Below, one piece after another: positions 1 through 64,000 of a stretch of 64,000 nt of DNA; position 1 is the first letter of the stretch, and the number at the start of each line of letters is the position of its first letter. A program made the position numbers and the translations under genes. This DNA is from Sphingobacteriaceae bacterium. GTDB lineage: Bacteria; Bacteroidota; Bacteroidia; B-17B0; Aurantibacillaceae. The notes under the pieces are model-generated. The model ran no database searches. It saw only the letters and a list, made by a program, of their open reading frames with translations, and was not told the origin of the DNA. Location: assembly GCA_947480015.1 (NCBI GenBank), contig CANKBS010000005.1, positions 1-64,000 of the forward strand, given 5' to 3'.

Positions 1-1521
1 CGTTGAGAACCAGGCGTATGAGGTTGCATTACCCACACCCGTTAAGGTACAGGAGTTACCCGAACACAACGACGCTGTGCTGGCAACAGCCGTTACCAAT
101 GGTAAAGGATGAATGGAAACCGAAATTGCTGCTGAACTTGTACCGCAGGCATTGCTACTCGTAACAGTGTATCCCGAAGTAACGGTAGGGGAAAAAACAC
201 TTCCGTTGGTTATCCCACCTGACCACGTGTAGCTAGGGGCGCCACTGGCTATTAATATTAAGGTGCTATTCGGACAAATGCCTGCATTGGCAGAAGCCGT
301 ATTTGCAATGGTAAGCACAGGTGTTGAAGAATACACAACTATGCTACGCTGATCAGAAGCAGTACAAGCTAATGAGCTGGTGGCTGAAACGGAATAGGTA
401 GTCGTCACCGTTGGTGAAACAACGATCACCGAACTGGTAGTGTTACCGGTACTCCAATTATAATTACTAATACCGTTTGTACTTAAAGTTACTGAAGTGC
501 CTGCACAAATAGCGCCGTTAGTATTTGTGCCAATACTGGTCATAAATATATTACATAAGGATGTTATAATAACACGACCTGAGCCTGTTTGATATCCCAT
601 GGAATTAACTTGAGAAGCACCTGAATTAAATGAACCGCCGCCGCCGCCGCCGCAACGTAAGGCAGTAGATAAACAATAACCAACTTGCTGACCACCGGCA
701 CCACCTGAGTAACCGCCACCGCCACCACCACCTACCGTACAGTTAGTGCCGCTGCCGCCACCACCAAAACCACCAACCGGATAAGCCGTAGATGAAACAC
801 CTCCGCCTAATCCACCGTTAGTAAAGGATAAACCACCTATACCGGATGGAGACCCCGGCGCCGTTGCGCCATTTCCCGAATAACCGCCGCCACCGCCGCC
901 GTTGTTAACACTGGTCATACAGGTAGCACCACCGCTACCAGCGGTTCCGCCGGCACTAACTGCCGGGTTATCTTGTGTTCCTGAAGTTAAGGTCGTTCCG
1001 TTAACGGCATTGTTATCACTCGAAGCACCACCGCCACCACCAGCAGCAAGAATAATGGTACCATTATACGTTACAAATGAACCGCCACCGCCGCCTGCTG
1101 TACCGCAGCCATTAGCACCTAACTGCCCTACTAAAATTCGAATAACACCACCGGCGGTTAAATTAAACTGTCCAATCATACGGGCACCTAATCCGCCATA
1201 TTTCGCATAATTGTTAGTGTTGCCTCCCGATGCACCACTGGCATCAATAGAATATAATCCTGAAGATGGCACGGTCCATGATTGGATGCCGCTCCCAACT
1301 AAGGTAACCGAGCCATTTAAATTGGTGGCTAAATAAGCTGCATTAATTTGTGCCTGAGTCGGACCAATAGAGCCTGAGGCTGCACAAGGAGTAAAGGTGT
1401 AGGTTTGCTGCCCAAATTGACTAAATGGAATACATAAAGCCAACCATACAATTAGGCTGCTAAAGATTTTTACAAGCGCAGCCGACCATTGAACTGAAAT
1501 AATTTGGTAATTTTTTTTCAT
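1..1521 (-). CDS. Secreted glycine-rich (ALK/LTK-like) domain plus Ig-like repeat protein, C-terminus beyond window
   Basis: This is an open frame of 507 codons that starts at ATG 1521 and runs off the left edge without a stop. It begins MKKNYQIIS, followed by a hydrophobic stretch to about residue 38, as in a signal peptide. Residues about 90-320 are extremely glycine-rich, with runs of five to seven Gly, and close with GSGRVIITS. This resembles the glycine-rich domain (ALK_LTK_GRD family) also seen in animal ALK/LTK receptors. From about residue 320 there are Ig-like/PKD-type repeats of roughly 75 residues with a conserved Cys (ICAGTSVTL, ICPNSTL, LCSGNSCTL). Such proteins in Bacteroidota normally end in a T9SS sorting domain, which would lie outside the window. 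It sits downstream of another repeat protein on the same strand, with a hairpin terminator between them. The function is inferred to be cell-surface or adhesive; no enzymatic motif is visible. Confidence 0.8.
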   Translation of the reverse strand, partial: MKKNYQIISVQWSAALVKIFSSLIVWLALCIPFSQFGQQTYTFTPCAASGSIGPTQAQINAAYLATNLNGSVTLVGSGIQSWTVPSSGLYSIDASGASGGNTNNYAKYGGLGARMIGQFNLTAGGVIRILVGQLGANGCGTAGGGGGSFVTYNGTIILAAGGGGGASSDNNAVNGTTLTSGTQDNPAVSAGGTAGSGGATCMTSVNNGGGGGGYSGNGATAPGSPSGIGGLSFTNGGLGGGVSSTAYPVGGFGGGGSGTNCTVGGGGGGGYSGGAGGQQVGYCLSTALRCGGGGGGSFNSGASQVNSMGYQTGSGRVIITSLCNIFMTSIGTNTNGAICAGTSVTLSTNGISNYNWSTGNTTSSVIVVSPTVTTTYSVSATSSLACTASDQRSIVVYSSTPVLTIANTASANAGICPNSTLILIASGAPSYTWSGGITNGSVFSPTVTSGYTVTSSNACGTSSAAISVSIHPLPLVTAVASTASLCSGNSCTLTGVGNATSYAWFST

Positions 1522-1630
1522 AGTTTATGTGTTTTTACGAGTAGAACATTATGTCTAATTTACAAATAAAATGAACACCTTGTTTTACAATTTTAGCAAT
1601 TATCAATAGTTCTGTGTCAATAATTTCATA

Positions 1631-1660
1631 AAAAAAAAGGGCAAAGAACGCTCCATGCCC
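1631..1660 (-). terminator. Rho-independent terminator after the DUF2341 gene
   Basis: Read on the minus strand, GGGCA (1660-1656 side) can pair with TGCCC across a short loop, followed by a run of eight T. It lies 20 bases past the stop of the gene ending at 1682 and so separates it from the glycine-rich gene starting at 1521. The stem is only five to six pairs, so termination may be partial. Confidence 0.5.
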
Positions 1661-1681
1661 CCCTTAGTTTAGTAAAAGAGC

Positions 1682-4336
1682 CTATTTATTTACCGATATT
1701 TTTTGATGAATGCTCATGCTGTCTTTTTCGCCATTAATAAAGTAGATGCCTTTTGAAAGATTTGTGATATCCATTTTAAAATTGTTTTTATCATTTAAAT
1801 AAATATCGCGAACGAGTTGACCAATTTCATTAACCATTACTAAATGCCATTCCGAATCAGCCGAAATAGTGAATTCGCCATTATTAGGATTTGGATAAAC
1901 GGATATGCCCGATACAACTCCGGCATTTTGTAATTCAATTCCCGTGCAAGCGTTTACTTTCATGCTAATGCTCGCTGCGCTTTCACAGCCATTGGCGTCA
2001 GTTCCGGTTACCGAATAAACAATGGTGGAGGCAGCAGTTGGATTTAATAAAAGGGTATTACTTGTACTGGCAGTATTCCACAAATAATTAGATGCGCCAT
2101 TTGCCGTAAGGGTGTTTTTTTCTCCTTTACACATGGTGGTGCGTGTGGCAGCAATGCTAACACTTGGATTTGGATTTACCGTTACCGCAATACTTTGCGT
2201 GCTTAAACAATTCATCCCTAAGGTTGGCGAAGTGCCACTAACTAAATAAACCGTTGACGTAGCAGGACTAACCGAAATGTTATTACCACTAGCACCTGTA
2301 TTCCACGTATACGTGTTGGCACCACTTGCAATGTAGTTGAGCGAAGTTCCCTGACAACAAACACTTGGTCCGCTAATGCCTATGGTTTTTGTAAACACAC
2401 TTATACTTACTGATTTAATGGTAGTACAACCGCCATTGGTAAATGTTCCAACAACAGTATATACGGTGCTAACAATTGGACTAACCACAATTACCTGGGT
2501 AGTTGGCCCCGAGTTCCAAGAATACGTATTGGCTCCGCTAGCACTTAAGCTAACAGTACCGCCAACACACGCTACCGTTGACGTAGCTGAAATATTGAGG
2601 GTAGGGCTAGGCGTCGTTAATATGGCCTGATTGGCAGAAGAAACACAACCCAAACTATTTGAGCCACTTACTGAATATAATGTTGGCCCACTTGGATTTG
2701 CGGTAATAGTAGAACCGTTAGCAACTATCGGCGACCAGGTGTAAGTTAAAGCGCCGCTTGCCGTTAAGGTTACAGGATAGCCTTCGCAAACCAATGATGC
2801 ACTTGAAACTATGGCAAGTGTTGGAATTGGATTTACAGCCAAAACTACGGTAGCCGAACCGGCACATGTGCCATCAGATGCCGCAACAGAAAAGATGGTG
2901 GTGGTGGTTGGACTTACTATAACATTTCCTCCGGAAAGATTTAAAGGTGTCCAAGTATAAGTCGTGGCCGGTCCCGCTGCCGTTAATGTGGCCGTGCTTC
3001 CCACGCAAATAAGCGTTGGACTACTTAACACCGTAACCGGCAATGGCGAAACCGTTATGGTAGTTACCGCATTACTGGTGCCGCATCCATTCTGTCCGAT
3101 AACGGTATAGGTGGTTGTACCGGTAGGAAAAAAACTTTGTCCGTTAATCACACCATTACTCCAAGTATAGGTGAGTGCGCCTGAAGCGGTTAAGGTGGCG
3201 GTTTTACCCAAACAGGTTTGATTGGTACTGCTACTAATAGAAAGAACCGGAACACCTGCATTGACGGTTACCGAAATTAATGCCACAGCATTACAACCGG
3301 TTGTACTGGTTTGAGAAACAGAATACGTGGTATTACTTACAGGCGATACCACAATTAAAGATGCTGTTGACCCTGTATTCCACGAATAGGTGCCCGTTGC
3401 ATTGGTTGTTAAAGTAATGCTGTTACCACTACACATCGAACTTGGTCCTGTAATACTCACTGTGCCACCTCCTAAAGTATAAGTAGGTGTGATAGCAAGC
3501 GTATTCGTGATATAATAGAGAAAGTCGCCATAACCATAATGGTAACCCGTTAAGGTACTGTTTGGAAAGGTGTTTTGTGTGCCACCATTCGAATACTGCA
3601 TTTCAAAATAAGTTAAATGCTGACCAATTTGGCTGCTCGATCCAAAATAATAACCGTCGGTAGCTATGCCATATACTTGCAGCACGTATTGAGTGGTTGG
3701 ACTTAACCAAAGCGGACTCGAAATTGGTCCATAGGTATAGGTTGCAGAAGGTCCTGATACCGTGGTTTGAGAAAGGATAGCCTGTGTGCTATAATTAAAA
3801 AGTGTCACATAACGGGTGGTACCGCTGGGTTCATTTTTTCCAAAATGCGTCACCAATAAATTTTGTGTCGGTTGAAATCGGAAACCACGCTGACAAATCA
3901 ACATACCGCCGGATGCACCACCAAATACCGAGTCAGTAGAAGAATTAGGTCCCCTGAAAGTTCCCGGAATGGTTGAGGTTGCAATAGCTCCCGGGTTACC
4001 GAAAAACATATAAATAACGGTGTTAGTGTTCGCCGCAATCAATGGTATTTTAACCCAGATCGCAGTAGTAGCGGTATTGATGCCGCCTTCTATCCAGTAA
4101 TTAAAAAAGGCATTGCTGGTACAAGCCCCTGCAAAACGAATATCACTGCCGGTGGCCGTCATTTTACCGGCCGAAATTAAACTTGCCGTATTTACCGTAA
4201 TTTTTAATTGGTAATCTACCGCTGCTTGCGCATTTGGATTTTGAACCGTAATGGGTTGATTATACAACCAGCCTGCCGGCTGCGCAACCACAGTGAAGCC
4301 AATAACAATGGCTAATAATGTAAATAGTTTTTTCAT
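1682..4336 (-). CDS. DUF2341 and Ig-like repeat protein with T9SS type A sorting domain
   Basis: This 884-residue protein starts with a clear signal peptide (MKKLFTLLAIVIGFTVVAQ). Residues about 22-120 match the DUF2341 pattern: a Trp near the N-terminus, SLISAGKMTATGSDIRF, NYWIEGG, and IWVKIP before a YMFFGNP segment. A second beta-rich segment of about 150 residues follows. Then come seven Ig-like repeats of about 70 residues, each opening with a Cys motif such as MCSGNS, TCLGKT, ICVGST, VCEGYP, ACVGGT, CCQGTS and MCKGEK. The last 75 residues, from VYPNPNNGEFTI, are a type A T9SS sorting domain, so the product should be exported by Sec and then carried over the outer membrane. The role is probably surface adhesion or matrix. 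No catalytic residues are recognised. Confidence 0.85.
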   Translation of the reverse strand: MKKLFTLLAIVIGFTVVAQPAGWLYNQPITVQNPNAQAAVDYQLKITVNTASLISAGKMTATGSDIRFAGACTSNAFFNYWIEGGINTATTAIWVKIPLIAANTNTVIYMFFGNPGAIATSTIPGTFRGPNSSTDSVFGGASGGMLICQRGFRFQPTQNLLVTHFGKNEPSGTTRYVTLFNYSTQAILSQTTVSGPSATYTYGPISSPLWLSPTTQYVLQVYGIATDGYYFGSSSQIGQHLTYFEMQYSNGGTQNTFPNSTLTGYHYGYGDFLYYITNTLAITPTYTLGGGTVSITGPSSMCSGNSITLTTNATGTYSWNTGSTASLIVVSPVSNTTYSVSQTSTTGCNAVALISVTVNAGVPVLSISSSTNQTCLGKTATLTASGALTYTWSNGVINGQSFFPTGTTTYTVIGQNGCGTSNAVTTITVSPLPVTVLSSPTLICVGSTATLTAAGPATTYTWTPLNLSGGNVIVSPTTTTIFSVAASDGTCAGSATVVLAVNPIPTLAIVSSASLVCEGYPVTLTASGALTYTWSPIVANGSTITANPSGPTLYSVSGSNSLGCVSSANQAILTTPSPTLNISATSTVACVGGTVSLSASGANTYSWNSGPTTQVIVVSPIVSTVYTVVGTFTNGGCTTIKSVSISVFTKTIGISGPSVCCQGTSLNYIASGANTYTWNTGASGNNISVSPATSTVYLVSGTSPTLGMNCLSTQSIAVTVNPNPSVSIAATRTTMCKGEKNTLTANGASNYLWNTASTSNTLLLNPTAASTIVYSVTGTDANGCESAASISMKVNACTGIELQNAGVVSGISVYPNPNNGEFTISADSEWHLVMVNEIGQLVRDIYLNDKNNFKMDITNLSKGIYFINGEKDSMSIHQKISVNK

Positions 4337-4467
4337 AGTGATAGTGTTTTTTTAGAGGACCACTAGTAAAAATACTAAAATCAAAACCCTATTAAAAATT
4401 TTTTCTGTTAAATTCCAAATCTGAGTCATTTAACAGCTCTGATTTAATACAATTTAAATAAAGATTC

Positions 4468-4660
4468 CCCTGTGTACGGGTTCTAAAAGCCGCCATACGA
4501 ATCGCCATGCTTTAATATACCCACTTGCGGGTATTTATAAAACCTTAATGAATATGAATAGTTGTGCTGTCAAAATTTAAAAATCCATCCGTTTTACGGC
4601 GGCGAGGAATAACCCAAAAAACCAGAACAATGAAAGGCCGGCACACTAAGTCGGCCTTTG
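4468..4660 (+). other. Structured intergenic region, possible small RNA ending in a hairpin
   Basis: The 480-base gap between 4336 and 4817 holds no convincing gene. It contains a perfect 8-pair inverted repeat (AAAGGCCG 4633-4640 with CGGCCTTT 4652-4659), a 6-pair hairpin (ATACCC 4517-4522 with GGGTAT 4529-4534), and a possible long-range helix GCCGCC 4489-4494 with GGCGGC 4598-4603 enclosing the latter. Nested pairing of this kind suggests an RNA or a terminator region. The final hairpin lacks a strong T-run. I do not recognise a known RNA family, and no transcript evidence is visible. Confidence 0.25.
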
Positions 4661-4771
4661 TTGCTTAAGTTATTACTGATTTTTATCATGCGCCAATAAC
4701 ATCTGTCGTCACATGGCTAACCAGCGTATTTAAGCGACTCACTCAACCAAAAAGCAGTTTTGCTAAGTCGG

Positions 4772-4779
4772 TATTTTTG
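4772..4779 (+). promoter_or_regulatory. Bacteroidota -7 box (TATTTTTG) for the LytTR regulator gene
   Basis: The octamer matches TAnnTTTG. Transcription would start near 4786, which is downstream of an in-frame TTG-type start near 4760 and supports ATG 4817 as the real start. No TTG/TTTG -33 element sits at the usual spacing, so this rests on the -7 box alone. Confidence 0.4.
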
Positions 4780-4816
4780 TATTAATTTAATACTTAGTTT
4801 AGCGGAAAGAAATCTT

Positions 4817-5569
4817 ATGCAAAAATATCGCGCAGTAATTATCGACGACGAAGAAGACAGCAGGAGCAATACACGCAGCATGATTCAAAATTATTGCGCG
4901 GAATTAGAGGTTGTTGGCGAGGCCGACAATGGTCCTGAAGGAAAACTCAAAATTCAGGAATTAAAACCCCATGTGGTTTTTCTCGATATTAACATGCCCG
5001 GCATGAATGGTTTTCAAATGTTGGAAGGCATTTATAACCGCGATTTTTGTGTGGTATTTCTAACCGCCTACAGCGAACATGGCATTACAGCCGTTAAAGC
5101 AGGCGCTACCGATTACCTCTTAAAACCTCTTATGTTAAGCGAACTGCAAAGTGCTGTGCGTAAAGTGGTGCAACACTACGAAAGTAAAGAGGCTGCCGGT
5201 GCCGGTGCTGCAAAACAGGAAGAAAATAAAAATCTTGTTTTGATTAATCACAGCAAAGGCTTTACCTTGGTTGATTTTAAAGATATTGTTTGGCTTGAAG
5301 CCAGTGATAATTATACCAATTTATATCTAAACGGTCAGAAAAAAATAGTTGCCAGTAAAACTCTAAAGGAATTTGAATCCATTCTTCCGCCTTCTGAGTT
5401 TTTCCGTGTGCACCGGTCGGCACTTATTAATATTGCGTTTGTGAAAGAATACAGTAACCACGAAGGTGGCGAGGTTATTTTAAGCGACGGCACCCACGTA
5501 CAAGTGAGTAAGGCCCGAACTCAGGAATTCTCCGAGTACATCAAGTCACGCTCAGTTTCACCTAAATAA
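4817..5569 (+). CDS. LytTR-family response regulator transcription factor
   Basis: This 250-residue protein has a receiver domain (residues 1-120) with the acidic cluster DDEED at 10-14, phospho-acceptor Asp57 (VVFLDINMP), Thr83 and Lys103 (DYLLKPL). After an Ala/Glu linker, residues about 140-245 form a LytTR DNA-binding domain, with IVWLEASDNYTNLYL and FFRVHRSALIN as typical strands. I placed the start at ATG 4817, preceded by GGAAAG, rather than an upstream in-frame codon, because homologs begin directly before the receiver strand and the -7 box lies between the two. It is followed by a terminator and then by a sensor histidine kinase of the LytS type, its probable partner. The signal and target genes are unknown. 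Confidence 0.93.
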   Translation: MQKYRAVIIDDEEDSRSNTRSMIQNYCAELEVVGEADNGPEGKLKIQELKPHVVFLDINMPGMNGFQMLEGIYNRDFCVVFLTAYSEHGITAVKAGATDYLLKPLMLSELQSAVRKVVQHYESKEAAGAGAAKQEENKNLVLINHSKGFTLVDFKDIVWLEASDNYTNLYLNGQKKIVASKTLKEFESILPPSEFFRVHRSALINIAFVKEYSNHEGGEVILSDGTHVQVSKARTQEFSEYIKSRSVSPK

Positions 5570-5591
5570 GCGTTATTTAAATTAAAACATG

Positions 5592-5613
5592 AAGCCCGTT
5601 TAACGGGCTTTTT
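5592..5613 (+). terminator. Rho-independent terminator of the LytTR regulator gene
   Basis: AAGCCCG at 5592-5598 pairs perfectly with CGGGCTT at 5604-5610 over a five-base loop, followed by TTTTT. It lies 22 bases after the regulator stop. The kinase gene downstream therefore needs read-through or its own promoter. Confidence 0.85.
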
Positions 5614-5684
5614 GTATTTTTATAAACTGGACGCTCACTTAACCATGTAAAAAATCGAACTCATCATAACTTACCAAAAGCCCC

Positions 5685-8603
5685 TTGCGTTTTATTAAAC
5701 CATATGTGATTTGTTTGTTTGCCTTTCTGCAACTTGTAGTTGCATCGCAAACACCTTCTTTTAACTTCCAAAAACTGGGCAGTGAAGAGGGTTTAAATAA
5801 TGCTAATATTTTTAATATCGAACAACACCAAAATGGACTCATGTATTTTGCTACCCAAAATGGGGTGTATTATTACGATGGTTATAACTTTAATAAACTC
5901 GAAATCGATAGTTTAAAAAGTAACGCACTCATTTCGGTGTTTATAAAAAATAGTAACGAACTTCTTCTTTCTATCCGCGATCAGGGCATTGCGGTGTACA
6001 ATATTAAAAAGAAAACATTTGCCTTACATCCTCAATTAAAATTTAACGATAACAACGCCGATAACATCATCCTCACCGAAAACTATGCCTACCTGCTTAC
6101 TTCCGAAATAAAGCTGGTCATGGTAGATCTTAAAAGTGGTGCGGTACGTTATGATGCGCTTAAAACAAAAGATAAACTTAATCCTAATTTGGCCTTTTGT
6201 ATGTACAAAACAAAAGCCGGTAAAATTTTAATCGGCCGTAGCGATGGTTTATATGATCTCACAAACGGAAGACATGAAAAAATTAATGCCCTCGGAAATT
6301 ACAGTGTGCACTCCATTGCTGAGGATAAGTTAGGTAGATTAATTATAGGAAGTGCGAGTAAAATATTTATCCTCAACAACAACCGCATCGAAACCGAAAT
6401 TACGCCCACCTACAAAACTAAAAGCAATACCTTTCAAATAGATGGTGGAAGAAAAATAGATAAGATTATTGTCGACGATTATGGTCGTATTTGGTTCACC
6501 TCTAATCCAGGTGAAAATCTTTACTTATACATGAAAAACAATGTTTACGATGTGTTTGATGCCCTCGATATTCCAACAACACTCATCAATAGTTTGTATA
6601 AAGACTCTGAACAAAATATTTGGATTGGAACCAATAACGATGGCGTTTATTACATTCAAAATCCTTTTTTCACTTCGGTTAATTTTTCTTTCGGAAATAA
6701 AAATCTCAACATTAATGAGGTGCATTTAAAAGGAAATTTATTGGTAGCCGCTACTACCAACGGTTTGTTCGGTTTAAACCTTACCAATTACGAAACCAAA
6801 ACCCTTTCACATCCCGACGAATTTATGGAGCCCATAACCGGTATCACTTACGAAGATGGTACCATTTATTATACCAAACGCAGTCAGTTAGATATGTCAC
6901 CGGCCATGTTTTTCGACTCTCAAAATTCCTACAAATTTAAACCGGTTATTGCCAAACAGTTTTATCCCATTAACGAAAATCAAAGCATAGTGGCCGACTG
7001 GGATTTGAATATTTTACTCTGTAATAAAGACGGCACTAAAACAACCGATACCTTAATTTCTTTTAGCGATTACCGCATCTCGGTAAACGCTCTGCTAAAA
7101 CAAGACGACCTCTTGTATATTGCCACCAGTAACGGTTTATACGTATTCGACTTTAAAACGCATAAATACAAAAATTTGGTACGCAACGAATTAAATTATA
7201 ACATTAACGACATTGCCATTATTAATCACAAATTGTATGCGGCTCACGAAGCGGGTATTACAGATGTGTATGAAAATAAACTTATTCAGGAAATCGGAGA
7301 ATTTAGATTAAATACGGTAAAAAAAATTAAACATTTTTCCGATCAAATTTGGTTGGCTACGTTGGATGGCGTTTTTATTTGCGACGAAAAGTTTAATCCA
7401 CTAAAAACGATTAACAAATCAAATGGCCTTTTATCCAATTCAGTTAACGATATCACCTTTAATGATCAATCCGTTAGTATTGCCACAGCACGCGGTGTGG
7501 CTACAACCGAATTCAAAAACATTATTCGTTACAGTTCTAAATTAAAACCCGTAACCATTAATCACATTAGCTGGAATGGTGAAAATTTTGAGTCCGATAA
7601 AAATTTATTCGTATTTAATGCCGAACAGGAAAATATTTCAATCAATTTTTATTCACCTCTCTTTAATAAACCTAATAAACAATTTTTTAAATGGCGTATG
7701 GACGGTGCTGAGTGGAAGATTTTTAACACCTTGTATTTTGATATTAATCTCACCGGCGGATCACACCAAATAGAAATTTGTGCTTCGGCCGATAATATTC
7801 TGTGGAGCGAAGCAACTAAGGTGCAAATCATCAAAGAAGAAAAATTAACCGAACGCCAATCCATTTATTGGCTTATTACTATTGGCGGACTGTCGTTCAT
7901 TAGTCTGGTTTCATTTGTTTGGATTCGTCGCGTAAAAATAAAAGGAAAAAAACGTCTGCAGGAAGAACAGCAGGTTAATCTATTAAAACATCAGGCCATG
8001 AACTCACTTTTGAGCCCACATTTTATTTTTAATTCCTTAACCTCCATCCAAAATTATATTAACACCAATAACGGTTTACGCGCTTCCGAATACTTGGCTA
8101 AATTTTCGCGACTCATTCGTATGATTATTGAAAAAGCAGCTCAAAGTGACATCTCTTTGCACGATGAATTATCGCGGCTTACCTATTACCTCGAACTGGA
8201 GAAAGAGCGTTTCAAAAATAAATTTGATTATACCATTGATATCGACGAGAGTATTAATACCCACGAAATTCATATTCCCAACATGATCATTCAACCTTAT
8301 GTTGAGAATTGTATCATCCATGGTATTTTGCCAAAACAAGAACATGGTCATTTGTTGATCTCTTTTAAACGGGTGGCGAATAAAAAATTACTCATTGTCA
8401 TTGAAGACAATGGCATAGGATTAATCAAAGCAAAGGAACATGCAAAAACCGGACATAAATCTTTAGGCACGAACACTATTAACAGCATTCTAGAGATCAA
8501 TTCGAAATTAAGCGGCAAAAGTCAAAAAGTTACAATGACTGATAAATCAACACTTGAGCCGGCCGAATCGGGTACGATTATTACATTAGAATTAGAATTA
8601 TAA
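5685..8603 (+). CDS. Two-component regulator propeller sensor histidine kinase (LytS-type kinase domain)
   Basis: This is a 972-residue inner-membrane sensor. A signal peptide (MRFIKPYVICLFAF...) is followed by a long periplasmic region to about residue 640 with beta-propeller repeats (IWIGTNNDGVYYI, IWLATLDGVFI, DYGRIWF). A Y_Y_Y-like domain follows at about 650-720, then one membrane helix at about 727-747. The cytoplasmic part is a LytS-type kinase: the H-box is SPHFIFNSL with His near 778, the N-box is IIQPYVENCIIHG near 868-880, and the G-box is IEDNGIGL near 906. The usual Asn before Pro in the H-box is Ser here. The only plausible start is TTG 5685, because TAA stands in frame at 5667. 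It probably phosphorylates the LytTR regulator just upstream. Its stop lies one base before the ATT start proposed for the next gene, which suggests an operon. Confidence 0.9.
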   Translation: MRFIKPYVICLFAFLQLVVASQTPSFNFQKLGSEEGLNNANIFNIEQHQNGLMYFATQNGVYYYDGYNFNKLEIDSLKSNALISVFIKNSNELLLSIRDQGIAVYNIKKKTFALHPQLKFNDNNADNIILTENYAYLLTSEIKLVMVDLKSGAVRYDALKTKDKLNPNLAFCMYKTKAGKILIGRSDGLYDLTNGRHEKINALGNYSVHSIAEDKLGRLIIGSASKIFILNNNRIETEITPTYKTKSNTFQIDGGRKIDKIIVDDYGRIWFTSNPGENLYLYMKNNVYDVFDALDIPTTLINSLYKDSEQNIWIGTNNDGVYYIQNPFFTSVNFSFGNKNLNINEVHLKGNLLVAATTNGLFGLNLTNYETKTLSHPDEFMEPITGITYEDGTIYYTKRSQLDMSPAMFFDSQNSYKFKPVIAKQFYPINENQSIVADWDLNILLCNKDGTKTTDTLISFSDYRISVNALLKQDDLLYIATSNGLYVFDFKTHKYKNLVRNELNYNINDIAIINHKLYAAHEAGITDVYENKLIQEIGEFRLNTVKKIKHFSDQIWLATLDGVFICDEKFNPLKTINKSNGLLSNSVNDITFNDQSVSIATARGVATTEFKNIIRYSSKLKPVTINHISWNGENFESDKNLFVFNAEQENISINFYSPLFNKPNKQFFKWRMDGAEWKIFNTLYFDINLTGGSHQIEICASADNILWSEATKVQIIKEEKLTERQSIYWLITIGGLSFISLVSFVWIRRVKIKGKKRLQEEQQVNLLKHQAMNSLLSPHFIFNSLTSIQNYINTNNGLRASEYLAKFSRLIRMIIEKAAQSDISLHDELSRLTYYLELEKERFKNKFDYTIDIDESINTHEIHIPNMIIQPYVENCIIHGILPKQEHGHLLISFKRVANKKLLIVIEDNGIGLIKAKEHAKTGHKSLGTNTINSILEINSKLSGKSQKVTMTDKSTLEPAESGTIITLELEL

Positions 8604-8604
8604 A

Positions 8605-9594
8605 ATTAAAAGAGTCTACACATATTTATTAATCAGCCTTAGCACCTTTTTAAATGCTCAGAAAATGAATCTGCTCATGGATACCCTTGGCGTTTGCCAG
8701 GGCGATTCGGGCTACGTCGAAATTAAACATCAGTTTGAAAATAATGTGTCAATCACCTGGACCACGCCCGAAGGAATTATAACCAATACCAAAAAAGTAA
8801 GAGCCAATAAAGAAGGAAAGTATTTTGTAAAGGTAAGCGCACCACAGTTTTATAGTATGATGGACAGTACTGTTGTGCGTATCGATGCCCGTGCAAAGTT
8901 ACTACTGCGTGATACTTCGCTATGTAAGGGAAAAACCCTTGCCCTGGACGCTAGAAATAGTGGGATGCATTATTTCTGGAATACGTTTGAAACCACGCAA
9001 AAAATCACGATTACAAATCCCGGTCGTTATTGGGTTGTTATTAGTAATGGCAGTTGTATCAGCATAGACACCGTATACGTCAAACAAATTCAAGGCAATG
9101 GCGTGCAAGTGCCAAATGAGGCTATCTTTTGTTTAAATGACGAGATTAAAGTGATAAGCATTAAAATAGCACCCGGAACAAAAGTCTTGTGGAGCACAGG
9201 CGCAACATCGGCAAGCACCTATGCTTTTAAAGAAGGTAATTACTGGGTAAGAACCGAAACAAAGAATTGCGGAGTGCAGTTAGACACCATTAAAGTAAAA
9301 TTAAAAGTGTGCGAATGCGAAATGATGGTTCCGAATAGCTTTACACCCAATGAAGATAACCGCAATGATTTTTTTTTCCCGGTAATGCAATGCGAGTATA
9401 GCTATTATACCATTACCATTACCGACCGTTGGACCAATACGGTATTTTCTTCAAACAATATAAATGCTAAGTGGGATGGACGTTTTAAAGGTAATTTATG
9501 TCCTGAAGATATTTATGTTTACAAAATTGAAAGTATTGAAAAGGGCAGTGAAAAAAGATTGGTGCGTAACGGGCATATTTCCTTATTCCGCTAA
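8605..9594 (+). CDS. Secreted T9SS type B sorting domain protein with a probable ATT start
   Basis: The first ATG in this frame is at 8665 and would give a 309-residue protein without a signal peptide. The frame is open back to 8596 and encodes KRVYTYLLISLSTFLNAQ just upstream, a typical Bacteroidota signal peptide. No ATG, GTG or TTG is available, but ATT at 8605 stands directly before it, one base after the kinase stop. I therefore place the start at 8605 (329 residues). The mature part has two Ig-like Cys-containing segments (VCQGDSGY, LCKGKTLAL). The last 85 residues (VPNSFTPNEDNRNDFF ... WDGRFKGN ... GHISLFR) are a gliding-motility-type C-terminal domain, the type B T9SS signal. The product is expected on the cell surface or in the medium. 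An ATG-to-ATT sequencing error is the main alternative. Confidence 0.75.
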   Translation: MKRVYTYLLISLSTFLNAQKMNLLMDTLGVCQGDSGYVEIKHQFENNVSITWTTPEGIITNTKKVRANKEGKYFVKVSAPQFYSMMDSTVVRIDARAKLLLRDTSLCKGKTLALDARNSGMHYFWNTFETTQKITITNPGRYWVVISNGSCISIDTVYVKQIQGNGVQVPNEAIFCLNDEIKVISIKIAPGTKVLWSTGATSASTYAFKEGNYWVRTETKNCGVQLDTIKVKLKVCECEMMVPNSFTPNEDNRNDFFFPVMQCEYSYYTITITDRWTNTVFSSNNINAKWDGRFKGNLCPEDIYVYKIESIEKGSEKRLVRNGHISLFR

Positions 9595-9671
9595 TGCTTA
9601 TAGATTTAAATTATTAACTTCCTTAGGATGGCAACATTCCGAAACTCCAGTTTTTCTTAAGTCGTTTTTTT

Positions 9672-9679
9672 TACCTTTG
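9672..9679 (+). promoter_or_regulatory. -7 box (TACCTTTG) for the DUF5723 gene
   Basis: The octamer matches TAnnTTTG and lies 27 bases before the ATG at 9707, a sensible distance for a short leader. A T-rich stretch stands at about the -33 position, but no clear TTTG is present. Confidence 0.45.
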
Positions 9680-9706
9680 TAAAAGCACTTAAGTATTATC
9701 GGCCAA

Positions 9707-11119
9707 ATGAAAATAACCTTTCTTATTTGTTTTATATCTGGTTGGGGATCTTATTTGTTTTCCCAAGAGAGACTAGGTATTAGCAATAGTAATTACTCAC
9801 CCACCAACAGCATTTACCTCAATCCATCCTCAACGGTTGATTCACGAACTTACATGCAAATTAACATGGCTGGCTTAAATGCCTACGTTAAAACAAATAT
9901 GGGCTACATACCGAGCTTTTCTTTGCGTAATCTGGCTACTGTGGCTGAACCTATTCAAAAAGAAACCGTAAGAAAACAATTTTTACATGCCGGTGGAAGC
10001 GTGGAAGGTTTAAGTTTTACTATAAGCAAAAGAGATTATGGCGCCGGTTTTTTTATCCGCGCACGCTCGGTTATTGATACACGCCGTGTGCCATTTGAAT
10101 TATCTACCATGATGTTACGGGGTTCTTTTTTTAATTCTTCTTCCAACGTTGATATTGTAGGACGGGATTTTAGCAATGCCAAATTTAGCACAATGACCTG
10201 GGTAGAATATGGGCTTAATTTTGGAAAAATGATTAAACGCTCGCGCAATACACTCATTACCTTAGCTGGAAATTTAAAATATAACATCGGCATCAACATG
10301 GCTTATGCCGATTTAATCCGGTTTAAAAGCTATAATTATGGTGGTGCCAGTTTAGGTGTAGATGAGTTAAAAGCCGTTTATAAACAAACCGATTTTCTTT
10401 GGAAAGCAGGAAGGGGTTTTGGCTTGGATATTGGTTTTACTTATAAAAAGATGCTGGATTATATTGAGTCATATTATGCCAATTCAACACGGTCTAATTG
10501 TAAATATGTGGATTACCGTTATAAAATTGGATTAGCAATGCGCGATGCGGGTTATATTCGGTTTACAAAAGGTAATCCTACCATTATAAAAGCCGAAGGC
10601 TCGGGATTTATGAATCCAAATACTCAGGACACCACTTTTGCCTCTGCCTTACAGGTTAGTTTTAATAGCACAACTCAAAACCCAAATGCCATCTGGTCGA
10701 GTTTGCCCACCGCGCTTACCGGGCAATTTGATTACAATGTCGATAATTATCTCTACTTAAATGTAAGTGTGATTAAAAATTTGGTGCCAAATCGCTTAAC
10801 TGGGGTACAAAGTCAGGATCTTATTTCCTTTTGCCCACGTTACGAATTCATGCAGTTTGAAGCAGCGCTTCCACTTACTTTTCAGCGTTTCGTGTATCCA
10901 CAAATAGGTTTGGCACTCAGATACCGCAGTTTTGTAATTGGAGTCGATAATATAATACCGGTAATTGTAAAAGTTAACACCAATGGCCTTGGAGTTTACT
11001 GCAGTTTAGCCATATCGCTTTTTCGCAATCCGGCTTGTGAAACACCCGATAAGCGAGTTGATGATTGCCAACAGTTCAAAAGTGGAAAGAATAAAATTAC
11101 GCGCAAAAAACGAAAATAA
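9707..11119 (+). CDS. DUF5723 family outer-membrane protein
   Basis: This 470-residue protein starts with a signal peptide ending near residue 19 (SGWGSYLFSQ). It then shows the family opening: ERLGISNSNYSPTNSIYLNPSS, followed by alternating aromatic and polar strands typical of an outer-membrane beta-barrel. The C-terminus is a short basic tail (KITRKKRK) after a Cys-containing segment. I recognise the family as DUF5723, a Bacteroidota family of unknown function. It stands 112 bases after the T9SS type B gene on the same strand, with a -7 box in between, so it may be transcribed separately. A role in envelope biogenesis or secretion is only an inference from its location. Confidence 0.8.
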   Translation: MKITFLICFISGWGSYLFSQERLGISNSNYSPTNSIYLNPSSTVDSRTYMQINMAGLNAYVKTNMGYIPSFSLRNLATVAEPIQKETVRKQFLHAGGSVEGLSFTISKRDYGAGFFIRARSVIDTRRVPFELSTMMLRGSFFNSSSNVDIVGRDFSNAKFSTMTWVEYGLNFGKMIKRSRNTLITLAGNLKYNIGINMAYADLIRFKSYNYGGASLGVDELKAVYKQTDFLWKAGRGFGLDIGFTYKKMLDYIESYYANSTRSNCKYVDYRYKIGLAMRDAGYIRFTKGNPTIIKAEGSGFMNPNTQDTTFASALQVSFNSTTQNPNAIWSSLPTALTGQFDYNVDNYLYLNVSVIKNLVPNRLTGVQSQDLISFCPRYEFMQFEAALPLTFQRFVYPQIGLALRYRSFVIGVDNIIPVIVKVNTNGLGVYCSLAISLFRNPACETPDKRVDDCQQFKSGKNKITRKKRK

Positions 11120-11136
11120 TAAATTTCGGATTGATT

Positions 11137-11667
11137 TTATTTTTTTGTGGATCGTTTAAGGAGTATTGCCGAAATAAATGCACCGCCAACACCAATAAAT
11201 AACAATGGAATGAGTTTTCCGGTTGTGGCTTTAAAAGCCGATAAGGAACTCAGTTGTTCTTGAATGATACCCGGAAAATTTTCAACTTTTATTTTATCGG
11301 GATATTTTTTCTGTTGCGTTTTTAAAATCTCTAAATACTCGTTACCTTGATAATACTGAGTAGCAATGTCTTTAAACTTCCAATTAAATTCGATGTAGTT
11401 ATATACACTTAAAATAATAACACTAATGCCCAATACCGTCATGGCCATGCGCATAGCGTCTTTACCCGATATAATACCGCCCAGGTCTTTTTCTCTCACC
11501 AAATAAATGGCAAGAAAGAAAAAAGGAAGCGTAAATAAAACCGTTACAATATTGGAATAGTAAAAACCGAATTTAGTAAGTGTATAACCGCCTAAGAGAA
11601 TAACTAATTTAAAAATGATGGCCAACACCGAATAGAGTAAACCTATACTTACTGCACGTTTATTCAT
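11137..11667 (-). CDS. DUF4199 family membrane protein
   Basis: This 176-residue protein has four predicted membrane segments: residues about 8-30, 38-57, 75-95, and 150-170. Between the third and fourth is a soluble stretch (YIEFNWKFKDIATQYYQ...). The hydrophobic pattern and the central EFNWKF...I...Y segment fit DUF4199, a Bacteroidota membrane family without known function. The gene begins two bases after the rho stop codon, so the two are almost certainly co-transcribed with rho first. It converges on the DUF5723 gene with a gap of only 17 bases. Confidence 0.75.
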   Translation of the reverse strand: MNKRAVSIGLLYSVLAIIFKLVILLGGYTLTKFGFYYSNIVTVLFTLPFFFLAIYLVREKDLGGIISGKDAMRMAMTVLGISVIILSVYNYIEFNWKFKDIATQYYQGNEYLEILKTQQKKYPDKIKVENFPGIIQEQLSSLSAFKATTGKLIPLLFIGVGGAFISAILLKRSTKK

Positions 11668-11669
11668 GC

Positions 11670-13280
11670 TTAGCCGTTCATACTAATTAAAAATTCTTCA
11701 TTCGATTGGCTGCGTCTTAAACGATCGAGTAAAAACTCCATCGCTTCTTGCGGATTCATATCACCCAAGTGTTTACGCAATACCCATAAGCGGGTAAGGG
11801 TTTCTTTATCCACCAATAAATCATCTCTACGGGTTGATGAAGCCAATAAATCAATAGCCGGGTAAATACGACGGTTAGATAACTTACGATCCAACTGTAA
11901 TTCCATATTACCGGTACCTTTAAATTCTTCAAAAATTACCTCGTCCATTTTAGAACCGGTTTCAGTTAAAGCTGTTGCAATAATAGTTAATGAACCACCA
12001 TTTTCTACCTTTCTGGCAGCACCAAAAAAACGTTTTGGTTTGTGTAACGCATTAGCATCCACACCACCGGTTAATACCTTACCACTGGCAGGCGATACCG
12101 TATTATAGGCACGGGCTAAACGCGTAATACTATCTAATAAAATAACCACATCATGTCCGCACTCAACCATACGTTTTGCTTTTTCCAAAACGATGTTGGC
12201 AATTTTCACGTGTTTTTCTGCAGGTTCGTCAAAAGTACTTGAAATAACTTCCGCTTTCACGCTGCGGGCCATATCCGTAACCTCTTCGGGACGTTCATCG
12301 ATTAATAAAATAATCAAATAAATTTCAGGATGGTTATAAGCTATGGCGTTTGCAATGTCTTTCAATAAAACGGTTTTACCGGTCTTTGGTTGCGCCACAA
12401 TTAATCCACGTTGCCCTTTACCGATGGGAGCAAAAAGATCCATAACACGGGTACTCAAGTTTTCTTGAGGATGACCGGTTAATTTTATTTTTTCGTAAGG
12501 GAATAAAGGCGTTAAGTAATCGAAAATTACACGGTCGCGCACATAACCCGGGTCGCGACCATTAATTTGATCAACTTTAATTAATGGGAAATATTTTTCA
12601 CCTTCTTTCGGTGGACGCACACCACCTTTAACCACATCACCCGGTTTTAAGCCAAATAATTTAATTTGTGATTGCGATACATAAACGTCATCCGGTGAAT
12701 TTAAATAATCGTAATCGGAGCTTCTTAAAAAACCATAACCATCAGGCATGATTTCCAAAACACCGGTTACAAAAACGATGTTGTCAAAATTATAATATAC
12801 TTTTTCTGGTTTTTTAGCCGGCTCTGCTTCCACTTCTTCTTTAGGCATGCCCTGCACGGCTACCGATTCGGTTTGACTTTCTTCTTCCGCAACATCCATC
12901 GAACCGTCTTCTGTTTTTTCTTCTGCATTTTCAGAAACTTCAACGGGGATAATCACAGGCATAACAACCTCTTCTTCCTCCTGAGCAACAGGAGCAACAG
13001 TTTCTTGAACCACATCTTCACGAATTGGATCCAGTTTCACTTTACGTGGACGTTTTTCTTTTCCGGCTTTTTCTTCTTTCATTTCTTTATTTTCCTGATT
13101 GGTTTTTTTTGGAAATTTGCCTACAACTGTTTTTGAAAACGAGGCATTTTCACTTTGTGCATCTACAATTTTTAAAATGAGTTCGCCTTTGGCTAAACCT
13201 CTGCTGTCAACCGAAAATGCCTTTGCAATTTCTTTTAATTCGGATAGGGACCTACCACTTAAATCAATAACTTCAAACAT
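11670..13280 (-). CDS. rho: Transcription termination factor Rho
   Basis: Rho is the hexameric RNA helicase that ends transcription of untranslated RNA. The 536-residue product has a Rho N-terminal helix domain (residues 1-45, [16 protein letters not shown]) and then an insert of about 120 residues that is strongly acidic and rich in Glu and Val. An RNA-binding cold-shock-like domain follows (about 165-250, [20 protein letters not shown]). The RecA-type motor has Walker A PKTGKT at about 298-303, Walker [18 protein letters not shown], and the R-loop region [21 protein letters not shown] chose ATG 13280 over an in-frame TTG nine bases upstream. The DUF4199 gene follows two bases later. A leader of more than 200 bases separates it from the upstream gene. 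Confidence 0.97.
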
Positions 13281-13406
13281 AGGGAGCAATAATGATAATC
13301 AGATTTGGCTGTTTTTATTTTTTGAATGATTCTCAGTCGCAAGAAAACGCAACCGTAATAATACAAGGCAATATTAATCAAAAATGTTTGAAACAAAAAA
13401 TAAATC

Positions 13407-13414
13407 CAAAAATA
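13407..13414 (-). promoter_or_regulatory. -7 box (TATTTTTG, minus strand) in the rho leader
   Basis: The 218-base gap between the DUF1761 stop and rho holds one match to TAnnTTTG on the minus strand, which would give an untranslated leader of roughly 120 bases. Long leaders are common on rho genes that regulate themselves. No -33 box stands at the normal spacing and I see no further structure. Confidence 0.35.
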
Positions 13415-13498
13415 ATTTTAACCAAAAAAAATGAAATAACAAGCCTTATTTTGAGGATTCCGAATACTGGAAACCAAACGATTCGTCCTGGTACTAAA

Positions 13499-13999
13499 TT
13501 AAATGAACGCGCATAAAATGCCGCCCATTAAAGCCAAACACAAAATCCAGTAACCGCCATTGATAACAATGTACTTAAAGCCTTTGCGCTCGAATAATGC
13601 ATTAATGCCAATAATGGGGGTGGCCAACATAATACCCGCTATGGCGCCATGAAATGCGCCATGTTTAAAGCTGCGGTAACTGGTACCGTATAATTCCATA
13701 AATCGTTTTAAAAACGTCATCGATTCGGAGTTCGGATCTTTCGAATCGGGCTGATGAGACAAGAGGGAATAGGTGTGAATTTGATGAATGACCAACATTT
13801 GCATAATGGCAGCAATGCAAAAAGCAAAAATAGCGGTTACGCCAAATATCAGGAGCATGTTAGCACCTTTCATTTTCTCTTCGGTCACACCGGCAGCTTC
13901 CATCCAGCTTTTACCCAATACTTTGGGGTTATACCAAATAAAACCTAACACCAGGGGCACTAAAGAGGCCAAAAGGATGATCCAAAAATTTATTTGCAT
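13499..13999 (-). CDS. DUF1761 family membrane protein
   Basis: This 166-residue protein has a first membrane helix with the DUF1761 signature, in which a hydrophobic stretch is followed by GFIWYNPKVLGKSWMEAAG. Two or three more helices come at about residues 50-70, 115-135 and 145-165. Family members are small integral membrane proteins of unknown function found in many bacteria. The protein is complete, starting at ATG 13999 and ending in CAFI. It stands upstream of rho on the same strand, but the 218-base gap suggests separate transcription. Confidence 0.8.
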   Translation of the reverse strand: MQINFWIILLASLVPLVLGFIWYNPKVLGKSWMEAAGVTEEKMKGANMLLIFGVTAIFAFCIAAIMQMLVIHQIHTYSLLSHQPDSKDPNSESMTFLKRFMELYGTSYRSFKHGAFHGAIAGIMLATPIIGINALFERKGFKYIVINGGYWILCLALMGGILCAFI

Positions 14000-14072
14000 G
14001 ATGCATGTTTTTAGTTTACCAAATATAGCATTTTTTCTTTACTATCAAAATCTGCCTACAATTTAATCACAC

Positions 14073-14105
14073 AAAAAAAGGCCCGGAAAATTTCCGAGCC
14101 TTTTT
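14073..14105 (-). terminator. Rho-independent terminator of the DUF4476 gene (works in both directions)
   Basis: AAAAAGGCCCGGAAA at 14075-14089 pairs with TTTCCGAGCCTTTTT at 14091-14105 with a single mismatch, and both ends carry A/T runs. It lies 16 bases beyond the stop of the minus-strand gene ending at 14121. Confidence 0.85.
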
Positions 14106-14120
14106 AAACTTAATCAAGAA

Positions 14121-15170
14121 CTACTGCTCTAAAAATTTATTAAAGTCGTCGGTAGTGCCACTAAACGTAAACACTTCGCTCACCTGGTAATAATTGGCTT
14201 TATCCACACAATAATCGTAGGCGTATTTTGCATAAGTTAATTTGTCTTCATCCATGCTAAATAATTTGGTAATTTCTTTCACTTGATTAACCGATAAACA
14301 GGCGTTTTTGGTAGCCACTTTTGCAGTGCTCATTTTTGTGTCTGAAAAAGGTTTCGCGTTAATTGATTCTTTCATTTTATCAAAATTAGCCGAACTCATG
14401 GCTACTACGCAACCTACTTTAACCGGTTGATTGTTGTTTTGCACATGATGTGATTCACGGTTAGTTTGATTGTTGTTTTGGTTGTCATTATCACTCACCG
14501 AAGAATTGTAAGTGCTGCTTGAACTGCTCGACACTGTCGTAGAGGTAGTGGTATTCATGGTAGCGCCTGTATTTGGCGCCATTCCGTTCATATTCATATT
14601 AATGCCAACCCCACCCATGTTCATATTCACCGATACATTATCGTTATTGGCTGCACTACCTGTATTTATATTAGTTGTGGTGCTTGTAATGGTGGTGCTT
14701 TGTGTTCCACCAAGGTTGGTTCCAGCCGAATTGTTCACCGACTTGGACTTGTTCACCGTGTTAGCATTTGCGTCATTGCCCGAACTGTTCTCTACACTGT
14801 GATAGGCTACCGTTGGAACAGCGCCACTGGAAGTACCGTCAATTGGCGTTTGCCCGAAATAACGGAGCTTTAATTGTTTTTTCATGTCACGTTTAATACG
14901 AGCGGTATGTTCTAAGCCACCTTCCAATACCATGGTTTGTTTTAACTGAGGCAGGGCCTTATCGGCAAACTCCACACGTAAACTTACATTAGGCGATAAG
15001 CCGGTAATCTTAACATTGGTTTCGGGTTTATCATTCTGCCTCACCCCATTAATATAGGCGTAAAAACCATCACCATCTTCCGAAAAAATAATGAGGTTGG
15101 CTTTGTTTTGTGCCAGACCAAAAAGACTCAACAGAAGTAGACTTGTAAAAAGTAAAAAATGTTTTTTCAT
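14121..15170 (-). CDS. Secreted DUF4476 domain protein
   Basis: This 349-residue protein starts with a strong signal peptide (MKKHFLLFTSLLLLSLFGLAQ). Residues about 22-115 form a conserved N-terminal segment (NLIIFSEDGDGFYAYINGVRQN). The middle, about 120-245, is low-complexity and rich in Asn, Ser and Thr, with a small Met/Asn/Gly repeat, and probably acts as a flexible linker. The last 95 residues, from CVVAMSSANFDKMKESI to the end, match DUF4476, with FDKMKESI and LFSMDEDKLTYAKYAYDYC as hallmarks. Two Cys in that domain might form a disulfide. The function is unknown; a periplasmic or outer-membrane place is likely. It has its own terminator, and the manC gene lies upstream on the same strand. 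Confidence 0.8.
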   Translation of the reverse strand: MKKHFLLFTSLLLLSLFGLAQNKANLIIFSEDGDGFYAYINGVRQNDKPETNVKITGLSPNVSLRVEFADKALPQLKQTMVLEGGLEHTARIKRDMKKQLKLRYFGQTPIDGTSSGAVPTVAYHSVENSSGNDANANTVNKSKSVNNSAGTNLGGTQSTTITSTTTNINTGSAANNDNVSVNMNMGGVGINMNMNGMAPNTGATMNTTTSTTVSSSSSSTYNSSVSDNDNQNNNQTNRESHHVQNNNQPVKVGCVVAMSSANFDKMKESINAKPFSDTKMSTAKVATKNACLSVNQVKEITKLFSMDEDKLTYAKYAYDYCVDKANYYQVSEVFTFSGTTDDFNKFLEQ

Positions 15171-15257
15171 AAATTGATTTTTTTAAAATGGTATTTCCAA
15201 GCACTGTGCCAGAAATGCGTGTTGAAAGTTAACAGATGTTAATGATATAAACCAGAA

Positions 15258-16346
15258 CTAGACAAATTTTTCCCCTCTTTTAACCTTTACGTCGTTAACA
15301 AAGTTGCGGATTTGTTGCTCATCCTGTTTTTTACAAATCATTAAAACCCCGTCACTTTCAACCACAATATAGTCTTCAAGACCTTGTAGAACAACCAATT
15401 TATCTTTCGGTACATGCACGATGCAATTGTTGCAATCGTAAGTGAGTACATTTTTGCCCACCAAAGCATTTTTATGTTCGTCTTTCTGAATGTGGGTATA
15501 TAAACTTCCCCATGTGCCCAGATCGCTCCAGCCAAAGATACTGGCTCTTACATAGGAGTTCTCTGCTTTCTCCATCACACTGTAATCGATAGAAATATTC
15601 TTGCACGTGGTGTAGGCGCGATTTATAAATTCGGCTTCTTGATCGGTGTTATAAAATTCCCAGCCTTCTTTAAACACATTGGCTAATTCAGGATCGTGGG
15701 TCTCAAGCGCTTTAATAATACTCGTGGTACTCCATACAAAAATCCCGGAGTTCCATAAAAAATCGCCACTCTCCACAAAAAAGTTGGCCATTTCACGATC
15801 GGGTTTTTCGGTAAATGTTTTAACTTTATTAATGCGTTTGTCTTGTTCACGCACATCGCTTTTGATAAACTGCACGTAACCATATCCGGTATCGGGCCTA
15901 GTGGGCTTAATTCCTAAAGTTATCAAACAATCTTCTAGCTCTGCTTTTTGAAAACACGAACGAATGGCTTTTACAAAGGTTTCTTCCTTTTTTACCAGGT
16001 GATCACTTGGCGCTACAATGGTAATCGCTTGTGGATCGCGTTTGTGAATCTTATAAGAAGCATATGCCACGCAAGGGGCCGTGTTTTTACGGGCCGGCTC
16101 GCAAAGAATATTGTCTTTTAAAATATTGGGTAATTGTTCAGCGACAAGTTTTTGGTAAGCCGATGAGGTCACCACATAAATATTATCATTGCGGCAAACC
16201 TTCAACATGCGATGATAGGTTTGCTGCAGAAGGGTTTCGCCGGTTCCCATCACGTCTAAAAATTGTTTAGGGTGCTGCGTGGTACTCATTGGCCAGAATC
16301 GAGAACCCACTCCTCCTGCCATTATTATCGCGTAATGATGTTTCAT
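15258..16346 (-). CDS. manC: Mannose-1-phosphate guanylyltransferase
   Basis: The enzyme makes GDP-mannose from GTP and mannose 1-phosphate for glycan and polysaccharide synthesis. The 362-residue protein has the nucleotidyltransferase signature AGGVGSRFWPMS (residues 10-21), then PKQF, CEPARKNTAPC and APSDHLV. Downstream are FTEKPD and the WNSGIFVW motif, and a C-terminal left-handed helix part (IDYSVMEKAENSYV, GWSDLGTWGSL). It is the single-domain form without a fused isomerase. The start ATG 16346 stands just before the first strand. A -7 box lies 10 bases upstream, so the transcript would have almost no leader. A phosphohexomutase that could supply mannose 1-phosphate is encoded at 50266-51672. 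Confidence 0.93.
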   Translation of the reverse strand: MKHHYAIIMAGGVGSRFWPMSTTQHPKQFLDVMGTGETLLQQTYHRMLKVCRNDNIYVVTSSAYQKLVAEQLPNILKDNILCEPARKNTAPCVAYASYKIHKRDPQAITIVAPSDHLVKKEETFVKAIRSCFQKAELEDCLITLGIKPTRPDTGYGYVQFIKSDVREQDKRINKVKTFTEKPDREMANFFVESGDFLWNSGIFVWSTTSIIKALETHDPELANVFKEGWEFYNTDQEAEFINRAYTTCKNISIDYSVMEKAENSYVRASIFGWSDLGTWGSLYTHIQKDEHKNALVGKNVLTYDCNNCIVHVPKDKLVVLQGLEDYIVVESDGVLMICKKQDEQQIRNFVNDVKVKRGEKFV

Positions 16347-16355
16347 AAAACCTCA

Positions 16356-16363
16356 CAAAAATA
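16356..16363 (-). promoter_or_regulatory. -7 box (TATTTTTG, minus strand) for manC
   Basis: This perfect match to TAnnTTTG ends 10 bases before the manC ATG, predicting a transcript with only a few untranslated bases. No -33 element is evident at the expected distance. Confidence 0.35.
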
Positions 16364-16424
16364 GAAAATAATGGGATGAAATGCTCTAAAAAAAACTTAT
16401 CAACTATATTTTAGATAAAATGCG

Positions 16425-16432
16425 TATATTTG
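16425..16432 (+). promoter_or_regulatory. -7 box (TATATTTG) for the DEAD-box helicase gene
   Basis: A perfect TAnnTTTG match predicts a start near 16439 and a leader of about 85 bases, which contains the two alternative hairpins described at 16450-16503. A clear -33 box is missing. Confidence 0.45.
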
Positions 16433-16449
16433 CCGTCTGAATCAAAAAT

Positions 16450-16503
16450 TATCTCGCCCTTTGTCGGCACGAAGCATTAAAGCGAGGTATTTTGGCTTTA
16501 ATG
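16450..16503 (+). promoter_or_regulatory. Switch-like leader with two mutually exclusive hairpins upstream of the DEAD-box helicase
   Basis: TATCTCGC at 16450-16457 can pair with GCGAGGTA at 16482-16489 (eight pairs, one G-U). CATTAAAGC at 16475-16483 can pair with GCTTTAATG at 16495-16503 (nine perfect pairs, 11-base loop). The two helices share bases 16482-16483, so both cannot form fully at once. The second helix ends 20 bases before the start codon. Such an arrangement could make translation or termination respond to temperature, helicase level or a ligand. The pairing is seen in the sequence; the regulatory role is an inference. Confidence 0.4.
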
Positions 16504-16523
16504 TATAATTTAAAATTTTAAAA

Positions 16524-18380
16524 ATGACTTTCCAAGAATTGGGTCTCAACAGCGACCTTGTAAAAGCTGTTACCGATTTGGGCTTCGAGAATCCAACGCC
16601 CATTCAAGAACAAACCATTGCCTTATTAGCAAAAGAAAAAACCGACTTGGTTGCCCTCGCGCAAACCGGCACCGGTAAAACAGCAGCCTTCGGTCTGCCT
16701 ATGCTTAACAGCATCGATTGTAACGACAAAAGCGTACAGGCCCTTATTTTAGCGCCAACCCGCGAATTGTGTGTGCAAATTACCAACGACATTAAAAATT
16801 ACGGTAAGTATTTAAAAGGTTTTGGCGTGACTGCTATTTATGGTGGCGCCCGCATCGACGGACAAATAAAAGACATTAAACGCGGTGTACAGGTTGTTGC
16901 AGCCACACCGGGTCGTTTAATTGATATGATCGAACGTCGTGTGATTAATTTAAACACCGTTAAAATTGTGGTCTTAGATGAAGCCGATGAAATGCTTAAC
17001 ATGGGTTTTAAAGATGATCTCGATATCATTTTAAAAGAAACGCCGGGTGAAAAAAACACCTGGTTGTTCTCGGCTACCATGCCTAAAGAGGTTGAGCGTA
17101 TTGCCAGAAATTACATGAACAAACCGGCTGAATTAAGCACGGGTAAAAAAAATGAAGGCGCCGATAATTTAGAACATATTTATTATGTGGTTAGTCCACG
17201 TGATCGTTATTCAGCACTGAAACGTATTGCCGATTTTTATCCTGAAATTTTCGGAATCGTATTCTGTCGTACCAAAGCCGAAACACAAGAAGTAGCCGAT
17301 TATTTAATTAAAGACGGTTATAGTGCAGATGCCTTACACGGCGATTTATCACAATCGCAACGTGATTTTGTAATGAAACGTTTCCGTAGCAAAACCTTAC
17401 AAATGCTGGTAGCTACCGATGTGGCAGCTCGTGGTTTGGATGTGAACAATGTTACACACGTTATTAATTACAACTTACCTGAGGATGTTGAAAATTACAC
17501 CCACCGTACCGGAAGAACAGCCCGTGCCGGTAAATCAGGTATCGCCATTGCTATTATTACGCCTAAAGACAGTGGTAAAATAAAAGACATTGAACGTATC
17601 ATTAAAAAGAAATTTGAAAAGAAAGATGTACCGAATGGTTTAGATGTTTGTGAAAAACAACTCTTTAATCTTGTTACCAAATTACATAATGTAGAAGTGA
17701 AGGATGCAGAAATTGAAAGTTTCTTACCGGCTATCTACGAAGAATTAAAAGATCTTTCGAAAGAAGAATTAATTAAACGTTTTATTTCGGAAGAGTTTAA
17801 CCGTTTTCATGAGTATTACGACAATGCTCCCGATCTTAACATTGTAAAAGGTGCAGTAGACGGTGCTTTTGGTAATAGCCGCACCACTCGTTTCTTTGTA
17901 AACATGGGCGCATTAGACGGATTTAATATCAACAGTTTAAAAGACTTTTTAGCCGATGCCGCCAAATTACAGCAACGTATGGTGTTTAATGTGGATGTAA
18001 AAAGCAGCTTCTCGTTTTTTGAAACAGAAAGTAAATTAGTAGATACCTTTTTAGCCTTAAACTCGCAGGATCTTGAATTTAATAACCGCAAAATTGCTTT
18101 GGAAGTTAGTAATCGTAAGATGAAAGAAGGCGGAAGAAGTGGTGATGGCGAACGTCGCAGTGGCGGCGGCGGCGGTGGCGGTGGCTACCGTGGTGGCGAA
18201 AGACGCGAAGGCGGTGGTGGTTTCAGAGGCGGTGAGAAACGCGAAGGCGGCTTTAAACGCCCTAGAAGTACCGGCGCTTCCGAAAAAACAGGTGGTTTCA
18301 CCCGCGAAAAATCGTTTAGCAGAGGTGGTGAAAAACCGGGCTCTGATAAAAAGAAAACCTTTGGTAAAAGCAGATTCTAA
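16524..18380 (+). CDS. deaD: DEAD-box RNA helicase with DbpA-type RNA-binding domain and Gly/Arg-rich tail
   Basis: This ATP-dependent RNA helicase of 618 residues belongs to the DeaD/CsdA group, which acts in ribosome assembly and cold adaptation. Motifs in order are the Q motif (PTPIQEQ), Walker A TGTGKT (48-53), APTREL, TPGR, DEAD (152-155), SAT (183-185), and in domain 2 VATDVAARGLD and HRTGRTARAG. Residues about 470-545 (RFFVNMGALDGFN...VDVKSSFSFFE) resemble the DbpA RNA-binding fold. The last 65 residues are a Gly/Arg-rich tail (RSGGGGGGGGYRGGERREG), similar to RGG segments that bind RNA. A -7 box and a structured leader precede the gene, and a strong terminator follows. The precise symbol is uncertain because several DEAD-box paralogs exist in Bacteroidota. 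Confidence 0.93.
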   Translation: MTFQELGLNSDLVKAVTDLGFENPTPIQEQTIALLAKEKTDLVALAQTGTGKTAAFGLPMLNSIDCNDKSVQALILAPTRELCVQITNDIKNYGKYLKGFGVTAIYGGARIDGQIKDIKRGVQVVAATPGRLIDMIERRVINLNTVKIVVLDEADEMLNMGFKDDLDIILKETPGEKNTWLFSATMPKEVERIARNYMNKPAELSTGKKNEGADNLEHIYYVVSPRDRYSALKRIADFYPEIFGIVFCRTKAETQEVADYLIKDGYSADALHGDLSQSQRDFVMKRFRSKTLQMLVATDVAARGLDVNNVTHVINYNLPEDVENYTHRTGRTARAGKSGIAIAIITPKDSGKIKDIERIIKKKFEKKDVPNGLDVCEKQLFNLVTKLHNVEVKDAEIESFLPAIYEELKDLSKEELIKRFISEEFNRFHEYYDNAPDLNIVKGAVDGAFGNSRTTRFFVNMGALDGFNINSLKDFLADAAKLQQRMVFNVDVKSSFSFFETESKLVDTFLALNSQDLEFNNRKIALEVSNRKMKEGGRSGDGERRSGGGGGGGGYRGGERREGGGGFRGGEKREGGFKRPRSTGASEKTGGFTREKSFSRGGEKPGSDKKKTFGKSRF

Positions 18381-18450
18381 ACCGTTAGGCTTATACCATC
18401 GCAAAGGCTAAGCCTTACGAATGAATAAAGCCAACTATGATTTACATACG

Positions 18451-18478
18451 AACCCTCCTTATTTAGGAGGGTTTTTTT
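18451..18478 (+). terminator. Rho-independent terminator of the DEAD-box helicase gene
   Basis: AACCCTCCT at 18451-18459 pairs perfectly with AGGAGGGTT at 18465-18473 over five loop bases, followed by a run of T. The T-run merges with the -7 box of the aminotransferase gene. Confidence 0.9.
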
Positions 18479-18485
18479 ATATTTG
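18478..18485 (+). promoter_or_regulatory. -7 box (TATATTTG) for the aminotransferase gene
   Basis: This perfect TAnnTTTG match begins at the last T of the preceding terminator and lies 28 bases before ATG 18514. The -33 region would fall inside the terminator hairpin, where no TTTG is present. Confidence 0.45.
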
Positions 18486-18513
18486 TACCACAAAAAATTA
18501 AGCCATAGTTATT

Positions 18514-19713
18514 ATGCCAAGTATTTCAAATAAAGCCGGTGCCATGCCCTCTTCACCCATTCGTAAACTGGTGCCTTTTGCCGAAGCAGCAAAAAAAAGA
18601 GGACTCAAAATCTTCCATTTAAATATTGGCCAACCCGATATTGAAACCCCGGCTTCATTTTTAGATGCGATAAAAAATTCAAACATAAAAATTGTGGAAT
18701 ACAGTCACAGCGCCGGTAACGAAAGCTACCGCAAAAAACTGTGTAATTATTATAACGAATACAACATCCACATCGATGCCTCGGAAGTGATCATTACCAA
18801 TGGTGGTAGTGAAGCCATTAGCATTGCTATGATGACCTGTTTTAATCCGGGTGATGAAATTATTATTCCTGAACCTTTTTACGCCAATTACAATGGCTTT
18901 AGTCGTTCGGCCGATGTGGTGGTTAAGCCGGTACGCAGTTATATCGAATCGGGTTTCGCGCTTCCATCTATTGAAGATTTTGAAAAAGCCATTACGCCAA
19001 AAACAAAAGGTATCATGATTTGTAACCCGGGTAATCCTACAGGTTACTTATATACCAAAGCTGAGTTAGAAGCGCTGCGTGACTTGGTTAAAAAACATGA
19101 CCTCTTTTTATTAAGTGATGAGGTATACCGCGAGTTTTGTTACGATGGCAAAGAATACATCAGTGTGATGCACTTAAGTGGCATCGAAAATAATGTCATC
19201 CTACTGGATTCCATTTCTAAACGTTACTCTGCTTGTGGAGCGCGTATTGGCGCACTCATCAGCAAGAACAAAGATATTATGGCTGCTGCTTTAAAATTTG
19301 CTCAGGCACGTTTAAGTCCGCCAACATACGGACAAATTGGTGCCGAGGCAGCGCTCGATACGCCTAAATCGTATTTTGAAGGCGTCAATAAAGAATATGT
19401 GGCACGCCGTGATTTTGTGATAGAAGCCTTAAATAAAATGGATGGTGTGTTTTGTCCGAAACCGAGCGGAGCTTTTTATTGTATTGCTAAACTTCCTATT
19501 GATAACGCCGATAAATTTTGTCAGTGGTTACTCGAAGATTTTAACTACAACTCACAAACAGTAATGCTGGCTCCTGCAACAGGATTTTATTCTACACCCG
19601 GTGCCGGATATAATGAAGTGCGCATTGCCTATGTCTTAAATATTGAAGATCTTAAAAATGCTATGATCTGCTTGGAAGAAGCCCTGCGTGTGTATCCCGG
19701 TAAAACTGCCTGA
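18514..19713 (+). CDS. Pyridoxal phosphate-dependent aminotransferase, class I/II (aspartate aminotransferase-like)
   Basis: This 399-residue cytoplasmic enzyme has the fold-type I layout. NIGQPDIETP stands near residue 33, NGGSEAI near 90, CNPGNPTG near 170, and SDEVYREF near 205. The PLP-binding lysine is Lys236 in DSISKRYSACGARIG, and Arg in EVRIAYVL near the C-terminus is the usual substrate carboxylate contact. The set of motifs fits the aspartate/aromatic aminotransferase group, but substrate choice (aspartate, aromatic or LL-diaminopimelate-like) cannot be read from the sequence. It is a single-gene unit between the helicase terminator and a convergent gene. Confidence 0.9.
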   Translation: MPSISNKAGAMPSSPIRKLVPFAEAAKKRGLKIFHLNIGQPDIETPASFLDAIKNSNIKIVEYSHSAGNESYRKKLCNYYNEYNIHIDASEVIITNGGSEAISIAMMTCFNPGDEIIIPEPFYANYNGFSRSADVVVKPVRSYIESGFALPSIEDFEKAITPKTKGIMICNPGNPTGYLYTKAELEALRDLVKKHDLFLLSDEVYREFCYDGKEYISVMHLSGIENNVILLDSISKRYSACGARIGALISKNKDIMAAALKFAQARLSPPTYGQIGAEAALDTPKSYFEGVNKEYVARRDFVIEALNKMDGVFCPKPSGAFYCIAKLPIDNADKFCQWLLEDFNYNSQTVMLAPATGFYSTPGAGYNEVRIAYVLNIEDLKNAMICLEEALRVYPGKTA

Positions 19714-19747
19714 TAAATTATTTTTTGATTTGATCGTGACTTACTGC

Positions 19748-22700
19748 TTAGCGACTTAACGTCACGTGCCCCTGCATTTCTTTTGCCTCGCCATTATTTC
19801 CTGAAACACTGAGTTTCCAGAGGTAGATGTCATTTGTACAGGCCACACCTTTTTGTGTGCCGTCCCAACCTAAGCTGGGGTCACTGCTTTCAAAAATCTT
19901 TTCACCCCAACGATCGAATAACATCAAGCTATAAAATTTGATGCCTCGGGTTACCGGAATAAATACGTCATTCATGCCATCTGCATTTGGAGTAAAAATG
20001 TTAGGCACAAAAATGGTGAAGTCATAATTCACCTTAATCACTTTTACAATGGTATCGGAACAACCCCAAACGTTTTTAACTACCAATGCTAAAGGATATA
20101 AACCGGCATCTTCAAAGTAATAAAACGTTTTTGAATTGCTGGAATGAGTGCCGCCGTTCTCAATAAATGACCATTCAAAACTACTTATTTTATCACCTTT
20201 TGACGTGGCACTAAAAGTAACAGCATCCGAATTCTCAACAGGGATAGCAGGTGAGTAAGTATAATCAGCCACCGGAACGGGATAGGCTTTCACTGTCATG
20301 CTTACTGTATTTGCACAGGATGTTAGCGTGTTCGTTAGAAAGCCTTTAATGGTATAGGTGCCGGGACTAATAAAATTGGCGCTAAACGTAGTGGTGTCGT
20401 AGCGTTTCCCTTGTAATTCCCAAACTGATTTTATTTGAGCGGCGGCATTGCTGTAAAAATTAAAATCCGATCGAAAAGGCACACAAGCTTCGGGCTTGGA
20501 AATATCTAAACCGCCTACCGGTAATGGATCAATCAACAACACGGTGGTGGCTTGCCCTCTACACCCTTTTGCATCCACACCAAATAAGGTATAGGTGCCG
20601 GTGTAAGCATTGTTGCTTGCTACAAAAGTTACGGTTTGTCCTGAAAAGGTAACATTGTTCGGCCCTACCCAATCATAATAGCTGGCACCAAATCCTTGCA
20701 ATTGAATCTTTTTATTCGCACATACCGGTGTTTGAGGCTGAACACTTAATGATGGGCTTGGTAAAGATAAGGTACTTATGGAAACTTTGATACTACTTGA
20801 ACAGGTGTTGCTGGCAAAACCAATAGCAGTGTAAGTTAATGGAACCAGATTGGTAACATTGTTAATGATGGCATTGGCCGATTGCGAATAAAAATTACCC
20901 GGACCATACCATTGATAGGTATTGGCACCATTTACCGTTAAGGTGGCAGTGTCAAATAAACAAACCGTAGTACTCTGCGCGGTTAATGCAGGATTCGGCA
21001 ATATCACAACCGTTGTGGTTGCAGATGCTTGACAAGAGTGAATGTCGGTGGTTGTTACCGTATAAATGCCGGCATGATATAAATTTACCGAATCGATGGG
21101 TGGTGTGTTTTGTGAAAATTTTAAATAAGCACTTGGACCAACCCAAACAAAAGAAACACCATTACTTGCGGCACTTAAACTCAGTTGCTTGTTTTGACAA
21201 GCTGGTCCGTTATTAGTGGCGCTAATGGTTGGCAAGGAGTAAACCACTAATGCGGTGGTTCCACTCGTTACACAGGGCCCCTTTGTAATGGTGAGTGTAT
21301 ACACACCACTAGCTGCCATGCCTACATTGCCAAGTGTTGGACTTTGCACCGTGGTGTTAAATAAATTCGGGCCAAGCCAGGCATAGCTTGTTCCGCCACT
21401 ACCTGATAGATGTAAAACATCACCCACACAACGTTGACTGTCGCCTGAAATTAAAACACTTGGCATGGCCGTAACCGATACATTAACCATTGCCGAGTTT
21501 GTGCAACCTACGGCGGAAGTCACTTTAATGGTGTAATTTCCTGAATTGGCAAGGGATGCCGAAGCGATGCTTGGGCTTTGCAAAAGCGAACTAAAAGCCG
21601 GACCGGTCCAAATAAAAGTGCCGCCCGGAGTGGATAAGGCATTAAGCGTGATGGCTTGTAATGCACACACACTGCTCCCTGTTGCTGTTAGTGGCGGTGA
21701 TGGATTAATCACAACACTTGTGCTTACGCTTGTAGTACAGCCATTTGCAGCGGTTAGAACGAGTCCATAATTACCCGAATTTACAGATGAACTTGGATTT
21801 ATGTTTGGATTTTGAACCGAAGAGGTAAATCCACCCGGCCCTGACCATAAATACGATTGCCCAGCACTGGCGTTTAACACCAGCGATTGACCGGAACACA
21901 ACGGTGTATTGGCACTTAGGGTAACACTTGGCACCGTGTTTAAAATGATGGAGGCCGTTGCTGCAGATGTACAGCCGGCGGCAGATCCAATCGCCGAATA
22001 GGAGGTGCTCACTAGCGGATTATCATTTAAAGTGCTTCCGGTAGATAGGTTGTTCCACGTATATGACGCGGCGCCACTCACACTCAGCGTGCCAAAAGCA
22101 AGTGGACAAATGGAGACGCTTGTTAATGTTAATACTGGCCGATTAACGAATTGAACACTAACGGTTTTAGTACTGCCGCAATTGTTGGCGTCTTTGGTCG
22201 TAAGTGAATAAATATAATTGCCTCCACTTAGTTGTGAAACCGTTTGGCTGCTGGTCGTTTGTCCGCCTACCCACGTATACGTATAAGCCGGCGTGCCACC
22301 CGAGGCCGTTGCCGTTAACACCACGCTGGTGCCCACACAGGCACTTGGTGAGGCCGCACCCACGGTTACAGTTAGCGCAGGTGGTTGCGTAATTTGAAAA
22401 GTTTGTCTGAAGGTGCAATTGGTTAAGGCGTCGGTAACCAATACAGTATATGATCCGGCGCTGAGAGCGATGGCCATGGAACCCGTTTGCAAGCTGGCCA
22501 CACCGGTCCACGAATAAGTTTGATTGCCTGATCCTCCGGCTAAATTTACGACAGTTGCGGTTCCGGTATTCGCACCAAAGCAACTGAAGCTAAATGTTTG
22601 AGCCACTGTGCCCGTCATCGGAAAAGGCGGTGCGAAATTGGTTGTGGAGGTAAAAGCACAGTTAATGCCATTATCCAAAACGGTAATGGAATAGGTGCCC

Positions 22701-24226
22701 GGTGTTAATCCTGTGGCTACTGAATTGGTTTGTGCGGAAGGATTCCACGTATAGGTATATGGGCCAATACCGCCGGTGGCCGTTACGGTTGCAGAACCTA
22801 GACTGGCGCAGCTAACAGAGGACGTAGACAACGATAAGGTTGGACCAATGATACTCACGGGTTGCCGCAAGGTGTCAGAGCCACCACCACAACTGTAATA
22901 CATAATGAGTTGCACGGTATGTGTGCCGGTAGTTGTGTAAAGATGTGTTGGATTAGTAACCGTTGTTGTATTGGCTGCTCCCGAACCCGGATCTCCAAAG
23001 TTCCAAGCCAAGTTAGTAATGGAGTAGCCTGCGGCCGGACAATACAGTGTTGGATTTGGTGAAGCCGTGAAGGAGGCCGTTTGACAGCCTGTGGTATTGT
23101 TGTAAATGTAGGTAAAGGGTGGCGGCGTCATGTGCTGATTCAGAAAGCCGGAAACAAAATTCACCATACTCACATTGGAGGTTTTGGGCCCGACGGTTTG
23201 CCCTACATTCGTGTAATTACAGCCTGTTCCGGCAACATTGGGATTGTTAATGACCCCTACAGAAGCTTGACCATTTCGGGCTACATAAATCTTGCCATTA
23301 ATAGCCAATTGCATCCCATATACCGGAGCTGCCGAAATGGCTACCTGCGAAGCCACAATTGCCGTAGCGGTGCCGGCACATAAATTCCATTGATAAATGA
23401 TGCCTCCCGTGCTGGAATAAAATTTTGATCCGTCGCCCGAAAACTCAACGCCATAGGCCGATTCGAGCCCCACCGGTAAACTAACCGAATTTGAAACAAC
23501 ACCGGTTGTGTTATTAAAGTCAAACAATTCACAAGGCGATCCAATGTTAAACATGGCAGCCCCAAGTTTTTTTCCGTTTTGTGAAATCTTCATCCAGCCC
23601 TGCAATCCTGAGCTGCCGGTATAAGAACTCCCAACGGTTGATAGTACCGGAACCGCACTTAACCCGGTAGATGATAAAAGATAAGCACGAAACACACTCG
23701 AATTTAAATCATGAGTCACAATCCAAAAATCGGTACCATTACAATGTTTAGTTCCTGTTAGTTTTTCGGTGCATTGCGATAATGGCGCCAGTGTGTTATT
23801 TTTTACCGTTACCGAACCGTTACCGGCCGATAAACTAATGTTCACAATCGAATAATTTAATCCACCCGAACCTGCACCCTGAGTAATCACATAATATAAA
23901 ATGGCACTTCCTGGTTGCTTAATAATGAGGGCCGCTTGTCCCGATGCCGAATTACCAAATAAGCCCGAACCATTGGCCATTACGGCATGCGTTTGATCCC
24001 AAATGGTTGCCCCATCGGTATAAAGCAATAAATTTCCGGCAGCATCAGCAGCCGATGCGCATCCTTCTACGGCTGTCATCGTGCCATTGGTAAGCACAGT
24101 AGGCGGACTGGTCATAAAGTCCAAGCCGGCCTGTGCACCAAAATACCATTTTGAATAGTCGTTCTGTGCGTAATGTTTCCCTAATAAAGAGAGGAACAAA
24201 AGAGAATATAAGATCCGTTTTTTCAA
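19748..24226 (-). CDS. Giant adhesin-like protein with propeller, PKD, SprB-type and Ig-like repeats and T9SS type B sorting domain
   Basis: This 1492-residue exported protein has a signal peptide of about 20 residues (to HYAQ). An N-terminal beta-propeller-like region (about 25-370) opens with WYFGAQAGLDF, a frequent opening in Bacteroidota surface proteins. A PKD domain follows (WNFGDPGSG), then about three SprB-like repeats with GGIGPYTYTWN and TPGTYSITVLD. Next come about eight Ig-like repeats with Cys motifs such as LCSGQSL, RCVGDVL, ACQNKQL and VCANKKI, and a second PKD-like domain near 1330. The last 90 residues (VPNIFTPNADGMNDVF ... FDRWGEKIF ... WDGTQKG ... GHVTLSR) are the type B sorting domain. 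The likely role is surface adhesion, perhaps in gliding. It is monocistronic and converges on the aminotransferase gene. Confidence 0.88.
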   Translation of the reverse strand: MKKRILYSLLFLSLLGKHYAQNDYSKWYFGAQAGLDFMTSPPTVLTNGTMTAVEGCASAADAAGNLLLYTDGATIWDQTHAVMANGSGLFGNSASGQAALIIKQPGSAILYYVITQGAGSGGLNYSIVNISLSAGNGSVTVKNNTLAPLSQCTEKLTGTKHCNGTDFWIVTHDLNSSVFRAYLLSSTGLSAVPVLSTVGSSYTGSSGLQGWMKISQNGKKLGAAMFNIGSPCELFDFNNTTGVVSNSVSLPVGLESAYGVEFSGDGSKFYSSTGGIIYQWNLCAGTATAIVASQVAISAAPVYGMQLAINGKIYVARNGQASVGVINNPNVAGTGCNYTNVGQTVGPKTSNVSMVNFVSGFLNQHMTPPPFTYIYNNTTGCQTASFTASPNPTLYCPAAGYSITNLAWNFGDPGSGAANTTTVTNPTHLYTTTGTHTVQLIMYYSCGGGSDTLRQPVSIIGPTLSLSTSSVSCASLGSATVTATGGIGPYTYTWNPSAQTNSVATGLTPGTYSITVLDNGINCAFTSTTNFAPPFPMTGTVAQTFSFSCFGANTGTATVVNLAGGSGNQTYSWTGVASLQTGSMAIALSAGSYTVLVTDALTNCTFRQTFQITQPPALTVTVGAASPSACVGTSVVLTATASGGTPAYTYTWVGGQTTSSQTVSQLSGGNYIYSLTTKDANNCGSTKTVSVQFVNRPVLTLTSVSICPLAFGTLSVSGAASYTWNNLSTGSTLNDNPLVSTSYSAIGSAAGCTSAATASIILNTVPSVTLSANTPLCSGQSLVLNASAGQSYLWSGPGGFTSSVQNPNINPSSSVNSGNYGLVLTAANGCTTSVSTSVVINPSPPLTATGSSVCALQAITLNALSTPGGTFIWTGPAFSSLLQSPSIASASLANSGNYTIKVTSAVGCTNSAMVNVSVTAMPSVLISGDSQRCVGDVLHLSGSGGTSYAWLGPNLFNTTVQSPTLGNVGMAASGVYTLTITKGPCVTSGTTALVVYSLPTISATNNGPACQNKQLSLSAASNGVSFVWVGPSAYLKFSQNTPPIDSVNLYHAGIYTVTTTDIHSCQASATTTVVILPNPALTAQSTTVCLFDTATLTVNGANTYQWYGPGNFYSQSANAIINNVTNLVPLTYTAIGFASNTCSSSIKVSISTLSLPSPSLSVQPQTPVCANKKIQLQGFGASYYDWVGPNNVTFSGQTVTFVASNNAYTGTYTLFGVDAKGCRGQATTVLLIDPLPVGGLDISKPEACVPFRSDFNFYSNAAAQIKSVWELQGKRYDTTTFSANFISPGTYTIKGFLTNTLTSCANTVSMTVKAYPVPVADYTYSPAIPVENSDAVTFSATSKGDKISSFEWSFIENGGTHSSNSKTFYYFEDAGLYPLALVVKNVWGCSDTIVKVIKVNYDFTIFVPNIFTPNADGMNDVFIPVTRGIKFYSLMLFDRWGEKIFESSDPSLGWDGTQKGVACTNDIYLWKLSVSGNNGEAKEMQGHVTLSR

Positions 24227-24376
24227 AAAAATTTAAGGCGGTGTTTTGCTTAGCACTGCAACTCCCTAAAATAGAAATAAATACCGGTAAATCCAAACCT
24301 ATTTTACGAAGTTCTGATAACGAGACAAAACTTTTTTTAACCTTGTTCTAAATTTTTTAATTCAGACATTCAGACT

Positions 24377-25102
24377 GTGAAAAACTACTTGGCTAAACAA
24401 ATTTACAGCACCCTATTTTATCCGCTTTTTTTTGTGGTTTTTATTTGGATAATTTTTCTTAGTCAGCATTTTGGCAATTATAATTTCACCCACTTTGGTG
24501 TGTTACCAAGAGATGCAAAAGGCTTAGGCGGAATTATCACTTCGGTTTTTATTCATGGTAATTTCTCACACATCGTCTCCAACACCATTCCACTTTTGGT
24601 TTTAGGAATGTTGCTTTTTTATTTTTATAAAAAAATCGCCAAAGCCGCTTTTCTCTGGATCTGGGTGGTAAGTGGACTTTGGCTCTGGATCGGTGGTAGA
24701 AATAACATCACGGAGCCCACCTATCACATTGGTGCCAGTACTTTGGTTTATGGATTAGCCGGTTTTTTATTTTTCAGCGGGGTTTTTCGCAAACACCTGC
24801 GGCTCATGGTTGTTTCGATGCTCGTGGTGTTTTTATACGGCGGCATTGTATGGGGCATCTTTCCCATAAAAGAAGAAATGAGTTGGGAAGGACATTTATT
24901 TGGTTTAATTGCAGGGATCTTGGTGGCTTTTAATTACAGAAAGGAAGGTCCGAAACGCCGCGTGTACCAATGGGAAGAGGAGGACGGGGAAACGGAAGAC
25001 TTCAATGAAATAAGCTCTGAAGAAAATGCTAGCCAAGGCGATGAACCGCCACAAATTCACATCAATTACATCATCACCAAAAAAGATGAGAACAAACCTT
25101 AG
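24377..25102 (+). CDS. Rhomboid family intramembrane serine protease
   Basis: This 241-residue membrane protein has about six helices. The rhomboid hallmarks are HGNFSHIVSNTIPLLVLG in helix 2, the catalytic serine in GASTLVYG (helix 4), and the catalytic histidine in WEGHLFGLIAG (helix 6). The last 60 residues form an acidic cytoplasmic tail rich in Glu, Asp and Asn. The start is GTG 24377, directly before KNYLAKQIYST. Rhomboids cut single-pass membrane proteins inside the bilayer; the substrate here is unknown. The stop codon overlaps that of the convergent nnr gene by four bases. Confidence 0.9.
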   Translation: MKNYLAKQIYSTLFYPLFFVVFIWIIFLSQHFGNYNFTHFGVLPRDAKGLGGIITSVFIHGNFSHIVSNTIPLLVLGMLLFYFYKKIAKAAFLWIWVVSGLWLWIGGRNNITEPTYHIGASTLVYGLAGFLFFSGVFRKHLRLMVVSMLVVFLYGGIVWGIFPIKEEMSWEGHLFGLIAGILVAFNYRKEGPKRRVYQWEEEDGETEDFNEISSEENASQGDEPPQIHINYIITKKDENKP

Positions 25103-26622
25103 TTTTTTAGTTCTTCTAATTTTTTAAATGTTTTAGCTAATTGAGCTATCACATCGCTGATCAATAAACTCTCCATGCTTTTTTTGCGGATACACAAATC
25201 AGCTGCATAACCATGCACAAAGGTGCCAATGAGTGATGCCTGTGCTTCGGTATACCCTCTACTGAGCAAGCCTAGAATAATGCCGGTGAGCGCATCGCCA
25301 CTGCCGCCTTTTGCTAATCCGGCATTGCCACTCGAATTAAAAAACACATGTCCGTCGGGCATTGCTATGGCCGTGTGTGCATCCTTTAAAATCACAATAC
25401 AATTGTATTTCATGGAGAAGTGTTTTAAAAGTTTGATGCGTTCAAAATCATCAGTAGCTTTTTCGCTGAGTCGCTCAAATTCTTTACTATGTGGCGTGAG
25501 AATGCTATTAGCCGGTAAAAAATTTAACCAAGTTTTGTTTTCAGAAAGGATGTTTAGGGCATCGGCATCAATCACTAATGGACCAGCGTAGTAATGCAGA
25601 ATTTTTTTCAATACCTGTTGCGTGTCCTCATGTAAGCCAATACCCGGACCAATACCAAGCGCAGAATATTTTTCAGGTTTTTCAATTTCAGAAATGTGAT
25701 CGGCATTGGGGTCAAGATCCGACATGGCTTCCGGTAACTGATGCAATAACGCAGTGATGGCTTCGGAAGTAGAATGCAAGGTGAATAAGCCGGCACCGCT
25801 TCTTAAACAAGCTTTTGAGGAAATAATCGCTGCACCGCTTTTACCTTTTGATCCCGCAAGTAATAAGGCATGACCATACGTGCCTTTGTGCGAAAATTTA
25901 TTTCTTTTTTTTAGTAAGCCGGAAATATCAGAACGGGTGATGTAAAAGTAAGGACTACTTTGTTCGGCAATGCCTTTTTCATGCAGACCAATATCGAGGA
26001 TCTCAAATTCGGGTACAAAACTTTTATTTTCGGCAAACAAAAATGCGAGTTTCGGAAATTGAAAACTCAGGGTTAAACTCGAACAAATGATAAATTTATT
26101 TTCGGTTGAACTTTTATCGGCATACAAACCACTAGGGATATCAATACTAATAATTTTTCTAAAATGCGAATTAGTAAATTTAATAGCCTCCCCCAAAAGG
26201 CCCTCTACCGGCTTATTCAAACCCGTCCCCAGTAAAGCATCAATGGCAACGGCAGTCCACTCGGGTTGGATGGCAATAAGTTCTTCTTCTTTAAAACAAT
26301 CAATGACCTGTGAAGGAAATCTTTCTTTAAAGGCAGTGTAATTAATGAGCGCATCCGCTGAAAAATTTTCGGTATAATGTATGCTGCAGACTTTAATCGT
26401 ATAACCTTGTTCAGATAAAAGTCGTGCCATGGCAAAACCATCACCGCCATTATTACCCATCCCACAAAAAATGTAAATGGGTTCTTCAAATTTAATAAGC
26501 TTTATTAAACGTTTTACACAAACACGCGCTGCTCGCTCCATCAAATAAATGGAGCTGATGGGCTCTTCAGCAATGGTATAAGCATCAATAGCACGAATCT
26601 GTTCAGAGGAAAATATTTTCAT
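25099..26622 (-). CDS. nnr: Bifunctional NAD(P)H-hydrate epimerase / ADP-dependent NAD(P)H-hydrate dehydratase
   Basis: This enzyme repairs hydrated NADH and NADPH. The 507-residue protein has an N-terminal YjeF epimerase domain (about 1-215) with MKIFSSEQIRAIDAYTI and the GMGNNGGDGFAMAR loop. The C-terminal ribokinase-like dehydratase domain (about 225-500) has LLAGSKGKSGAAI, GIGPGIG, VIDADALN, LTPHSKEFERL and the catalytic GNAGLAKGGSGDALTG. Both active domains look intact. It is the last gene of a minus-strand run: the cocE-like gene, the 39-residue Cys-tail gene, then nnr 20 bases later. Its stop overlaps the rhomboid stop on the opposite strand. Confidence 0.94.
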   Translation of the reverse strand: MKIFSSEQIRAIDAYTIAEEPISSIYLMERAARVCVKRLIKLIKFEEPIYIFCGMGNNGGDGFAMARLLSEQGYTIKVCSIHYTENFSADALINYTAFKERFPSQVIDCFKEEELIAIQPEWTAVAIDALLGTGLNKPVEGLLGEAIKFTNSHFRKIISIDIPSGLYADKSSTENKFIICSSLTLSFQFPKLAFLFAENKSFVPEFEILDIGLHEKGIAEQSSPYFYITRSDISGLLKKRNKFSHKGTYGHALLLAGSKGKSGAAIISSKACLRSGAGLFTLHSTSEAITALLHQLPEAMSDLDPNADHISEIEKPEKYSALGIGPGIGLHEDTQQVLKKILHYYAGPLVIDADALNILSENKTWLNFLPANSILTPHSKEFERLSEKATDDFERIKLLKHFSMKYNCIVILKDAHTAIAMPDGHVFFNSSGNAGLAKGGSGDALTGIILGLLSRGYTEAQASLIGTFVHGYAADLCIRKKSMESLLISDVIAQLAKTFKKLEELKN

Positions 26623-26642
26623 AACACGAAGCTTTCTTATGT

Positions 26643-26762
26643 TTAATTACAGTTGTCACAGTCTTTACCGGTCTTCTTTTTTTTCTTTCTAAAAAAAAAC
26701 TTGTAAATTAAAAAGGCAAGGGCCGTTATTAAGAGAACATATACCACTACCTGTTGAATCAT
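26643..26762 (-). CDS. Small Cys-tailed membrane protein, FeoB-associated family-like
   Basis: This is a 39-residue open frame. It begins MIQQVVVYVLLITALAFLIY, a single membrane helix, followed by a strongly basic segment (KFFFRKKKKKTGK) and the terminal DCDNCN. This layout, one helix, a Lys-rich stretch and a final C-x-x-C-like tail, matches the small FeoB-associated Cys-rich membrane proteins (PF12669). That family is often unannotated because of its size. The ATG lies two bases after the TAA of the cocE-like gene and the stop is 20 bases before nnr, so translational coupling is likely. There is no feoB nearby in the window. Metal binding by the two Cys is an inference. Confidence 0.7.
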   Translation of the reverse strand: MIQQVVVYVLLITALAFLIYKFFFRKKKKKTGKDCDNCN

Positions 26763-26763
26763 A

Positions 26764-28644
26764 TTAATATTTTAGAATCGGTAAAATAATACTGGAAGCT
26801 TTTTGTGCATCGTGAAAAATGGTGATCTCAGAAGAAATAAAATCCTTATCCTCACATTTATAAATGTCAACGTACTGCTGCGGATTACGATCAAACAAAG
26901 GGAACCAGGTACTCTGAATTTGGATCATTAGTTTGTGCCCTTGTTTAAAGGTATGGGCCACATCGGGCAATACACATGTTACCGTATCATTTTGATTGGT
27001 GTCAAATGGCTGAGGTTTATCAAAACCATGGCGGTATTTTCCACGCATAATTTCAGCACGCACCAGCATCTGATAACCGGCCATTTCAGCTTCATTTTTT
27101 ACGCCCTTACAACAATAAGAAGTATCGTATTGAAAATTATCGGGAAACACATCAATCACCTTTACTACAAAATCGGCGTCACTGGTACTTAAGTTCACAA
27201 TTAAATTAGCAATCACCGGTCCCGCTAAAACCATTTCGGTTTGTAAAACTTCTGTTTCAAAAACCAATACATCACTTCTGCGCGCGGCAAAACGCTGATC
27301 ATCGTCCATATACTCGCGGGTGCGTCGTGAATAAACGTTTTCGGCATAAGGCACCGGTTTGTTCGGATTGGAAATGTAGTTGGATTGTGAAAAGGATTTG
27401 CTTGGTTTATCAAAGGATAATTTTTGATTTTCCTGTAAATAAATGCTTCGGTTGTTGACCATGTTTGGTGGCCAGCTTCCAAAACTTCGCCAATTATTTT
27501 CACCGGTAAAAAATACAGATGCCTCGGCAAGCGCATCTGCAGAGCCTTTTCCTCTTAAATAGTACTCGAAAAAAGGAATTTCTAAATTCGTTTGATAATA
27601 CTGTGAGGTTTTAGAACCAAAGCGCACATTGCCTAAATAGCCGCCCTCACTGCGCAACCAGCCACCATGATACCATGGACCCATCACCAGTTTGTTAGTC
27701 GTACTGGGTGATTGGGCTTCAATGGCCTTGTATAAATTCCAAGCACCCCAACAATCCTCCGCATCAAAAGTGCCACCAACCACTAACATGGCGGGTTTCA
27801 CATGTTTAGCGGCACGGCGCGCATCGCGACTCTGCCACCAGGCGTCGTAATTAGGGTGTTCACATAAATCGTTCCAAAATTTAATACTGTCGCCCAAAAG
27901 TTTTTTGAAATTTTTAAGCGCCCCCTGTTTTAAATAAAAACTGTAAAGATCCTTTTCCGGAAAAACGAATCCCTTGTCCGATTCGGTAGTTGGCTTTGGA
28001 CGAGGCTTGCCGAAGCCTGAATAAAAATTAAAGGCATCACCCAAAGCAAAGGCGCCATTGTGATGAAAATCGTCACCAATAAACCAATCGGTAACCGGTG
28101 CTTGCGGACTCACCGCTTTTAATGCCGGATGATTACTGAGCGCAGCCATGGTGGCATAGAAGCCCGGATAGGAAATGCCAAACACACCCACGTTGCCGTT
28201 AGTGTTGGGAAGGTTTTTTACCAGCCAGTCAATAGCATCGTAAGAGTCAGAAGCTTCATCAATATCTTTTTTGGTTTTTTTGTTTTCTATAAATGGACGC
28301 ACATCCACAAATTCCCCTTCACTCATGTATTTACCACGCACATCTTGAAACACCAGAATGTAATTTGCTTTAATATAATTGGCCCAGTGTGTGGTATACA
28401 AATTGGCTGAGAATTTATTTTTTCCATAGGGCGCAACCGAGTAGGGGGTGCGCAGCATTAAAATGGGATGTTTTTCTGATTTATCATTTGGACTATAAAT
28501 TGCCGTAAAGAGTTTTACGCCATCGCGCATGCTAATCATAACTTCCTTTTTGCTGTAATTTTTGGCAAGCCAGGCGGTGTCAATACTTTGAGCCTTAAGG
28601 CTGATTGAAAAAATAAATAGTACACTAAAAATTTTATGAAACAT
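26764..28644 (-). CDS. Secreted CocE/NonD family alpha/beta-hydrolase (acylase or X-Pro dipeptidyl-peptidase type)
   Basis: This 626-residue protein has a signal peptide (MFHKIFSVLFIFSISLKAQ). The N-terminal alpha/beta-hydrolase carries the family signature: MRDGVKLFTAIYSP, LMLRTPY, FQDVRGKYMSEGEF, and the nucleophile Ser158 in GISYPGFYA. A catalytic Asp is likely in GTFDAEDCWG, and a His in MGPWYHGGW. The C-terminal jelly-roll domain (about 400-620) ends in TCVLPDVAHTFKQGHKLMIQI, as in cocaine esterase and glutaryl-7-ACA acylase relatives. It probably hydrolyses an ester or amide bond in the periplasm; the substrate cannot be told. It leads an operon with the 39-residue protein and nnr. Confidence 0.88.
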   Translation of the reverse strand: MFHKIFSVLFIFSISLKAQSIDTAWLAKNYSKKEVMISMRDGVKLFTAIYSPNDKSEKHPILMLRTPYSVAPYGKNKFSANLYTTHWANYIKANYILVFQDVRGKYMSEGEFVDVRPFIENKKTKKDIDEASDSYDAIDWLVKNLPNTNGNVGVFGISYPGFYATMAALSNHPALKAVSPQAPVTDWFIGDDFHHNGAFALGDAFNFYSGFGKPRPKPTTESDKGFVFPEKDLYSFYLKQGALKNFKKLLGDSIKFWNDLCEHPNYDAWWQSRDARRAAKHVKPAMLVVGGTFDAEDCWGAWNLYKAIEAQSPSTTNKLVMGPWYHGGWLRSEGGYLGNVRFGSKTSQYYQTNLEIPFFEYYLRGKGSADALAEASVFFTGENNWRSFGSWPPNMVNNRSIYLQENQKLSFDKPSKSFSQSNYISNPNKPVPYAENVYSRRTREYMDDDQRFAARRSDVLVFETEVLQTEMVLAGPVIANLIVNLSTSDADFVVKVIDVFPDNFQYDTSYCCKGVKNEAEMAGYQMLVRAEIMRGKYRHGFDKPQPFDTNQNDTVTCVLPDVAHTFKQGHKLMIQIQSTWFPLFDRNPQQYVDIYKCEDKDFISSEITIFHDAQKASSIILPILKY

Positions 28645-28767
28645 ACATGCCGGTTTTTATCGATGAGCCAAGTAAAAGTAAGGGTTTTTTGATTAACAAT
28701 TAGTAGTTAAAAACATTGGAAGCAATGAAGCCGATCGCAAGGGCATTCCCTCTATATTTAAAGGATA

Positions 28768-31455
28768 ATGAGCGCAGAAAAGAAAAATAAGTTTAGAGGA
28801 GCCGCCACAACCGAAAATGTCGTTGAGGTAGAAGAAAATCCCATTCACCGCAACGACGTGGTGGATTACGAGCAAAAACCTGCGGAAAAGAAAAACAAAA
28901 CTAAGAACGCCCAAAAGGTCTCGGAGTCAAAGCCCGAGCCAAAGGCAGAAACCAGTGCTTCAAATAAAGATAAGCCCGGATTTGTGCAACGCTGGCAACA
29001 GTTTTTGATTTTTTATAAGGACGAACGCACACAAAAAATATTCGGACTTATTCTCATTTTATTGTCGGCTTATTTATCCATAGCCTTTATTTCTTATTTC
29101 AGCACCTGGGATTTGGATCAGGATAAGGTATTAGGAAATCGTGCCGATTTGTTTTTGCCCGAAACCAAAGTGAATAACTGGCTGGGGAAAATTGGCGCCC
29201 TTGTTTCGCATTTCTTTATGTACAAATCATTCGGTGCCGCTTCCTTTATTTTGGTGCCGGTGCTATTTATGTTTGGTTTACAAAAATTAATTCAACGTGA
29301 GTTTATTCGTGTAGGCGCCTTTAATGCTAAATGGCTTTTCTTAATGGTATGGTCATCCATGGTTTTGTCCTCTGTATTTTCAGAACGTTTATTTTTTATG
29401 GGCGGTGGTTTTGGCTATTTTGTGAATGATTTACTCAGCAATTATCTTGGTAGCATGGGACTCATAGCCCTGCTGGCCTTTTCGGTACTTACCTTTTTGG
29501 TGCTTAGTATTAATCTTTCGTTTCAATTACCCGCAAAACCTGTGCTACAGGCCGATGAAAGTATAGAAGCCGAGCTGACGACAAATGAGGAAGAAGAACA
29601 AGCACAAAAAGAATTTAATGCCTCTTTTAATCGTCCACGCGAACCAAAACTTACAGCCGAGGAAGAAGCTGAGCTTTTAAATTTTGAGTTGATCAGTAAA
29701 AACAAAGAAGAGGAAGTGGGTCCTGAAAGCAAAGAAGACATTGGTATGGAGGTGATTAACACCAATGAAGAAATACCAAATCCTTTTAAAGAGGAAACAG
29801 CCATTGATCTTTCCATAGTAAACGACACGCCGGAACCATCCTCCCCCAAAGCAGAACCCGAATTAGAAATAGCGCCCATCTCCCAAGAACCTGAGGTGAT
29901 AGAAGATGAGAACAAAGCGGCAAAATTAGTGGAACAGTTTGGCGAATACGACCCAACCCTCGATCTGGGTTCATATCAATTTCCAAGTTTTGAATTGCTG
30001 AATGATTATGGTAATATACACAGCAAGGTTAATCAGGAAGAACTCATTGCCAACAAAAATAAAATTTTAAGTACGCTTAAAAATTACGGCATCGAAATCG
30101 ACAAAATCATGGCTACGGTTGGACCAACCGTAACCTTGTACGAAATTGTGCCGGCTGCCGGTGTGCGCATTTCCAAAATTAAAAATCTGGAAGATGATAT
30201 TGCCTTAAGTTTGGCAGCCCTTGGTATTCGTATCATTGCGCCTATTCCGGGTAAAGGCACCATAGGTATTGAAGTGCCAAATCAAACACCCGAAATGGTG
30301 CCCATGAAAAACATTCTGGCATCCGAAAAATTTAATAATTCACAATTCGAATTACCGATTGCTTTAGGTAAAACCATCAGCAACGAAATTTTTATCGCCG
30401 ATCTGGCCAAGATGCCTCACTTGCTGATGGCTGGTGCTACGGGTCAGGGTAAGTCAGTAGGATTAAACGCTGTACTGGTTTCCTTGTTGTATAAAAAACA
30501 CCCTTCGCAGGTAAAATTTGTGTTGGTTGATCCCAAAAAAGTAGAACTTACTTTATTCAATAAAATTGAACGGCACTTTTTAGCCAAGCTGCCAAACTCC
30601 GACGAGGCTATCATTACCGATAACACCAAGGTGATACACACACTTAATTCACTGTGTATTGAAATGGATAACCGCTATGCCTTGCTGCAGGACGCACAGG
30701 TGCGTAACATTAAAGAATACAATACCAAATTTGTAAACCGTAAATTAAATCCAAACGACGGACATAAGTTTTTGCCTTACATTGTTTTAGTGGTGGATGA
30801 GTTTGCCGATTTGATTATGACGGCCGGGAAAGAAGTGGAAACCCCCATTGCCCGTTTAGCGCAATTGGCAAGGGCCATTGGCATTCACTTAATCATTGCC
30901 ACCCAACGTCCATCGGTAAATATCATTACAGGTACCATTAAAGCGAATTTCCCGGCACGTATAGCCTTTAGGGTAAGTAGCAAAATAGATAGCCGTACCA
31001 TTTTAGATTCGGGTGGAGCCGATCAGTTAATTGGTCGCGGTGATATGTTATTAAGCACCGGAAACGACCTTATTCGTATACAGTGTGCTTTTGTAGATAC
31101 ACCGGAGGTTGAAAAAATTACCGAGTTTATTGGGAATCAAAGGGCTTATCCAAGTGCGTTCTTATTGCCGGAATATGTGGGTGAAGAAGGGGACTTAGGA
31201 AAAGTAGAGGTGGATTTAAGTGAACGTGATAAAATGTTTGACGATGCCGCTAAATTAGTGGTGCAGTTTCAACAGGGTTCCGCTTCCTTTTTGCAGCGTA
31301 AATTAAAACTTGGTTATAACCGTGCCGGCCGTATCGTCGATCAGTTAGAAGCAGCCGGATTTATTGGTCCCTTTGAAGGCTCCAAGGCCCGCGAAGTGCT
31401 TATTAAGGACATGGCTCAGATGGATGAAATCATTCAGAAGTTAAAAGGCCGCTAA
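28768..31455 (+). CDS. ftsK: DNA translocase FtsK
   Basis: FtsK moves chromosome DNA through the division septum. The 895-residue protein starts with a charged cytoplasmic tail (1-75), followed by about four membrane helices between residues 88 and 255. A variable acidic linker follows (about 260-395, rich in Glu). The alpha/beta motor has Walker A GATGQGKS with Lys562, VDPKKVEL, Walker B IVLVVDEFADLI, and IATQRPSVNIITGTIKANFPARIAF. The C-terminal gamma winged-helix domain (about 825-890, SFLQRKLKLGYNRAGRIVDQLE) should read polar DNA motifs. AAAGGA stands before the ATG. lolA follows, a neighbourhood also found in other phyla. Confidence 0.96.
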   Translation: MSAEKKNKFRGAATTENVVEVEENPIHRNDVVDYEQKPAEKKNKTKNAQKVSESKPEPKAETSASNKDKPGFVQRWQQFLIFYKDERTQKIFGLILILLSAYLSIAFISYFSTWDLDQDKVLGNRADLFLPETKVNNWLGKIGALVSHFFMYKSFGAASFILVPVLFMFGLQKLIQREFIRVGAFNAKWLFLMVWSSMVLSSVFSERLFFMGGGFGYFVNDLLSNYLGSMGLIALLAFSVLTFLVLSINLSFQLPAKPVLQADESIEAELTTNEEEEQAQKEFNASFNRPREPKLTAEEEAELLNFELISKNKEEEVGPESKEDIGMEVINTNEEIPNPFKEETAIDLSIVNDTPEPSSPKAEPELEIAPISQEPEVIEDENKAAKLVEQFGEYDPTLDLGSYQFPSFELLNDYGNIHSKVNQEELIANKNKILSTLKNYGIEIDKIMATVGPTVTLYEIVPAAGVRISKIKNLEDDIALSLAALGIRIIAPIPGKGTIGIEVPNQTPEMVPMKNILASEKFNNSQFELPIALGKTISNEIFIADLAKMPHLLMAGATGQGKSVGLNAVLVSLLYKKHPSQVKFVLVDPKKVELTLFNKIERHFLAKLPNSDEAIITDNTKVIHTLNSLCIEMDNRYALLQDAQVRNIKEYNTKFVNRKLNPNDGHKFLPYIVLVVDEFADLIMTAGKEVETPIARLAQLARAIGIHLIIATQRPSVNIITGTIKANFPARIAFRVSSKIDSRTILDSGGADQLIGRGDMLLSTGNDLIRIQCAFVDTPEVEKITEFIGNQRAYPSAFLLPEYVGEEGDLGKVEVDLSERDKMFDDAAKLVVQFQQGSASFLQRKLKLGYNRAGRIVDQLEAAGFIGPFEGSKAREVLIKDMAQMDEIIQKLKGR

Positions 31456-31556
31456 TCATCTTTTTTATTTTTTCTGGCATCGTTTTGACCTAAAATCAGG
31501 ACAAGTCCCAAAATATGATAAATCTCAAAGCTTTTCGCTGTTTGTTAAACCTTTCT

Positions 31557-31564
31557 TATCTTTG
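31557..31564 (+). promoter_or_regulatory. -7 box (TATCTTTG) for lolA
   Basis: This perfect TAnnTTTG match lies 40 bases before ATG 31604 and argues against an in-frame start at about 31562. A TTTT stretch 20 bases upstream is a weak -33 candidate. Confidence 0.45.
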
Positions 31565-31603
31565 GCGGTCTATAATTGGACCAATATTTGTTTGATTAAA
31601 ACT

Positions 31604-32257
31604 ATGAAAAAATTCTTTTTATTGCTTTTTATTGCCCTAACCGTTACTATCAGCGCACAGGATCAGGATCCGAAGGCCAAGGCCATATTGGATGAGCTAA
31701 GCAAAATTACCAAAGCGTATAAAACAATTTCGGCCGATGTGGTGTATACCATGTTTAATAAGGATAAGAAAGCCCTTGATAAACCTCAAACCTGGAAGAT
31801 TATGGTGAAAGGTCAAAAGTTTAAACTTGAAATTCCCGGTACGCTGATTGTTTGTGATGGTAAAACTTTGTGGAATTATAATAAAGACGCCAAGGAAGTG
31901 ACCATTAAGAATTTTGACCCCGCCAGCGAAGAACAAAATCCGAGTACCATCTTTACCATTTACGAAACGGGTTATAAATACAAATACGATAAGGAAGTAA
32001 CGGTTGGTGGCGTACTTTGTCACGGCATTGATCTTTTCCCGGCAGTTAAACCGGAAAAGAAAAAATTTCATACCGTAAAAATATTCGTGAATAAAACTAA
32101 AAAACAAATAGTTCAGATTAAGATGATGATGAAAGATGGCGGCACTTCGGTGTATGACATCAAAGTGATGAAGCCAAACGTAGAGATGCCGGATAATAGC
32201 TTTGTGTTCGATCTCAAAGGCTTTAAGGCCGATCAAATCAGCGACGAGCGCGATTAA
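31604..32257 (+). CDS. lolA: LolA-like outer-membrane lipoprotein carrier protein
   Basis: This 217-residue periplasmic protein starts with a signal peptide (MKKFFLLLFIALTVTISAQ). The LolA-like fold is visible as one helix (AKAILDELSKITKAYKTISADVVYTMFN) and a series of beta strands: WKIMVKGQKFKLEI, VCDGKTLWNYN and VTIKNFDP. It ends in NSFVFDLKG. LolA shuttles lipoproteins from the inner to the outer membrane. I chose ATG 31604 because it starts the signal peptide. It stands 148 bases after ftsK with its own -7 box. Confidence 0.85.
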   Translation: MKKFFLLLFIALTVTISAQDQDPKAKAILDELSKITKAYKTISADVVYTMFNKDKKALDKPQTWKIMVKGQKFKLEIPGTLIVCDGKTLWNYNKDAKEVTIKNFDPASEEQNPSTIFTIYETGYKYKYDKEVTVGGVLCHGIDLFPAVKPEKKKFHTVKIFVNKTKKQIVQIKMMMKDGGTSVYDIKVMKPNVEMPDNSFVFDLKGFKADQISDERD

Positions 32258-32298
32258 TCTTTATTTAGCGGAAGTTTATACTAACGTGTATCGTTTGC

Positions 32299-32321
32299 AA
32301 GCCGGCGTTCGTGCCGGGCTG
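32299..32321 (+). terminator. Hairpin after lolA, weak terminator candidate
   Basis: AGCCGGC and GCCGGGCT can pair around a six-base loop with one bulged G. Few T follow, so it may be a transcript-stabilising hairpin rather than an intrinsic terminator. Confidence 0.35.
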
Positions 32322-32417
32322 CCTTTATGATAAATTTACGGAATGAACGGAGGCGAAAGGTGTACGCCCAAATAAAAAGATTGTGTTTGATTGGTTTAGA
32401 CCGTGATCTTGGTGGAA

Positions 32418-33638
32418 TTATCTACTAATAACAAATCGTTTATTAATGGCTTCGGCATTTTTCGATTTTACTTGCAAAGAATAAACCCCCTGCTGAAAGT
32501 CATCTGTTTTTATTTTCACTGCTCCATCCTTAAATGATATTTCTTCTTCACGAATAAGTTGACCTAGGCTATTGTAAATACTCAGAGAATTAAAATCTTT
32601 GAATAATTCAGAATTTGTTATTTTCAACTCCAAAAAATCCTGAGCCGGAATCGGGTACACTTTTAATTCTTCGCTAAGTAATTTTAGTTTTTCAAGACCA
32701 ACCAGATTCATATGAACTACAACCGTATCCCATTTTGTACTACTGCAATCTAACTCTTGGCGAACAACATAAGTCGTTGTGATTGTTGGCTTCACCCATA
32801 ACCCCGAAATCGTATCAATCGAGGTTGTCATATTTGGAAGCTTATACCAAATACATCCTTTGTCAACTGCGAAATCACTTTCACGGCCTATGTATGCGCT
32901 ATCACCAATTATGATTGATTTATCAAGTCCGGCGTAGGCAGGTAAATTGACTTCTATGCAACTCACTGCATCAATGCAAGCATCTGTAAAGACTGTAGGT
33001 AAATATGTTGGGTTAATGAGTGAAGTTGCAACTGAGCCGTTGGATTTAAAATTTCCAACTAAAGCATATTTTTCTAATCCACTAGCAACGAAAGTACCTG
33101 TAATGGGTACCCAATTTAAAGTATCACTTATAATATTGTTATTTGCGTTTTGAATTTGAGGACTAATATAGCTAAGTGGTAACGTACATTTAGAAATCGT
33201 ATCAAGTAGGCTACTTCCAAAATAAATTCCAAACCCATCCATACCGTAAGTACTTGTATTTGCAATGTTTACATAAAATTTTACGCAATATACCTTACCT
33301 GCTAATAGTTCCTTCTTTAATCTGTTTTTTAAATATGCCCTCTGGCTATTAGCCGTCATGTCAAAGAATGTCCCTAAAACATAAGCATTACCGTTTTTCG
33401 GGTATTGAAATGTGTTAGTGTTTATTGGAACATTTGCAAGATTTACACAAGTACTGCAATAACTTCCAGCGTATTTATTTGAATCAATATTACTCCAAAA
33501 CTTCGCTATGGAAGAGTAATTAGGCTGATGGCAATAATAGGTGGCTTCAAAACTTCCATTATTTATATAATTCCCGATCTGTTGTGATTCCATTTTAAGG
33601 CAAACAATCATTAAAAAAGATAAGCCGATTCTTCTCAT
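32418..33638 (-). CDS. Secreted T9SS type A protein with N-terminal NGSFE-type domain, tandem paralog 2
   Basis: This 406-residue protein has a signal peptide of about 18 residues. The N-terminal domain (20-235) opens with GNYINNGSFE and ends in CIDAVSCIEV, the layout of a carbohydrate-binding-like jelly roll. A linker or Ig-like segment (235-320) contains GRESDFAVDKGCIWYKLPN and WVKPTITTTYVV. The final 80 residues (KVYPIPAQDFLELKI ... NKRFVISR) are a type A T9SS sorting domain. It is a clear tandem duplicate of the next gene upstream: the linker and the start of the sorting domain are nearly identical, while the N-terminal domain has diverged. Only 30 bases separate them, so they form an operon with the large metalloprotease gene. 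The ligand is unknown. Confidence 0.8.
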   Translation of the reverse strand: MRRIGLSFLMIVCLKMESQQIGNYINNGSFEATYYCHQPNYSSIAKFWSNIDSNKYAGSYCSTCVNLANVPINTNTFQYPKNGNAYVLGTFFDMTANSQRAYLKNRLKKELLAGKVYCVKFYVNIANTSTYGMDGFGIYFGSSLLDTISKCTLPLSYISPQIQNANNNIISDTLNWVPITGTFVASGLEKYALVGNFKSNGSVATSLINPTYLPTVFTDACIDAVSCIEVNLPAYAGLDKSIIIGDSAYIGRESDFAVDKGCIWYKLPNMTTSIDTISGLWVKPTITTTYVVRQELDCSSTKWDTVVVHMNLVGLEKLKLLSEELKVYPIPAQDFLELKITNSELFKDFNSLSIYNSLGQLIREEEISFKDGAVKIKTDDFQQGVYSLQVKSKNAEAINKRFVISR

Positions 33639-33668
33639 TACAATTGGGAAAATAGAGTTTAATCTTAT

Positions 33669-34892
33669 CTACCTTGCTATAACCAGCTTTTTAGTAAGTG
33701 CTTGATGGGTAGTGTTTCGTATAGTTATAAAATAAATACCACTTTGTAAACTAACTGTATTTATTTTTACTGTTTTTTCATTAAAATCAATTTCCTCTTC
33801 ACTTATCACTTGACCAAGATTATTACTAATAGTAATTGAGTTAAACTCTTTAAACAATTCAATATTTGAGATTTTTAATTCTAAAAAATCCTGTGCCGGG
33901 ATCGGGTAAATTTTTAACTCTTCAGTAAGAAATTTTTGTTTCTCGAGCCCAACGAGGTTCATGTGAACTACCACAGTGTCCCACTTTGTACTACTACAAT
34001 CCAATTCCTGTCGAACAACATAAGTTGTTGTAACCGTTGGCTTCACCCATAATCCAGAAATCGTATCAATAGGGGTGGTCATGTTTGGAAGTTTATACCA
34101 AATACAACCTTTGTCAACTGCAAAATCATTTTCTCTACCTATGTAAATACTATCACCTGGTGTTATCGATTTATCAGGACCGGCGTAAGCAGGTAAATTG
34201 ACTTCTATACAGGAAACATCATCATATAATATTTCGTTAGCAATTGTAGGCAAATTAGTTGGGTTAATTAATACTGTATCGGTAGCATTGTCGCTTTTAA
34301 AATTACCGAGAACCATATATTTTTCCGTACCATCGGCTGTAAACGTACCAGTAAAAGCCACCCAATTTAAAGTATCTGTTAAAAAGTTAGTTGGAGGATT
34401 CTGAATTTGAGGGGTTAAATAGGTTATTGCTTTATCGCAAATTTTTATAGTATCAAGGTTAGTACCGCCAAAATAGATACCAAAACTATTTATCCCGTGT
34501 GTTGATTGATTTGTAATGCTATAGTAAAGTTTCACACAATATACTTTCCCGGAAATTAAATTTTGTTTTAATTCATTTCTTGGATAACCTCTCACGCTCG
34601 CAGAACCCATTATAGCAAGTAAACTACTCAACATATAATTATTTCCGGAATGAGGCCATTGATAGCAAAAACTACTTTGAGGGACAGTTATTGATGGTGG
34701 AAGTGAAGTCATTATTCTACCATAGTATTTTGTTGAATCAATTGCATCCCAGTATTTTGCTCTAAGTGGGGGGCTATAACTTTGACAATTTAAACATGCT
34801 TCAAAACTACCGTTTTTAACGAAATTTCCGATTTGCTGAGATTCAACTTTAAAGCAAACAAGTATTAAAAAATATATTACAATTGTTCTCAT
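33669..34892 (-). CDS. Secreted T9SS type A protein with N-terminal NGSFE-type domain, tandem paralog 1
   Basis: This 407-residue protein shares its whole architecture with the neighbour at 32418-33638. It has a signal peptide, then GNFVKNGSFEACLNCQ, a beta-rich domain ending ILYDDVSCIEV, the segment DKGCIWYKLPNMTTPIDTI, and a type A T9SS sorting domain (KIYPIPAQDFLELKI ... TKKLVIAR). The first domain resembles the NGDMES segment inside the 1860-residue protein encoded 31 bases upstream, so the three genes share a module. The paralogs may bind related ligands at the surface or process products of the large enzyme; this is an inference. Base composition is visibly more AT-rich than in the housekeeping genes around it. 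Confidence 0.8.
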   Translation of the reverse strand: MRTIVIYFLILVCFKVESQQIGNFVKNGSFEACLNCQSYSPPLRAKYWDAIDSTKYYGRIMTSLPPSITVPQSSFCYQWPHSGNNYMLSSLLAIMGSASVRGYPRNELKQNLISGKVYCVKLYYSITNQSTHGINSFGIYFGGTNLDTIKICDKAITYLTPQIQNPPTNFLTDTLNWVAFTGTFTADGTEKYMVLGNFKSDNATDTVLINPTNLPTIANEILYDDVSCIEVNLPAYAGPDKSITPGDSIYIGRENDFAVDKGCIWYKLPNMTTPIDTISGLWVKPTVTTTYVVRQELDCSSTKWDTVVVHMNLVGLEKQKFLTEELKIYPIPAQDFLELKISNIELFKEFNSITISNNLGQVISEEEIDFNEKTVKINTVSLQSGIYFITIRNTTHQALTKKLVIAR

Positions 34893-34923
34893 TTTAATAG
34901 GGCAAAATTCGGTTAAATCTTAT

Positions 34924-37900
34924 CTACCTTGCTATAACCAGCTTTTTAGAGACCTTATCATTGCTAGAATTATACAAAGTGACGAAATAAATACCATTAA
35001 TTAAATTTAAATCTAAATTAGCAATAAATCCGTTTGATTTGATATTCTGAGTTAAAACAGTTCTTCCACTAACATCTTTTATGGTAATTTTGGATACTTC
35101 AAAACCACTATTACTTGTAATTGTAATTTGATTGGTGGCAGGATTTGGGAAAATTTCTACATCCAATAATTCTTGATTTGATGCCTTATTCGACTTAATA
35201 TTTGAATCGATATTTGCTAATCTGCTGCCAGTTTCATCACAAACATCGGTGTAGTTACCTAATCCCGGATAGAGAGCATTATACAATGCCCTTGCTTGAT
35301 AAATACACTCTCCATTGTCCCCCGGGCATAAATGAGCAAGTGTAAAAAGAGAAGCACTATCTGATGAACTTAAACTTTTAGAGTTATTTAAATAACTTAT
35401 ATATAAACTGTAAAATGACTTGTAATTTATTTCAATGGTATTTGTTTGGCTCACTGAGGAAAGTAGGCTTGACGCTGAGGAAATATTTCCGTTAGAAATA
35501 TCTGATTCAATATTATAGAAGGTTTCTATACTGGTCCCAAGTATGCTGTAATAAAAATCATGTAATTCTGTAATGTTTTCTCTTATACTGTCATTATCAC
35601 TATTATGTAAGAATCTAAACATGGAATTTGCAGCACTATAGTATGAGTCGCTACTAGGAAAGTCATTTAATTTCGGACCCCTTATATTTTTTGGATAACC
35701 AGTCCAACCGCCTCCTGTGCCATCATAACTCCCACAAATATAAGATCCGGTAGTTATTGTGAGATTACCACTGACACCATATCCGAATGCGCTAAATGCT
35801 GCCCCAATGTTTGGTGGCGAGTATCCGGTTTTAACATAGAGTTTGGAGGAAGCCGCATTGCTAAATGTTTCGGTATATACACCATAATTTACTCCGCCCC
35901 ATGCGGAGCCTAACCATTTATTATCACTTGGATTCCCCGTGCTACCCTGATCATTGATAATTGCTATATTAGTAAGAACCATGCCTTCTTTGTGGTTTTC
36001 CATTGTATTGCCACGCCAAAAGGTTCCAGGATTAGTGTTTTCAAACACGAAACCTCTATGAGCATCCTTTAAAGTATTACATCTAACTGTTGGTGCTGTA
36101 TTGAAACCGGCACGAAGCAAATTTACCCTTGTATTTGTAAATGTAGTTTGTGTCGGCAAAACTAATAGTGTATTCGATACAGCTGACGTTGAATAACTAT
36201 ATGCCATCGCTATTGCCCTTTGATTATTAAAAAGTATATTTTCATCAATTAATTTAATGGAATTTGAAGCAATACTATTTTTAGAGGTTTTAATACCATA
36301 AAAAGAAACTCCATTGAAGGCTCTATCAATTGTATTTTGCCCAACATAAATACCAGTGCCACCAAAAAAATTCCATGTAGGGCCACCTTGTGAAAATATT
36401 TCTACGGCTTTATTCATATAAGTAAGACCAATTGAAGTAGTAGGCGTAAGGTTTGCTCCAAAATAACAACTCGTGATAATGATATCACCTGCAAGTACAC
36501 CTGTAGTTGCCGAACTACCATTTACAGAATAGAATCCCGGTTCAATTGTAATATTAACTGGGTTATTTATGTTGCTGAATTCCACATTTTGAAGGTTGTA
36601 TTGGGCAAAGCGATTCGTTTTTGCTCTGAAACCCATATAGCCCGCATAAGAAGGCGAGTTTATAGGATTACTTGTGGATTGGGTGCTTCTAACTGTTGCA
36701 AAATATTGATTGATACTAAATGTATTTATGGCGTTAACTCCAACAAGGCAATCATAAAATCTATTTGCCGGCCCTGAACCATTGGGGTGTAAAGAGAGTA
36801 TATTATTAAATGGTGGTGCAAACGGTCCTGGAACCGGAGGATCAATAACTTCACTATAGATTGCACTACCCTCAACTAAATTAGGATTAACAGTTGACGA
36901 TCTTGAATTTTGAAAAACATTATTGTAACTGTAAACATTGCTATTGATCGAATAAATAAAGTTGGTATGACTATCAAAAACATTAAAATTAGCCGCTGTA
37001 ACGCCATTTCCAATTGTAATTCCCTTAAACTGTGCTCCATTATAATTTGAGCTTGTGTAGGTTGTTACGCCAACGTTTGTGACTAGTATTGCAATTGAAG
37101 AGGTTTGACCAGCGTACGGAGTTTTAAGAGTTGTAACAGTAAATCCGTTTTGACCTAAGTATGGAGGATTTAGTCCCGCAGGGGTGAAAAAGGCAAATCT
37201 TAAATCAGCACCGACAGTTGAGAGATTTGACGTTGAACCTGTTTTTGGCCAAAGTGTTGGGCCAAATGGAAGTGCTCTACATGTAAAAACGCAATTTTCA
37301 AAATTAAATGGTGGTGTAAAAGGTGAAAGAGTGTAGTTTGTGATTTTAACATCTATGAAGTTTTTATTGAACGTAGTTCCATTCAAATTCAATATGCCTG
37401 TAACTGAACTAGTAAACTGATTACTTGCATCAACAGCGATTTTTGCATCCTCAATTAAATTATGAGGATCTGATGCAAATGAACCTCCGTCTTTAACAAC
37501 TATACCCTGCCACATTGTATTTGAACACGCGTATAAATGCGAGTTTTGTATATAGAGATGACCTCCATTTTCAATTATTAATTTTGCATCGGGCGAAAAT
37601 AAAAACTCACCCATCAGTGTTGAAAAGTAAGTCGAAGGTATTGTAATGTCTCCATTGCAAACATATGATCCTGTGTATGAATTTGAAGAAAGAATTGAAC
37701 CAAGACTAGGTAAGTTAGTATTCGTACAACATGTTGATGAGACACGAATAGCTAAGGTTTGGGATGTAAAACATCCGCCCACATTTGCAGTAACCGTATA
37801 GGTTGAATTAACTGAAGGGCTGACCGTTTGAACCGGTCCATATAAGGTGCCCGGTTCCCAAACATAAGTTGCAAAAGAAGTAGAAGTGGTTGAGGCATGA

Positions 37901-40506
37901 AGTGAACCCCCAATATTAGTGTTGGTGCAATAAGGAGTGCTATTCACCAAAATACCAAATGTGGGTGAAATCGCAACATTTTGATAAAGTGTAACAGAAC
38001 AATTACTATTATTTGTGTATGTAAACGCAATTGGATAAATACCACTAGAAAGACTGGTATGTGCTGCATTAAAATGATATTGTGTTACAGAACCACTTGT
38101 TACGGATGTCACAAATGAGCCAGAAAATACACCTGGAATGGTAGCATATTGAGCTAGATTTGTAAATGTAGGGTTTGAATTGCCACAATTCGTTGCACCT
38201 GGTATATTAAAAACAGGAGCTGGACTTGGGTAGGGTATAATTGAAATATCGTCAATAAAGCAATAATATAATTCATTTCCAATTGCTCCAGGATTAATAG
38301 AAAAGGTCTGAATTGGATTAACTCCAACTAATAGAGCCGTTGCATTCATACTATTTGTAGGGGCAAAAACAAATGTGCTAGTATGTTGAGCCCATTGAGC
38401 ACTCAAAGGCACAACTACTTCTGATATAACAGTAAATCCAGCTGGATAGATTTGTGTTATTGGAGCGAATGCGAAAATAGAATTTGTAGCTAATGTCAAA
38501 ACCACTGGTCCGTTTATTGACTGCATTTGAGGATATGGCGGATTTGTTGCCCAAAATGACACTTGATATGTTTGACCTGGTATTAATGGAGTGCTAAGAT
38601 TGTTTTTTGCTATCTGTGCTTGCGCATTAGTGCCACCACAACCTAGAATAGCATTATTGAGAAATGGCGCACGACTATCAACAGGGGGAACAGAGCTATG
38701 TGTCTGAACACCTAGATTGCAAGGAGGATTGGCAGAAGTGCACGGTCTCCTGTAAACTTCAGGTGCTCCACCATTATTACCAGCCGCATCCCAGCAACTT
38801 AATGCTGCATTATTAATTGTTGAACCCAATTGACCGCACCCTGCTCCGGTAGTATTTGTACTTTCCATATCTCCATTCTGCACTATTTCGCAAGAGTTGG
38901 GCGGATTGCAATTGCCAGGTAAAAAGTAAACATAAATGAATGTTGGATTGCCTGTTTGAGTCGAACTTTTTGGTAAATACTTAATTAAGACTAATCCTGA
39001 AAATCCCGGTGCTGTTACAACAACTAAACTAGATCCCACGATAGAAGCTGTTGCGTTATTGTAGATCACTTCGATGCAGGAGATTTGAGTTGTTACAGTG
39101 GCGTCGTTAGCAGTTATACTTGTGGATATAGGTATATTTATTCCATTCGTAAAACTTGATTGCGCCGTAAACGTATAAACGCCATTTACAATACCATCAT
39201 TTTGACCCCACACATTTAAGCCCGAACATGCTCCTCCCGAATAATTATGATAGTTATTTGAACCATCAATTACAGCTCCAGAAGCACTGCAAGAAAATGT
39301 TGATTTAACGGCATATCCTAAGTCACACAATACTAATCGTTCTTCTGGTTTTAAAAAACGTTTAACATAACAACTTCCTGAACTTGATCCTAGGCCATCA
39401 CCCATTACATAATATAAATCATTGAAAGAATTTGCAGGATTGGCCGTTGTTGAACAAGTGTTACCATAGCCTAAAGGAGTTGTACAATAATCCTCAAAAT
39501 GGCTTAAACTACTACCACTTGAATAACAGCCCGGTGTGTATACAGTAACAGTCACCGCGGAGCTTGAATATTTGATTGCTGTATTACAATTGGAAACCCC
39601 TAATGGTGTAGTTGACGTGCAGTTTGGAGAAAGAATTGAAGTAGAGCCTTGAAAGGTTAACGATGAAGTCGGGCAACCAGTACTTGGCCCTGCTAATAAA
39701 GGAGACCCGGTTGAGTTTTTTAAGAATTGATCATAACTTGAAAAATAATTATTATTAGGTCCAAATTTTGAAAAACCGTTTGCATCAATTAGGGAACCAA
39801 ATCCTAAGGCATGAGTTACTTCATGCAGCATTATTGTATAAAAATCAAACGCAACTGGATTTATTGTACTACTATTAATAGAATAATCCCAGAAAGTTGC
39901 CGGATTAGCATTTACTAAACCATGATAAAAATTGTTAGCACCCCCAAAAATCGTAATTGGTAGATTTGAATAGGCATCGTTACCTGAAATTAATGTTTTT
40001 TGAATTTGGTTTTGTACAATACCTTGATTAGGATTTGATGGACTAGAAGGAAAAATGAAAAAAGCACCGGCGGTGCCTAGGGTGTTTGGTGCATTGGTAG
40101 GAGTATCTGAGCAATACATATTAATTCGCACAGAATTATTGGATAACGGTGAAGAAATAAAATTTGAAATATCGGTGAATAATTGACATAATATTACTCT
40201 TTTATTATATGCCGCTGTTGATGTGCCATCGAAACAACTTCCTCCTGCAAAATATAAATTAAAATATCCAGCATTGAAACACGTATAGGTTGGAACGGAA
40301 TTTTGGCTTGCATCACTTACTGGAGGAATTGGGGAATTTAATCTAAGGTTAGCTAAAGGATATCTTTTGCCATATTGGTCGTAGACAGTATCTAGTATTC
40401 CGTTCGGAGTTGTTCTCTGAAAATTAGTCAAGCTGGATTGAGAACTAATTTTCACGAAAGAACAAAGTAAAATCACTTGAAATAAAATTAAAATCGATTT
40501 TTTCAT
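34924..40506 (-). CDS. Giant secreted metzincin-like metalloprotease with beta-helix repeats and T9SS type A sorting domain
   Basis: This 1860-residue exported protein has a signal peptide of about 22 residues. The N-terminal 430 residues contain the zinc motif HEVTHALGFGS (His228, Glu229, His232), SYDQFL shortly after, SGSSLSHFED, and YYVMGDG as a possible Met-turn before LVLCDLGY. This is the layout of metzincin-type zinc proteases. Residues about 540-760 form a jelly-roll-like domain opening with NGDMES. An Ig-like segment follows at about 830-930. A long right-handed beta-helix region (about 950-1640) opens with LIIENGGHLYIQNS and MWQGIVVKDGG. The last 75 residues (IFPNPATNQITI ... SKKLVIAR) are the type A sorting domain. 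It is first in an operon with two tandem paralogs. The substrate is unknown. Confidence 0.82.
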   Translation of the reverse strand: MKKSILILFQVILLCSFVKISSQSSLTNFQRTTPNGILDTVYDQYGKRYPLANLRLNSPIPPVSDASQNSVPTYTCFNAGYFNLYFAGGSCFDGTSTAAYNKRVILCQLFTDISNFISSPLSNNSVRINMYCSDTPTNAPNTLGTAGAFFIFPSSPSNPNQGIVQNQIQKTLISGNDAYSNLPITIFGGANNFYHGLVNANPATFWDYSINSSTINPVAFDFYTIMLHEVTHALGFGSLIDANGFSKFGPNNNYFSSYDQFLKNSTGSPLLAGPSTGCPTSSLTFQGSTSILSPNCTSTTPLGVSNCNTAIKYSSSAVTVTVYTPGCYSSGSSLSHFEDYCTTPLGYGNTCSTTANPANSFNDLYYVMGDGLGSSSGSCYVKRFLKPEERLVLCDLGYAVKSTFSCSASGAVIDGSNNYHNYSGGACSGLNVWGQNDGIVNGVYTFTAQSSFTNGINIPISTSITANDATVTTQISCIEVIYNNATASIVGSSLVVVTAPGFSGLVLIKYLPKSSTQTGNPTFIYVYFLPGNCNPPNSCEIVQNGDMESTNTTGAGCGQLGSTINNAALSCWDAAGNNGGAPEVYRRPCTSANPPCNLGVQTHSSVPPVDSRAPFLNNAILGCGGTNAQAQIAKNNLSTPLIPGQTYQVSFWATNPPYPQMQSINGPVVLTLATNSIFAFAPITQIYPAGFTVISEVVVPLSAQWAQHTSTFVFAPTNSMNATALLVGVNPIQTFSINPGAIGNELYYCFIDDISIIPYPSPAPVFNIPGATNCGNSNPTFTNLAQYATIPGVFSGSFVTSVTSGSVTQYHFNAAHTSLSSGIYPIAFTYTNNSNCSVTLYQNVAISPTFGILVNSTPYCTNTNIGGSLHASTTSTSFATYVWEPGTLYGPVQTVSPSVNSTYTVTANVGGCFTSQTLAIRVSSTCCTNTNLPSLGSILSSNSYTGSYVCNGDITIPSTYFSTLMGEFLFSPDAKLIIENGGHLYIQNSHLYACSNTMWQGIVVKDGGSFASDPHNLIEDAKIAVDASNQFTSSVTGILNLNGTTFNKNFIDVKITNYTLSPFTPPFNFENCVFTCRALPFGPTLWPKTGSTSNLSTVGADLRFAFFTPAGLNPPYLGQNGFTVTTLKTPYAGQTSSIAILVTNVGVTTYTSSNYNGAQFKGITIGNGVTAANFNVFDSHTNFIYSINSNVYSYNNVFQNSRSSTVNPNLVEGSAIYSEVIDPPVPGPFAPPFNNILSLHPNGSGPANRFYDCLVGVNAINTFSINQYFATVRSTQSTSNPINSPSYAGYMGFRAKTNRFAQYNLQNVEFSNINNPVNITIEPGFYSVNGSSATTGVLAGDIIITSCYFGANLTPTTSIGLTYMNKAVEIFSQGGPTWNFFGGTGIYVGQNTIDRAFNGVSFYGIKTSKNSIASNSIKLIDENILFNNQRAIAMAYSYSTSAVSNTLLVLPTQTTFTNTRVNLLRAGFNTAPTVRCNTLKDAHRGFVFENTNPGTFWRGNTMENHKEGMVLTNIAIINDQGSTGNPSDNKWLGSAWGGVNYGVYTETFSNAASSKLYVKTGYSPPNIGAAFSAFGYGVSGNLTITTGSYICGSYDGTGGGWTGYPKNIRGPKLNDFPSSDSYYSAANSMFRFLHNSDNDSIRENITELHDFYYSILGTSIETFYNIESDISNGNISSASSLLSSVSQTNTIEINYKSFYSLYISYLNNSKSLSSSDSASLFTLAHLCPGDNGECIYQARALYNALYPGLGNYTDVCDETGSRLANIDSNIKSNKASNQELLDVEIFPNPATNQITITSNSGFEVSKITIKDVSGRTVLTQNIKSNGFIANLDLNLINGIYFVTLYNSSNDKVSKKLVIAR

Positions 40507-40686
40507 TGGGGTTATTTTAAATTGTTAAACGACTAGAGTACTTATTGCACTTAAATAAGATCAACCCTAAAACAAATACAAAATGAAAATTGAACAAAAC
40601 AAAAATTAATCTTCGGAAAGAATTTTGATCGGGAATTAATGAAGGTTTTTTCTTGAATGCTTTTAATTTTTTTTTTGGGTTCGGCT

Positions 40687-40719
40687 CAAATGTATAGTAC
40701 AATTATGTTAATTGAACAA
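40687..40719 (-). promoter_or_regulatory. Promoter of the metalloprotease operon (TTG - 22 bases - TACATTTG)
   Basis: On the minus strand TTG (40719-40717) stands 22 bases before TACATTTG (40694-40687), within the spacing known for flavobacterial promoters. The predicted leader is about 170 bases. The rest of the 40507-40834 gap shows only a 6-pair hairpin (AATAGC 40794-40799 with GCTATT 40813-40818), and I see no other gene in it. Confidence 0.5.
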
Positions 40720-40834
40720 TTTCTTGTGTTAAAACCTTTTGCTGTGTGTGCTATTTCAAGATTGAGTGATGAATCTACTCAGTAAGATCGAAGAATAGCG
40801 CGGTTTTATTCGGCTATTTGGATACAATCTAAGT

Positions 40835-41011
40835 TTAATGATGCTGATCTTTTCCACCCATTTTTTTATTGATGTACATGCGAATGAATAAACTCACAAT
40901 GGACAGGATCATTAAAAATAATCCCAAATTCGGGTAACCGCCGGCCCATTCGAAAATACCCGACACGAAAAGAAATCCTACCGCTAAATAACCTACCCAA
41001 GCTTTACCCAT
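40835..41011 (-). CDS. Small two-helix membrane protein (58 residues), unknown function
   Basis: This short open frame encodes MGKAWVGYLAVGFLFVSGIF, then EWAGGYPNLG and a second hydrophobic helix (LFLMILSIVSLFI). It ends in a basic, His-terminated tail (RMYINKKMGGKDQHH). Two helices joined by a short loop, with positive residues at the C-terminus, make a credible small membrane protein, and codon use resembles the neighbours. I do not recognise a family. It stands alone between the repeat array and the metalloprotease operon, on the same strand as that operon but 328 bases from its start. Confidence 0.6.
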   Translation of the reverse strand: MGKAWVGYLAVGFLFVSGIFEWAGGYPNLGLFLMILSIVSLFIRMYINKKMGGKDQHH

Positions 41012-41049
41012 GTTAATTGTTTTAGTAAAGGTAAATATTATATGACAAT

Positions 41050-41492
41050 TTGGGAAGATTACTGATTACTGATTGCAGATTGAGGCTAAGGCTAAGGCTA
41101 AGGTTGAGGATTGTAGATTACAGATTCAAGAACCAAGAATCAAGAGCCACAAAACCCTATTAAAAACTAAGCACTAAAAACTAACAACTTGGGAAGATTG
41201 CAGATTAAAGATTGAGGCTAAGGCTAAGGTTGAGGATTGTAGATTACAGATTACAGATTCAAGAACCAAGAACCAAGAATCAAGAAACCCTATTAAAAAC
41301 TAAGCACTAAAAACTAACAACTTGGGAAGATTGCAGATTACAGAAACCCTATTAAAAACTAAGCACTAAAAACTAACAACTTGGGAAGATTGCAGATTAC
41401 AGGTTGAGGCTAAGGCTAAGGTTGAGGATTGTAGATTACAGATTCAAGAACCAAGAAACCCTATTAAAAACTAAGCACTAAAAACTAACAAC
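41050..41492. repeat. Composite intergenic tandem repeat, four units
   Basis: Four units begin at 41050, 41189, 41322 and 41381, each opening with TTGGGAAGATT. Their lengths are 139, 133, 59 and 112 bases. Each ends in an identical 33-base segment, at 41156-41188, 41289-41321, 41348-41380 and 41460-41492. The variable middle is built of short nested repeats: GGCTAA copies, GATTACA copies and AACCAAGAATC-like copies. Unit 3 has lost the middle. The array is non-coding and lies between the 58-residue protein gene and the secDF terminator. It lacks the equal spacing and unique spacers of a CRISPR. Confidence 0.9.
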
Positions 41493-41493
41493 T

Positions 41494-41531
41494 AAAAAAA
41501 AACCTCCCTGAATGTCAGAGAGGTTTTTTTT
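41494..41531 (-). terminator. Rho-independent terminator of secDF (symmetrical)
   Basis: AACCTC (41501-41506) pairs with GAGGTT (41520-41525) and CTGA (41508-41511) with TCAG (41515-41518), with one mismatch between. Runs of A and T flank both sides. It lies 18 bases after the secDF stop. Confidence 0.88.
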
Positions 41532-41548
41532 GATTAGAATTTTATGTC

Positions 41549-44500
41549 TTATTTCTTTTTGTCGAAATCTACAACGATTGGTGTAGAGATACATAATGAA
41601 GAGTAAGTCCCAATAACACGACCAATTAATAAAGCGAAGATAAATCCGCGGATACTTTCTCCACCAAAGATGAAGATAACAACCAACACGAAGAATACGG
41701 TTAAGGAAGTTAAAATGGTACGACTTAAGGTACTGTTTAAAGCGTAATTAATTAATTTGTTACGTTCTTCACCATACACATCACCTTTACCGCTATCACG
41801 TAAACGCTCACGAATCCTGTCAAACACAACCACCGTCTCAGTCATTGTGTAACCCATTACGGTTAAAATCGCGGCGATGAAATCCTGACCAATTTCTAAT
41901 GGTAATAAACCATCACAAATGGTGTAACAAGATAATACAACCAACACGTCATGGAATAAAGCCACAACCGAACCTAAACCATATTGCCATTTTCTGAATC
42001 GTACAACAATGTATAAGAACATCATTAAACACGAGAATAAAATAGCACCATAAGCTCCGTAAACGATATCGGTTGCAATGGTTGGTCCAACTTTTTGTTG
42101 TTGTAAGATATTATCAGCGGTAGCACCGTATGGCGCTAAACCTTTTAATAATTGCTCTTCCACTTCTTTATCGGCATTCGGATCGTTATCCGACACGCGG
42201 TAAGTAGTGGTGATCTTAGCTTGATTAGCACCACCAATGGTTTTAACATCTAAGGCAGCACCCGGGAATACAACAGCCAATGATTTTTTAATGTCATCGG
42301 TATTGATGTCTTTTTCAAAACGTACTTGGTAAGTACGACCACCTTTAAAATCAACACCTAAATTTAAACCACCATTTTTGAAATAAAAGACAACACCTAA
42401 AATAATGACCAAAGTAGACAAGCCATAATAAATTTTACGTTTTCCTACAAAGTCAATATGAATGTTTTTGAAAGCGTTACGGGTAGTTTTCGTGTCAAAT
42501 GGAATTTCCATTTTACGTTCTAACATCCACTCAAATACCACACGGGTAATTAAAATAGCTGAGAATAAAGAGGTACAGATACCGATAAATAAAGTCGTTG
42601 CAAAACCTTGAACCGGTCCTGAACCAAATACATAAAGGATAACAGCGAGAATGGCTAAGGTCATGTTGGAGTCAATGATCGACGACATGGCATGTTTGAA
42701 ACCTTCTTTAATGGACTGTGAGGTTGATTTACCTAAGGCTAATTCTTCACGCACACGTTCAAAGATCAAAATGTTCGCATCCACCGCTAAACCAATGGTT
42801 AACACAATACCGGCAATACCCGGTAAGGTTAACACCGCACCCAGCGAGGTGAGAATTCCCATAATAAAGAACATGTTAGCTACGAGGGCCACATTGGCAA
42901 CTAAACCTGCTTTGTTATAATACAAGGCCATGAATACCAAAATAACACCTAAAGCAATAACGAAACTCATTAAGCCCGAATCAATCGCTTCCTGACCCAA
43001 AGATGGACCAACAATACTTTCTTCTACAATGTGAGCAGGCGCAGGTAATTTACCGGCACTTAAAATAGCGGCAAGGGCATCAGCTTCAGCATCGGTAAAG
43101 TTTCCGGTAATTTGTGATTGACCACCTGAAATCTCCGAGTTAACACGTGGCGCAGAATAAACCATGTTATCCATCACAACAGCCACACATTTTCCTTTAT
43201 TAGCACCGGTAATGGTTTTCCATTTTTGGGCGGCTTCATTGTTCATGGTCATGCTAATTAAAGGCACACCACCTTGACGTTGATCGTAATCTTTACGCGC
43301 ATCGGTGATAATATCACCACTTAAAGCGGCTTTACCTTTGCTATCGGTTTGTTTAATAGCGAATAATTCGAAGAAGCTTCCAACTACTTTACCGTTCTCG
43401 TCTTTTTGCTCCACCTCTTTTGAACCCCACATGAATTTTAATTTCGACGGGAAGGCATTTTTTGATCTAGCAATACGTAAGTAGTTATTTACTTTTGCAG
43501 TATCTGCTTTAGAAGTGGCAATCCCTAAAGAAGCACCTTCAGCATAAGCTTTCGGATTTCCTTTTTCGTCTAAGGTAACACGACCTTTTAAAGGTACTAA
43601 AGGAAGTACATTTTGATAGAAAGCATATAAAGGCGCTCTTTTTTGGAAACCTTTAACGGCAGTATCTTGTGCATTTACCGAAGCAGTTTTTACAGCGGTG
43701 GTATCTTTTTTAAGTGAATCGGCTTTGGCAACCGCTAAAGCAGCTGTTCCGGCAGGCACGGCCAATGAATCAGTTGCCAGTGTATCTTTTTTAGTGTTAT
43801 ATAAGTAGTTAGAGATAATGGTATTTGCTTTTTCTAACATTGGAGCAATTTCCCCATTTTCGTAAGTTTCCCAGAACTCAAGATTAGCAGTACCTTGCAA
43901 GAGTTCACGCACACGCGCTTTATCTTTAACACCCGGTAATTCAACTAAAATACGTCCTGTAGCTTCTAATTTTTGAATGTTTGGTTGTGATACCCCAAAA
44001 CGGTCAATACGTGAACGGAAGGTTTTTTCAGCATTCCCAATGGCTTCATCCACACGGGCTTTAATAAATTTCATCACTTCTTCATTCGTCGAATTGTAAG
44101 TGATTTTTTTATTGTTCTCAATGGTTTGAAACAATGGGGCTAAACGACCATTCGGAGCTACCTTTTTATAAGTTTTTTCGAATAAGGTAATAAAGTCATC
44201 GTTATTATTAACACCTAAGTTTTTTTGCGTTTCAGCTAAAGCAGTGTTAAACGGCACATCGGTACTGTTATTGGAAAGATTTTTAATAATGTCCATGACC
44301 GATACTTCTAAGGTAACGTTCATACCACCACGTAAATCCAAACCGAGGTTAATCTCATTCTTTTTACACTCTTCATAAGTGTATTCAGCAATGAGAATGT
44401 TGTACACGCTTTGTTTTTTCATGGAATCCAAATAATGATCCACATTGCGGGTCTTCACCGAATCGAGGTAACTCAATTCTTTTGAGGAATTTCCTTTTGC

Positions 44501-44665
44501 AAATTCTTTTGCAGCCATTTTTTGTTTAGCCGAGTTTGCAATATTGTCGGCATAGTCAACCGCATCACCTTCTACACTACGGGTAACCCACGTAAATGAT
44601 AAATAAAAAATACAGGCCAGTGCCAGGAGGATGGCGAATATTTTAATAGCACCTTTGTTTTGCAT
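41549..44665 (-). CDS. secDF: Protein translocase subunit SecDF (fused SecD and SecF)
   Basis: SecDF uses the proton gradient to help the Sec channel pull exported proteins across the inner membrane. The 1038-residue protein begins with one membrane helix. The SecD motif GLDLRGGMNVTLEV stands near residue 108. A large periplasmic P1 domain includes a low-complexity insert near 290-330 (Ala, Asp, Lys, Thr). The SecD membrane block carries GLAVDANILIFERVREEL. The SecF half starts near 730 with GVDFKGGRTYQVRF and has TMTETVVVFDRIRERLRD in its membrane block. Fusion of the two is normal in Bacteroidota. A consensus promoter lies upstream and secA is divergent. Confidence 0.96.
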   Translation of the reverse strand: MQNKGAIKIFAILLALACIFYLSFTWVTRSVEGDAVDYADNIANSAKQKMAAKEFAKGNSSKELSYLDSVKTRNVDHYLDSMKKQSVYNILIAEYTYEECKKNEINLGLDLRGGMNVTLEVSVMDIIKNLSNNSTDVPFNTALAETQKNLGVNNNDDFITLFEKTYKKVAPNGRLAPLFQTIENNKKITYNSTNEEVMKFIKARVDEAIGNAEKTFRSRIDRFGVSQPNIQKLEATGRILVELPGVKDKARVRELLQGTANLEFWETYENGEIAPMLEKANTIISNYLYNTKKDTLATDSLAVPAGTAALAVAKADSLKKDTTAVKTASVNAQDTAVKGFQKRAPLYAFYQNVLPLVPLKGRVTLDEKGNPKAYAEGASLGIATSKADTAKVNNYLRIARSKNAFPSKLKFMWGSKEVEQKDENGKVVGSFFELFAIKQTDSKGKAALSGDIITDARKDYDQRQGGVPLISMTMNNEAAQKWKTITGANKGKCVAVVMDNMVYSAPRVNSEISGGQSQITGNFTDAEADALAAILSAGKLPAPAHIVEESIVGPSLGQEAIDSGLMSFVIALGVILVFMALYYNKAGLVANVALVANMFFIMGILTSLGAVLTLPGIAGIVLTIGLAVDANILIFERVREELALGKSTSQSIKEGFKHAMSSIIDSNMTLAILAVILYVFGSGPVQGFATTLFIGICTSLFSAILITRVVFEWMLERKMEIPFDTKTTRNAFKNIHIDFVGKRKIYYGLSTLVIILGVVFYFKNGGLNLGVDFKGGRTYQVRFEKDINTDDIKKSLAVVFPGAALDVKTIGGANQAKITTTYRVSDNDPNADKEVEEQLLKGLAPYGATADNILQQQKVGPTIATDIVYGAYGAILFSCLMMFLYIVVRFRKWQYGLGSVVALFHDVLVVLSCYTICDGLLPLEIGQDFIAAILTVMGYTMTETVVVFDRIRERLRDSGKGDVYGEERNKLINYALNSTLSRTILTSLTVFFVLVVIFIFGGESIRGFIFALLIGRVIGTYSSLCISTPIVVDFDKKK

Positions 44666-44705
44666 AATAGTAAATTTCTACTTTGAATTTTTTAAATTAA
44701 GGGTG

Positions 44706-44737
44706 CAAATATATCATTTTGCCCCATATTTCCCAAA
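44706..44737 (-). promoter_or_regulatory. Consensus promoter of secDF (TTTG - 20 bases - TATATTTG)
   Basis: On the minus strand TTTG (44737-44734) is followed by 20 bases and TATATTTG (44713-44706). This is the best fit to the Bacteroidota consensus in the window. The predicted leader is about 35 bases. Confidence 0.7.
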
Positions 44738-44936
44738 TATGATTAAAAAATTGACACACAAGCACTTAATCTCTAATCCCCAAGTTTACGCATAAAATCT
44801 GTTCAAAAAACCAATTCAAACAAATTACATTTTTTTTGCCGCCAAATACACGAAAAGAAGCCTGTTAAGAAATCAAAATTAAAGCGAGCCCGCTCCTGAA
44901 TTTTTGTTACCTTTATTGGCTAAATTTTTATTTAAT

Positions 44937-47900
44937 ATGTTTGATTTTCTTAAAAAACTGTTTGGGACTAAAAGTGAGAAGGATATTAAAAACCTTGAAT
45001 CTAAAGTTGATGAGATAAATTCTATTTATAGTTCATTAAATTCCGTTTCTAACGATGAGCTGCGTGCTAAGTCAACAGCCATTAAAGCCAAACTCAAAGA
45101 CTCCGTTAAAACCCAAAGCGATAAAATTGCTGACATTAAAACCCGCATCGAAAATGAGCCCGATATGGATGTAAATTCCAAAGAGGACCTCTACAAGGAA
45201 ATTGATGATATTGAAAAAGAAATTACCGAAGCGCTGGAAGTTAGTCTGGGTACTGTTTTAACCGAAGCCTTCGCTATCTTAAAGGAAACCGCCCGTCGTT
45301 TTAAAGACAATACTGAATTAGAAGTTGTAGTAAGCGATTACGATAAAGAACTGGCCAAAGATCATAAGAACGTGGAGATCCGTGGTGATAAGGCCATTTA
45401 CAAAAACACGTGGTTAGCAGCGGGAACCGAAATTACCTGGGACATGGTGCATTACGATGTGCAGCTCATTGGCGGCATGGTTTTACACGAAGGAAAAATT
45501 TCGGAGATGGCTACCGGTGAGGGTAAAACCTTGGTGTCAACATTGCCTATCTTTTTAAATGCTATGGCCGGCCGCGGTGTACACGTAGTAACGGTAAATA
45601 ATTATTTAGCCAAACGTGATAGCGAATGGAATGCCCCTTTATTTCAATTTCACGGTTTAAGTGTGGATTGTATTGATAAACACGAACCAAATACCGACCA
45701 ACGTCGCAAAGCCTACAACAGCGACATTACTTATGGCACCAACAACGAATTTGGTTTTGACTACCTACGTGATAACATGGCCCGCGGCATTGATGAACTG
45801 GTGCAACGCAAACACAATTTCGCCATTGTGGATGAGGTCGATTCCGTATTGATTGATGATGCACGTACGCCATTGATCATATCAGGACCAACGCCTCAGG
45901 GCGATAAACACGAATTCATGGAATACAAACCACGCATCGAAAAGCTGGTGAATATTCAAAAACAATATATTCAAACCTGTATTACCGAAGCCAAAAAATT
46001 AGTGGCCGAAAATAATGAAAAGGAAGCAGGGATCCCATTATTACGCGCTTACCGAGGTTTACCTAAAAACGGCGCACTCATTAAATTTTTAAGTGAAACC
46101 GGTGTTAGAGCGTTAATGCAAAAAACCGAAAATCATTACATGCAGGATCAAAATAAAGAGATGCACAAAATTGATGTGGAACTTTATTTTACCATTGATG
46201 AAAAAAACAATCATGTGGAATTATCCGAAAAAGGAATTGATTTCCTGACCGGTAGCTCTGACGACCCTAAGTTCTTCGTAATTCCGAATGTGGGTGATGA
46301 AATTGCTGAGATTGAAAAATCAACTTCAGACGCCAAAGAAAAAATTTCGGCCAAAGAAATTGTGATGCGTGAGTTCAGCATTAAAAGCGAACGTATTCAC
46401 ACCGTAAATCAATTATTAAAAGCCTATACGGTTTTTGAAAAAGATACCGAATATGTGATTGAAGGCGGACAAGTTAAAATTGTGGATGAGCAAACCGGCC
46501 GTATTATGGAAGGCCGTCGTTACAGCGATGGTTTACACCAAGCCATTGAAGCCAAGGAAAATGTAAAAATTGAAGCGGCTACTCAAACCTATGCAACGGT
46601 TACTCTGCAAAATTATTTCCGTATGTATCACAAGCTGGCCGGTATGACCGGAACAGCAACGACCGAAGCTCAGGAGTTTTGGAGCATCTACAAATTGGAT
46701 GTGGTGGAAATTCCAACCAACCGTCCTATGACGCGTAAGGATGAACAGGATTTGGTTTACAAAACCAAACGCGAAAAATATAACGCGGTTATTGAAGAGG
46801 TCGTTAAACTGGTAGCCCTTGGTCGTCCGGTTTTAATTGGTACTACCACCGTTGAGATCTCCGAATTACTAAGCCGTATGTTAAAGTTACGGGGCATTAA
46901 ACACAATGTATTAAATGCGAAGTTACACGCTAAAGAAGCAGAAATTGTTGCTGAAGCGGGCAAGGCGGGAACCGTTACCATTGCAACTAACATGGCTGGT
47001 CGTGGTACCGATATTAAACTCGGTACAGGAGTAAAAGAAGCCGGTGGTTTAGCAATCATTGGTACCGAACGTCACGAGAGTCGTCGTGTTGACAGACAGT
47101 TACGTGGTCGTGCCGGTCGTCAGGGTGACCCTGGTTCTTCTCAGTTCTTTGCATCTTTGGAAGATAACTTAATGCGTTTATTCGGAAGCGAGCGTATTGC
47201 TTCTTTAATGGATCGTATGGGATTAAAAGAAGGGGAAGTGATCCAACACAGCATGATTACCAAGAGTATTGAACGTGCGCAGAAAAAAGTGGAGGAAAAT
47301 AACTTCGGGATCCGTAAACGTTTGATCGAGTATGATGATGTCATGAATGCCCAACGTGAGGTAATTTACAAACGTCGTCGTAACGCTTTATATGGCGAAC
47401 GTTTAAGTATTGATATTGCCAACATGATTTATGAAGTGGCCGGCAGTATTGTAGAAGAATACCAACCACTGAAAGATTTCTCAGGCTTTAATTTAGAGTG
47501 CATTAAAAACTTTGGTATTGAAAGTCCATTTAGCGATCAACAATTTAATAATGGAAAAGAGGACGATCTGATCCAGCAATTGTTTGATGCAGCACAAGCG
47601 CATTATATCGAGAAGGCGCATATCATTGCTGAACAAGCTTTCCCGGTAGTGCGTGATGTTTATAAAAACCCGAACAATACCTTTGAAAACATTGTAACGC
47701 CGTTTTCGGATGGTATTCGTGGTGTTCAGGTAATGGCCAATTTAAAAAAGGCTTATGATACCAAAGGACGGGAACTGGTTTTAGGTTTTGAAAAAGCGGT
47801 GGTCTTAACCATGATCGACGATTCGTGGAAAGAACATTTACGCGAATTGGATGATTTGAAACAAGCGGTACAAAATGCATCCCTCGAACAAAAAGATCCT

Positions 47901-48227
47901 TTGGTGATTTACAAATTAGAATCGTTTAATCTCTTTAAAGAGATGATCATAAAAGCCAATAAAGAAGTGATCTCCTTTTTAATGATGGGTGGTTTGCCTG
48001 AAGAAGAGAACAAAGCCCCTCAGGCACGATTCACTCAGCAACAAGCACCTGCCAAAAAAGAGAAACTGGTAGAAAGTCGCGATGAGCATGTGGTGGAAGA
48101 ACAAAACGCTCAGCAAAAACCAAAAGCACAACCTATTCGTGTAGAAGCTAAGATCGGAAGAAATGATCCTTGTCCTTGTGGCTCCGGCAAAAAATACAAG
48201 AACTGCCACGGAGTGGGAGTTGCTTAA
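44937..48227 (+). CDS. secA: Preprotein translocase ATPase SecA
   Basis: SecA is the cytoplasmic motor that pushes unfolded precursors through SecYEG. The 1096-residue protein has Walker A in MATGEGKTLV with Lys197, about 90 residues later than in E. coli because of an N-terminal helical insert rich in Lys, Asp and Glu (about 40-105). Further motifs are FDYLRDNM, IVDEVDSVLIDDARTPLIIS, the cross-linking domain region, TIATNMAGRGTDIKLG and GRAGRQGDPGSSQF. The C-terminal zinc-binding tail (GRNDPCPCGSGKKYKNCHG) is intact and should bind the ribosome or SecB-like partners. I chose ATG 44937 over an in-frame TTG at 44904. A near-match -7 box (TACCTTTA) starts at 44908. A strong terminator follows. 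Confidence 0.97.
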   Translation: MFDFLKKLFGTKSEKDIKNLESKVDEINSIYSSLNSVSNDELRAKSTAIKAKLKDSVKTQSDKIADIKTRIENEPDMDVNSKEDLYKEIDDIEKEITEALEVSLGTVLTEAFAILKETARRFKDNTELEVVVSDYDKELAKDHKNVEIRGDKAIYKNTWLAAGTEITWDMVHYDVQLIGGMVLHEGKISEMATGEGKTLVSTLPIFLNAMAGRGVHVVTVNNYLAKRDSEWNAPLFQFHGLSVDCIDKHEPNTDQRRKAYNSDITYGTNNEFGFDYLRDNMARGIDELVQRKHNFAIVDEVDSVLIDDARTPLIISGPTPQGDKHEFMEYKPRIEKLVNIQKQYIQTCITEAKKLVAENNEKEAGIPLLRAYRGLPKNGALIKFLSETGVRALMQKTENHYMQDQNKEMHKIDVELYFTIDEKNNHVELSEKGIDFLTGSSDDPKFFVIPNVGDEIAEIEKSTSDAKEKISAKEIVMREFSIKSERIHTVNQLLKAYTVFEKDTEYVIEGGQVKIVDEQTGRIMEGRRYSDGLHQAIEAKENVKIEAATQTYATVTLQNYFRMYHKLAGMTGTATTEAQEFWSIYKLDVVEIPTNRPMTRKDEQDLVYKTKREKYNAVIEEVVKLVALGRPVLIGTTTVEISELLSRMLKLRGIKHNVLNAKLHAKEAEIVAEAGKAGTVTIATNMAGRGTDIKLGTGVKEAGGLAIIGTERHESRRVDRQLRGRAGRQGDPGSSQFFASLEDNLMRLFGSERIASLMDRMGLKEGEVIQHSMITKSIERAQKKVEENNFGIRKRLIEYDDVMNAQREVIYKRRRNALYGERLSIDIANMIYEVAGSIVEEYQPLKDFSGFNLECIKNFGIESPFSDQQFNNGKEDDLIQQLFDAAQAHYIEKAHIIAEQAFPVVRDVYKNPNNTFENIVTPFSDGIRGVQVMANLKKAYDTKGRELVLGFEKAVVLTMIDDSWKEHLRELDDLKQAVQNASLEQKDPLVIYKLESFNLFKEMIIKANKEVISFLMMGGLPEEENKAPQARFTQQQAPAKKEKLVESRDEHVVEEQNAQQKPKAQPIRVEAKIGRNDPCPCGSGKKYKNCHGVGVA

Positions 48228-48244
48228 TAATTAAAACATAAAAT

Positions 48245-48275
48245 AAAAAGCGTCGGAATTATCCGGCGCTTTTTT
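48245..48275 (+). terminator. Rho-independent terminator of secA
   Basis: AAAAAGCGTCGGA pairs with TCCGGCGCTTTTT over four loop bases, with one G-U pair, followed by more T. It lies about 20 bases after the secA stop. Confidence 0.9.
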
Positions 48276-48380
48276 TGTTTATACTGCTTTGGAGTGGGAG
48301 TAGCAATGTTTGATTTCAATCGGTCAGAAATTTTGTACATCTAAAAATTGTGAATTCTTTCAAAGCATTTTAAGTTTTTG

Positions 48381-48602
48381 GGCGCCTCCCCATGAAGCAG
48401 AAAGGCTTTGGGTAATTTTGGATAGCCTTTCGCTTCATGGGGCCCTGCTAACACACAATCTGGCTCAAAAGGCTACGAGCCTTTTGCCCTGCTATACCCG
48501 CTTGCCATAAAGAGGAGCGGGTTTTTGCTGCGGGGTCTTTGCCCTAAGGGTCAAAGCTCACGCACCAGCCGGCTCAAAAGTTTACAAAACTTTTGCCCTG
48601 CC
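48381..48602. repeat. Multi-hairpin intergenic element with two related stem-loops
   Basis: Five inverted repeats lie in 222 bases of otherwise gene-free DNA (gap 48228-48747). A: CCCCATGAAGC 48388-48398 plus GAAAGGCT 48400-48407 pair with 48424-48442 (19 pairs, one bulge). B: CAAAAGGCT 48466-48474 with AGCCTTTTG 48478-48486. C: ACCCGCT 48496-48502 with AGCGGGT 48516-48522, then T. D: CTTTGCCC 48537-48544 with 48548-48556 (one bulge). E: CAAAAGTTT 48575-48583 with AAACTTTTG 48587-48595. B and E share flanks (GGCT before, CCCTGC after) and differ by paired changes. It resembles dispersed hairpin elements between genes of Flavobacteriia, but I cannot confirm copy number. Confidence 0.7.
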
Positions 48603-48747
48603 CAAACCGCTCTATTCAGGTCTTCACGGGGATGTCGCTTCGGTCAGTGGCGCGAAATTCGGTATTTAAATTTGAAAGGATCATTCAGTAGAATTTTAAT
48701 TTCAAATACGGTTTTTCTGTTTGATCTCTGATATTTATTAATCAGTA

Positions 48748-49140
48748 TTAGGCAACCTCCAGAATAAAATGGGCGTCGATATGCAATTTACTGTGTAATT
48801 TTTTGGCCAGGGCCAAATTAATTTTACGTTTACCGGCCAAGAGTTCTGAAATTCGGGCTTCACTTATGTCCAGTACTTTAGCCAATTGTTTTTGTTTTAA
48901 ATTCATTTCAAACATTTTGTAACGAATCATTTCGGTAAGTGTACTTGGCGCTTTTATGGGCATTAATGGAATGGCATCCTCGTATTTTTCTGCGAGTAAA
49001 GAAAGTTTTTTTAGTGTTGCAATTTCTTTTGCAGGCAATTTTTCAAAACCGCCTTGTTTGGTAGTTTTTTGAAGTAATTTTTCAATGCGTTTCATCACTT
49101 CCTCATACTCTTTTCGGTTATTGATCTTTTCCGTTTTCAT
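48748..49140 (-). CDS. higA: HigA-type antitoxin, helix-turn-helix protein
   Basis: This 130-residue protein has an N-terminal helical region (1-65) and a C-terminal Xre-type helix-turn-helix with NLKQKQLAKVLDISEARISELLAGKRKINLALA in pieces around residues 80-110. It ends in HIDAHFILEVA. The antitoxin normally binds and blocks the ribosome-dependent RNase HigB and represses the operon. It starts 13 bases after the toxin gene, the toxin-first order typical of higBA. An 8-base palindrome upstream of the toxin gene is a likely operator. Confidence 0.85.
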   Translation of the reverse strand: MKTEKINNRKEYEEVMKRIEKLLQKTTKQGGFEKLPAKEIATLKKLSLLAEKYEDAIPLMPIKAPSTLTEMIRYKMFEMNLKQKQLAKVLDISEARISELLAGKRKINLALAKKLHSKLHIDAHFILEVA

Positions 49141-49153
49141 TTCATTTTTTTTT

Positions 49154-49447
49154 CTAAATTTCCTTACAATTTATCTGCTCGTAATCCTGATGTGTACCTA
49201 CAAACCTTATAAAGACCGTCCTGATGTCAAAAAATATCATGACCACTAATCTGTATTTATTTCCTTTAATATTAAAGACAAATCTGTCATTCCCAACGTA
49301 ATCAACCGTGTTAAACGATTTTTTAATGTCGTTTAAATTAGTCCAATTTGCCTTTTTGGCTAATTCATACCAACGGTTTAGCCCGTCAATTGAATCGGCA
49401 TGCTCAGTACCGAAATCAACCAAAATTGTTTTAGAAATAATGACCAT
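49154..49447 (-). CDS. higB: HigB-type toxin (RelE superfamily mRNA interferase)
   Basis: This 97-residue protein fits the HigB toxin family: MVIISKTILVDFGTEHADS at the start, LNRWYELAKKANWTN, NDIKKSF, VGNDRFVFNIKGNKYRLVV, and VFIRFVGTHQDYEQI at the end. The final His-containing THQDY and the Arg/Lys residues in the strand fit the RelE-type RNase fold that cuts mRNA on the ribosome. I chose ATG 49447 rather than an in-frame TTG 15 bases upstream because the family starts at this strand and the -7 box at 49467-49460 leaves no room for the longer form. Full length, no truncation. Confidence 0.87.
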   Translation of the reverse strand: MVIISKTILVDFGTEHADSIDGLNRWYELAKKANWTNLNDIKKSFNTVDYVGNDRFVFNIKGNKYRLVVMIFFDIRTVFIRFVGTHQDYEQINCKEI

Positions 49448-49459
49448 ATTGGGATTAAT

Positions 49460-49507
49460 CAAAAATAGTAATAAAATTACAAATTTGGAAATTAAATTAC
49501 CAAATTT
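49460..49507 (-). promoter_or_regulatory. higBA promoter and palindromic operator candidate
   Basis: AAATTTGG (49481-49488) and CCAAATTT (49500-49507) form a perfect 8-base inverted repeat with an 11-base spacer. A -7 box TATTTTTG lies on the minus strand at 49467-49460. HigA-type antitoxins usually bind such palindromes. The predicted transcript would begin only a few bases before the toxin ATG. Confidence 0.5.
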
Positions 49508-49605
49508 AGGAAAGCTTTACCAGCACAAAATACTTCAAATTCTGTTTTTAAATTTATTCGTCTCTTTTTCTTAAATTCGTTTAGTTTTAACCCATAAAAT
49601 TCGCT

Positions 49606-50169
49606 ATGAATAAATCGGCATGGATTATTTTGTTGTTGTGTTTCGTAAATGCAACGAAAGCGAAGTCGCATTCAAGTATGTCTAAAGACTCCTTAGCGGT
49701 GCAACATGAATTAAAAAACAAGCTGGGTATTGAATTGCTTGGCAACCCGCTCATGCTTTATTATGAGCGGCAGGTGTATTCGCACAATAAATACAGTTTG
49801 CATGTAACGGCTGGTTTAAATGTTGCCACCTTGAGCATGTTTGGAGCACCGGGACTATCCTTAGGGACTACCCATCATTTTAAATTAAAGAAATCGTTTT
49901 ATTTTTTTGTCATCCATCGCTTTGAATTCCTGACTTTCTCCTTTCCAAATTATGCTTTTACGAGTGAAAAAATAAGTCAAGGTTTGAGTTTTAATCTTGT
50001 AGGGACTAATTTGGGCACGGGTATTTTAATCAAAAAAAAGCATTGGGAATTTGCACCACTTTACCCTTCACTTATTGGATCTTTGAGTGCTTACCATGAT
50101 GGGGAGGATGAACAATGGATTTTATATCCTTCATTAGCTTTAAACACACGCATCGCTTTTAGGTTTTAA
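49606..50169 (+). CDS. Small predicted outer-membrane or periplasmic protein, unknown family
   Basis: This 187-residue protein has an N-terminal signal peptide (MNKSAWIILLLCFVNATKA). The rest is made of amphipathic strands with aromatic ends: LGIELLGNPLMLYYERQVY, YSLHVTAGLNVATLSMFG, SFYFFVIHRFEFLTF, WILYPSLALNTRIAFRF. The terminal aromatic Phe after a beta strand is the usual sign of an outer-membrane barrel, and eight strands would fit the length. I do not recognise a family. The gene stands divergent from higBA and upstream of the phosphohexomutase on the same strand with a gap of 96 bases. Confidence 0.65.
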   Translation: MNKSAWIILLLCFVNATKAKSHSSMSKDSLAVQHELKNKLGIELLGNPLMLYYERQVYSHNKYSLHVTAGLNVATLSMFGAPGLSLGTTHHFKLKKSFYFFVIHRFEFLTFSFPNYAFTSEKISQGLSFNLVGTNLGTGILIKKKHWEFAPLYPSLIGSLSAYHDGEDEQWILYPSLALNTRIAFRF

Positions 50170-50240
50170 ACTTGCCATAAGATCTGTTTTTAGACCTAAT
50201 TAAACTGCAATTCGCAGACATCCATACCGGAAATTTTAAT

Positions 50241-50248
50241 TAAATTTG
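50241..50248 (+). promoter_or_regulatory. -7 box (TAAATTTG) for the phosphohexomutase gene
   Basis: This perfect TAnnTTTG match lies 18 bases before ATG 50266. No -33 box is seen at the expected distance. Confidence 0.4.
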
Positions 50249-50265
50249 TTTTTCTTTTACAAAAC

Positions 50266-51672
50266 ATGACAAAAATTAAATTTGGTACCGACGGTTGGAG
50301 AGCAATTATAGCGCTTGATTTTACAGTAGATAATGTGGCGCGAGTTACGGAAGCCACAGCAAAATGGTTATTAAAACAACACAAATCACCAAGCATCGTA
50401 CTCGGACACGATTGCCGTTTTGCAGGTGAACTGTTTGCCGAAACCACTGCCAAAGTTTTTATTGCCAATGGCGTTAAAGTTTTTTTAGCGAAAGATTTCA
50501 TCTCTACACCCATGATCTCCCTGGGCGCCGTGAAATTAAAAACCGATCTGGGGATCATCATCACAGCCTCCCATAATCCACCATCTTACAATGGTTATAA
50601 AATAAAAGGCTCTTACGGTGGCCCACTCGGACCAGAACATGTGCAGGAGATTGAAAATGTGATTCCTGAAATGGCGAACCCTAACTGGAAAACAGTTGAT
50701 CTGGAAGCTGCCAGAAAAAGCGGTATGCTTGAAACGGCGGCTCTTGAAGACATGTACATTAAACATGTGGAAGAAAATTTTGATCTGGCGGCAATTAAAA
50801 ATTCGGGATTAAATTTGGCTTATGATGCCATGTACGGTGCCGGTCAGCGTGTGATGCAACGTTTGTTCCCAAACATTGATAAATTGCATTGTGATGATAA
50901 TCCGGGTTTTCACGGACAAGCGCCTGAACCCATTCACAAGAATTTAATCGAGTTCAGTAATTTTATTAAAAATAAAGGCACCATCTCCTGCGGTTTAGCT
51001 ACCGATGGCGATGCCGACCGTATTGGACTTTACGACGACAAAGGAAATTTTGTGGATTCACATCATATTATTTTGTTGCTGATTCATTACCTGGTAAAAT
51101 ATAAAAAACAAACAGGTAAAGTGGCAGTGGCATTCAGCACCACGGTAAAAATTAAAAACATGTGCGAGCATTATGGTCTGCCTTTGGATGTTGTGAAGAT
51201 CGGCTTTAAATACATTTGCAGCATTATGGTGGCCGAAGATGTGTTGGTTGGGGGAGAAGAGAGCGGAGGCATTGCTATTAAAGGACATATCCCGGAGCGT
51301 GACGGCATCTGGATGGGATTAACCATTTGGGAATTTATGGCCAAAACCGGTAAATCATTACACGAATTAATTGAAGAAGTATATGCCATTACCGGCACCT
51401 TCTGTTTTGAACGTAACGATTTGCACATTAACGATACCATTAAAAATAAAGTTTTAGAAAACTGCAAAGGCGGGGCTTATAAATCATTTGGTAAATTTAA
51501 AGTAAGTCGTGTGGATGATCTGGACGGTTACAAATTCTTTTTTGATGAGAATACCTGGATGATGATTCGCGCCAGTGGCACCGAGCCGGTATTACGTGTT
51601 TACGCTGAAGCAGCCACCAAAGAAATAGCCAACGAAATTTTGGCCGAGACCAAGAAAGTATTGTTGAGTTAA
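50266..51672 (+). CDS. Phosphoglucomutase/phosphomannomutase family protein
   Basis: This 468-residue cytoplasmic enzyme moves phosphate between C1 and C6 of a hexose. The active-site phosphoserine is Ser102 in TASHNPPSYNGYK. The metal-binding loop is ATDGDADRIG near residue 245. The sugar-binding loop is GGEESGGIAIKGHIPERDG near 325, and the C-terminal phosphate-binding segment is RASGTEPVLRVYAEA near 440. The starting motif FGTDGWRAII is typical. Whether glucose or mannose phosphate is preferred cannot be told; supply of mannose 1-phosphate to ManC (15258-16346) is one possibility. Single gene with its own -7 box and terminator. Confidence 0.93.
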   Translation: MTKIKFGTDGWRAIIALDFTVDNVARVTEATAKWLLKQHKSPSIVLGHDCRFAGELFAETTAKVFIANGVKVFLAKDFISTPMISLGAVKLKTDLGIIITASHNPPSYNGYKIKGSYGGPLGPEHVQEIENVIPEMANPNWKTVDLEAARKSGMLETAALEDMYIKHVEENFDLAAIKNSGLNLAYDAMYGAGQRVMQRLFPNIDKLHCDDNPGFHGQAPEPIHKNLIEFSNFIKNKGTISCGLATDGDADRIGLYDDKGNFVDSHHIILLLIHYLVKYKKQTGKVAVAFSTTVKIKNMCEHYGLPLDVVKIGFKYICSIMVAEDVLVGGEESGGIAIKGHIPERDGIWMGLTIWEFMAKTGKSLHELIEEVYAITGTFCFERNDLHINDTIKNKVLENCKGGAYKSFGKFKVSRVDDLDGYKFFFDENTWMMIRASGTEPVLRVYAEAATKEIANEILAETKKVLLS

Positions 51673-51693
51673 GAAATAAGATTTAATTTTTTT

Positions 51694-51726
51694 AAAACCC
51701 TCTTCAGTTTTGTTGAGGGTTTTTTG
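51694..51726. terminator. Bidirectional terminator between the phosphohexomutase and the convergent T9SS gene
   Basis: AAAACCCTC (51694-51702) pairs perfectly with GAGGGTTTT (51715-51723), followed by TTTG. It can serve both convergent genes, whose stop codons lie at 51672 and 51728. Confidence 0.85.
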
Positions 51727-51727
51727 T

Positions 51728-52672
51728 TTAGTGGACAATGATCAGTTTTTTCGTGTCGAGACTTTTACCTTGGTAAATAATGCTTACAAAGTAAATGCCT
51801 GGTAGGTAATCAGAAATACTCAAATTTGAATTTGTTTCTTCCTCTATTAACTGATGATAAAGTTCTCTCCCATAAACATCCTGAATTTTTACTACATATG
51901 TTTTATCGCCGGGCAGGTCAATTTTTATTTTCACCGATTCGTTGGAGGGATTTGGAGAAATGCTAAGGCTGTTTTTTAGCGACTCTTTCACTAGTCCAAC
52001 TGGTTGCGTGCAATTGTAAACATAAGCCGTGTATTTGAAACAAGTATTATATAAAGGGTTAATGTAAGTGCTTACCGATCCGGTTTTTTGACAAAGCAAA
52101 GTTGGGATACATGGAGGTCTCCAGTCGTCGGTGCCCCACATTATACCATAACTTACACCTACTTGCAGTGGACCAAAATACGATCCAATTCCTTCAATCC
52201 AAAATTCACCCTGTGAATAGACATTTTTCCTAAGAAACAATCTTTTTCTGTATTGATTATTTATTAAGAGGCTATCCTTCATGGTTACTTGCAAAGTGTA
52301 TGGCCCATTGGAGGAGGAATAAGGGATAACAGAATAAACACTTACCCAATCATTCAGATTTAAATTAAAATCATACAACAATTTCTCAATGGTATCGCCG
52401 GGAGCAATTCCATAGATCTTTTTCTGAGCTTTGTTTTGCCGAATTAAACCCTTAAAATATAATGTGCCGGGAGAAAGATTTGAATCAGCTGTGACATAGT
52501 ACTTTTTGTAAGTAAATGTGTTTATGAGTGAATCGCCTTTAATCAGAAATTTTTTAACCCCAACAGACCATACACAATTACTGTCAGGAAAGGGAACGTA
52601 AGATTGAGCAACTAGTTGATTGAAACTAAGGACTGAGATAATTATGCCAAAAAATAGCTTGAATCGTTTCAT
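51728..52672 (-). CDS. Secreted protein with T9SS type A sorting domain
   Basis: This 314-residue protein has a signal peptide (MKRFKLFFGIIISVLSFNQLVAQ) and then a beta-rich domain of about 195 residues with no motif I recognise. That domain contains WSVGVKKFLIKGD, SPGTLYFKGLIRQ, and a GIGSYFGPLQVGVSYG segment often seen in small Bacteroidota secreted proteins. The last 75 residues, from SISPNPSNESVKIKI to KKLIIVH, are a type A T9SS sorting domain. It lies 118 bases downstream of the DUF5689 lipoprotein gene on the same strand, possibly in the same transcript. No function can be assigned. Confidence 0.75.
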   Translation of the reverse strand: MKRFKLFFGIIISVLSFNQLVAQSYVPFPDSNCVWSVGVKKFLIKGDSLINTFTYKKYYVTADSNLSPGTLYFKGLIRQNKAQKKIYGIAPGDTIEKLLYDFNLNLNDWVSVYSVIPYSSSNGPYTLQVTMKDSLLINNQYRKRLFLRKNVYSQGEFWIEGIGSYFGPLQVGVSYGIMWGTDDWRPPCIPTLLCQKTGSVSTYINPLYNTCFKYTAYVYNCTQPVGLVKESLKNSLSISPNPSNESVKIKIDLPGDKTYVVKIQDVYGRELYHQLIEEETNSNLSISDYLPGIYFVSIIYQGKSLDTKKLIIVH

Positions 52673-52790
52673 GGGCTTTTGATTTATTTGGGTAAATTAA
52701 AAATTGGTTTGATAGCGCTCATCGCTAAACAATATTAAAGTTAGGAAATATATTCGATACTTTTTATGAGCAAGAATAGTTTCAAATACA

Positions 52791-54149
52791 TTATTGTACC
52801 ACTATATCATCCAAATAAATATCTGAATTAAAAGCCGTAGAACCCATGTGTTTAAAGGCTATAAAAAAGGTACCGCTATAGTTATTTAAAAGCGCCATGC
52901 TGTTTAATGTAATCGTACCCGATGCTTTCATGCCAAAAGGACCTGTATACTGAGAGCCGGTACCATCGGCGTAATTGGCAGAAGAAATGGGGGTCCAGTT
53001 GGCACTACTAAAATTACTGCCGTTAAAGTTAGTACTCACATAAGCCATCAGGGCATTGGGGTGACCGGCATCCCAAAAAGCAAAGCCGCTTTTAAAACTC
53101 AGTGTTAAGGTGTTTTTATAATTAATTGGTGGAGAAATGAGCCACATGCTGTTGTTCAAATTTCCTGAATTATAAGCCGAGGCCTTTAAAGCCTTGTAGG
53201 TAGAGGAAACCAAATGTCCTTTCCATTTCACTGAACCTATCTCATTAAAATTGATCCAGGCATTGGGTGTAAAATCAGATGAACTTGTTACCGCATCAAA
53301 GGATTCACTGATTGAATTTACAGCGGCTGCTAAAACAAAGGTATTCGTTACCACAACCGTTGGTGTTGGACCGGTACACAATTTTCCATCCATTTGTAAT
53401 TCGTTATAATTGCGAATGGTTAATTGCATGTCGTTCGCATACTGAGAAACCAAAGCGATCACTTTTCCATTGCCAGCCGGACAAAACTTAGCCGCGAAAT
53501 TAGAGCGCCCACTTGTGCGAACCGTTATTTTCTGATAAGAGCAGGTGCTGAGGGTGCGATTTAAAGCCGCTTTACCAATGGCATCAGCAAAAGTTTTACC
53601 GCGACTCACACTATCGAACTCCACATTGTTAAGTTCGACCAATTGTGATTGAAGGCTTGAGGGATCTAAGGGATTGTTGGCGTATTTTAAAATATCGCTG
53701 ATCGTTGTAACTTTTGGCGTGACCGCATTACCGGAAGATAATTTCACCATGCTTTTTTCAAGGTCCACCGAATCGAGGTAAACCATGCTGTTAGCGGAAA
53801 TAAGATATATGCCGTTTAAGTTAATTCGGATTTTATCGCCCACAAATAAACCACCGGGGTTAAGCAGATTGATCTGTAAAGCAGCACCGGCCTCATCCCG
53901 CACATACACCTGTTTGTATAAATTGCCTGAACTTTCGTCGCCTGTTACGGTGCAATACAAATTAGTATCACCCAGTCCGAATTTATAAGCGAAGGTGCTT
54001 GCCGCTATTTTTTGTTTTAATTGGCTGATGCTGATTTGCGCGCCATCATTCAGGGTTTTGTAAGGTGGATTATCAAAAGTCTTTTTACAAAAACTAAACA
54101 GCAGTATTATAACACTGTAGCTTAAAAAGAAAATTAATTTTTGTTTCAT
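52791..54149 (-). CDS. DUF5689 lipoprotein with C-terminal choice-of-anchor J-like domain
   Basis: This 452-residue protein has a lipoprotein-type signal with Cys21 (LLFSFCKK), so it should be anchored in the outer membrane. Residues about 35-245 match DUF5689, an OB-fold-like domain, with ISISQLKQKI, CTVTGDESSGNLYKQVYVRDEAGAALQI in pieces, and GDKIRINLNG. The C-terminal 170 residues (SISESFDAVTSSSDF ... WLISPPINY ... DIYLDDIVVQ) form a choice-of-anchor J or cleaved-adhesin-type jelly roll. It follows the TonB receptor gene by 11 bases and is surely co-transcribed. In Bacteroidota such pairs commonly accompany secreted nucleases of the endonuclease/exonuclease/phosphatase family, as here. Confidence 0.85.
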   Translation of the reverse strand: MKQKLIFFLSYSVIILLFSFCKKTFDNPPYKTLNDGAQISISQLKQKIAASTFAYKFGLGDTNLYCTVTGDESSGNLYKQVYVRDEAGAALQINLLNPGGLFVGDKIRINLNGIYLISANSMVYLDSVDLEKSMVKLSSGNAVTPKVTTISDILKYANNPLDPSSLQSQLVELNNVEFDSVSRGKTFADAIGKAALNRTLSTCSYQKITVRTSGRSNFAAKFCPAGNGKVIALVSQYANDMQLTIRNYNELQMDGKLCTGPTPTVVVTNTFVLAAAVNSISESFDAVTSSSDFTPNAWINFNEIGSVKWKGHLVSSTYKALKASAYNSGNLNNSMWLISPPINYKNTLTLSFKSGFAFWDAGHPNALMAYVSTNFNGSNFSSANWTPISSANYADGTGSQYTGPFGMKASGTITLNSMALLNNYSGTFFIAFKHMGSTAFNSDIYLDDIVVQ

Positions 54150-54160
54150 AATTTTTATTT

Positions 54161-56686
54161 TTAAAAATTAAAATTTGCGGCGATCAAAAAACTGAATCCT
54201 TGCTGGTAATAATATTTAGTGGGAAATTTATTGATATCACTGGCGTCCCAGCGTAATTGTTCAAAGCCCGAGACAAGAATGTTCTTGTTGTTTAAAAGAT
54301 TATTAATGCTCAGATTGAGATTAAGCGGGTATTTCTTTTTTAAGCGGAATGATTTCCCTGCCACGGCATTCACCAAATAATAAGCCGGTAATTTTTCCTG
54401 AGCCACAATTTTGGCAGAAAGTTCTGTTTCATTGCTCTGAAATTTTCCTGCGGCTTCCTCGGTTCTTCTGTCAGGATTCGCTTCCACATAAATCTGATCA
54501 AAGTAATTCAGGTTAAGGCCAACAAACCACTGGTTCTTGTTATTATAGCGATAACCAATCCCCGTCACAACTTGCGGCGAACCACCCACCCTATAATTTT
54601 TTAAATAGGCCACTCGGTCCTGATAAATGGGCGCATTGTTATTGTCCTGCCAGGCATCTAAGCTTGGGCGGTTAGTGTACACACTGCGGTTGATTCCAAG
54701 TGCATATTGAAGCACGTGAGAGGTTTGAATAATTTTTTCCAGACCAAATTCCAGTCCTGAATGATTTTGGTTGAGGTCTTTTAAAATGAGATTCACATTG
54801 GTATTATACACATCGTGCCAATAGGTATGCACCTGCAGCTGATGGTTGATCTGCGTATTATAAAAAGTGAAGCGTAATTTTAATTCAGGATACTTGACTA
54901 GATAATTCAGGTCACCTGAAATGACTTCTTCATTTTTGATGTAGGAAACCAAATCGTTTCGTACGCGTGGAGAAATAAACAGATTATTGGTTTCGGGAGC
55001 CCGTGTTAAGTAGGAAGCATTCAGTGTAAAAAACTGTCGCCCTGAAATTTTATGAGTGAGACCGCTTTTAAAAGCATAATTAAAAAAATTAATCTTCTCG
55101 CTGTTACCCTTACTGTTATTAGGAAATTTACCATTGGCCACAAAACCTTCCCGCCATACTTTAACATCAGAAAAAGAACAGGCAAAAAAGCAATCGAATT
55201 TTCTGGCATTGTACTCAGCTTGTGACCAGAGCTCAGCGCGCTTAATGTGAATGGCATAATCGTAAGCAAATTTATCGCCTTGTTTCACTTTTTTATTGGG
55301 ATTATCGAGATCGTTTTGTTGAATGGACTCTTCCACGCCCAAACCTTCGGCAAACTGATCCACATCCAGCCAAAAGCTTGCCCCCAACAGATCTTCCACT
55401 TCTTTAAATTTTCTGTTGACATAGTGATTGGCATTTAAACCGGCACTTAAAAACCATTTGTTCAAGCGTTTATTGATGACCGTGGTAAAACCCAGATTCT
55501 GTAAATTTTCAACACGCCGCTCAACAATATATCTGGCGCGGGTTTCAGAGTTGTTAATGCCTTGACCCAATAAATGCGGATCGGTATACAAATTGGCCTG
55601 ATTCATGGCAATGAGCCGGTCCCAGTTTATTTGCCGGGTAGTGATGTCACTGCTCCAGTTTTCTTTCAGCGCATCGCCGGCAGCGGTATCAGCCAGAGCA
55701 TAATAATAAGAAGGCAGGTAGCGGTAATAGTCAGGACGCGGATTTGGCGCATCGTTAAACATAATACCGCTTTGGGAAGTCCTTCCAAAATTATACGAGA
55801 GCGAAGAAGTGATCAGTAAATTTTTATCGGATTGATAACGCTGAGATAACAAAAGCATGGGTCTTTGTGTGTTGCTCACATTGGCATTGCGCACTTTACC
55901 ATTTTGATAACCCCAGGCCGAATTGTAATAGTGCGAAGAAGCGAGTTCATAGGTTTCTTTGGTAGCGGCGTTGGTTCGTCCTTGTTCTATTGGCGCCGTA
56001 AAGGCCGTGAAGCTGATCGTGTTTTTATGATTGATGCGTCGGTCAATAGCCAGATATAATGCTTTGGCATTAAAGTAAGTTCCGGGTACATACACTTCAT
56101 TGCCCCAGCGTGCAGAAAACGAAAAGCTGTAAGCCCAGCCATTGCGCTGCATGCCGCTTGAATGCGTGAACATCACACGGTTTCTAAAACTGCGGTTGCT
56201 AAGGGCATAAGAAAAACGATTGCCTTTTTTGAAAGAGGAGGCTTTTGAATCGATATTGGTGTAACCACCCACGCCTGAAAAAGCATAACGGTTCGCGTAA
56301 ATGCCAAATCGGTTTTCGGTATAACGGGTCACGTCGTTAAGGCCGCCCCAATTGCTCCAGGAACTGTAACCGCTTTCTAAATTATTTACATTAATGCCAT
56401 TAATAAGCACTTGTTGGTTTTCGGCTGTGTAGCCTCGCAAACGATAGCGGGCCGCACCAAATTGCATACCGGCAAATTGGGTGAATACATCGCGTGAGGA
56501 TTGTAATAAAGATGAAACATCTTGTTGGTTTAAACCCGATTCGGCATCATCGCCACTCATGCTGAATAGAGGCAGGTTGCTTGTGTTGCCGCTCGTATCG
56601 ACCAAATCAAGGAGAGCACTGTCTTTCTGCGCGACAGAAAAATGACAGAGCAGAATAAAGCCTAAACCTGAGATTATTTTGCGCAT
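54161..56686 (-). CDS. TonB-dependent outer-membrane receptor
   Basis: This 841-residue protein has a signal peptide (MRKIISGLGFILLCHFSVAQ). It lacks the carboxypeptidase-like extension common in SusC-type receptors. The plug domain (about 45-150) has QQDVSSLLQSSRDVF, FGAARYRLRGYTAENQQVLINGINV in pieces, and GYTNID. The rest is a 22-strand-type beta-barrel rich in Asn, Tyr and Phe, ending in aromatic SFLIAANFNF, the usual barrel closing strand. The start is ATG 56686; an in-frame TTG 15 bases upstream is less likely. It takes up an unknown ligand with energy from TonB-ExbBD. The DUF5689 gene is next in the operon and a secreted nuclease-family gene is divergent. Confidence 0.92.
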   Translation of the reverse strand: MRKIISGLGFILLCHFSVAQKDSALLDLVDTSGNTSNLPLFSMSGDDAESGLNQQDVSSLLQSSRDVFTQFAGMQFGAARYRLRGYTAENQQVLINGINVNNLESGYSSWSNWGGLNDVTRYTENRFGIYANRYAFSGVGGYTNIDSKASSFKKGNRFSYALSNRSFRNRVMFTHSSGMQRNGWAYSFSFSARWGNEVYVPGTYFNAKALYLAIDRRINHKNTISFTAFTAPIEQGRTNAATKETYELASSHYYNSAWGYQNGKVRNANVSNTQRPMLLLSQRYQSDKNLLITSSLSYNFGRTSQSGIMFNDAPNPRPDYYRYLPSYYYALADTAAGDALKENWSSDITTRQINWDRLIAMNQANLYTDPHLLGQGINNSETRARYIVERRVENLQNLGFTTVINKRLNKWFLSAGLNANHYVNRKFKEVEDLLGASFWLDVDQFAEGLGVEESIQQNDLDNPNKKVKQGDKFAYDYAIHIKRAELWSQAEYNARKFDCFFACSFSDVKVWREGFVANGKFPNNSKGNSEKINFFNYAFKSGLTHKISGRQFFTLNASYLTRAPETNNLFISPRVRNDLVSYIKNEEVISGDLNYLVKYPELKLRFTFYNTQINHQLQVHTYWHDVYNTNVNLILKDLNQNHSGLEFGLEKIIQTSHVLQYALGINRSVYTNRPSLDAWQDNNNAPIYQDRVAYLKNYRVGGSPQVVTGIGYRYNNKNQWFVGLNLNYFDQIYVEANPDRRTEEAAGKFQSNETELSAKIVAQEKLPAYYLVNAVAGKSFRLKKKYPLNLNLSINNLLNNKNILVSGFEQLRWDASDINKFPTKYYYQQGFSFLIAANFNF

Positions 56687-56789
56687 GATTTGGGTACCCA
56701 ATAAATAAAAATAATTATTATTTCAAATTCCAAAATCGCCTGTGAAATTTATCTTTTTTGCGGCAAGGAAATCTGCTGAAATAATTTTT

Positions 56790-56797
56790 TATGTTTG
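56790..56797 (+). promoter_or_regulatory. -7 box (TATGTTTG) for the endonuclease/phosphatase gene
   Basis: This perfect TAnnTTTG match lies 17 bases before ATG 56814 and rules against a longer in-frame start at GTG 56742. Confidence 0.4.
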
Positions 56798-56813
56798 GAA
56801 AAAAATCACCCAA

Positions 56814-57857
56814 ATGCGAACAGCTTTTATTCTGCTTTTTGTTTTTATAAGTACCCGGTATTTTTCTCAGCAATTAGAAAAAGGCAAAACTTATTATATG
56901 GCGGCCATTGGGTTTTGGAATGTAGAGAACTTATATGACACCTTAAATGATAAATGGAAAAACGATGAGGACTTTACCCCCGAAGGTTTGAATGCATGGA
57001 CCGGTCCTCGTTACCGAACCAAGATCGATCATCTGTCGGAGGTAATTGCACAAATGGGAACTGATGTGAATCCGGAGGGTTTGGCCATTTTAGGTTTGTG
57101 TGAAATAGAAAATAAAGAGGTGGTTCAGGATCTTATTAATGCCCCGCGTTTAAAAAAACGGAATTATCAGTTTGTGCATATTGAAGGTCCTGATTCAAGA
57201 GGCGTCGATCCTTCCTTCATTTATAATCCCCGCTACTTTAGTGTAAGAAAGGCAGTGGCATATCGCGTAAAATTAATTACCGATTCTACTCATAAAACGC
57301 GCGATATTTTGGTGGTAAGTGGTTTGTTTGACGGAGAACCCTTGACTGTGCTGGTGAATCACTGGCCCTCGCGCAGGGGTGGGGAGATGCTGAGTCGGGC
57401 TAACAGAAATGTGGCTGCGAAAATTGCTAGAAGGATAGCAGATAGTGTTACTACCGCTGATCCAAAAGCAAAGGTTTTAATAATGGGCGATTTAAATGAT
57501 GACCCAATAAACGAAAGTGTAAAAAAAAACATTGGGACTTATGCGGATTTAAAATTAGCCACGAAGGACTCTTATTTTAATCCCATGGAAAAACCCTATA
57601 AGGAGGGCATTGGCACTTTGGCCTGGCAGGACAGTTGGAATTTGTTTGATCAGATAATGTTGAGTTATAACTGGATCCCCGGTAATTACAGCAGCTGGCA
57701 GTATTACACCGTGCGCATTTTTAATAAGCCTTTTTTAAAAAGTGATCATGGTAATTTTAAGGGATATCCTTTTCGCACCTATAGCTCGGGGGCCTATACA
57801 GGAGGCTACAGCGACCATTTCCCATCGCTGATCATCGTTGCGAAAGAAAAAAAATAA
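56814..57857 (+). CDS. Secreted endonuclease/exonuclease/phosphatase family protein
   Basis: This 347-residue protein has a signal peptide (MRTAFILLFVFISTRYFSQ). It carries the metal-dependent phosphodiesterase fold of DNase I-like enzymes: GFWNVENLYDT near residue 34, GLCEIENKEV with the metal-binding Glu, FIYNPRYF, VNHWPSRRGG with the catalytic His, MGDLNDDP, and SDHFPSLI with the final Asp-His pair. All core residues are present. It may cut extracellular nucleic acid or release phosphate from other phosphoesters. It is divergent from the TonB receptor/DUF5689 operon, a conserved neighbourhood in Bacteroidota, so the three probably act on one nutrient. Confidence 0.92.
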   Translation: MRTAFILLFVFISTRYFSQQLEKGKTYYMAAIGFWNVENLYDTLNDKWKNDEDFTPEGLNAWTGPRYRTKIDHLSEVIAQMGTDVNPEGLAILGLCEIENKEVVQDLINAPRLKKRNYQFVHIEGPDSRGVDPSFIYNPRYFSVRKAVAYRVKLITDSTHKTRDILVVSGLFDGEPLTVLVNHWPSRRGGEMLSRANRNVAAKIARRIADSVTTADPKAKVLIMGDLNDDPINESVKKNIGTYADLKLATKDSYFNPMEKPYKEGIGTLAWQDSWNLFDQIMLSYNWIPGNYSSWQYYTVRIFNKPFLKSDHGNFKGYPFRTYSSGAYTGGYSDHFPSLIIVAKEKK

Positions 57858-57862
57858 AAAAA

Positions 57863-58243
57863 TTACTCGTAATAAGAAACCGATTTACGCTGACCCAATC
57901 CAATGAGAAAAAGATTGAGAAGAGTGACTGCAATTAAGACGATTAAAAAAGTCTGCAGCGTGTTTTCAGAACTGTGACTCACAATAAAACGTGAATACAC
58001 AAAAGGAATGGCGGTGATATTTAAAATATTGATGAGTAGACCCAGATTGACTTTGTGTTTAGCAGGATGACGCAGGTGCTGGCGGGAGAGAATAAAAGCC
58101 AGAATTAAAGAAGCGCCGATACAACTCACAATTTCTAAACAGCAAAAGGAGTTTTGTGGCCACCAGTAATTGATAAGGGTGGGAAAAATAAAATTGAAGA
58201 ACAGGTATAGCGGTAAAATAACTATCGATCCATGTACTTTCAA
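57863..58243 (-). CDS. Small integral membrane protein with four helices, unknown
   Basis: This 126-residue protein has four hydrophobic segments: about 7-25, 38-55, 72-90 and 98-115. They are joined by short charged loops such as SRQHLRHPAKHK. I do not recognise a family. The start is uncertain: the frame is open from a TAG at 58270 and offers TTG 58243 or ATT 58246 but no ATG before the first helix. It converges on the secreted endonuclease-family gene with a five-base gap. Confidence 0.5.
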   Translation of the reverse strand: MKVHGSIVILPLYLFFNFIFPTLINYWWPQNSFCCLEIVSCIGASLILAFILSRQHLRHPAKHKVNLGLLINILNITAIPFVYSRFIVSHSSENTLQTFLIVLIAVTLLNLFLIGLGQRKSVSYYE

Positions 58244-58384
58244 AATGCGGGTTTTTGTTGACGAAAACTAAGATATAAAATAAAGGCATTGCTTTAACAT
58301 CAAAATTTAAACCCCTTTTCATTGCCTTTTGCCTCCAAAAGTCCTATTGACGAGCACTATTTTGTTTCCTAAAATATAAATCAT

Positions 58385-58413
58385 AAAAAAAGCCCCTTAC
58401 TTGCGTAAAGGGC
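58385..58413 (-). terminator. Rho-independent terminator of the csp gene
   Basis: GCCCCTTAC (58392-58400) pairs with GTAAAGGGC (58405-58413) with one mismatch. Read on the minus strand, a run of T follows. It lies 28 bases past the csp stop. Confidence 0.8.
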
Positions 58414-58441
58414 CTTTAACTCTATATTAAGAGAGAGATAA

Positions 58442-58630
58442 TTAAGCTAAACGAACGTTAACTGCGTTTAAACCTTTTTTACCTTCTTGAATTTCAAAAA
58501 CTACGTTATCATTCTCACGAATGTCTTCTTGTAATCCTGTTGCGTGTACAAAGATATCTTGTCCACCTTCTTCTTTAATAAATCCAAAGCCTTTTGCTTC
58601 GTTAAAAAATTTTACTACTCCGTTTTTCAT
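58442..58630 (-). CDS. Cold-shock domain protein (CspA family)
   Basis: This is a single-domain RNA chaperone of 62 residues. The RNP1 motif is KGFGFI and the RNP2 motif is DIFVHAT, with NGVVKFFNEA at the start and KKGLNAVNVRLA at the end. ATG 58630 gives the standard family length. An in-frame ATG at 58654 would add METKKQNK and cannot be excluded. It lies 70 bases downstream of the DEAD-box helicase gene on the same strand and may be made from the same transcript. Proteins of this type melt RNA structures that form in the cold. Confidence 0.93.
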   Translation of the reverse strand: MKNGVVKFFNEAKGFGFIKEEGGQDIFVHATGLQEDIRENDNVVFEIQEGKKGLNAVNVRLA

Positions 58631-58723
58631 TTTGTTTTGTTTTTTTGTCTCCATTCAGAGACGGTTATTTATTTGTTTTTATTAGTTGTTCGTGTCTATT
58701 ACATTTTACACAGGCAAAGTGCC

Positions 58724-59854
58724 TTAGTTAAATGGATGAGTTGACACCACCTCAATGTTTTTCTTTATTAATTTATTAATGTCTTTTAAGTAAGGCATTT
58801 CATCTCTCGTGCAAAACGACATAGCAACTCCCGAAGCACCGGCTCTACCTGTTCTTCCTATACGGTGAACATAAGTTTCTGCTTGTTCCGGGATCTCGTA
58901 ATTGATCACGTGTGATAATTTATCCACATCAATTCCTCTTGAAGCAATATCTGTGGCTACTAATATACGAATAGTTCTGTTCTTAAAGCCTTTTAATGCT
59001 CTTTCTCTTGCACCTTGTGATTTATTTCCGTGAATAGCGGCTGCCGAAATGCCTAAAATGGCTAAATCTTTCACTACTTTATCGGCACCGTGTTTGGTGC
59101 GGGTAAATACCAGGGCATGATCAATTTTATTGTTTACCAGTACAAATTTTAATAAACCGCGTTTATCTTCTTTTTTTACATAATATACCGATTGTTCAAC
59201 CAGTGATGCAGTAGAGGATACAGGTGTAACCGCTACGTGAACCGGGTTGTTCAAAATGGTATTTGCCAGTTTCATAATGGCGGGTGCTGCGGTAGCCGAG
59301 AAGAATAAAGTTTGGCGTTTGGCAGGCACTTTGGTAAGTATTTTTTTGATGTCGTTAATAAAGCCCATGTCTAACATACGATCAGCTTCATCCAACACTA
59401 AAAATTCGATGTTGTTTAATTTAATATAACCCTGATTCATCAAATCCAGTAAACGACCCGGTGTTGCTACCAGTACGTCTACTCCTCTGCGGAGGTTGTT
59501 GACTTGGTTTACCTGCGATACACCACCAAAAATGGTGCAATGCGAAATACCAAGGTTTTTACCGTAAGCTAAAAAGTTCTCGCTGATTTGAGAAGCTAAT
59601 TCGCGGGTGGGGGCAAGTATAAGAGCTTTAATGGTTTTTGGACCGTTTGCTTGTTTTCTTGCATCCAGTAACTGTAGCATTGGCAAGGCAAATGCAGCGG
59701 TTTTACCGGTACCGGTTTGCGCGCAACCGAAAATATCTTTTCCTTCTAAAATGTGAGGGATTGCTTGTTCCTGAATAGGGGTTGGTTCTGTGTACCCTTT
59801 TTTGTCAAGTGCCAGGACTAGTGGCTTAATTAGTCTTAAGTTTGAAAATGTCAT
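58724..59854 (-). CDS. rhlE: DEAD-box RNA helicase, RhlE-like
   Basis: This 376-residue helicase core has little beyond the two RecA domains: Q motif PTPIQEQ (25-31), Walker A TGTGKT (47-52), APTREL, TPGR, DEAD (156-159), SAT, then VATDIASRGID, and HRIGRTGRAG in domain 2. It lacks the basic RhlE tail seen in many relatives. The order helicase then csp points to a joint role in RNA unfolding, mainly under cold stress. The -7 box at 60001-59994 predicts a leader of about 130 bases, so regulation at the RNA level is possible. Confidence 0.92.
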   Translation of the reverse strand: MTFSNLRLIKPLVLALDKKGYTEPTPIQEQAIPHILEGKDIFGCAQTGTGKTAAFALPMLQLLDARKQANGPKTIKALILAPTRELASQISENFLAYGKNLGISHCTIFGGVSQVNQVNNLRRGVDVLVATPGRLLDLMNQGYIKLNNIEFLVLDEADRMLDMGFINDIKKILTKVPAKRQTLFFSATAAPAIMKLANTILNNPVHVAVTPVSSTASLVEQSVYYVKKEDKRGLLKFVLVNNKIDHALVFTRTKHGADKVVKDLAILGISAAAIHGNKSQGARERALKGFKNRTIRILVATDIASRGIDVDKLSHVINYEIPEQAETYVHRIGRTGRAGASGVAMSFCTRDEMPYLKDINKLIKKNIEVVSTHPFN

Positions 59855-60188
59855 TAATTGTTTAATTCGTTTATAAATTTTTACACATGGTTCTCACCAC
59901 AAGTTTTTAATCTAAGAAAAGTGTAAAATTTATCGAATTGCAATTGAGGCGTGTTACAAACTGAGAGATATACAATCTTCTAAAGAAGAAGCACAAATAT
60001 ACACAACTTATGAACAATAACCTAATTTAATTGGGAAAGAATATTACTTGAGGCCGGAAATAAGGCTACTTTAGAGGATTTTATCAATTTTATCATACTG
60101 ACAGCTAGCCTCTTAATAAAATTTTAGGTGCTTTTCTCGCAAATCTTTATTGGGACGCTTTTAATCCTATATTTGTCGCCAAAAAAAC
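59855..60188. promoter_or_regulatory. Divergent control region between rhlE and the DUF4412-like gene
   Basis: This 334-base gap has no gene. A minus-strand -7 box TATATTTG (60001-59994) faces rhlE. A plus-strand TATATTTG (60168-60175) lies 14 bases before the ATG at 60189. A small hairpin TCTTC-TAAA-GAAGA (near 59976-59989) sits just at the start of the rhlE leader. No -33 boxes at standard spacing are seen. Confidence 0.45.
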
Positions 60189-60917
60189 ATGAAAACCTTT
60201 TTTTCTCTTCTACTGTTTACTCTTTGTATGGGTAATTTAAGGTCGCAGGACCTTTATACGCGAACACAATCCGAAACATTGGGATTACCCTCTTTTATTA
60301 CTAAAAGAACCAATGCCACCACCATTACTTATTATAAGAAGAACAAACTCAAAATAGAAATCAGCACCATGGATTCTAAACAGACTAATTTGTTAACGGA
60401 ACAAGGGGCCAGCATCTTGAATCAAATTGGTCCGGATAAAAATTGCGGGCAATTTACGCGTGAAGAAATGAATGCAGATAGTTTGGAAATAGACGCCGTT
60501 GTAACGGATGTGAAAATTGAAAAAACGGAAGAAACGAAAACGATTTTAGGATACACCTGCAAGAAAATAATTATCCGCTATAAGATCTCACAAGTAACTA
60601 CGTATGCTAGTGAAATGCGCCTGTGGTGCACCGATGAAGTCAAACTACCAAGCGGCGCAAAACTACCTGAGCTTAATAAAAGAAATGCACTTACGGTGGC
60701 CATTATGAATTTAAACAGTTTTCCATTAGAAACAGAAACCCTGATGGAATTAAATAACGTAAGTACGGTTTCAAAAGTGGTGGAACTAAGTACCAAAGAA
60801 ATTGATGAAGAGGTTTTTACTATGAACCCAAAGGATTGTAAGAAACCATTAAATTTAAAGGATTACAAAGCCATGCTCTTAAAACGTCAGCATCAGGCGC
60901 AAATGATGAGTCGCTAA
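60189..60917 (+). CDS. Secreted DUF4412-like protein
   Basis: This 242-residue protein has a signal peptide (MKTFFSLLLFTLCMGNLRSQ). A beta-rich body contains NATTITYYKKNKLKIEI, then KTILGYTCKKIIIRYK, a Cys-containing strand typical of DUF4412/GLPGLI-type periplasmic proteins, and SEMRLWCTDEV. The ending is FPLETETLMELNN with a helical tail. Three Cys in the mature part may form a disulfide. The family assignment is tentative; members are of unknown function. It is monocistronic with its own -7 box and shares a terminator with the convergent cphA gene. Confidence 0.65.
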   Translation: MKTFFSLLLFTLCMGNLRSQDLYTRTQSETLGLPSFITKRTNATTITYYKKNKLKIEISTMDSKQTNLLTEQGASILNQIGPDKNCGQFTREEMNADSLEIDAVVTDVKIEKTEETKTILGYTCKKIIIRYKISQVTTYASEMRLWCTDEVKLPSGAKLPELNKRNALTVAIMNLNSFPLETETLMELNNVSTVSKVVELSTKEIDEEVFTMNPKDCKKPLNLKDYKAMLLKRQHQAQMMSR

Positions 60918-60925
60918 TTATTTTA

Positions 60926-60966
60926 AAAACGCTCTCTCTTTTCGTTTAAAAAAGAAAGAGCGTTTA
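60926..60966. terminator. Bidirectional terminator between the DUF4412-like gene and cphA
   Basis: AAACGCTCT (60927-60935) pairs with AGAGCGTTT (60957-60965), extended by CTTTT/AAAAG with a small bulge. A- and T-runs flank both sides and the stops of the two convergent genes lie just outside. Confidence 0.85.
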
Positions 60967-60974
60967 CTTATTTT

Positions 60975-63587
60975 TTAGCCTCTTTCTTTTTCAAGATACG
61001 ATTGCACCACATCAATGGCATTATCTATCACATCGCTTAAGGCCGTTATAAAAGTGCCTGGCTTAGCCAGTGATAAAGCATGTTTGAGAGCTTCCACTTC
61101 TTTTGGGATGTACTCGTAAGATTGTTTCGGATTTTTTTCCTTGATGCCTTCAACCAGTAATTTTACAATATCATCAGCTTCACGGCCACGTAAAAATTTA
61201 TCCTGGCGAATGATGATGTGATCAAACATCTCCGACGAAATTCTACCCATGTCGCGGATGTCTTCATCGCGGCGATCACCGGTGCCGGTTATGATGCCAA
61301 TCTTATACGGCGAGTCAATGCCTGATAAAAATTCTTTAATACCCCTGAATCCATCGGCGTTGTGAGCAAAATCAATCAACACTTTATATTCTTTGAAATC
61401 AAAAATATTCATACGTCCCGGTGTTTGAGCCGCCGAAGGAATAAAGGTTTCTAAATTCATTTTGATGTCTTCGATTGGAAACCCATACACATAAGAGGCC
61501 AGGGTTGCCGCCAGTACATTGGCAATCATAAAACTTACTTTACCGCCAAAGGTGAGTGGTATGTTGGATACTTTATCCACTCTGAATTTCCATTCGCCTT
61601 TTTTAATGGTAATAAAACCGTTTTCGTAAATAGCGGCTATGCCACCTTTACGGCAGTGTGCTTTAATGACAGGGTTATTTTCATTCAGACTAAAATAAGC
61701 CACGTTGCAATCGGCATTCTTACCCAGTATCACACAATAATCGTTATCGGCATTTAATACCGCATAACCATCGCGTTTAATACTTTTCACTACCACGCCT
61801 TTTACATTGGCCATGTCGCGCAGGGTATTAATATCCGATAATCCCATGTGATCTTCCTGAATGTTGGTAACCACACCCACATCACACATGCCAAATCCTA
61901 AACCCGAGCGCAAAATTCCGCCACGAGCGGTTTCCAGCACGGCAAATTCTACTGTAGGATCTTTTAAAATAAATTCGGCACTCACGGGTCCCGTTGTGTC
62001 GCCTTTAGTAAGCATGGAGTTTTGTACATAAATTCCATCAGAGGTGGTAAAGCCAACCCGGTAACCATTATTTTTTACAATGTGTGCTATTAAACGCGTG
62101 GTGGTAGTTTTACCATTGGTGCCTGTAATGGCAATGATGGGAATGCGACAATTTTTTCCCGGAGGATAAAGCATGTCGATAACCGGAGCCGCCACATTAC
62201 GGGGCAAGCCATTGGCAGGCGCTAAATGCATGCGGAAACCCGGAGCGGCATTCACTTCTAAAACAACGCCACCACTGGTTTCTAAAGGTTCGCTTAAATT
62301 ATTGGCCATGATGTCGATGCCGCAAATATCCAAACCTATGACCCGTGAAATACGTTCACAGATAAAAATATTGGTTGGATGCATGGTGTCGGTTACATCG
62401 GTGGAAGTGCCGCCGGTACTGAGATTAGCCGTACCTTTTAAGTAACACTGCTCACCTTTTTTTAATACCGTATCTAAACTATAATTTACTTTGGCCAGTT
62501 GTTCTTCGGTTTCGCGATCGATGGTAATTTCAGTCAACACATTTTCGTGTCCGTAACCCCTACGCGGATCTTTATTTTCGAGATCGATTAATTGTCGAAT
62601 GGTAGATGCACCATCGCCAATAACATGAGCGGGCTCACGCAGGGCAGCAGCTATAAAGCGGTGATTAATCACCAACACTCTGAAATCGTATCCGGTAATA
62701 AATTTTTCGACAATAATTTTACGTGAATATTTTTTGGCGTGATGAAAAGCAGCCATGGCTTCTTCTTCGGTTTTTACATTAATGGAAGCACCCTTACCAT
62801 GATTACCATCCAAAGGTTTAAACACCAAAGGAAATTTAATGGAAGCAATGGCTTGTTTCACCTCTTCTTCATACATGATGCATAGGCCTTTGGCAACGGG
62901 AATGGCCGCATCCTGTAACATGCGTTTGGTTTCATCTTTATTACTGGCCAAATCAACGGCTATACTCGACGTACGGTTGGTCATGGTAGCTCTGAAGCGC
63001 ACCTGATTTTTTCCGTAACCCAATTGCACCAACGATTCGCTGTTTAAGCGGATATAAGGAATATTACGGGCTACCGCTTCATCCACAATGGATCCGGTAC
63101 TTGGTCCGAAACGGTCATGTTCACGCATTTTGCGCATGGTGCGGATATCTTCTGTAAGATCATAAGGTTTTGAATCAACCAGTGCCTGGGCAATATTTAC
63201 CGAGGCTTTAGCGGCATACACCCCCACATTGCCTTCCATATAAGAAAACACAACATTGTAAACGCCTTTGGTACCGGTGCCGCGGGTGCGGCCGTAGCCC
63301 ACTTCCATACCGGCAAGGGTTTGTAGTTCAAGCGCAATGTGTTCAATTACATGTCCCATCCAGGTGCCTTCTTCCACACGTTCAAAAAAACCACCTTCGT
63401 GATCTTTTGAGCAGCGGTGACTAGCCATAGTGGGGAAGAGGCCTTCCAAGCGACCTAGAAATCCCGGAATTTTATTGGTGGGTAATTCCTCCAGTTCCTG
63501 AAGATCTAATTTCATTACTATGAGTTTCTTGCGGTAATTAGACCAGTAATTGGGCCCTCTCAGGGTTTTTATCTCTACTATTTGCAT
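60975..63587 (-). CDS. cphA: Cyanophycin synthetase
   Basis: CphA polymerises aspartate and arginine into the nitrogen store cyanophycin. The 870-residue length is typical. The N-terminal domain opens with MQIVEIKTLRGPNYWSN and has GTWMGHVIEHIALELQ near 75. The ATP-grasp domain (about 200-480) shows FPLVFKPLDGNHGKGASIN in pieces, VLVINHRFIAAALREPAHVIGDG, STGGTSTDVTD, and EVNAAPGFRMH. The Mur ligase-like domain has the P-loop GTNGKTTT with Lys493, LETARGGILRSGLG, TNIQEDHMG, FAHNADGF, and GTGDRRDEDIRDMG. Both active sites look intact. I chose ATG 63587 over an in-frame TTG at 63641. A cyanophycinase gene starts divergently 145 bases away, which supports the function. Confidence 0.93.
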   Translation of the reverse strand: MQIVEIKTLRGPNYWSNYRKKLIVMKLDLQELEELPTNKIPGFLGRLEGLFPTMASHRCSKDHEGGFFERVEEGTWMGHVIEHIALELQTLAGMEVGYGRTRGTGTKGVYNVVFSYMEGNVGVYAAKASVNIAQALVDSKPYDLTEDIRTMRKMREHDRFGPSTGSIVDEAVARNIPYIRLNSESLVQLGYGKNQVRFRATMTNRTSSIAVDLASNKDETKRMLQDAAIPVAKGLCIMYEEEVKQAIASIKFPLVFKPLDGNHGKGASINVKTEEEAMAAFHHAKKYSRKIIVEKFITGYDFRVLVINHRFIAAALREPAHVIGDGASTIRQLIDLENKDPRRGYGHENVLTEITIDRETEEQLAKVNYSLDTVLKKGEQCYLKGTANLSTGGTSTDVTDTMHPTNIFICERISRVIGLDICGIDIMANNLSEPLETSGGVVLEVNAAPGFRMHLAPANGLPRNVAAPVIDMLYPPGKNCRIPIIAITGTNGKTTTTRLIAHIVKNNGYRVGFTTSDGIYVQNSMLTKGDTTGPVSAEFILKDPTVEFAVLETARGGILRSGLGFGMCDVGVVTNIQEDHMGLSDINTLRDMANVKGVVVKSIKRDGYAVLNADNDYCVILGKNADCNVAYFSLNENNPVIKAHCRKGGIAAIYENGFITIKKGEWKFRVDKVSNIPLTFGGKVSFMIANVLAATLASYVYGFPIEDIKMNLETFIPSAAQTPGRMNIFDFKEYKVLIDFAHNADGFRGIKEFLSGIDSPYKIGIITGTGDRRDEDIRDMGRISSEMFDHIIIRQDKFLRGREADDIVKLLVEGIKEKNPKQSYEYIPKEVEALKHALSLAKPGTFITALSDVIDNAIDVVQSYLEKERG

Positions 63588-63704
63588 GGCGAAGGGGATT
63601 TGAATTTGGTTGAATTTAGGATTTGTTTTTAATTTAAACAAGGTTCTGTTTAAAATAACGTAATAAGTGAAGGCAGATAAGCACGCTCATCTCGATAATT
63701 AAGG

Positions 63705-63712
63705 TAGTTTTG
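63705..63712 (+). promoter_or_regulatory. -7 box (TAGTTTTG) for the cyanophycinase gene
   Basis: This match to TAnnTTTG lies 20 bases before ATG 63732. The region between 63587 and 63732 is the shared control region of the divergent cph genes. Confidence 0.4.
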
Positions 63713-63731
63713 TCCGGACATATTAAAAACA

Positions 63732-64000
63732 ATGATGGCACCTAAAGGGAAGTTAATAATAATAGGCGGATCGGTTGATAAAGGAAGTTATACAAAAGCG
63801 CCTGAAAATTTACCTCCGGATCTACGATTTTTTGAAAAAGGCATTTTGCGTCGTATCAGTGATGAGTCGGCTAAAGGCAAGTTATCGCGCGTTGAAATTA
63901 TCACAACCGCCAGCAGCATTCCGAAAGAAGTGGGTGAAGAATACATTGAAGCTTTTAAACAATTAGGTATTTTAAATGTGGGCGTTTTAGATGCCCGTAC
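63732..64000 (+). CDS. cphB: Cyanophycinase, N-terminal part (runs off window)
   Basis: The frame starts MMAPKGKLIIIGGSVDKGSY and continues open to the window edge (89 codons seen). GKLIIIGGS, RVEIITTASSIPKEVGEEYI, FKQLGI and VGVLDAR are the typical opening of cyanophycinase, a serine-type exopeptidase that releases beta-Asp-Arg dipeptides from cyanophycin. The catalytic serine lies further downstream, outside the window. Two ATG codons in tandem (63732 and 63735) could both act as the start. The gene is divergent from cphA, forming a make-and-break pair for nitrogen storage. Confidence 0.85.
   Translation, partial: MMAPKGKLIIIGGSVDKGSYTKAPENLPPDLRFFEKGILRRISDESAKGKLSRVEIITTASSIPKEVGEEYIEAFKQLGILNVGVLDAR

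Follow-up and report, generated by a model that had tools for sequence, protein, structure and literature searches.

A Flavo-1-related, multi-hairpin repeat downstream of secA that is probably a decayed MITE-type DNA element

Bacterial MITEs are short, gene-free elements that carry terminal inverted repeats and are flanked by target duplications. The BOX elements of Streptococcus pneumoniae are modular interspersed repeats with strong secondary structure and a variable number of internal modules (PMC3049150), and REP/RAYT palindromes bear a GTAG/CGTC tag at the foot of the hairpin (PMC3733652). Thousands of REPs have been predicted in two Flavobacterium genomes, as described in PMC12306157. 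A further family of structured repeats, Flavo-1 (RF01705), is known from Bacteroidetes as an RNA, and a 2022 review (PMC9029176) lists it as one of the most abundant sRNA families of bacteria. A literature search on interspersed and palindromic repeats of the Bacteroidetes, including Flavobacterium, with subscription journals mostly outside its scope, found nothing evidently on the element described here, and one on double-hairpin elements returned nothing of use.

The element lies in the window, the whole 64,000-nucleotide stretch analysed, which belongs to a genome of 3.77 Mb in 66 contigs (G000). Its hairpin cluster occupies non-coding DNA 3' of secA, between secA and a phosphoglucomutase gene at position 50266. 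The first-pass annotation had described five inverted repeats at 48381-48602, and direct reading together with a repeat search established that they are real. All coordinates given below refer to the forward strand. Hairpin A, also termed P2, spans 48388-48442, with arms at 48388-48398/48432-48442 and 48400-48407/48424-48431, and contains three pairs with two-sided changes. Hairpin B (48466-48474/48478-48486; CAAAAGGCT/AGCCTTTTG) was found by the repeat search. Hairpin C (48496-48522; arms 48496-48502/48516-48522) was recovered by both the repeat search and RNAalifold, and its 3' arm could alternatively pair with 48604-48612. Hairpin D (48537-48556), with arms at about 48537-48541/48552-48556, was identified by RNAalifold, and hairpin E has its arms at 48575-48583/48587-48595 (CAAAAGTTT/AAACTTTTG). 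The predicted RNA fold of 48381-48602 lies far below that of shuffled sequences (z = -4.5; 0/200).

Hairpins B and E fall within a 56-nt direct repeat of 75% identity, and each is held in a module: U1 (48450-48492), which consists of a spacer, CAAAAGGCT/AGCCTTTTG and CCCTGC, and U2 (48557-48601), which is absent from the copies L011, C63 and C2:9909 discussed below. The paired substitutions that set the stems of B and E apart, as first proposed, held up; they do not amount to three independent compensations. The differences mostly change as one block, and the contrast within the locus is therefore largely the swap of a hairpin half. Among genomic copies, the stem of hairpin B reads GGCT in seven and GTTC in three.

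The hairpins of the originally proposed 222 bases do belong to the element, while its boundaries had been drawn too narrowly: the real unit is larger and the stem that closes it ends outside. This stem, P1, pairs a 5' arm GCGCC at 48382-48386 with a 3' arm GGCGC at 48649-48653, beyond the right-hand limit first assigned; it is helix 1 of the RNAalifold structure and covaries in relatives. A short stem P3 is formed by CTG at 48445-48447, which is homologous in position to a GGG of Flavo-1 and was assigned by reading the sequence, and its partner CAG at 48645-48647. Next to the latter, at 48634-48645, lies a 3' motif of the CCGCTNCRRTC type, here GTCGCTTCGGTC, which is common to Flavo-1. The core that is conserved at the nucleotide level among full-length genomic copies runs from 48375 to 48639. 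The element as a whole probably extends over 411 nt, from 48317 to 48727, as judged from the sites that best fit a position weight matrix (PWM) built on terminal repeats found in a congener (G017, see below), the 3' end being uncertain.

Further copies populate the same genome, and the suggestion of a mobile palindromic element was supported in this respect. A DNA search with a 270-base query gave 57 matches at E≤10, among them the window copy and eight near-complete copies with 84-91% identity over nearly the whole query. Partial copies include L002 (97%) and L011, which are somewhat truncated, L012, which comprises the right-hand part, and shorter pieces. When two mismatches at most were allowed, 54 sites of the start motif TTTGGGCGCCTCCC were counted, compared with 7 for the reversed control. 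The copies are dispersed and carry no gene, as in MITEs. An exact pattern of module B had no match in the genome contigs searched. Most of the 38 start sites extracted fall into two subfamilies, type I, to which the window copy belongs, and type II, which has a CCCAATCAGGC hairpin and ends in CATCCCATGGCGC. Type II copies (e.g., L078, L120-L123) have other hairpins within a common GGGCGCC/GGCGC frame and show the same kind of exchangeable modules.

Comparison of the type I copies supported the initial idea that what is preserved is the pairing and not the sequence, and extended it far past the locus. RNAalifold folded ten of them, L002 and L012 being left out, into a closed multi-branch structure of 81 pairs, of which four columns are mostly G.U, a kind of column that RNAalifold favours. 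Two-sided changes were present in 13 of the 81 consensus pairs, compared with 5.9 ± 1.6 in shuffles (0/500); one of five covariation measures, the number of further pair types, showed no excess over shuffles (138/500). P1 is invariant among these ten copies, and both P1 and P3 covary in relatives. The hairpin module, composed of a spacer, a 9-bp stem, a 3-nt loop and CCCTGC, is gained and lost between copies. In the 31 modules of the window's genome there are 18 distinct stems, whose 279 pairs comprise 265 Watson-Crick, 1 G.T, 4 A.C and 9 other combinations; 13 modules in relatives contain 110 Watson-Crick, 1 G.T, 1 A.C and 5 other pairs.

Modules of this type also occur in other arrangements. 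Three loci of the congener G030 (L105, L106 and L108) contain tandem arrays of hairpin modules inside CTCGACCTGACATT-type repeats, as if a repeat had been inserted into a repeat. At L102 (G001:C1:635000-637000), three 97-base tandem repeats lie downstream of a tRNA gene, and each combines one hairpin module with a fragment of the tRNA 3' end.

The family reaches beyond the window's genome, and the absence of conservation in relatives that would have spoken against the first interpretation was not observed. In a search of 60 genomes, the window's own included, 19 had matches at E≤0.01, and 18 of those belong to the genus. Two copies in the congener G001 share 72% and 71% identity with the window (E = 1.4e-32 and 5.6e-17), and the arms of the second read GGGCGTG...GGGTCGGGC...CCCTCACGC, with GGGCGTG/CACGC and GGG/CCC pairing. 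Two copies in G010 contain the start and hairpin A of the window element (84% and 82%; E = 3.1e-10 and 2.0e-9) and score 34.7 and 40.9 bits against RF01705, below its gathering cut-off of 42. Such bridging copies in congeners link the window element to Rfam Flavo-1. Canonical copies match the Flavo-1 model with a best E of 6.7e-12, the matching strand being the reverse of the one given here for the element. Within the genus, RF01705 matched 35 of 40 genomes at E≤1 (own genome included) and exceeded the cut-off in 24 of the 40; in control genomes, 4/14 had matches at E≤1 and none was above the cut-off. Across the class, the core GGGTCGGGCTTTCCGCT, with at most one mismatch, was present in 43 of 198 genomes and 27 of 120 genera, with two control matches.

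The window copy itself is a relative of Flavo-1, not a member. It has the Flavo-1 architecture of P1, P2 and P3 together with the CCGCTNCRRTC motif, the motif and the position of P3 being read from the sequence, and it shares the 3' motif, the positions of P1 and P3, the multi-copy state and the occurrence in Bacteroidetes. Unlike Flavo-1, it is longer, holds extra hairpin modules and has GCGCC/GGCGC and CTG/CAG arms, and it goes unrecognised by the model: a search with RF01705 gave no match in 48200-48760 at E≤5 and none at the gathering cut-off in the window. The one Flavo-1 match above the cut-off in this genome lies elsewhere.

The Rfam model in turn looks incomplete, covering what appears to be part of the unit. 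Judged from the borders of its hits, it lacks the 5' arm of P1 and most of P2 and reads the opposite strand. Sixty Flavo-1 hits of the genus (20 + 40 loci), taken from among the higher-scoring ones, were read, and 59 were parsed, one being skipped. In 53 of the 59, a complement to the P1 3' arm of the same element lay no more than 130 nt beyond the Flavo-1 hit, compared with 53/767 for the arms of other elements; with [GA]G required in front, these figures became 48/59 and 6/767. P3 was perfect in 55 of the 59 hits, with seven pair sets, and is the weaker evidence for incompleteness because it may lie inside the Rfam model. Among 110 canonical elements picked by motif from the genus and class, P1 was perfect in 98 and realised in ten pair sets, including the GCGCC/GGCGC of the window, although the picking motifs partly fix its first two pairs and elements of one genome are not independent. 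A locus of another genome (L174; G150:C154, about 3300-3650) holds a tandem of three Flavo-1 units, whose 130-base period includes flank, and tandem duplication therefore also multiplies Flavo-1 units.

Terminal repeats and target duplications were found in the congener G017. When 20 of its loci, picked by Flavo-1 score, were aligned, most extended to common terminal inverted repeats of 23 bp (GGRTCAAKCGGAANNGNNGGGGA), while a few ran off the end of a contig, were composite or had another form. Twenty repeat-bounded elements were collected, one of which (L476) was dropped as an artefact. In the remaining 19, an 8-bp target duplication matched at six or more positions in 18, seven or more in 17 and all eight in 7; swapped flanks used as a control reached at least 6/8 in 18 of 342 combinations and at least 7/8 in 3 of 342. 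All 19 contain a Flavo-1-like core, and 11 of them came from loci found by the repeat pattern. This pattern has 67 sites in G017, compared with none in the control, and two in the window's genome, compared with one in the control, both lying where type I copies end on the 3' side. Elsewhere, no excess emerged from a blind search for terminal repeats accompanied by 8-bp duplications, with one case each among 34 elements of the window's genome, 59 of the genus and 89 of the class; it recovered just 5 of the 20 G017 loci and is hence insensitive. The combined signature is demonstrated only in G017.

The window may retain remnants of such ends. A possible 5' terminal repeat lies at 48317-48339 (CAATCGGTCAGAAATTTTGTACA; weak PWM site, corrected value 0.17) and a possible 3' repeat at 48705-48727 (AATACGGTTTTTCTGTTTGATCT; weak PWM site, corrected 0.10-0.12), and neither site is significant alone. 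Their offsets, -54 and +87, are close to the values in some of the sisters (-56 to -62 and +84 to +88); the clearest 3' repeat, in sister L006, is at +151, unlike that of the window. The 5' repeat is clearer in sisters L003, L004, L005, C25 and C63 (corrected 0.001-0.014), the 3' repeat is clear in L005, L006 and C2:9909 (corrected 0.001-0.002), and the remaining sisters show little trace of either. The outcome was the same with a PWM that included the two sites from the window's genome and one rebuilt without them. No 8-bp target duplication is recognisable at the window copy, which is taken as a decayed relative of the duplication-bearing elements.

The sites of the element family are labile. 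The phosphoglucomutase gene follows secA after 46 nt in G001, 109 nt in G030 and 153 nt in G019, and the window therefore exceeds these three by about 2 kb at this place; the distance is 636 nt in G231 and 1325 nt in G010. Between the element and the phosphoglucomutase gene, at 48748-49462 on the minus strand, are genes for a HigB-type toxin (PF09907, E = 7.3e-31) and an HTH protein (PF01381, E = 2e-8). This stretch is part of the roughly 2 kb and is absent from the corresponding place in G001, G030 and G019. A match to secA was present in 35 of the 40 genomes of the genus, with 30 loci retrieved. Scanned by motif up to 1.5 kb beyond secA, a procedure that decayed copies could escape and for which one locus was partly masked, 29 congener loci yielded a single Flavo-like relative, antisense and 1.2 kb on, in G010; a tie of the element to secA was rejected on this count. 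At an orthologous site in another genus, the element was present in 6 of the 20 returned loci, the query included and the loci read by eye, and these elements differ in hairpins and P1 arms. One site is occupied in two Flavobacterium species, with a different inner hairpin.

One account of the covarying helices places them in RNA. The element would then be transcribed and its helices selected as RNA, in an sRNA or an untranslated-region element, as Flavo-1 was first catalogued. This would fit the covariation seen among the genomic copies and in P1 and P3 of relatives, the low folding energy of both strands (plus, z = -3.4, 1/200 shuffles as low; minus, z = -4.2, 0/200), the grade 'y' given to Flavo-1 as an RNA in Table 1 of Weinberg 2010 (PMC2864571) and the several transcribed 5' regions of F. 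psychrophilum that coincide with Flavo-1 hits (PMC9723704). The pattern of mismatches points the other way. An RNA helix tolerates G.U on one strand. The stems of the element contain G.T and A.C mismatches in near balance (P1, 4 and 6; P2, 5 and 5; P3, 2 and 1; 11 and 12 in total, the P1 pairs being counted by hand, from small numbers and related elements), whereas control tRNA stems of the same loci, read at fixed positions, had 18 G.T, no A.C and 6 other mismatches in 204 pairs of 12 tRNAs (p = 2.7e-4). A symmetric stem finder returned one G.T and two A.C in hairpins of canonical elements, the same figures in elements of the window's genome, and G.T and A.C counts of 4 and 0 in upstream and 0 and 1 in downstream flanks. 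Consensus-fold columns in which a Watson-Crick pair is commonest have 6 G.U and 7 A.C cells. Orientation to genes is likewise random. From 91 elements, less 21 that overlap an open reading frame (naive frames of at least 100 aa) and 14 at edges, 56 were placed: those in co-directional gaps lie 21 on the same strand and 20 on the opposite one, 4/56 are in divergent gaps, compared with 42/171 background gaps (p = 0.004), and 11/56 are in convergent gaps, compared with 23/171 (p = 0.28). For 38 elements of the window's genome, of which 3 are at edges, 1 overlaps and 1 is unplaced, 19 are co-directional (12 same, 7 opposite), 13 convergent and 1 divergent. The structured-RNA option of the first-pass annotation, for which neither strand-specific tolerance of wobble nor a preferred orientation to genes was found, and whose element is not retained at the secA site in congeners, is thus unlikely. 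From the strand-symmetric wobble, we infer that the palindromes are kept at the DNA level.

How such DNA is moved admits further alternatives. Repeats of the REP/BIME type would travel as single-stranded hairpin DNA through a Y1 tyrosine transposase (RAYT), and dispersed palindromes, modules in tandem arrays and one Y1 transposase match in the window's genome could be read in this way. That sole match (L081; G000:C37, around 539-883), however, is set amid small hairpin repeats of its own, of the CTCCTTCGGAGC and TCCCTACGGGACTG types, and is likely to be a separate RAYT/REP system. A Flavo-like element lies within 1.5 kb of 2 of 30 Y1 loci from 16 genomes searched, both at one orthologous site; G030 has elements and lacks a Y1_Tnp match at E≤0.001; neither a GTAG nor a CGTC tag was read beside the hairpins; and the G017 copies have 8-bp duplications. 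RAYT mobilisation was rejected, given the different hairpins at the Y1 gene and the lack of linkage across Y1 loci, and is left as very improbable. IS1595 gained no support as the mover either: a search restricted to IS1595-type transposases (PF12762) found none with the ends of the element and no match in G017 or G000 at E≤0.001, with one match each in G001 and G025. ISL3, IS66 and IS256 are further families with 8-bp duplications. A variant of the preferred explanation, tentative yet of some weight, supposes two layers, in which a transposon with terminal inverted repeats captured a Flavo-1 hairpin unit that was older and already spreading independently; the terminal repeats would then account for this genus alone, and the class-wide spread would be due to another mover. 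Terminal repeats with duplications in G017 only, remnants in the window's genome, and neither signature detected around canonical units of other groups would agree with it, but older copies would in any case no longer carry either signature, and the search has low sensitivity; for the window, both versions may hold.

The reading that we prefer, with a probability of roughly 70%, is that the window copy is an old, non-autonomous MITE-type DNA transposon of about 411 nt, without a gene and with an expanded Flavo-1-type interior. This interior consists of the closing stem P1, the long hairpin P2, the short stem P3 and hairpin modules that can be exchanged. Staggered cuts giving rise to 8-bp duplications would be made by a transposase that acts in trans on the terminal inverted repeats, and the window copy would share the history of the G017 copies. 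Copies exchange entire hairpins, as the gain, loss and swap of modules show, and the palindromes would be maintained on DNA. Like bacterial MITEs, the element is short, gene-free and mostly intergenic, with terminal repeats and target duplications in relatives; unlike them, it has an elaborate covarying interior, and no autonomous partner was found among transposases of the IS1595 type. Likened by description, it shares with BOX, from another phylum, a modular and interspersed nature, varying module number and strong secondary structure. It resembles REP/RAYT repeats as a dispersed extragenic palindrome and differs from them in the absence of the GTAG/CGTC tag and of RAYT linkage and in its 8-bp duplications.

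For the family as a whole, the balance tips slightly toward the view that Flavo-1, rather than being an RNA gene, is one part, read on an arbitrary strand, of a group of mobile palindromic DNA elements that spans the class and whose covariation would come from DNA-level pairing and hairpin exchange. If so, a catalogued sRNA family would have to be re-annotated as mobile DNA, with its model extended to the P1 arm and the P2 hairpin, and the G017 insertions would provide a concrete set for identifying the mover. The balance of G.T and A.C would serve as a simple test applicable to other orphan "RNA" motifs. Strong covariation, the usual argument for RNA structure, would in this case arise on DNA, and covariation alone would therefore be no proof of RNA.
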